Of a stretch of 22,739 nt of DNA, positions 1-22,739 are shown piece by piece (positions within the stretch are counted from its first letter, which is position 1; each line of letters starts with the position of its first letter). The notes under the pieces are model-generated. The model worked only from the letters and a program-made list of their open reading frames with translations, did no database searches and was not told the DNA's origin. The stretch covers positions 1 through 22,739 of the forward strand of contig JABDDW010000023.1 in the NCBI GenBank assembly GCA_013287405.1, given 5' to 3'. The stretch is from Deltaproteobacteria bacterium (GTDB taxonomy: Bacteria; Bdellovibrionota; Bdellovibrionia; JABDDW01). The position numbers were made by a program, and so were the translations under genes.

Positions 1-260
1 GAGTAACATAAAAATAATTGCCTCCGAGACAGAAAAGATTACAAAAATGAAATTAAAAAATATCAGTTTGATACTTTCTAGGTACACGTTAGCTACGTGA
101 TACTTTCAAAGTGGCTCAAAAGTCGCACTCATTGTTCATATATTTATAAATAAAATCAGTAGATTAACGATAATTGCGGGGAAACCCAGGCTTTGGCACG
201 GGTTTCTCCCCTTATATAGGTAAGAGGCACTGATGCTTTCTTATTTTGAGGAGTACAAAA
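1..260 (+). promoter_or_regulatory. Leader/regulatory region upstream of the small-gene cluster
   Basis: No gene is visible here. The stretch is AT-rich and has three structured elements: a 10-bp direct repeat TGATACTTTC (69-78 and 98-107), an inverted repeat CACGT-tagct-ACGTG between and partly overlapping the repeats (85-99), and a GC-rich hairpin (178-211). TA-rich tracts around 138-156 could supply a -10 element, but I cannot place a well-spaced -35/-10 pair. The layout of operator-like repeats, AT-rich core, leader hairpin and then an RBS at 248-253 suggests the regulated promoter of the following genes. This is inference from arrangement only. Confidence 0.4.
178..211 (+). promoter_or_regulatory. 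Bulged stem-loop in the leader
   Basis: GGGGAAACCC (178-187) pairs with GGGTTTCTCCCC (200-211), leaving one bulged base and a 12-nt loop. Only two T residues follow (cttata), so it is a poor intrinsic terminator. An attenuator, a protein-binding hairpin or an mRNA-stabilising 5' structure would fit better. It lies about 35 nt before the RBS of the first small gene. Confidence 0.45.
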
Positions 261-533
261 ATGAGTCGTATGAACCCACCCAAACCTGCCAGAGACGTTT
301 TTAAAACCTGTCCCATATGTCGTAAGGCAAACTTTACTGAGGCCGCAGACGAACTTGTTTGCCTTACGCTTAACTGCGACTGGAGCAGTATTGAATCAAG
401 CGTCTGGTCTGGCGTTCTTGATCCCTACCTAGCTCTACCTTTCCCCGATGATCACGTTGTTGGTGAAGATCCAAAAAAGTTTAAACAACCTAAGGTATCC
501 CGAAAACAAAAACCCTTGGACTTAGTCGGATAA
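261..533 (+). CDS. Small zinc-ribbon-like protein
   Basis: This is a 90-aa protein. I chose ATG 261 over an upstream TTG at 246 because GAGGAG (248-253) sits 7 nt before it. Two Cys pairs near the N-terminus (CPIC, then C-x4-C in VCLTLNC, about 14 residues apart) have the spacing of a zinc ribbon. The C-terminal third is Lys/Pro-rich and basic. Small zinc-ribbon proteins are common in mobile elements as nucleic-acid-binding or regulatory factors, but I do not recognise a named family. It is the first gene after the structured leader and is followed by other tiny genes with good RBSs. Confidence 0.6.
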   Translation: MSRMNPPKPARDVFKTCPICRKANFTEAADELVCLTLNCDWSSIESSVWSGVLDPYLALPFPDDHVVGEDPKKFKQPKVSRKQKPLDLVG

Positions 534-562
534 TTTAATTTTTTTAAACATGGAGAACTTTA

Positions 563-784
563 ATGAAACCGCAATCCGTAATTATTGATCACAGAGTTTT
601 ATCTCACCCCGATGCCGAAAGTAATCTTAAGGCGATCATCAAAAAGATTGCCAGGCTTACTATGGGATTCTTAAAAGCGGTGGCCCGCTTCCTTGATGAG
701 GGAGCGAGACGCCATCACCGAGTTCAAATGTGTAAGGAAGAATGGCAGTGGCGAAATCCGTACTGCATTCGGGGAATGTTCTAA
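563..784 (+). CDS. Small protein, probably frameshifted (SH3/WYL_2-like tail in another frame)
   Basis: This is a 73-aa frame with a clear RBS (GGAGAA at 551-556) before ATG 563. The first ~45 residues look natural: a mixed start, then a Lys/Ile/Leu-rich amphipathic helix. The last ~25 residues (RRHHRVQ..., WQWRNPY) look like out-of-frame translation. From about 675 the +1 frame, open after a TAA at 672-674, encodes ITEFKCVRKNGSGEIRTAFG. That matches the look of small Sm/SH3-barrel proteins of the WYL_2 (formerly DUF2693) kind, whose core is a strand, a K-x-G turn and R-x-A-x-G. A one-base indel between about 675 and 710 would join the two. Whether this is mutation, programmed shift or assembly error cannot be told here. 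Confidence 0.45.
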   Translation: MKPQSVIIDHRVLSHPDAESNLKAIIKKIARLTMGFLKAVARFLDEGARRHHRVQMCKEEWQWRNPYCIRGMF

Positions 785-809
785 TTTTAAAAAAACAATG
801 GGGAAACAC

Positions 810-1031
810 ATGAACGGAAATCAAAATGACGACTACATCTCAACCGCTTCTAATGAAAAGATTTTTCAAGAAGCCGCCAAACGCCTTAAGCAATTGTACT
901 TCCAAGTTACTGGACACTTCTTTGAAAACGCCGTCTTTGAATTCGTTTTTGATGACGGCAGATTTTTGGGCATTGATAAAAGTGAGAGACAAGCACTCTA
1001 CCGGGGCCCAATGTGGCCCCGCCTAGTCTAG
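810..1031 (+). CDS. Hypothetical 73-aa protein
   Basis: The start chosen is ATG 810, with GGGGA at 800-804 ahead of it. ATG 798 is in frame but lacks an RBS. The frame is also open upstream to 675, so this gene could be the 3' part of a longer protein continuous with the SH3-like segment described for the previous gene. The protein has a helical, charged first half (AAKRLKQLY) and a short beta-like segment (VFEFVFDDGRFLGI) near the end. The GC-rich hairpin at 1002-1021 covers its last codons. I do not recognise a family. Confidence 0.45.
   Translation: MNGNQNDDYISTASNEKIFQEAAKRLKQLYFQVTGHFFENAVFEFVFDDGRFLGIDKSERQALYRGPMWPRLV
1002..1021 (+). repeat. GC-rich perfect stem-loop at the 3' end of the 73-aa gene
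   Basis: CGGGGCC (1002-1008) pairs perfectly with GGCCCCG (1015-1021) across a 6-nt loop (CAATGT). It lies inside the last codons before the TAG at 1029-1031. No T-tract follows, so intrinsic termination is doubtful. It may protect the upstream transcript or reduce read-through in this dense small-gene cluster. Confidence 0.4.
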
Positions 1032-1089
1032 CAACTTTCCTTTGCCTTCAAAAACTTTTAACTTCAATTTTTCAACGGAGAAAGTTTTC

Positions 1090-1263
1090 ATGCTTAAGAG
1101 CGTACAAAGGGAGCTTGATCGACTTGAGAGCATTGTCTCTCAAAAAGTAAAACGAACCAACAGCCATTTTAACCGGGAGCTGTCTCGAATTAAAGGGAGC
1201 CTGAAAATTCTGAATAAATTTTTGCTTCTTCCTAAATATTCAAAACTGATTTGCCAAAATTAG
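1090..1263 (+). CDS. Small basic coiled-coil-like protein
   Basis: This is a 57-aa protein. The start is ATG 1090, preceded by CGGAG (1076-1080) at a 9-nt spacing. A TTG at 1042 extends the frame but has no RBS. The sequence is mostly helical with heptad-like Leu/Val/Ile spacing (VQRELDRLESIVSQKV) and many Lys/Arg residues. It ends in a hydrophobic/basic tail (ILNKFLLLPKYSKL). No family is recognised. Such small helical proteins in conjugative elements are often DNA-binding or accessory factors, but nothing here proves that. Confidence 0.45.
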   Translation: MLKSVQRELDRLESIVSQKVKRTNSHFNRELSRIKGSLKILNKFLLLPKYSKLICQN

Positions 1264-1360
1264 GCCCAAGACGGCCTCTTTAGCCCAACTGTCTCTTCTA
1301 TTCACTTAATTCTTCAAAAGCATTTCTTCTCTTCCATTCTTTATTTTCAAAAGGAATTTT

Positions 1361-1972
1361 ATGGACCCATCTTTTCCACCAACCAAGTATGACCTTTATT
1401 TTGGAAAAAAATCGGGAGGTGAACTCTTATGGCGAGAAGTTCAGCCACAATACTTAAGGTTACAAAAGAAGATTCTCATCTTTGATGAATGCTGGAAACT
1501 TTTGGAAAATGAGGCGGGAAGCCAATTCATTGCCGAAGTCTTTAGAACTTTTCGAAAATACAGGGCCAGTGTCGTAGCTATTTCACAAAACATGGACGAC
1601 TTTGCAAAAAGCAAAGTCTCTCAGACCATTTTGTCAAACTCCTCGACCAAATGGATATTGATGCAAAAAGGGGCAAACCAAGCAAGGCTTAAAGAAGTTT
1701 TGCAGCTTAACGATAGCGAGATGGACCTCATTAGCTCCCTTTATCAAGAGCCTGGCGTTTACTCTGAAGCGTTTCTCATGGCCGACGGACAAAAGACCGT
1801 CGTGAGAATTGAATCCACCCCTTTAGAGTATTGGATTGCGACAACCGATGCAAGAGACGCCGCAGCCCTTGATAATTTTGAAAAAGAAAACCCAAATCTC
1901 ACGAAAACTGAAATCCTTCACAAGATGGCTCAAAAATTCCCCTCAGGTTGCGTAAGAAAAGGAGAGCCGTGA
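1361..1972 (+). pseudogene. VirB4/TraC-type conjugation ATPase remnant (C-terminal half only)
   Basis: VirB4/TraC proteins are cytoplasmic AAA+/RecA-like ATPases that power type IV secretion and pilus assembly; full-length members run to about 800 aa. Here only 203 aa remain. Residues ~36-49 (KKILIFDECWKLL) are the Walker B strand with DE. Residues ~60-80 carry the FRTFRKYRASVVAISQN stretch typical of TraC-like proteins (helix plus SQN motif). The Walker A P-loop and the whole N-terminal domain are missing. The gene still has a good RBS (AAGGAA) before ATG 1361. The first ~35 residues do not look like the segment that normally precedes Walker B, so an internal deletion joining an original start to the C-terminal half is likely. 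It overlaps the next gene (GTGA). It cannot hydrolyse ATP as encoded unless a separate subunit supplies the P-loop. Confidence 0.75.
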
Positions 1973-2646
1973 AAGCTTTTATTTCGATTATCGCTATTAT
2001 TTGTCTCACTCTTCCTGCAAACGCGAGTATTTTTGGTGAAGAAAATGCAGCACTCTACCAAATTTTAGCTCAAGCTATCCAGCAGCTCGCCCAACTTCGA
2101 GCCATCCTTGCGAACGGGAAAGACACTCTTGGGCTTCTTCAGGATATTAATAAGGGGATCAATGATTCTTTGGTCCTATATCAAACTTACTTTCCAAACG
2201 CTAACCCCGGCATTTATTCTGACTGGGGAAAAGTCCAAGACGGTTTTCAAAAACTTCAAGCAATCTACGGGGTGATTCCTGCTTCACCCGACAGCGTTGT
2301 TCAGGAAAATTCAGATCGAGAGGTCGCAGAGGCCGTGACACTTAATAACTCTATTTATGACTACACCAAGCAAATTGATGACATTGGAGAGGAAATTAAA
2401 ATCTATAGCCACCAAGTCTCCCCTGGTGGGGCGCAGAAACTCACAGCCCAAACCCTTGGCATCATGCTTGAGGTTCAAAACGAGCAACTTCGAGCCCAGG
2501 CAACGGCTTTAAAACTCCAGGCCCAAACCATCGCTGTCCAAAATAAAAAAGATAAGGACTTAACCAGACAAGTTCTTAATGTGTCAGATTCTTTAAGTCT
2601 CGCCATGCAAAATGACAAAATTAATTTTGATCTGCCGAGGTTTTAA
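1969..2646 (+). CDS. VirB5/TrbJ-like secreted T4SS protein
   Basis: This is a 225-aa protein. The start is GTG 1969, with AAGGAG at 1959-1964, and it overlaps the TGA of the VirB4 remnant. An upstream TTG in the same frame lacks an RBS. A classical signal peptide (KAFISIIAIICLTLPANA) is followed by a Gln/Leu-rich helix (QAIQQLAQLRAIL), a short central Tyr/Pro/Gly-containing part, and long helices rich in Gln/Ala (QATALKLQAQTIAVQNK). Signal peptide, helical secondary structure and position after virB4 and before a polytopic virB6-like gene fit the VirB5/TrbJ group. Those proteins are periplasmic minor pilus components that aid pilus nucleation and contact with the recipient. Assignment rests on architecture and context more than on a diagnostic motif. 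Confidence 0.65.
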   Translation: MKAFISIIAIICLTLPANASIFGEENAALYQILAQAIQQLAQLRAILANGKDTLGLLQDINKGINDSLVLYQTYFPNANPGIYSDWGKVQDGFQKLQAIYGVIPASPDSVVQENSDREVAEAVTLNNSIYDYTKQIDDIGEEIKIYSHQVSPGGAQKLTAQTLGIMLEVQNEQLRAQATALKLQAQTIAVQNKKDKDLTRQVLNVSDSLSLAMQNDKINFDLPRF

Positions 2647-2649
2647 ATT

Positions 2650-3633
2650 ATGGCGGATGTAGGCTGGCTTGCAGAGCAAGCACGACAAATTCACGATGTA
2701 TTCTCGTCTCTATTTTTTATAATTTTAACGACCCTTCTATTACTTGGAGTTTTTGTTGAATATTTCAAATGGCCCTTGGGAGAAGCCCCGGCATTTACCC
2801 AACTTGTCGGAAGGGCCTTTATCGCCGTATTTTTGCTCCACACCTATCCAGAGGTTTCAAATGCCATTGCTGATTGTATCGACGGGCTTGCTCAAAAGCT
2901 CGGAGACCTAAACCAATTTAACCTTGTTTTAGCTCAAATGGGTCAAAAGCTCCATGAGTTCACCTATTCCTGGGTAAGTGTGAAGGAAATCATTATATGG
3001 GTATTATCTTTTCTGACATTCTTTTTACTCTACATCTCCGTTCACGCAGTCAATGCTTTTGCACTCTACACCTGGACGATTTTATATGTAACAGCCCCTT
3101 TTTTGATTGTCCTTTTCGTTTTGCCCTCGACCTCCCAAGTTACAAAGTCCCTTTATAAGTCCCTCATTGAAATTGCCCTCTGGAAGGTGGTTTGGTCGAT
3201 TTTGGCGACCCTGCTTTGGAGTTTTGCCTTAAGTAAAATCAATCACTCTGAGCAACAAATCCCATTTGTCACCGTGATTTTTCTAAACCTCATTTTGGCA
3301 GGGTCAATTCTAATGACACCAACCGTGGTCCATGCCCTTGCTAACGGCGGCTTTTCAGCTCTCGCCGGTGCTGCCGGAGGACTCGTTGCCGGAAGCACCA
3401 TGATGGCCCCCAAAATGTTTGCGACCGCTGCCCTAAATAAAGCAAAACCTCTTGCAGCGGGAGTCACGGCAGGAACCTCCAAGATTCAAAGCCTCATGTC
3501 AGCCAAAACTCAAGTCAAACCAAGCCAATCTAACAAAATGTCTGCCCCTCCCAAATGGCATAAGGATGTTCCATTTCCCACTGAACCTCCGCCATATATG
3601 AAATCCCGACTTGAAAAAGAAAAATCTAAATAA
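2650..3633 (+). CDS. VirB6/TrbL-like polytopic T4SS membrane protein
   Basis: This is a 327-aa protein; ATG 2650 lies 3 nt after the VirB5-like stop, with GAGG at 2637-2640. At least five hydrophobic segments are visible: VFSSLFFIILTTLLLLGVF; RAFIAVFLLHTY; a long one around IIIWVLSFLTFFLLYI continuing to ILYVTAPFLIVLFVLP; LWKVVWSILATLLW; and TVIFLNLILAGSILM. A Gly/Ala-rich stretch and a hydrophilic Pro/Lys-rich C-terminal tail of about 70 residues follow. VirB6/TrbL proteins are inner-membrane T4SS components that help move the substrate across the membrane. Length, topology and position support the call. The exact subfamily (TrbL, VirB6 or TraG N-terminal-like) is uncertain. Confidence 0.65.
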   Translation: MADVGWLAEQARQIHDVFSSLFFIILTTLLLLGVFVEYFKWPLGEAPAFTQLVGRAFIAVFLLHTYPEVSNAIADCIDGLAQKLGDLNQFNLVLAQMGQKLHEFTYSWVSVKEIIIWVLSFLTFFLLYISVHAVNAFALYTWTILYVTAPFLIVLFVLPSTSQVTKSLYKSLIEIALWKVVWSILATLLWSFALSKINHSEQQIPFVTVIFLNLILAGSILMTPTVVHALANGGFSALAGAAGGLVAGSTMMAPKMFATAALNKAKPLAAGVTAGTSKIQSLMSAKTQVKPSQSNKMSAPPKWHKDVPFPTEPPPYMKSRLEKEKSK

Positions 3634-3648
3634 GGAGAATTTTAAAAA

Positions 3649-4185
3649 ATGCGATTTACTGTCGCCTGGGCAAACGTACTTGTCCAAAACATCAGCCTAA
3701 AATTTGTGGCCCTACTTCTTACGATCGTTTCAGTTTCTCTTACCATCGCCGCGGTGAGGATGGCTTTTCGTGATCCTCTCATTATAGAGCGCGGGTGCGC
3801 AACAACTGCGATTGACACTACTTCTAATGCTAGATCGACTTCTGAAATTGAAGTTTTTCTAAAAGAAGCACTCGCCATGAGATTTAACACCGGGGTCTCA
3901 ATTAACATGAACTTTTTTTCGTCAGAAGAAGTCTCGGCCATAAACGCCGAGCAAAAGGAACTTGCCCAACGTTCAATGAGTCAAAAAGTAATTGTAAATA
4001 GCATAAAGGTGGACGGCGCAAAGGCCCTTATTGATTGCGATAGACTCGTGTCTGTTGGCACCGTTCGCTCCGTTTTGCCATTCACATTGAACGTTAATCT
4101 TTCAACTGACTCAAGATCGAAGGCCAATCCCTATGGCCTGATTATAAGCCACGTGGCTGTAAATAAAACGGGGGATCACAAATGA
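3649..4185 (+). CDS. traE: TraE family (VirB8-like) T4SS inner-membrane protein
   Basis: This is a 178-aa protein with a strong RBS (AAGGAG at 3633-3638). TraE, the F-type counterpart of VirB8, is a bitopic inner-membrane assembly factor of the conjugation channel. One N-terminal membrane helix is visible (residues ~16-36, FVALLLTIVSVSLTIAAVRM). It is followed directly by FRDPLIIERGC, very close to the PLVIERGC-type signature of TraE proteins. The rest is a mixed alpha/beta periplasmic domain. The usual length for the family is about 180-200 aa, so it looks complete. It overlaps the next gene by ATGA, indicating translational coupling in the tra operon. Confidence 0.8.
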   Translation: MRFTVAWANVLVQNISLKFVALLLTIVSVSLTIAAVRMAFRDPLIIERGCATTAIDTTSNARSTSEIEVFLKEALAMRFNTGVSINMNFFSSEEVSAINAEQKELAQRSMSQKVIVNSIKVDGAKALIDCDRLVSVGTVRSVLPFTLNVNLSTDSRSKANPYGLIISHVAVNKTGDHK

Positions 4186-4589
4186 TGAGTAAAAAAGAGG
4201 GGGCTGACTTTCATTTCTGGTTTCTGATCCTGATTACGATTTTTGTCTGTCTCTTTTATGCAAAATTTATTTTAGCTAAAGACGTTAGAACCCTAAAGCT
4301 TAACGACAAAACTGTGGCCCATATTAAAGTTTCTCCCAAGGGTACGGTTTTGAGTTTTCCAACAAAGCCATCAAAGGTCATCGTTGGAAGCAGAGGTATG
4401 TTTGGGCTTGAGTACGTTGCAAACGACATTGCAATTTCAAGTCTTTCAAAAAATTCGCGTTCCAATATGTTCGTTTATCTAGATGGAAGGCGCTTCACCT
4501 TTGATCTTTCAACTTCTGAAGTCGATGGAGATCAAATTATTTTAATCAGAGATGATTTTGAAAATCAAATAAAGGTGAAAATGAAATGA
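4182..4589 (+). CDS. Short TraK/VirB9-like T4SS protein
   Basis: This is a 135-aa protein overlapping traE at its start (ATGA) and the TraB-like gene at its end (ATGA). An N-terminal hydrophobic segment (FWFLILITIFVCLFYAKFI) serves as signal peptide or anchor. It is followed by an all-beta domain: VAHIKVSPKGTVLSFPTKP is the typical opening of TraK/VirB9 N-terminal domains, and VYLDGRRFTFDL precedes the end. TraK/VirB9 form the outer ring of the T4SS core complex with VirB7 and VirB10. Family members usually have about 240-300 aa with a second C-terminal beta domain that binds the lipoprotein. That domain is absent here, so this is a minimal or truncated form. No frameshift is evident and its end is neatly coupled to the next gene. 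Confidence 0.65.
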   Translation: MMSKKEGADFHFWFLILITIFVCLFYAKFILAKDVRTLKLNDKTVAHIKVSPKGTVLSFPTKPSKVIVGSRGMFGLEYVANDIAISSLSKNSRSNMFVYLDGRRFTFDLSTSEVDGDQIILIRDDFENQIKVKMK

Positions 4590-5476
4590 CAACCGAGCCT
4601 ACTCCGAAAGTTGAGATTGTCTCAGAACCCGGAGTTAAGAACCAGTGGGGAAAGGGGATGTTATATTCCCGAGACGGCAAGAAATTTACTATCAAAATGA
4701 AGGAGGCCATGTGGGGAGGGCTTTTTGGATTTGTCGTTTTGTCATTGTTCCTTCTAATTCAGGGAGACCCAGAAGTGGCAAAACAGGCGCAGCCTAATAT
4801 TGATTCTCCAGACCTTAATTCGGTTTCTAACCAACTTCAAAACATCCCGGGCATCGGTGACGGTGCGCCTCTCTCTACGTCAAACGGGTCCACTCTTAAG
4901 AGGTCAGTGAGATTCTTAGGCCCCCAACTCTCCGTCAACCAATCCTCCCAGAAAATTCCCCCTGGCTCTACGGTCAAGGCCGTTCTTTTAACGACGGGTA
5001 CTGACGGGTTAATACGGGCCAAAAGTGTCGAGCCCATGGTCTCATATGGTGAAACCAAGTTCGATGAAGGGACAATATTTCTTGGCACAGGCACCTCAAG
5101 TGATGACCGCCTTAAAATCAATTTTAGACAGATGGTTTTTCAAGATGGCACTTTTCAAAACGTAGAAGCCGAAGCCTTTGACGATTCAGATCAAATGTTA
5201 GGCCTTAAAGGAGAAAAAATTAAAAGCGAGGGCCTAAAGCTAGGTGCGGCGATTGGTTTAAATTTCGCCGGCGGCCTATCTGAAGGCCTTCAAGACTCTG
5301 ATGTTCAAGGAGGTGTGGAAGTAAAAAAATCAAATCTTAAAAATGCGATGCTAAATGGCGCGGCCACCGCGGCCCTCGATCAGTCCCGTGAAATGATGTC
5401 GGATTTCAAAAACCAGCACAATAATGTCAGCGTCCCCGCTGGCAAAACTCTCATTATTACTTTTGAAGGAAATTAG
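4586..5476 (+). CDS. TraB/VirB10-like T4SS core scaffold protein
   Basis: This is a 296-aa protein. Architecture in order: a short cytoplasmic N-terminus; one membrane helix (~residues 46-64, GGLFGFVVLSLFLLIQGD); a hydrophilic linker; and a C-terminal beta-barrel domain. The domain starts with IPPGSTVKAVLLTTG and ends with VPAGKTLIITFEGN, both characteristic of TrbI/VirB10/TraB. A Gly/Leu-rich hydrophobic segment (LKLGAAIGLNFAGGLSEGL) near residue 225 matches the antenna region that spans the outer membrane in the family. The protein bridges both membranes and senses ATPase activity in known T4SSs. At under 300 aa it is shorter than F TraB (~475 aa), mainly in the linker. It is coupled to the upstream gene by ATGA. 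Confidence 0.75.
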   Translation: MTTEPTPKVEIVSEPGVKNQWGKGMLYSRDGKKFTIKMKEAMWGGLFGFVVLSLFLLIQGDPEVAKQAQPNIDSPDLNSVSNQLQNIPGIGDGAPLSTSNGSTLKRSVRFLGPQLSVNQSSQKIPPGSTVKAVLLTTGTDGLIRAKSVEPMVSYGETKFDEGTIFLGTGTSSDDRLKINFRQMVFQDGTFQNVEAEAFDDSDQMLGLKGEKIKSEGLKLGAAIGLNFAGGLSEGLQDSDVQGGVEVKKSNLKNAMLNGAATAALDQSREMMSDFKNQHNNVSVPAGKTLIITFEGN

Positions 5477-5477
5477 A

Positions 5478-6983
5478 ATGAAAATCCAGAATAGATACCT
5501 TGATGATTTTTCCCAAATCGACTGGGGAGATAAGTTCATAAACCTCGCACGAGGTTTGTCCAGGCCCTTAATAGAAGTGGGTTACGGCATTAAGACAAAG
5601 AGTATGCCCACCCACTATTTAATATGGATCACAAATTTTTTGGCTCTTGGAATTTTATTTCACATAGACCGATATGTGTTTAACCACGTTCATTTTGGAT
5701 TCTTTAAACTCTCTTATCTCTACCCACATAAGCCGATTCTCTATTGGCCTTATGTTTATGGAGCTATCACGTCTCCCTTTTGGGTGTGGGGAGCAAGGCA
5801 AGCCTGGGAAAGGCGAAAACTTGCTAATAGACTCACTGACGTTTTTACGACCGCAGGACTTAAGAATGCCCTTGGGAAATTCCCTAATTTTATTTGTGAT
5901 GTCCCAATTGACGAATTCACAAGAAAGCTTCGAGTAACAAGGGCCAATTTTAGCAAAAAATCCTTTGACGAAGCAAAAGACTACTTGGCTTCAAGTCTTC
6001 AGGTTTTCATTGATGAAATCAAAGAGGAGCGTGAAAAGGGAATCGTTGACATTATTTACTCCCAAATTCCTATGCCCACGTTTGTCGAACTTGATAACTT
6101 AATGGAAATTGGACCCCTTCAAATCGTCATTGGGAAAACTCGATCTCAATTGATCACGGTGAGTCTAAAAAATGTTCCGCACTTCATCCTCGGTGGACAA
6201 ACCGGAGGTGGTAAGTCCACAAGCATTCGAGGAATTATGACGACCCTTTACCTTAATAATCCCAACATGGAATTTAGCCTCATTGACCTTAAAGGAGGTT
6301 TAGAATTCCAACTCTTTGAAAGCCTGCCAAGAGTTGAAGTTATCCCAAGCCTTGCCCTTGCCGTAGGAAAGTTTGAAATTCTAAAAAAAGATCTCGACAC
6401 GAGAATGGAGCTTCTCAAAACCTATAACTGTAAAGACCTTGAGTCCTATGAGAAGATTCGAGAACTCAAAATTAAGCAGGTGGGACACAAGTTGCCGGTG
6501 TTAAAACGCCACGTCGTTATCATTGATGAGGCAGCCGAACTATTTTTATCAGGTGGTGGCGTAGATAATAGCCAAATTCAAATTGCCCGCCGCATTTTAA
6601 GCCAAATCGCAAGGCAGGGGCGAAGTGTTGGATTTACTCTCATAGTCGCAACCCAAAGACCTGATGCCAGAGCCCTTGACCCCCAGGTTAAGGCAAATTT
6701 GCCAGGTGTCATTTGCTTTCAAATGCTTAACGATTCATCAAGCATTACGGTTTTAGGAAATGGCCGTGCCACTGATCTGCCAAGTGTTCCGGGACGGGCC
6801 ATTTGGAAAACGGGCTCTGAGATGATGGAGGTGCAAACACCGTTTTTGAGTTTTGAAAATGCAGAACGGCTTTTAGAGCCCTACCGGATAAAAAAGCCAA
6901 ACCCAAATGGTCAACCTACCAAACCTGAAACCGCATCTCTGACGCAGCCCCAACGTTTAAAGCCTAGTGACAAGGAGGATTAG
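5478..6983 (+). CDS. FtsK/HerA-type membrane DNA-pumping ATPase, candidate T4SS coupling protein
   Basis: This is a 501-aa protein. ATG 5478 is chosen, with GAAGGA at 5465-5470; the frame also opens upstream inside the TraB-like gene. Two N-terminal membrane segments (YLIWITNFLALGILFHI, ~40-57; YVYGAITSPFWVWG, ~80-95) precede a RecA-like motor. Walker A is GGQTGGGKST (~residue 239), followed by SLIDLKGG, Walker B VVIIDEAAEL (~345-355) and FTLIVATQRPDA (~390). DLKGG and the ATQRP motif are FtsK/SpoIIIE hallmarks rather than VirD4/TraG ones. There is no gamma domain, so chromosomal FtsK is excluded. FtsK-like ATPases (TcpA type) act as coupling proteins in many Gram-positive conjugation systems. 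The place between T4SS genes and a relaxase candidate suggests the same job: bringing the DNA substrate to the channel. Confidence 0.8.
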   Translation: MKIQNRYLDDFSQIDWGDKFINLARGLSRPLIEVGYGIKTKSMPTHYLIWITNFLALGILFHIDRYVFNHVHFGFFKLSYLYPHKPILYWPYVYGAITSPFWVWGARQAWERRKLANRLTDVFTTAGLKNALGKFPNFICDVPIDEFTRKLRVTRANFSKKSFDEAKDYLASSLQVFIDEIKEEREKGIVDIIYSQIPMPTFVELDNLMEIGPLQIVIGKTRSQLITVSLKNVPHFILGGQTGGGKSTSIRGIMTTLYLNNPNMEFSLIDLKGGLEFQLFESLPRVEVIPSLALAVGKFEILKKDLDTRMELLKTYNCKDLESYEKIRELKIKQVGHKLPVLKRHVVIIDEAAELFLSGGGVDNSQIQIARRILSQIARQGRSVGFTLIVATQRPDARALDPQVKANLPGVICFQMLNDSSSITVLGNGRATDLPSVPGRAIWKTGSEMMEVQTPFLSFENAERLLEPYRIKKPNPNGQPTKPETASLTQPQRLKPSDKED

Positions 6984-6985
6984 TT

Positions 6986-7855
6986 TTGATCCCAGATATT
7001 TTGATCACAGAAAGGGATGAGCTGATCTTAAATTTTTTATGGCGATTCAAGGTGGCAACAACCGCCACTTTGGTCAAAAGATTTTTTCCTAGTTCTCAAA
7101 GCCCGATAACAGGATACAAGCGCCTTCTCCATTTAAAGCGTCACAAGTTCATTCAAATCCGTTCTGATAATAAATCAGAAGAGTTTGGCTGGATGTTAGA
7201 TGTTAACGGATATCGAAAAATCAAAGATACCGTCGGAGAAATCGCAAGGCCAGGATACGCGCCTGAAAGCATCGTCCACGATCTCCTTGTCAGTGCCGTG
7301 TTACTCGGAGATTGGTTTTTGGGATTCCCGGAAGGCTCTAGCGTATTCACCGAACAGGAACTTAAAAGGCTTCATCCAAGTGTCTATGAAGATTGGGTGC
7401 CAACAAACCTGTTAAGAATCCCCGATGGCCTGTGGCATGTCCCGAAGATGGGATCAACCGCCACGATTGCACTAGAAGTTGAATTAAATCAAAAAAGTTC
7501 TGAGAATTACCAAAAAATTGCTCAAGTATATGGAATGCAGGAATTTTATCGTGTATTATGGATAGCAAATACGGAAAAGCTCGCCTCAAAAATTGCAACC
7601 ACAATTCAAAAAACTACACCCAACAAACCTTTTAACCACAACTTTGTGACCCTTGCGGATTTTAAGAAACGCGGTTGGCAGGCCCCGATCATCCTAGGTC
7701 CTGACAAGGAACGCACAATCGCAAAGCTTCTCGGAGCCACCCAAGAAAACACCCCAGAACTTTTTTCTAATGGTTTTCTTTTGAACGGTCAAAAATTCCC
7801 ATTCAAATCAAAGACTTTCATCCAAAATTCTGTCGTCGCAGAAAGCATTTATTAG
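6986..7855 (+). CDS. Replication-relaxation-like winged-helix protein, candidate relaxase
   Basis: This is a 289-aa protein. The start is TTG 6986, with a near-perfect RBS AAGGAGG (6972-6978) at 7 nt. The N-terminus (ITERDELILNFLWRFKVAT, ending before LVKRFFP) is the typical winged-helix opening of replication-relaxation (Replic_Relax) proteins. The middle contains VHDLLVSAVLLGDW, RIPDGLWHV and IALEVELNQKSSENYQKI, which matches the family's conserved H-D and PD/E-x-E-type core. The family is found on plasmids and conjugative elements and has been proposed to act in DNA relaxation or transfer. It lies 2 nt after the FtsK-like ATPase, a pairing that suggests a joint DNA-processing unit. Catalytic activity is inferred, not shown. 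Confidence 0.65.
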   Translation: MIPDILITERDELILNFLWRFKVATTATLVKRFFPSSQSPITGYKRLLHLKRHKFIQIRSDNKSEEFGWMLDVNGYRKIKDTVGEIARPGYAPESIVHDLLVSAVLLGDWFLGFPEGSSVFTEQELKRLHPSVYEDWVPTNLLRIPDGLWHVPKMGSTATIALEVELNQKSSENYQKIAQVYGMQEFYRVLWIANTEKLASKIATTIQKTTPNKPFNHNFVTLADFKKRGWQAPIILGPDKERTIAKLLGATQENTPELFSNGFLLNGQKFPFKSKTFIQNSVVAESIY

Positions 7856-7871
7856 TATATATCCATATACT
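7854..7871 (+). terminator. Weak AT-rich stem-loop after the transfer operon
   Basis: AGTATAT (7854-7860) pairs perfectly with ATATACT (7865-7871) over a 4-nt loop, starting at the stop codon of the relaxase candidate and followed by ttatatccc. The stem is AT-only apart from one G-C pair and the T-tract is short, so termination would be weak. The next ~80 nt are C/T-rich and gene-free. It may only mark a partial boundary before the lipoprotein-recombinase cluster. Confidence 0.3.
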
Positions 7872-7963
7872 TTATATCCCTTCATTCCCCGTACCCCTTC
7901 TACCTTTCATTTACCCACTCAATTCATACCCATCATTTCATCATTAAAAAGGAGCCCAGACAT

Positions 7964-8368
7964 TTGAACTCCAAAAGAATTGTTTCATTAATTATCGTCT
8001 CTTTATATTTATGCTCATGTTCAACTCTAAAAGATAGTCTGCTTCTCGGTGGCGGCATTGGTGCCACAGCCGGTGGGGTTGCCGGAAATTTTATCGGTTC
8101 CAATAACGGAAACCCAACCACCGGTACAATTGTGGGGGCCGGAAGTGGATTACTCCTTGGTGCTCTTATCGGTTATTCAGCCTATAAGAGCGGTCAAAAA
8201 CCGCCGCCAAACACAACAAGTAGCCCCAATTCTGATTCCAAAACGCCGTCTCTTTCTAGCCCAGTTGTTAGAAAAATCTGGGTCCCTTCCAAAATTGAAA
8301 ATAATAAATTTATCGAGGGGCATTTCGAGTTCGTAATAGAAAGGCAATCGGTATGGATCGACCAGTAG
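7964..8368 (+). CDS. Glycine-zipper lipoprotein
   Basis: This is a 134-aa protein. The start is TTG 7964, with AAGGAG at 7949-7954. A short basic N-terminus and hydrophobic core (RIVSLIIVSLYL) lead to CSCS. The lipobox-like L-C-S-C makes Cys19 the probable lipidated residue. The following ~50 residues are a Gly-zipper (GGGIGATAGGVAGNFIG, then GTIVGAGSGLLLGALIGY), then a Pro/Ser linker and a small C-terminal beta-like part. Small lipoproteins stabilise the outer-membrane ring in T4SSs (VirB7/TraV). This one could fill that role, since no other candidate is in the window, but Gly-zipper lipoproteins also serve as entry-exclusion or surface proteins. It overlaps the next gene by 16 nt. Confidence 0.6.
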   Translation: MNSKRIVSLIIVSLYLCSCSTLKDSLLLGGGIGATAGGVAGNFIGSNNGNPTTGTIVGAGSGLLLGALIGYSAYKSGQKPPPNTTSSPNSDSKTPSLSSPVVRKIWVPSKIENNKFIEGHFEFVIERQSVWIDQ

Positions 8369-8784
8369 AATCTCAAAAAAGAAAGCGTCACGCTGAGAGA
8401 GTCACATTAAATGAGACGTCGCTTACAAAATTAAATGCCTGGCTCTGCCAAATTGAAAATCAAAATAAGGGCATTAACATTAATAAAAATAGCCTTATCA
8501 ATTGGCTCTTAAACGAACTACCAGCGCAATTGTCTCTCAAGCAATTAAACGAACTTCAAGCTCAGTACCTTGACCCAGTAAAACAGGCAAAAGAGGCCCT
8601 TAGGGAAGCCAGGGCCGCAAAAGCTCGCGGTGAGAAGTTCGTTTTAAAAATCGAGATGGATCATGTTGATGATTTGCCTAGGCCCAAGAGGGTCTATAAG
8701 AAAAAAGAAGCCAACCCTGAATTACCCCTGACCCTTAAAGAACAAAGAGTCATTGAAGAATCGCATGATCTTGAGGCCACTTAA
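8353..8784 (+). CDS. Basic, DNA-binding-like accessory protein
   Basis: This is a 143-aa protein. ATG 8353 lies 16 nt inside the lipoprotein gene, with AAAGG about 10 nt upstream. Residues ~10-55 (KRHAERVTLNETSLTKLNAW, then a helix ending NWLLNELPAQL) have the strand-helix-helix look of a ribbon-helix-helix domain. This is followed by a Lys/Arg/Ala-rich helix (KEALREARAAKARGEK) and an acidic/basic tail. Relaxosome accessory and transcriptional control proteins of conjugative elements often have this make-up. I cannot assign a named family. Its stop abuts the ATG of the following 69-aa gene (TAAATG), so the two are probably translated together. Confidence 0.5.
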   Translation: MDRPVESQKRKRHAERVTLNETSLTKLNAWLCQIENQNKGININKNSLINWLLNELPAQLSLKQLNELQAQYLDPVKQAKEALREARAAKARGEKFVLKIEMDHVDDLPRPKRVYKKKEANPELPLTLKEQRVIEESHDLEAT

Positions 8785-8994
8785 ATGGCTACCTGGTGTG
8801 TCAAACAACCCCCGACAATTTTCCCCGTTATCATTGATGGGGAAAAGTTTTCGGAAATCCTTGCCTCAATTGCTGAACTTTTGTATAAATACTGTAGCGC
8901 CCAACTCAAAAGTCAAAATGATTCGTGCCCTTTGTCCCTTGAAGTAAATCCCGTTTCCGACCTAACCAAACTTAGGAGGAAGCGAAATGTTTAA
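8785..8994 (+). CDS. Hypothetical 69-aa protein
   Basis: ATG 8785 directly follows the TAA of the upstream gene. The stop at 8992-8994 overlaps the ATG of the recombinase-domain gene by 8 nt. An AGGAGG inside its 3' end (8974-8979) serves the next gene. The protein contains a short hydrophobic helix (FSEILASIAELLYKYCSAQL) and a basic C-terminus (KLRRKRNV). It is plausibly expressed because of the tight spacing. Its size and place just before the recombinases would suit a recombination directionality factor, but nothing in the sequence itself proves this. Confidence 0.4.
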   Translation: MATWCVKQPPTIFPVIIDGEKFSEILASIAELLYKYCSAQLKSQNDSCPLSLEVNPVSDLTKLRRKRNV

Positions 8995-9428
8995 TTCACG
9001 TCAAAAATTTACTCCGCAATTAGGCCATCACATTGCTCTTTACGTCAGGAGTGCCAGTGGCAATGAGTCTGCCATTTCAGAGCAAACGAAAAACCTGAAC
9101 GCCTTTGTTGACAAACAAAATTTGGACTCGAACTTTGGTTGGGTTGTAAAGGTTTTTTCAGATAACCCGGGCTCTGGAATGGATTTCAAGCGGCCTGGGC
9201 TTACGGCTCTCTTAGATTCTGTCGAGAGAAGGGAGCTTGACTTAATTATTGTCACCGATCTTTTAAGGCTTACAAGGTCATCTCAAAATTTTTGGAAGAT
9301 TTTAAAAACTCTTTTTGTAAATGGCTGCGACCTACAAAGTCTTCAAGAAAATTTTCGGCTCTTTGAAAATGAAAAACTCTGTGATGCCTTAAATATGGAA
9401 GTGGGTTTTAAATTTCGGGAGGTCCACC

Positions 9429-9436
<8 letters not shown>
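8987..9436 (+). CDS. Serine-recombinase N-terminal domain paralogue lacking the catalytic Ser
   Basis: This is a 149-aa protein with a strong RBS (AGGAGG, 8974-8979). It aligns along nearly its whole length with the first ~145 residues of the next gene. Shared blocks include SNFG-VV-VF-D, SG-D--R--L--LL--V-R-E and RL-RS, followed by GC---SL-E-F. In the active recombinase the nucleophile is in LYIRVST (Ser23). Here the aligned peptide is LYVRSAS with Ala23, flanked by Ser22 and Ser24. The basic pocket Arg residues (Arg21, RLTRS) are kept. The recombinase, zinc-ribbon and coiled-coil domains are absent, and the natural stop lies 8 nt inside the next gene. It is probably catalytically dead but able to dimerise or bind its partner, so a regulatory subunit is a reasonable inference. 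Confidence 0.75.
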
Positions 9437-11225
<1,789 letters not shown>

Positions 11226-11352
11226 TCCAGACGAAATAAGTACTCTCATAACTCCTGCCTGTTCGCAAGAAACAATCTAATCCATAAAAGCACTTGAGAT
11301 TAGGTAAGATTCCTGGTCTCATTTTACTTGGTTATTCATAGATGGGGGTTAA

Positions 11353-11886
11353 ATGAAGTTTTTTCTAAATCTAGTGATCATTGGCGGTTTTCTTACAATA
11401 GTCAGCCTGGCCCACGGGGCGAACTTGGGTTCAAAGGATATGTCCAACCGCTTGGGAATTGGTTACTCAAATGACTTCAGCATTGCAAATCTTCCAAGCA
11501 TTTCCGCCAAATTTTATCCTTCAAATGATTGGGCTCTTTCTGCAGCCTTGGGGATCGACACGATGAGCGCTCCTTCCAATGGAAATTCAAATTTTGGTTT
11601 AGGCGCCAAGGTCTACAGAACTATTTTTACTGAGTCCATGCTCAACTTTTTTATGGGCGCCGGAGTTTCTCTCATCAGCCAAGGCCCGGCCACCGGGGCC
11701 ACAGGGTCCACGAATTCAGGGTTTGATATCAACGCCTTTGGGGGTGTAGAGTTTTTCGTCCCCGGATTAGAGAATCTGGGCTTTGATTTTATTTTTGGGG
11801 CTGGTGTCACTTCACTTCCTGTGGGGGTCAGATTTAGAACTCTTGGCGAATCTCCGCTCAATGCGGGAATGTTCTTCTATTTCTAA
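11353..11886 (+). CDS. Probable outer-membrane beta-barrel protein
   Basis: This is a 177-aa protein; ATG 11353 is preceded by GGGGG. A signal peptide (FFLNLVIIGGFLTIVSLAHG) with a cleavage site near AHG-AN is followed by alternating hydrophobic/polar strands rich in Gly, Phe and Asn (RLGIGYSNDFS, FMGAGVSLIS, LGFDFIFGAGVTSLPVGVRF). It ends with FFYF, the C-terminal aromatic signal used by the BAM machinery. Size and pattern fit an 8-strand OmpA/OmpW-like barrel. It is the first gene beyond the tRNA and probably has its own promoter. No specific function can be read from it. Confidence 0.65.
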   Translation: MKFFLNLVIIGGFLTIVSLAHGANLGSKDMSNRLGIGYSNDFSIANLPSISAKFYPSNDWALSAALGIDTMSAPSNGNSNFGLGAKVYRTIFTESMLNFFMGAGVSLISQGPATGATGSTNSGFDINAFGGVEFFVPGLENLGFDFIFGAGVTSLPVGVRFRTLGESPLNAGMFFYF

Positions 11887-12063
11887 GAATATGGGCCTTT
11901 GATGAACTAGGGTAACGCAATCCTCAAAAGGATGCTAAACTCCTCAACACCTGACAAAAGTCTAGTCATTTTAGCCACTTGATAGAGGTCTGGACCCACA
12001 CCGAATTGGCTTTAGCTTTGCTTTATCAATAATATAGGAAATACTTATAGCTCAGGGGGAAAT

Positions 12064-12840
12064 TTGCTTCGAATCACTTCAATCATCATCTTATGCGCGT
12101 TTTTAATGGCGCGACCGACGCAAGCGCGAGCCGGAGATTTTGTTGAAGATCAATCGTCTGGAGCCTCCACTTCCGGGGACACCGGCGATTCTACCTTTGA
12201 TCCTTTCAGCGATTATTCGGAATTTGAAGAAGGAAGTGAAGAAGAAGCCGATATTAATTTTTTCCATAATGGTCGATTCTTCTCCATCGGGCTTCTTGGG
12301 GGCTATGAATCCTTCACCGATACCTTGGGAGAACTTTACGCCCCCAGCTTTCAGTTTGGTCTTTTCTTAGAGTATTTTTTCGATCTCAAACTTGCAATGC
12401 AAATTGCCTATATTACGGCCACCCACACCTTAACAATCGATTCGGGTACGGTTAACCCCTATACAGGGACTGTCGGAATAAGCCATTTCGAATTTGATCT
12501 AAAATATTATCTTAACACTCAAAATGTGACCCGGGGCCTGGCTGCCCTTAACCCTTACCTTCTTATCGGAGCTTCAACCTACACAAGAAAAACCAATATC
12601 AATGGCTCTGGGGGAGAAGTGGATGACTCGGCCTTCGGAGCCCAGGCGGGCGGAGGTATCGAAATCCCCTTGATGCACAACTCTGCTTTCTTTGGAATAC
12701 AAGCCACTTACAACTACATCGCCTTCCCGGGAGAAGGGCAACCCATCACTGTGACCAGTAATGGAGTCACTACGCCGTTAGGCCTCACTCCCAACGGAGA
12801 CGCCCTTTCAATTATGGGCATTTTAGGAATGAGTTTTTAG
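12064..12840 (+). CDS. Outer-membrane beta-barrel protein with acidic N-terminal segment
   Basis: This is a 258-aa protein. The start is TTG 12064, preceded by CAGGGGGA. A signal peptide (IIILCAFLMARPTQARA) is followed by an unusually acidic, Ser/Gly-rich stretch (residues ~25-62, e.g. DYSEFEEGSEEEADI). A barrel-like region of about eight amphipathic strands comes next (FFSIGLLGGYES, FQFGLFLEYFF, HFEFDLKYYL, NPYLLIGASTYT, FGAQAGGGIEI, FFGIQATYNYI, ILGMSF). It ends in a Phe. The acidic segment could bind cations or form a periplasmic/extracellular linker. It lies 177 nt after another barrel gene in the same direction and converges on the symporter gene, with stop codons 10 nt apart. Confidence 0.65.
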   Translation: MLRITSIIILCAFLMARPTQARAGDFVEDQSSGASTSGDTGDSTFDPFSDYSEFEEGSEEEADINFFHNGRFFSIGLLGGYESFTDTLGELYAPSFQFGLFLEYFFDLKLAMQIAYITATHTLTIDSGTVNPYTGTVGISHFEFDLKYYLNTQNVTRGLAALNPYLLIGASTYTRKTNINGSGGEVDDSAFGAQAGGGIEIPLMHNSAFFGIQATYNYIAFPGEGQPITVTSNGVTTPLGLTPNGDALSIMGILGMSF

Positions 12841-12850
12841 CAAAATATTT

Positions 12851-14215
12851 TTAACTGAATAACCAAATTAAAATCTGAATCATAAAAGCGGCCAAGATTA
12901 GTCCAGGAACTATATACTTTATAGCGATGATCCAGGTCGGAAAAAGTCGCACGCTCACCAAGCTTTTTTGATCCACGAAGGCCGATTTTTTTTCTTCAAT
13001 AGGAATGCAAAGGGAGACAAAGAGGACTAAGCCAAAGGCCACGATGGGCAAAGTCCAATTGATTATGACCTGATCAATAATTTCTAGGAGGCCTCGCTCC
13101 CCGACTTTAACATTTCTAAATATGGATCCTGAAAAGGCTGAAACCAAGGCCAAGAGAAATGTAACTCCAGCAATAATATAAGAAGCTAGAGGTCGCCCCA
13201 ATTTTTTCTGATCGATAAGATAAGTCACCAAGCCTTCAAAAAGTGCAATACTGGCACTTAAAGCTGCAAAATAAAGGCATACGAAAAATGCAACCCCCAC
13301 CAAGTACCCAAAAGTAAGTTGTCTAAAAAGGACGGGCATGGTCTTAAATAAAAGTGCGGGGCCAGTTCCGGAATCCACGTGAGCGGAAAATACAATGGGA
13401 AAAATTAGAATTCCAGCGCAAAGAGACAAGAGAACATCAATTCCGGTAACAAAAATAGCTTCAGAAGGAAGGTGGGTTTTATCTTCTAGGTAGCTTCCAT
13501 AAGCCACCATCGCTCCAAAACCAAGACTTAGCGTAAAGAGCGCATGCCCCAAGGCCTCGATAACGGCCGTCGCCGTAAGTTTCGAAAAATTGGGATAAAA
13601 CAAAAATCGCAGGGCTTCGGTGGCCCCAGGAAGAAATAATGAATGAACAATTAAAAAAAGCATTATAATAAAAAGGATGGGCATAAATATTCGAGATGAT
13701 TTTTCGATTCCTTCTCGCACCCCTTGAGCCACGATGCTCGTGGTAATTATCAGATGGACGCTCGCAAGTAAAATCTGGAGATAGCCGTGCACAAGAAGGC
13801 GATCTATTATATTCTCTGGTTTCGACGCCAAATCGGTAAAATGACCAGAAACCGCTTGGATTATGAAATGAATAACCCAGCCACTAATAACCGTGTAGTA
13901 GCTTAGCACGATAAAGGCCGCTATCATTCCAAGGGCCCCAAACCACTTCCAATACGCCGATCCTCTTTCTTTGATCCAAGCTTTATGACTAAGGGCCCCT
14001 ATCATCCCCCTTCGACTCAATTTGCCTAGCATGAGCTCTGAGATCAGAGCAGGTAAACTAATCGCTCCGACGAAGAATATATAGAGCAACACAAAAGCTC
14101 CGCCACCATTGACGCCGGTGATATACGGAAATCTCCAAAGGGTCCCCAAACCAAAAGCAGCTCCCACCGCCGCCATATAAAAACCAAATCGCGTCCCGAA
14201 CGTTGCACGCTTCAT
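12851..14215 (-). CDS. Sodium:neurotransmitter symporter (NSS/LeuT family) transporter
   Basis: This is a 454-aa inner-membrane protein with about 11-12 membrane helices, the usual size of bacterial NSS proteins. These carry amino acids or related amines into the cell with Na+. The diagnostic first unwound helix is clear: GLGTLWRFPY followed by NGGGAF. The residue aligned with the Na1-coordinating Asn27 of LeuT is Thr here (GLGT instead of GLGN), and the Asn at LeuT position 21 is Ala. Both could alter ion binding. The start ATG overlaps the der stop codon (ATGA), making it the last gene of the rnc-era-der operon. The substrate cannot be told from the sequence. Confidence 0.85.
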   Translation of the reverse strand: MKRATFGTRFGFYMAAVGAAFGLGTLWRFPYITGVNGGGAFVLLYIFFVGAISLPALISELMLGKLSRRGMIGALSHKAWIKERGSAYWKWFGALGMIAAFIVLSYYTVISGWVIHFIIQAVSGHFTDLASKPENIIDRLLVHGYLQILLASVHLIITTSIVAQGVREGIEKSSRIFMPILFIIMLFLIVHSLFLPGATEALRFLFYPNFSKLTATAVIEALGHALFTLSLGFGAMVAYGSYLEDKTHLPSEAIFVTGIDVLLSLCAGILIFPIVFSAHVDSGTGPALLFKTMPVLFRQLTFGYLVGVAFFVCLYFAALSASIALFEGLVTYLIDQKKLGRPLASYIIAGVTFLLALVSAFSGSIFRNVKVGERGLLEIIDQVIINWTLPIVAFGLVLFVSLCIPIEEKKSAFVDQKSLVSVRLFPTWIIAIKYIVPGLILAAFMIQILIWLFS

Positions 14216-15588
14216 ATTTTTATTTGAGGAGTTCCATAAGAAACATCTTCAGCCCGAACATCCCCACGCCTTCGCTTTTTAGGAAACAATCGAACGGGAA
14301 TCCCCACGAGATCGTATTTCTCTTTTATTTTGCTAACGATAAATCGTTTGTAGGCCTTAGTAATACCTCGGGGCTCGTTCACGAAGGCCATAAATGCGGG
14401 TGGTCTCTGTTTAGTCTGAGTCACGTAAAAGAACTTTATGTCGTGCCCCCTGAAACTAGGACTTGGAGCTTGTCTGATGGCAGAAAAAAAGAATTCATTT
14501 ATTTGCTGGGTAGGAATTTTTGTATTGAGTTGTCTCCAAACTCTTTCGATATTCGAAAATAGTTTCTCCACTCCTCGCAGAGTCTTAGCACTTATAAAAA
14601 CCACGGGGATATCTGAGTAGTAGTGAAACGTTTCTTCAATTTGCTTACGTAGTCCCTCTCTGAATCGGGGTATTATATTTTCTGCCAAATCTATTTTGTT
14701 AATGACTAAGATAACGGCACGGTGCTTTGTCAGAGCCAATTCCACAATTCTTGAGTCTTGATGGGTGGGCCCGGTTAGAGCGTCGACCATTAAGAGTAGA
14801 ATATCAGCCTCGACCACACTTTCTTCAGCCTTTACGGCGGAGATGTGCTCTACGTGGTCCTCCCTCTTGGCATTTCTTCTGAGGCCGGCCGTATCAACGA
14901 GAATGTAGTCCTGTTGATTTCTCTTAAAAGGAACCTCAACGCTGTCAATTGTGGTCCCCGCCGTGGGGCTCACCACTACGCGTTCCTCTCCCAGAAGGGC
15001 ATTAACCAAGGTGCTTTTACCGGCATTAGGTTTACCTATTACAGCCATACGAATGACATTTTCGTTCAGATCGACCACATTGGGTTTTTGCCCCTCCACC
15101 ACCCAGTCCAGTATCTCGTCCACGCCCAGCTTATGTTCAAAACTTGCAGGCAAGAGAGATTCAAACCCTAGCTCGTAGAATTCGCTGATCCCTATATCAT
15201 TTTTAGTTCTTTCATCTATTTTATTAATGACCACTAAGGTGGGTTTATTTAAACGCTTGATATACTGAGTGAGATCCTTATCTTCGGGGTTTAACCCGTA
15301 TTTTCCGTCGAGTACAAAAATAATTTTATCCGCCGTCTTGGTCGCCTCAAGAGCCTTTTCTCGAATCGCCTTACTCCAAACTTTATCTCCCCCTTGTGTA
15401 ACCCCGGCGGTATCAAAAATTTCGAAATTGACCGAACGCCAATCGGCCTTGCCGTAGTGAACATCCCGAGTTACCCCGGGCAAATCTTTTACAATAGCCT
15501 TTCTTGTTCCAGTAATTTGGTTAAAAAGCGTACTCTTTCCGACATTGGGTCGGCCAAAAATCGCCACCCTCAAGATTTTAGATTCCAT
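14212..15588 (-). CDS. der: Ribosome-assembly GTPase Der (EngA)
   Basis: This 458-aa protein is an essential double-GTPase that acts in maturation of the 50S subunit. Two G domains are seen in tandem. The first has GRPNVGKST (12-20), DTAG (59-62) and NKID (122-125). The second has GKPNAGKST (185-193), DTAG (232-235) and NKID (297-300). A C-terminal KH-like domain follows (about 350-440), with a basic end (FPKKRRRGD). Length and order match the family. It overlaps era by 11 nt at its 5' end and the symporter by 4 nt at its 3' end, so it is probably translated by coupling. No anomalies were seen. Confidence 0.97.
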   Translation of the reverse strand: MESKILRVAIFGRPNVGKSTLFNQITGTRKAIVKDLPGVTRDVHYGKADWRSVNFEIFDTAGVTQGGDKVWSKAIREKALEATKTADKIIFVLDGKYGLNPEDKDLTQYIKRLNKPTLVVINKIDERTKNDIGISEFYELGFESLLPASFEHKLGVDEILDWVVEGQKPNVVDLNENVIRMAVIGKPNAGKSTLVNALLGEERVVVSPTAGTTIDSVEVPFKRNQQDYILVDTAGLRRNAKREDHVEHISAVKAEESVVEADILLLMVDALTGPTHQDSRIVELALTKHRAVILVINKIDLAENIIPRFREGLRKQIEETFHYYSDIPVVFISAKTLRGVEKLFSNIERVWRQLNTKIPTQQINEFFFSAIRQAPSPSFRGHDIKFFYVTQTKQRPPAFMAFVNEPRGITKAYKRFIVSKIKEKYDLVGIPVRLFPKKRRRGDVRAEDVSYGTPQIKI

Positions 15589-16474
15589 AGCCTAATTCTT
15601 CCAAGTAAGTTTTGTCGTTCAACCAATTTTGTTTAACGACGACATGAAGTTCTAAAAAAATCTTTTGCCTAGTGAGCCTCTCCAAGTCAAATCGGGAGCG
15701 CACACCTATTTGCTTAAGAACTGAAGCTCCTTGGCCTATAACCATGGGCTTATGAGATTCCCTTGAGACCAAAATATCTGCTGCTATTTTAATGATGGGG
15801 CCTTCTTCATATTGTTGGATCAAAACCGCTAACCCATAAGGTAGTTCTTGATGAAGCTGTTCGAAACAATGTTTTCGGATCACCTCCGAGGCTACTTCCC
15901 GCATGGTTTGGGGGGTAAAAACATCGGCATCGTAATACTGAGGCCCCTCAGGAAGCTTTTCCAAAATCAAACTTTTTAATTCTTGAATCCCTCTATTTGA
16001 GCGGCTGCTGGTGAGAAGGAGTGGAGGCGGATTTGTGCCAAAGTAGGTCTTGAATTTATGCTCTAGCCCTTCAAGTGTCGTCGGATCCTTTAAGAGATCC
16101 GTCTGGGTCAAAACGTAAATAGGCTCCTTAAGGGTTTGCCCTAAATTAATGGCCCAGGGTTTTAAATTTGATTTAAATTCCCACGGACCAATGGCGCATA
16201 CAATAACATCGATGTCCTGAAGAGCGCGGGACAACTCAGTTTTCAGAAAAGGGTTGAGCCCCTCGTTTGATTCGATAACTCCAGGAGTATCAACAAAAAT
16301 CATTTGATAGGCCCCCGGCTCAGTTAAAATGCCTAAAGTACGCTTCCGGGTAGTTTGGGGTTTTGAAGTCACAATGCTTGCGGTCTCTTTAACAAGGGCA
16401 TTGACCAAGGAACTCTTCCCAGCGTTGGGCACTCCGACTAGAGTAATATAGCCTGAGCAAAAACCCTTGTTCAT
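15578..16474 (-). CDS. era: GTPase Era, with atypical G4 motif
   Basis: This is a 298-aa protein. Era binds the 3' end of 16S rRNA and assists 30S assembly. The G domain has G1 GVPNAGKSS (14-22), a switch I region with KPQTTRKRTLGI and G3 DTPG (62-65). A C-terminal KH domain carries VIGQGASVLKQIG and SRFDLERL. The G4 motif, normally NKxD and responsible for guanine specificity, reads TQTD (123-126), and G5 reads SSRSNRG rather than the usual SAL/SAK. Other parts look intact and the length is normal. The start ATG overlaps the stop of rnc, and the stop lies 11 nt inside der. The rnc-era pairing is common across bacteria. Confidence 0.93.
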   Translation of the reverse strand: MNKGFCSGYITLVGVPNAGKSSLVNALVKETASIVTSKPQTTRKRTLGILTEPGAYQMIFVDTPGVIESNEGLNPFLKTELSRALQDIDVIVCAIGPWEFKSNLKPWAINLGQTLKEPIYVLTQTDLLKDPTTLEGLEHKFKTYFGTNPPPLLLTSSRSNRGIQELKSLILEKLPEGPQYYDADVFTPQTMREVASEVIRKHCFEQLHQELPYGLAVLIQQYEEGPIIKIAADILVSRESHKPMVIGQGASVLKQIGVRSRFDLERLTRQKIFLELHVVVKQNWLNDKTYLEELGYGI

Positions 16475-17169
16475 GATTCCAGGTTTTCTAAGACTTTTCG
16501 TGCGGCGTCTTGTTCGGCCTCTTTGCGAGATCTCCCAATACCAAAGCTCATCTTTTGTTCTCCAAGCATAATAGCCACCCGAAAGACTTTTTGATGTTCG
16601 GGGCCTTCGGTTTTCTCGATAACATATTGGGGAGCCGTTTTATATTTACTCTGCATCACTTCCTGTAATCTCGTTTTATAATCTTTAACAAAAGGGCTGC
16701 TGGTTTCTAAGGAAACAATTCTTTTGGCGAAAAGGCGTTCGACAATTTGCCTTGCGGCTAAATATCCTCCATCTATGTAAACTGCCCCCAGCACAGATTC
16801 AAAAGCCGATGCTAGAATAGAATTTTTTTGTCGCCCGTTTGAATTCACTTCTCCCTTCCCGAGTAGCAAGTACTCAGAAAGTTCGACGTCCCTTGCTAAA
16901 TCGGCCAAAACATTTTCATTGACGAGGGACGCACGACGCTTTGAAAGTTCCCCTTCCGAGGCCGCCCAGTCTCTGTGCATAAGTAAGCTACTCACACATA
17001 AATCCAAGACAGCATCTCCGAGGAACTCCAAGCGTTCATTATGAGAAAATAGTTCTTTAAGAGAAGTACTTTCGTGGGCATAAGATTTATGGGTTAGAGC
17101 TTCCTGAAGTATATTGACGAGCTTAAAGTGATAGCCAATTTTCTCTTGAAAGGTAATCCAGGGTCTCAA
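16471..17169 (-). CDS. rnc: Ribonuclease III
   Basis: This is a 232-aa protein that cleaves double-stranded RNA, including rRNA precursors. The start is TTG at 17169. An in-frame TGA lies two codons upstream and no Met occurs before the catalytic domain, so no other start is workable. The nuclease domain has NERLEFLGDAVLDL (44-57), with the conserved Glu and Asp residues, and LASAFESVLGAVYIDGG. The C-terminal double-stranded RNA-binding domain (~160-230) ends in RSRKEAEQDAARKVLENL. It is the first gene of a minus-strand operon with era, der and the symporter, and its stop overlaps the era start. A possible promoter lies at 17190-17217. Confidence 0.95.
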   Translation of the reverse strand: MRPWITFQEKIGYHFKLVNILQEALTHKSYAHESTSLKELFSHNERLEFLGDAVLDLCVSSLLMHRDWAASEGELSKRRASLVNENVLADLARDVELSEYLLLGKGEVNSNGRQKNSILASAFESVLGAVYIDGGYLAARQIVERLFAKRIVSLETSSPFVKDYKTRLQEVMQSKYKTAPQYVIEKTEGPEHQKVFRVAIMLGEQKMSFGIGRSRKEAEQDAARKVLENLES

Positions 17170-17189
17170 AACTCACACACCCTAACATA

Positions 17190-17217
17190 ATTTTAAATCA
17201 CAGGGCCGTTGCTACAA
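17190..17217 (-). promoter_or_regulatory. rnc: Candidate sigma-70 promoter of the rnc-era-der operon
   Basis: On the minus strand, TTGTAG (-35, 17212-17217) and TAAAAT (-10, 17190-17195) are separated by 16 nt and lie about 20 nt upstream of the TTG start of rnc. The -35 matches 4 of 6 consensus positions and the -10 matches 5 of 6. The resulting leader would be very short. Confidence 0.35.
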
Positions 17218-17565
17218 AATACCAACGCGCCAAATCTCAAGAATTTCTTCTACCATATCTCCTTTTAATTTGCGACACTTCAAGTCAAAAGAGCTATGTA
17301 AATATTCTAAATAGTGGCACACACCTGCCCCCGCCTCGAGTTACCTTCGGCGCCGAAAGTGACTTGGATTTTCTTACCTGCTTTTAGCGGATCATGCCTA
17401 GTCCCCCAAGTCCAGCCGCAGAAAGAGTTGAAATTATGAAAATCGAGACGGGTCCAAAAAAGGTTATTATGTCGATCGAGTAGCCATTTAATATCTCAGG
17501 AAACCCAAGCCTAACCACTCTAAATTCTTAGCGATCTTGGCACAGGACTTGAATTAAAAATCCCT
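17218..17565. other. Divergent intergenic region with a 12-bp palindrome
   Basis: No gene is supported in this stretch between the divergent rnc operon and the 404-aa secreted protein gene. It contains a perfect palindrome TTCGGCGCCGAA (17346-17357), which could bind a dimeric regulator of either side. Promoters for the + strand gene should lie near its right end, but I see no convincing pair. No tRNA or other structured RNA is recognisable. Confidence 0.4.
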
Positions 17566-18780
17566 ATGCGTAATTTCTCATACATATTGTCAATATTCAT
17601 TTTTTTGTCGGTACAAAGCGCCGAGGCGGTAAGGGTGACGAAGAGAAATCCGTCTGTGAAATGTATGCCCCTATTACAATCTTTAGATGAATACCGCTCC
17701 AGTGACGACAAAGATAGTATTAGTGAGAAGATAAGGCTTGTCTCTGAGAGTAATGGGACTATCAAAAGCCAATTACATGAATTCATACGAAGTAAAATTA
17801 TTGAGATTCAAAATGACCCTGAGATTCTAGGTAAGGATATTGCCCCCGGCCGTTATCGCGTGTTAGTAAAGTTGCTCGCTCAAATAAGCCAACTTCTCGC
17901 GCAAAATAACGGGAAAATTCTTAACAAGAGCGATACCTGGCTCAAGGCATTTGCAAATCGAAAGACTTTTGATTCTTGGCTTGAGAAAGATCTGGGTCTG
18001 TCAAATGACCTTTATAGTAAAAAGTTATCGTGGCTCATTAATCTTTATATGAAAAGATCGGTGGAAAGTAACGAAACCTCGCTTAAAACTTTTGTCAGTC
18101 GTGAAGATCAAAAATTATATTTGGCAGAGCATTCGGATTGGATCCCCCTAAATCCGATCAAATCACATTTAGAGATGCCGAGCGCCGTTCCTGCTACTTT
18201 AATTAGAGAAATACTTAGAGTATTGAAGCGGGGATATTTAAGTCAGCTGCTTGTACATTCTACGATGTCTTCTGCTTTATCAGGAATCGCAAAAGCGAAG
18301 GCAATTTTGAGTGGAAAGGAAGTCACTAGACGCCGCTTAAATATAGAGTCTGGCGAGTTTCACAGCCTTGCAAATGGAATTATATTAAATAATATATACG
18401 GACTGCGGACAAACGACCCAACCTCTCTATTAATGACTTATTACAATTGGTTCGATGACTTTCCAGTAACATTTTCCATCGACTCTGACTCGAGTTGGCG
18501 CCTTATTGTTCCAAAGGAAACCGATTTTGAAGATCACGGTGTTAAGTTAGGTTCGAACGTCCCTATTTCCGCAATCAACTACGTTTTTGCTCCTGCAAAT
18601 AAATTACCTGAATTACGCGAGTGGATTGAGAAAGACCTGAAACGTCGGACTATGGTAATTTCTTATGAGGCTGCCCGTATTATAGCTGCCTATAATCTTG
18701 ATGGCACTTTTGAGCCTGAGGATCTTAAAACGGATGGATATGAAGAAATCTTAGAAGTCATTGGTGATACTTCTCGATAA
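17566..18780 (+). CDS. Secreted protein of unknown function, weakly ADP-ribosyltransferase-like C-terminal half
   Basis: This is a 404-aa protein with an N-terminal signal peptide (FSYILSIFIFLSVQSAEA), so it is exported. Residues ~25-180 are helical and charged, without a recognisable domain. The C-terminal half starts with LLVHSTMSSALSGIAKAKAI. It continues with GEFHSLANGIILNNIYGL, FPVTFSIDSDSSWRLIVP, LGSNVPISAINYVFAP and an EAARII helix. An LxHST-type strand followed by an I-x3-G-like helix, and later a VPISAI strand, vaguely resemble ADP-ribosyltransferase-fold enzymes. I cannot place the full catalytic set and treat this as a guess. The RBS before ATG 17566 is poor, and the codon use is AT-richer than in neighbours. 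The stop codon runs directly into an ATG (TAAATG) that begins the decayed gene downstream. Confidence 0.55.
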   Translation: MRNFSYILSIFIFLSVQSAEAVRVTKRNPSVKCMPLLQSLDEYRSSDDKDSISEKIRLVSESNGTIKSQLHEFIRSKIIEIQNDPEILGKDIAPGRYRVLVKLLAQISQLLAQNNGKILNKSDTWLKAFANRKTFDSWLEKDLGLSNDLYSKKLSWLINLYMKRSVESNETSLKTFVSREDQKLYLAEHSDWIPLNPIKSHLEMPSAVPATLIREILRVLKRGYLSQLLVHSTMSSALSGIAKAKAILSGKEVTRRRLNIESGEFHSLANGIILNNIYGLRTNDPTSLLMTYYNWFDDFPVTFSIDSDSSWRLIVPKETDFEDHGVKLGSNVPISAINYVFAPANKLPELREWIEKDLKRRTMVISYEAARIIAAYNLDGTFEPEDLKTDGYEEILEVIGDTSR

Positions 18781-19540
18781 ATGAAAATTGATAAAAATAT
18801 ATGGGTCTGGGTGGAGAGCCGCGAGTTCTTTGGCCATAAATGCTGAGCAGAATATTCAAGCTGCTCCGGAGCTGGCAATATTGAAGAGCGGTAAGACCGA
18901 CAACTGGGAGATATGGAGACTCAACCGCTCTTTGCCGTTGGTGAAGGCGCGATTTCGCCCAAGGGTCGTCGAGCAAATTGACATTGGCCGCAAAGGGCAA
19001 CGATTATAGGACTTCAGACCAGATTTCCGATTTACTATGAAATTGGGATCATAGGACTAGCGCTCAAACCACCGCGCCGATCTTCTGCTCCAAAGGTAAA
19101 ATACTCTCATGGTCCGTTAGAGATCCAGCTTCAAAAAGCCGGCCTTAGAGCTAGTGATACAATTTGTGCCCTTCCAACAGGAAGTATTATCCAGTTTGAA
19201 GCACAGGGCCAAGTCCCCCCAAGGACAACAAAACTCACTCACAACTGAACTTGCCAGTGTATGGAGTGATCAAAAATTGCGAGTGCGTTTTGAGGTTGAG
19301 CCTGACAAAAACAAAAATGAAAACAAAAATAGATATATAAATCGGAAGATTAAGCTTAAGGCTACGAAAGATGGTGGGTTTTGCAGTGGCGACGTTATTA
19401 CCGATACGCCCGCTCTCAGGTTCGCAAGCATGTTTGAAGTTGGGTTTTATGGAGCGGAGAGCCCAAATCCACAACTTGAGATTTTTAACAACTTTGGCGA
19501 TCAGGTTCAGGTTCTGATTCCCGAAGGCGGAAGGCTCTGA
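18781..19540 (+). pseudogene. Decayed gene alternating between two reading frames
   Basis: No single frame covers this 760-nt stretch, but four open pieces tile it in just two frames. They are 18781-18846 (frame A, starting MKIDKNIWVWVESREF right after the previous stop), 18788-19009 (frame B), 18982-19248 (frame A, e.g. FPIYYEIGIIGLALKPP and GPLEIQLQKAGLRASD) and 19121-19540 (frame B, ending QVQVLIPEGGRL). The overlaps bound the needed shifts to 18788-18846, 18982-19009 and 19121-19248. The last window contains a run of six C (19215-19220), a likely indel site. The final piece has a low-complexity KNKNENKN insert. No family is recognised. Alternatives are sequencing indels or separate small genes; the tight TAAATG junction argues it was once cotranscribed with the secreted protein. 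Confidence 0.5.
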
Positions 19541-19563
19541 TGTTTAATAAAGACTTAGGGAGA

Positions 19564-20766
19564 TTATTGCCGTGCGGGATGGGTTTCCTTCAAAGCCAAG
19601 CTCAGCACTAAAGACATAAGAAGAACTCCAAACTCAAGGTATACGGACGGCAAAAAACCCTTGGTTTCGCTTTTTACGGCCTCCATCAAAATAATTACAA
19701 TCACCCCGCCGGCATTTCCTAAGAGCATAAGAAGTCCCGTAGCCGTAGCGGCACGTTTCTCCCCGACTTGCTCAGAACACATTTGAAGAATAAGCGAAAA
19801 AGCAGGCAGAAAAAAGAACCCTTGAAAGAAACTGAGTAAGACGAGTGCTTTATAGCTACCACTGGTGCATAGAGGGAAGAGTGTCAAAGCCGCGCTTAGA
19901 AGTCCAAAGAACACGAAGGGTTTTCTAAGTTTAAAAAGGTCAGAAAGGGCCGGCATAATGACTGCTCCCAAAATTCCACCGATAATGAGGAACCCGCCAA
20001 TCATTCCCGCTTGGATAGAAGAAATTCCATGGGGAGCCAATATAGGTTCAAGCCAAGTTGTGAGACCATTAAAAAAGCCCAGCCCCAAAAAGGCCAATAT
20101 TAAAATAACATCTAGATTTACATCTTTGATTAAATCTTTTATTCCGGAGAAACCAAAACTTCCTCCATCCCCCTCCCTTAAAGGGGTCAGAGATTTCGAA
20201 GGCCTTAAAAAGTAATAGCTACTTACGAAACTGACGGTGGAGAGAAGGGCAAAAAATATCATCGTATCTCTAAATCCCGCCTTCTGAACCATGAGGGGAG
20301 TGATCATTAAACCAACACTCATCCCAATAAACATCCCCATTGTGCCAAGCCCTGTGGCGATAGCTTCTTGGTCTTTTTCAAACCAATCTAGGACAAGTTT
20401 AGAAATACTATTAATAATAAAGGGTTGAGAAAGAGCGATTATGACCTGCCCCGCCAACAGGCAAGGAAATGAAAAATCAAATATTCTTAAAATGGCCCCG
20501 ATTGTCATTATGAAAGTTCCAAGAACGAGTCCGCTTTTAAAACCTTTAATATCTATAAAATTTCCGGCGGGGATGGAGATGAGGACATAAATGAGTGGGA
20601 ATACCATAAGAAGTAAGCCGGCTGTATTCTCGGTGACTCCGTATTTTGCTTCAATTTCTGAAATGAGCGGCCCAAAATTTAGCCAGAGGGCCTGACTCAA
20701 AGCCGCGGAGATTGAAAACAGAAGAAGGTTAACCCATTTATAATTCTTCACCAATTGTTTCGCCAT
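19564..20766 (-). CDS. Major facilitator superfamily transporter
   Basis: This is a 400-aa inner-membrane protein with 12 predicted membrane helices in two halves, separated by a hydrophilic loop at about residues 185-210 (RPSKSLTPLREGDGG). The first-half signature between helices 2 and 3 is present (GNFIDIKGFKSGLVLG, a variant of the MFS loop motif). Helix 4-5 contains GLGTMGMFIGMSVGLM. This part resembles FLVCR-type and related MFS carriers, but the substrate cannot be inferred. It follows mnmA by only 14 nt in the same direction and is probably the last gene of the desulfurase-mnmA operon. No strong RBS is seen before its ATG, so translation may depend on coupling. Confidence 0.8.
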   Translation of the reverse strand: MAKQLVKNYKWVNLLLFSISAALSQALWLNFGPLISEIEAKYGVTENTAGLLLMVFPLIYVLISIPAGNFIDIKGFKSGLVLGTFIMTIGAILRIFDFSFPCLLAGQVIIALSQPFIINSISKLVLDWFEKDQEAIATGLGTMGMFIGMSVGLMITPLMVQKAGFRDTMIFFALLSTVSFVSSYYFLRPSKSLTPLREGDGGSFGFSGIKDLIKDVNLDVILILAFLGLGFFNGLTTWLEPILAPHGISSIQAGMIGGFLIIGGILGAVIMPALSDLFKLRKPFVFFGLLSAALTLFPLCTSGSYKALVLLSFFQGFFFLPAFSLILQMCSEQVGEKRAATATGLLMLLGNAGGVIVIILMEAVKSETKGFLPSVYLEFGVLLMSLVLSLALKETHPARQ

Positions 20767-20780
20767 AAGTAAGCTGGTAC

Positions 20781-21860
20781 CTATTGTATCCAGCCACCGC
20801 CACAGAGTTGATCTCCCCTATAAAAAACGGCGGCTTGCCCGGAAGTTATCGCCCGTTGGGGTTCCTTAAAATTAACTTCAATTTCATCTTCTATCAAGGT
20901 GAGCTTGGCAAGGGCGCCTGCATGACCATGTCTGATTTTAACTAAATATTCTTTGTTGAAATCTGGCCCCGACATCCAGTTTAATTTACGTACCTTCATG
21001 TTGTGCGAATACAGAAGCGGCTCTGGCCCAACAAAGACGGTATTTGTTTTAGCGTCTATTTTAATCACATAAAGAGGCTCATGATGATTCACGTCAAGTC
21101 CTCTTCTCTGCCCTACGGTGAAGTGATGAATCCCTCCGTGAGTTCCCAAAACTTTTCCGTTGCTGAGTAAAACCAATTCGCCTTTAGAAAGAAGATCTGC
21201 TCCCACTCGTGTCTCAATAAATTTCGCATATCCGGACTTAGAGACAAAACAAATCTCTTGGCTGTCTTTCTTTCTCGCATTTTGCAACTTAAATCGTTCG
21301 GCGTGCCCTCTCACCTCTTCTTTGGTCATATGCCCAACTGGAAAAAGTAAATTCTTGAGTAGCTTTTGTGGCAAAGTAAATAAGAAGTAACTTTGATCTT
21401 TATAGGGATCCCTTCCCTTGAGGAGCACCTGCCCGCCTTCGCCATTTAAGGCTGTTTGGACATAATGACCAGTGGCCAAATAATCGCATCCCAATTCTTT
21501 CATTTTAGTAAAAAGATGATCGAATTTGAGGAATGTATTGCAATTCACGCAAGGGTTAGGGGTGCGACCCTCTAAATATTCATGAACAAAATTGTCGATC
21601 ACGTAAGCTTGAAACTTGTTCTCACAATTCATAACGTAAAAAGGAATATCAAGTCGATCTGCAACGCTTCGAGCGTCCTGAACGTCTATTGAAGAACAGC
21701 AGGTCCCATGGCCGGGGGTAATATCACATTCCGAGTAGTCCCAAACCTGCATCGTAATTCCAATAACTTCATACCCCTGTTCACATAAAAGGGCAGCCAC
21801 GACGGAACTATCAACACCTCCACTCATAGCAACGAGAACCTTCTTTTTTAAACCACTCAT
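20781..21860 (-). CDS. mnmA: tRNA 2-thiouridylase MnmA
   Basis: This is a 359-aa cytoplasmic enzyme that adds sulfur to U34 of the Lys, Glu and Gln tRNAs using ATP and activated sulfur. The PP-loop SGGVDSS is at residues 13-19. The catalytic pair is Cys104 (in PNPCVNC) and Cys204 (in SQEICFV). Other family marks are [17 protein letters not shown] and [24 protein letters not shown] is the form found in many non-enterobacterial members. The C-terminal beta-barrel ends with [17 protein letters not shown]. Length is normal. Its ATG overlaps the stop of the cysteine desulfurase gene (ATGA), and that partner is the expected sulfur donor, directly or through carriers. Confidence 0.97.
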
Positions 21861-22739
21861 GCAAGTTCTCTTTCAATACTTTCTTCGGTTTCTATTTTTC
21901 GTATTTGCTCCACGGTCGTCTTCAAAGTTTCAAAAAACATATCAACCTCATTTTGCGTGGTGAGCCATCCTAAACTGATTCTTAAGCTCTGGGATGCTTC
22001 CCCCGCCGTAAGCCCTAATGCTTTCAGTACAGGACTTGGCTCTTGACTTCCCGAACTACAGGCGGCCCCACTGCTCACGGCAAAACCCTTGGTATCTAAA
22101 TTTATGAGGAGAGTTTCTCCATCCACGTTTGAGAAAACTATATTTAAAGTATTTGAAACACGCTTGCCGCCATTCCCGTTGACCTGACAATTAGGAATCT
22201 CTCCAAGAATTTTCCTTTCTAGGGCATCCCGCATTTTTTCAAGCTTTAGGTTTTGTTCCACGATCCTCGGGCCAAGGATTCTCGCACAATCCCCGAGGGA
22301 TCCTATAGCTAGTGCATTCTCAGTCCCTGCCCTTCGAGATCGTTCTTGCCCCCCTCCATGGATCAAGGGGTCCAAATGAATTCCTTTCTTCACAAAAAGA
22401 ACTCCAGCGCCTTTAAGAGCATAAAATTTATGCCCAGCAAAGGTAGCAAAATCAACGTCCATTGCAGAAAGGTTAATTTGAATCTTGCCTAAGGCTTGGA
22501 CCATATCAGAATGAACAAGGGCCCCATATTGATGGGCTAACCTTGCAATTTTTTTTAATGGAAAAATATTACCCGTCTCATTATTGACCAGTTGACAACT
22601 CACAAGGGCTGTCCGCTCAGAAAGCAAACTTTCTAAAGCGCTTAGATCAATTTCGCCATTTCGCGAAACCTTAAGGCGTCGGATTTTAAACCCCTTTGAC
22701 GCTAAATAGTCACAGGTCTTTAAAATTGAGGGATGTTCA
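21857..22739 (-). CDS. Cysteine desulfurase (IscS/NifS), 5' end outside window
   Basis: This is a PLP enzyme that takes sulfur from cysteine for Fe-S cluster assembly and tRNA thiolation. The frame is open to the right edge, beyond the internal Met at about 22627. The upstream part begins [16 protein letters not shown], the usual segment after the active-site His region, so about 100 residues are missing. Visible motifs: the PLP-binding Lys in [28 protein letters not shown]; and the catalytic Cys loop [12 protein letters not shown] (about 22040-22075). This loop length is typical of group I enzymes. The stop overlaps mnmA (ATGA), which fits a dedicated role in 2-thiouridine formation. IscS and NifS cannot be separated on this part alone; there are no isc genes in view. 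Confidence 0.93.

What the first reader, a model, noticed from the sequence alone, without database searches (positions are those of the whole stretch)
8987..9436. Catalytically dead serine-recombinase domain encoded in tandem with its active paralogue
The 149-aa protein aligns with the catalytic domain of the next gene, but the nucleophile Ser23 is Ala23, with Ser on either side. The gene is intact, has a strong RBS and overlaps its partner by 8 nt. A preserved but dead N-terminal domain suggests a regulatory subunit: an asymmetric dimer/tetramer partner, inhibitor, or direction switch for integration versus excision.
Basis: partly seen in the sequence, partly recalled or inferred. Interest (0 to 1): 0.75.

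Follow-up and report, generated by a model that had tools for sequence, protein, structure and literature searches.

The report
Dead recombinase partner beside an integrase
A mobile element, probably of a Bdellovibrio-like bacterium, carries directly before its DNA-integrase gene a small intact gene for a copy of the integrase's cutting domain that has lost the cutting residue, and similar dead copies exist elsewhere, which suggests an undescribed kind of integrase partner protein.

Summary
The 149-aa gene (8987-9436) encodes a serine-recombinase catalytic domain, 39% identical over 128 aa to the N-terminus of the next gene, a large serine recombinase (LSR), whose start it overlaps by 8 nt. 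Ala23 lies where the LSR has nucleophile Ser23. It does not stand alone: a profile search listed 41 other catalytic-domain-only proteins (75-152 aa; called RSA proteins here). Ala fills the nucleophile position in 41 of 41 aligned rows that hold it, against Ser in 213 of 213 LSR/resolvase domains. The RSA core also lacks Arg45 but keeps Arg8, Gln19, Asp36, Arg68 and, with two exceptions, Arg71. In the two loci where an intact LSR could be seen (window, L025), the dead gene lies between a conserved small companion gene and the LSR. Most likely it is a non-catalytic partner that binds the LSR catalytic domain and restrains or gates recombination; this role is inferred, not shown. It is optional: 1 of 52 related LSR loci carries it, besides the window. 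The window protein is an outlier: the tree puts it with LSRs rather than the RSA core, and one common origin is neither shown nor rejected (AU p 0.235). Eight paper searches listed no description of such a protein.

The parts
8785..8994 (+). companion gene, 69 aa, of a family found directly before LSRs of this clade
   Evidence: Iterative profile search: found in 52 of 53 loci (window included) with 400 nt or more upstream of the LSR frame, missing in L048; control: 0 of 288 shuffled ORFs, 1 of 2857 minus-strand ORFs. No match in Pfam, PHROGs or NCBIfam.
8974..8979 (+). AGGAGG ribosome-binding site of the dead gene
   Evidence: sequence
8987..9436 (+). catalytically dead serine-recombinase catalytic domain, 149 aa (P0001)
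9050..9058 (+). codons of Ser22-Ala23-Ser24 at the nucleophile site
   Evidence: sequence; column counts
9429..9436 (+). 8-nt overlap of the dead gene's end with the LSR start
9429..11225 (+). large serine recombinase (integrase), 598 aa, Ser23 present (codon 9495-9497)
   Evidence: PF00239, PF07508 and PF13408 above cut-off; at least 1757 homologues at E <= 1e-10
11141..11216 (-). tRNA-Ala(GGC) overlapping the LSR 3' end; presumed attachment site
   Evidence: ARAGORN; Rfam RF00005; attachment-site role inferred
2650..8784 (+). conjugation-type gene block of the element, in the same order before the LSR in several related loci
   Evidence: TrbI above cut-off and FtsK/SpoIIIE ATPase; same gene order in L004, L005, L007, L008, L018, L024, L025, L047 and L062

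Best explanation
The gene encodes a pseudo-recombinase: a catalytic domain of serine-recombinase fold without nucleophile, without DNA-binding domains and without a full helix E. It is made in step with the LSR, because the two reading frames overlap. I infer that it binds the LSR through the catalytic-domain/helix E surface that LSRs use to dimerise. Lacking its own helix E it can accept but not donate that helix, so it would cap an LSR subunit or form a non-cutting heterodimer, and so restrain or gate recombination. Shown here: the dead site, its conservation in the RSA family, the fold (predicted), the gene order and overlaps, the optional presence. Inferred: co-translation, binding to the LSR, and the restraining effect.
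Against: No interaction or activity data. Only two DNA contexts show an intact LSR next door; the third (L127) shows only an LSR-like first few codons, and the contexts of the metagenome proteins could not be read. 51 of 52 related LSR loci do without the gene. Retained phosphate-contact arginines could as well mean a DNA-contacting role inside the synaptic complex. The window protein is not clearly one family with the RSA core, so family evidence may not carry over to it.
Confidence: 0.5

Rival explanations
1. It is a recombination directionality factor: it binds the LSR and switches it from integration to excision.
For: Known LSR directionality factors bind their integrase and are unrelated to one another (PMC3783163, passages), so a pseudo-recombinase is possible in that role; small gene next to the LSR.
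Against: Related LSRs work without it: 1 of 52 loci has it. A different small gene accompanies 52 of 53 LSRs and is the better candidate for a general directionality factor.
Confidence: 0.2
2. It is a silent subunit inside the recombining complex: it occupies a catalytic position, contacts the DNA backbone with its kept arginines, and makes cleavage asymmetric.
For: R8, R68, R71 and Q19 are kept while the nucleophile is lost; an S10A resolvase still forms synapses (PMC4499144, passages).
Against: No DNA-binding domain and no full helix E, so it could only be held there by the LSR; R45 is absent from the RSA core.
Confidence: 0.15
3. It is a relic of a tandem duplication with no role of its protein beyond, perhaps, passing ribosomes on to the LSR.
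For: The window gene looks locally duplicated: its N-terminal extension is closest to that of its own LSR (8 of 18 positions; mean 3.5, next best 7 of 18, over 119 LSRs), the DNA match starts before the start codon, and the tree places it among LSRs. Most related LSR loci lack it.
Against: Intact frame, codon pattern and kept residues are unlikely under neutral drift; the RSA core is conserved across 40 proteins.
Confidence: 0.1
4. It is an active recombinase with a shifted nucleophile, Ser22.
For: Ser at R+1 in 41 of 41 rows that hold the position, where 203 of 213 related domains have Val.
Against: R+1 would point to the other face of the strand (structural knowledge, recalled, not measured here); the loop with Gln14 is missing, R45 is missing in the RSA core, and there is no DNA-binding domain.
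Confidence: 0.05

Closest known systems
Large serine recombinases / serine integrases (TP901-1, phiC31, Bxb1, TnpX, Ccr)
   Same: catalytic-domain fold, kept R8, Q19, D36, R68, R71; best sequence match to a solved structure is 3bvp, TP901-1, and best fold match too
   Different: no nucleophile, shorter active-site loop, no recombinase domain, zinc ribbon or coiled coil, helix E cut short or absent
Resolvase/invertase small serine recombinases (gamma-delta, Tn3, Hin)
   Different: no Ser10, no HTH domain, no full helix E; belongs beside an LSR
Recombination directionality factors of serine integrases (gp3 of phiC31, gp47 of Bxb1)
   Same: small protein encoded in the same element, possible LSR binder
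   Different: [quoted passage not shown] derivation from the recombinase itself is not described in the listings I saw
CcrA/CcrB paired LSRs of SCC elements (recalled)
   Same: two serine recombinase genes in tandem
   Different: both partners are full-length and active as far as I recall; here one is a dead domain. NCBIfam Ccr models match far below cut-off

Membership tests
Serine recombinase catalytic domain (PF00239) | domain profile and fold | tested here: met
   57.2 bits, cut-off 23.3; model and PDB matches
Serine recombinase catalytic domain (PF00239) | nucleophilic Ser two residues after the strand-1 Arg | tested here: not met
   Ala23; Ser in 213 of 213 related domains, Ala in 41 of 41 rows of A5
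Large serine recombinase | Recombinase domain PF07508 and zinc ribbon PF13408 after the catalytic domain | tested here: not met
   only PF00239 passes its cut-off in the 149 aa
RSA family as defined here | catalytic-domain-only length, R-S-A-[ST] motif and 12-residue loop from R to Gln | tested here: met
   149 aa, RSAS, 12 residues
RSA family as defined here | lost Arg45 | tested here: not met
   window protein keeps R69; the other 41 rows have a gap there
RSA family as defined here | common descent with the RSA core | tested here: inconclusive
   tree places P0001 with LSRs on a 2.65 branch; one clade not rejected, p 0.235; profile scores 47.4 bits (RSA) against 84.9 (LSR)
Recombination directionality factor | stimulates attL x attR, represses attP x attB | not testable with these tools
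   needs recombination assays

The most novel reading that the evidence does not exclude
Serine recombinases have a recurrent, possibly more than once evolved, class of pseudo-enzyme regulators: catalytic-domain-only proteins with a dismantled active site, encoded in step with the integrase of conjugative elements, that control it by heterodimerising through the catalytic domain. In the window lineage the dead domain arose from its own integrase and reached the same dead loop independently.
Probability: 0.35. Interest if true: 0.85.

Novelty: new variant of a known kind. Interest (0 to 1): 0.68.

Why it matters
How serine integrases of conjugative elements are held in check is known for few systems. 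A conserved dead copy of the catalytic domain, made beside the integrase, would be a directly testable regulator, a natural dominant-negative and a possible tool to control integrases in genome engineering. The 40 RSA-core proteins give a family in which the role can be tested.

Tried and rejected
Homologues of P0001 alone: only itself among 14 candidates of the protein search; no relative in viral contigs. P0001 against plasmids: 1888 records, all under 60% identity, the rows shown being recombinases or unannotated. P0143 in plasmids and P0133 in phages: no match at 1e-5. L025 small protein in viral contigs: none confirmed. A5 in viral contigs: one locus, L128, a phage-like contig with two neighbouring recombinases that carry the normal R-V-S; not a member.

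Genome scan: with A5, 142 of 368 genomes matched at 1e-12, but only G257 (194 bits) and G019 (170 bits; the genome of L025) are RSA; the next score is 94 bits and belongs to a full-length recombinase frame. At most 11 first-look candidates per genome were scored. A second phylum: 2 of 58 genomes matched at 1e-20, both in full-length LSR frames, so 0 of 58 RSA.

Contig-length coincidences (P0127/P0164, P0132/P0163, P0135/P0117, P0153/P0023) were considered as signs of neighbourhood and not used: chance matches are to be expected, and the N-terminus of P0023 does not fit the overlap expected after P0153.

A programmed frameshift joining the two frames: no slippery motif in the window overlap by eye; not tested further.

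Rows dropped: P0161 (N-terminally cut) from the tree; P0162 (75-aa fragment), P0163 and P0164 (ordinary resolvases) from A5. The tree used a sample of LSRs (50 rows).

Results against a single RSA family that includes the window protein: tree placement, best gap placement directly after the Arg for 43 of 54 distinct LSR loops in P0001 but elsewhere in all or nearly all other RSA rows (offset 0 is best in 1 of 41 rows), LSR-like sequence outside residues 22-33.

Full report
Observation. The window holds an intact 149-codon gene, 8987-9436, with AGGAGG 7 nt before its ATG. It matches Pfam Resolvase (E 2.6e-15) and aligns with the N-terminus of the next gene, a 598-aa LSR with Resolvase, Recombinase and zinc-ribbon domains, at 39% over 128 aa. 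R21-S22-A23-S24 stands where the LSR has R21-V22-S23-T24. The gene overlaps the gene before it and the LSR after it by 8 nt each.

Surroundings. Upstream lie conjugation-type genes: TrbI above its cut-off, an FtsK/SpoIIIE ATPase, and a TrbL match below its cut-off. The LSR 3' end overlaps a tRNA-Ala gene, and beyond it lie chromosomal-type genes such as der, era and mnmA. I read this as an integrated conjugative element at a tRNA gene. The other end is not in the window. The titles of most records holding related LSRs name Bdellovibrionota or Oligoflexia groups; the window's own host is inferred from that.

Relatives. P0001 alone finds only itself. Among loci of related LSRs, L025 has the same gene order and, between the companion gene and the LSR, a 125-aa gene with R-S-A-T, 24% identical to P0001 and overlapping the LSR start by 14 nt. 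A scan of 368 genomes with that protein found a third, L098/L127, 133 aa, again R-S-A-T. A profile of the three listed 44 proteins: the window's own, 41 of the new type (75-152 aa) and two ordinary resolvases.

Conservation. In the 42-row alignment A5 (P0001, the L025 protein and P0122-P0161), Ala is at the nucleophile in 41 rows and one row does not reach it. R8 and S at R+1: 41 of 41. Q19 and R68: 42 of 42. D36: Asp 40, Glu 2. R71: 40 of 42. R45: a gap in 41 rows, kept in P0001. In 218 LSR and resolvase domains (120 LSR proteins plus 98 frames from loci, partly the same sequences) Ser is present in 213 and 5 rows do not reach it; R45 is present in 218. The position of gamma-delta D67 is Ser in 216 of those 218, so its Asn in the RSA core is no loss against LSRs. 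Residue numbers of gamma-delta resolvase are recalled.

Selection. Differences from the LSR at codon positions 1/2/3 are 66/46/85, and neutral drift to the same identity kept an open frame in 18 of 2000 runs. The identical protein is seen in 3 contigs.

Is the window protein one of the RSA family? Not settled. In a 99-row tree 40 RSA rows form one group (100/100) and P0001 falls among LSRs on a long branch of 2.65. Holding all 41 together costs 17.8 log units, p-AU 0.235, so one clade is not rejected. Residues 22-33 resemble RSA (mean identity 0.41 against 0.14 to LSRs), the rest resembles LSRs. Its N-terminal extension is closest to its own LSR's (8 of 18; mean 3.5 over 119, next best 7 of 18), and the DNA of both 5' regions aligns with score 218 against at most 186 in 100 shuffles, which the known protein homology alone would also raise. 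The best gap placement differs from that of the RSA core. So either an RSA gene was partly overwritten by LSR sequence, or the window lineage made its own dead copy, which converged on the same loop.

Distribution. Of 65 related loci, 60 have a usable LSR frame and 52 have 400 nt or more upstream; 1 of 52 (L025) has an RSA gene. In 426 genomes of two phyla, 2 carry one. In L127 the gene ends in ATGA with a frame that begins MNATKLGPE, which resembles LSR starts by eye only; no LSR follows, and a group II intron lies on its other side.

Companion. A 45-75-aa gene precedes the LSR in 52 of 53 loci (controls). Because it is nearly universal and the dead gene is optional, the companion is the better candidate for a directionality factor, and the dead gene looks like an added regulator.

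Mechanism. LSR dimers form through catalytic domains and helix E (PMC3783163, passages seen). A catalytic domain without helix E could take up an LSR's helix E but not give one, which suggests capping or a non-cutting heterodimer. The kept phosphate-contact arginines (PMC4499144, passages seen) leave a role inside the complex open. None of this is shown.

Literature. Eight searches of the open-access library, of which I saw the listings, showed no catalytically dead serine-recombinase paralogue encoded beside an LSR. Most subscription papers are not held, so this is weak evidence of absence.

Noticed in passing
window 8785-8994 and the same place in related loci: A small gene family (consensus KWEPKKIELVPVKIDEEEFEQLLAELAEILYSEFCQ) precedes the LSR in 52 of 53 loci and has no match in Pfam, PHROGs or NCBIfam; candidate directionality factor of this LSR clade.
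   Followed up: partly
window 11141-11225: The last part of the LSR reading frame runs through the antisense strand of the tRNA-Ala gene, so the LSR C-terminus is read from the presumed attachment site; other LSRs of the clade share a related C-terminal stretch (consensus).
   Followed up: no
L127 4062-5861: A group II intron (RF02005) with a reverse-transcriptase-like frame lies directly beside the dead recombinase gene, on the opposite strand.
   Followed up: no
L017 1-573 and 2484-3347: Fragments of further LSR-like genes upstream of the intact LSR, as if elements had piled up at one site.
   Followed up: no
L128 3362-5265: Two neighbouring serine recombinase genes (236 and 399 aa), both with the normal R-V-S motif, on a phage-like contig.
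   Followed up: no
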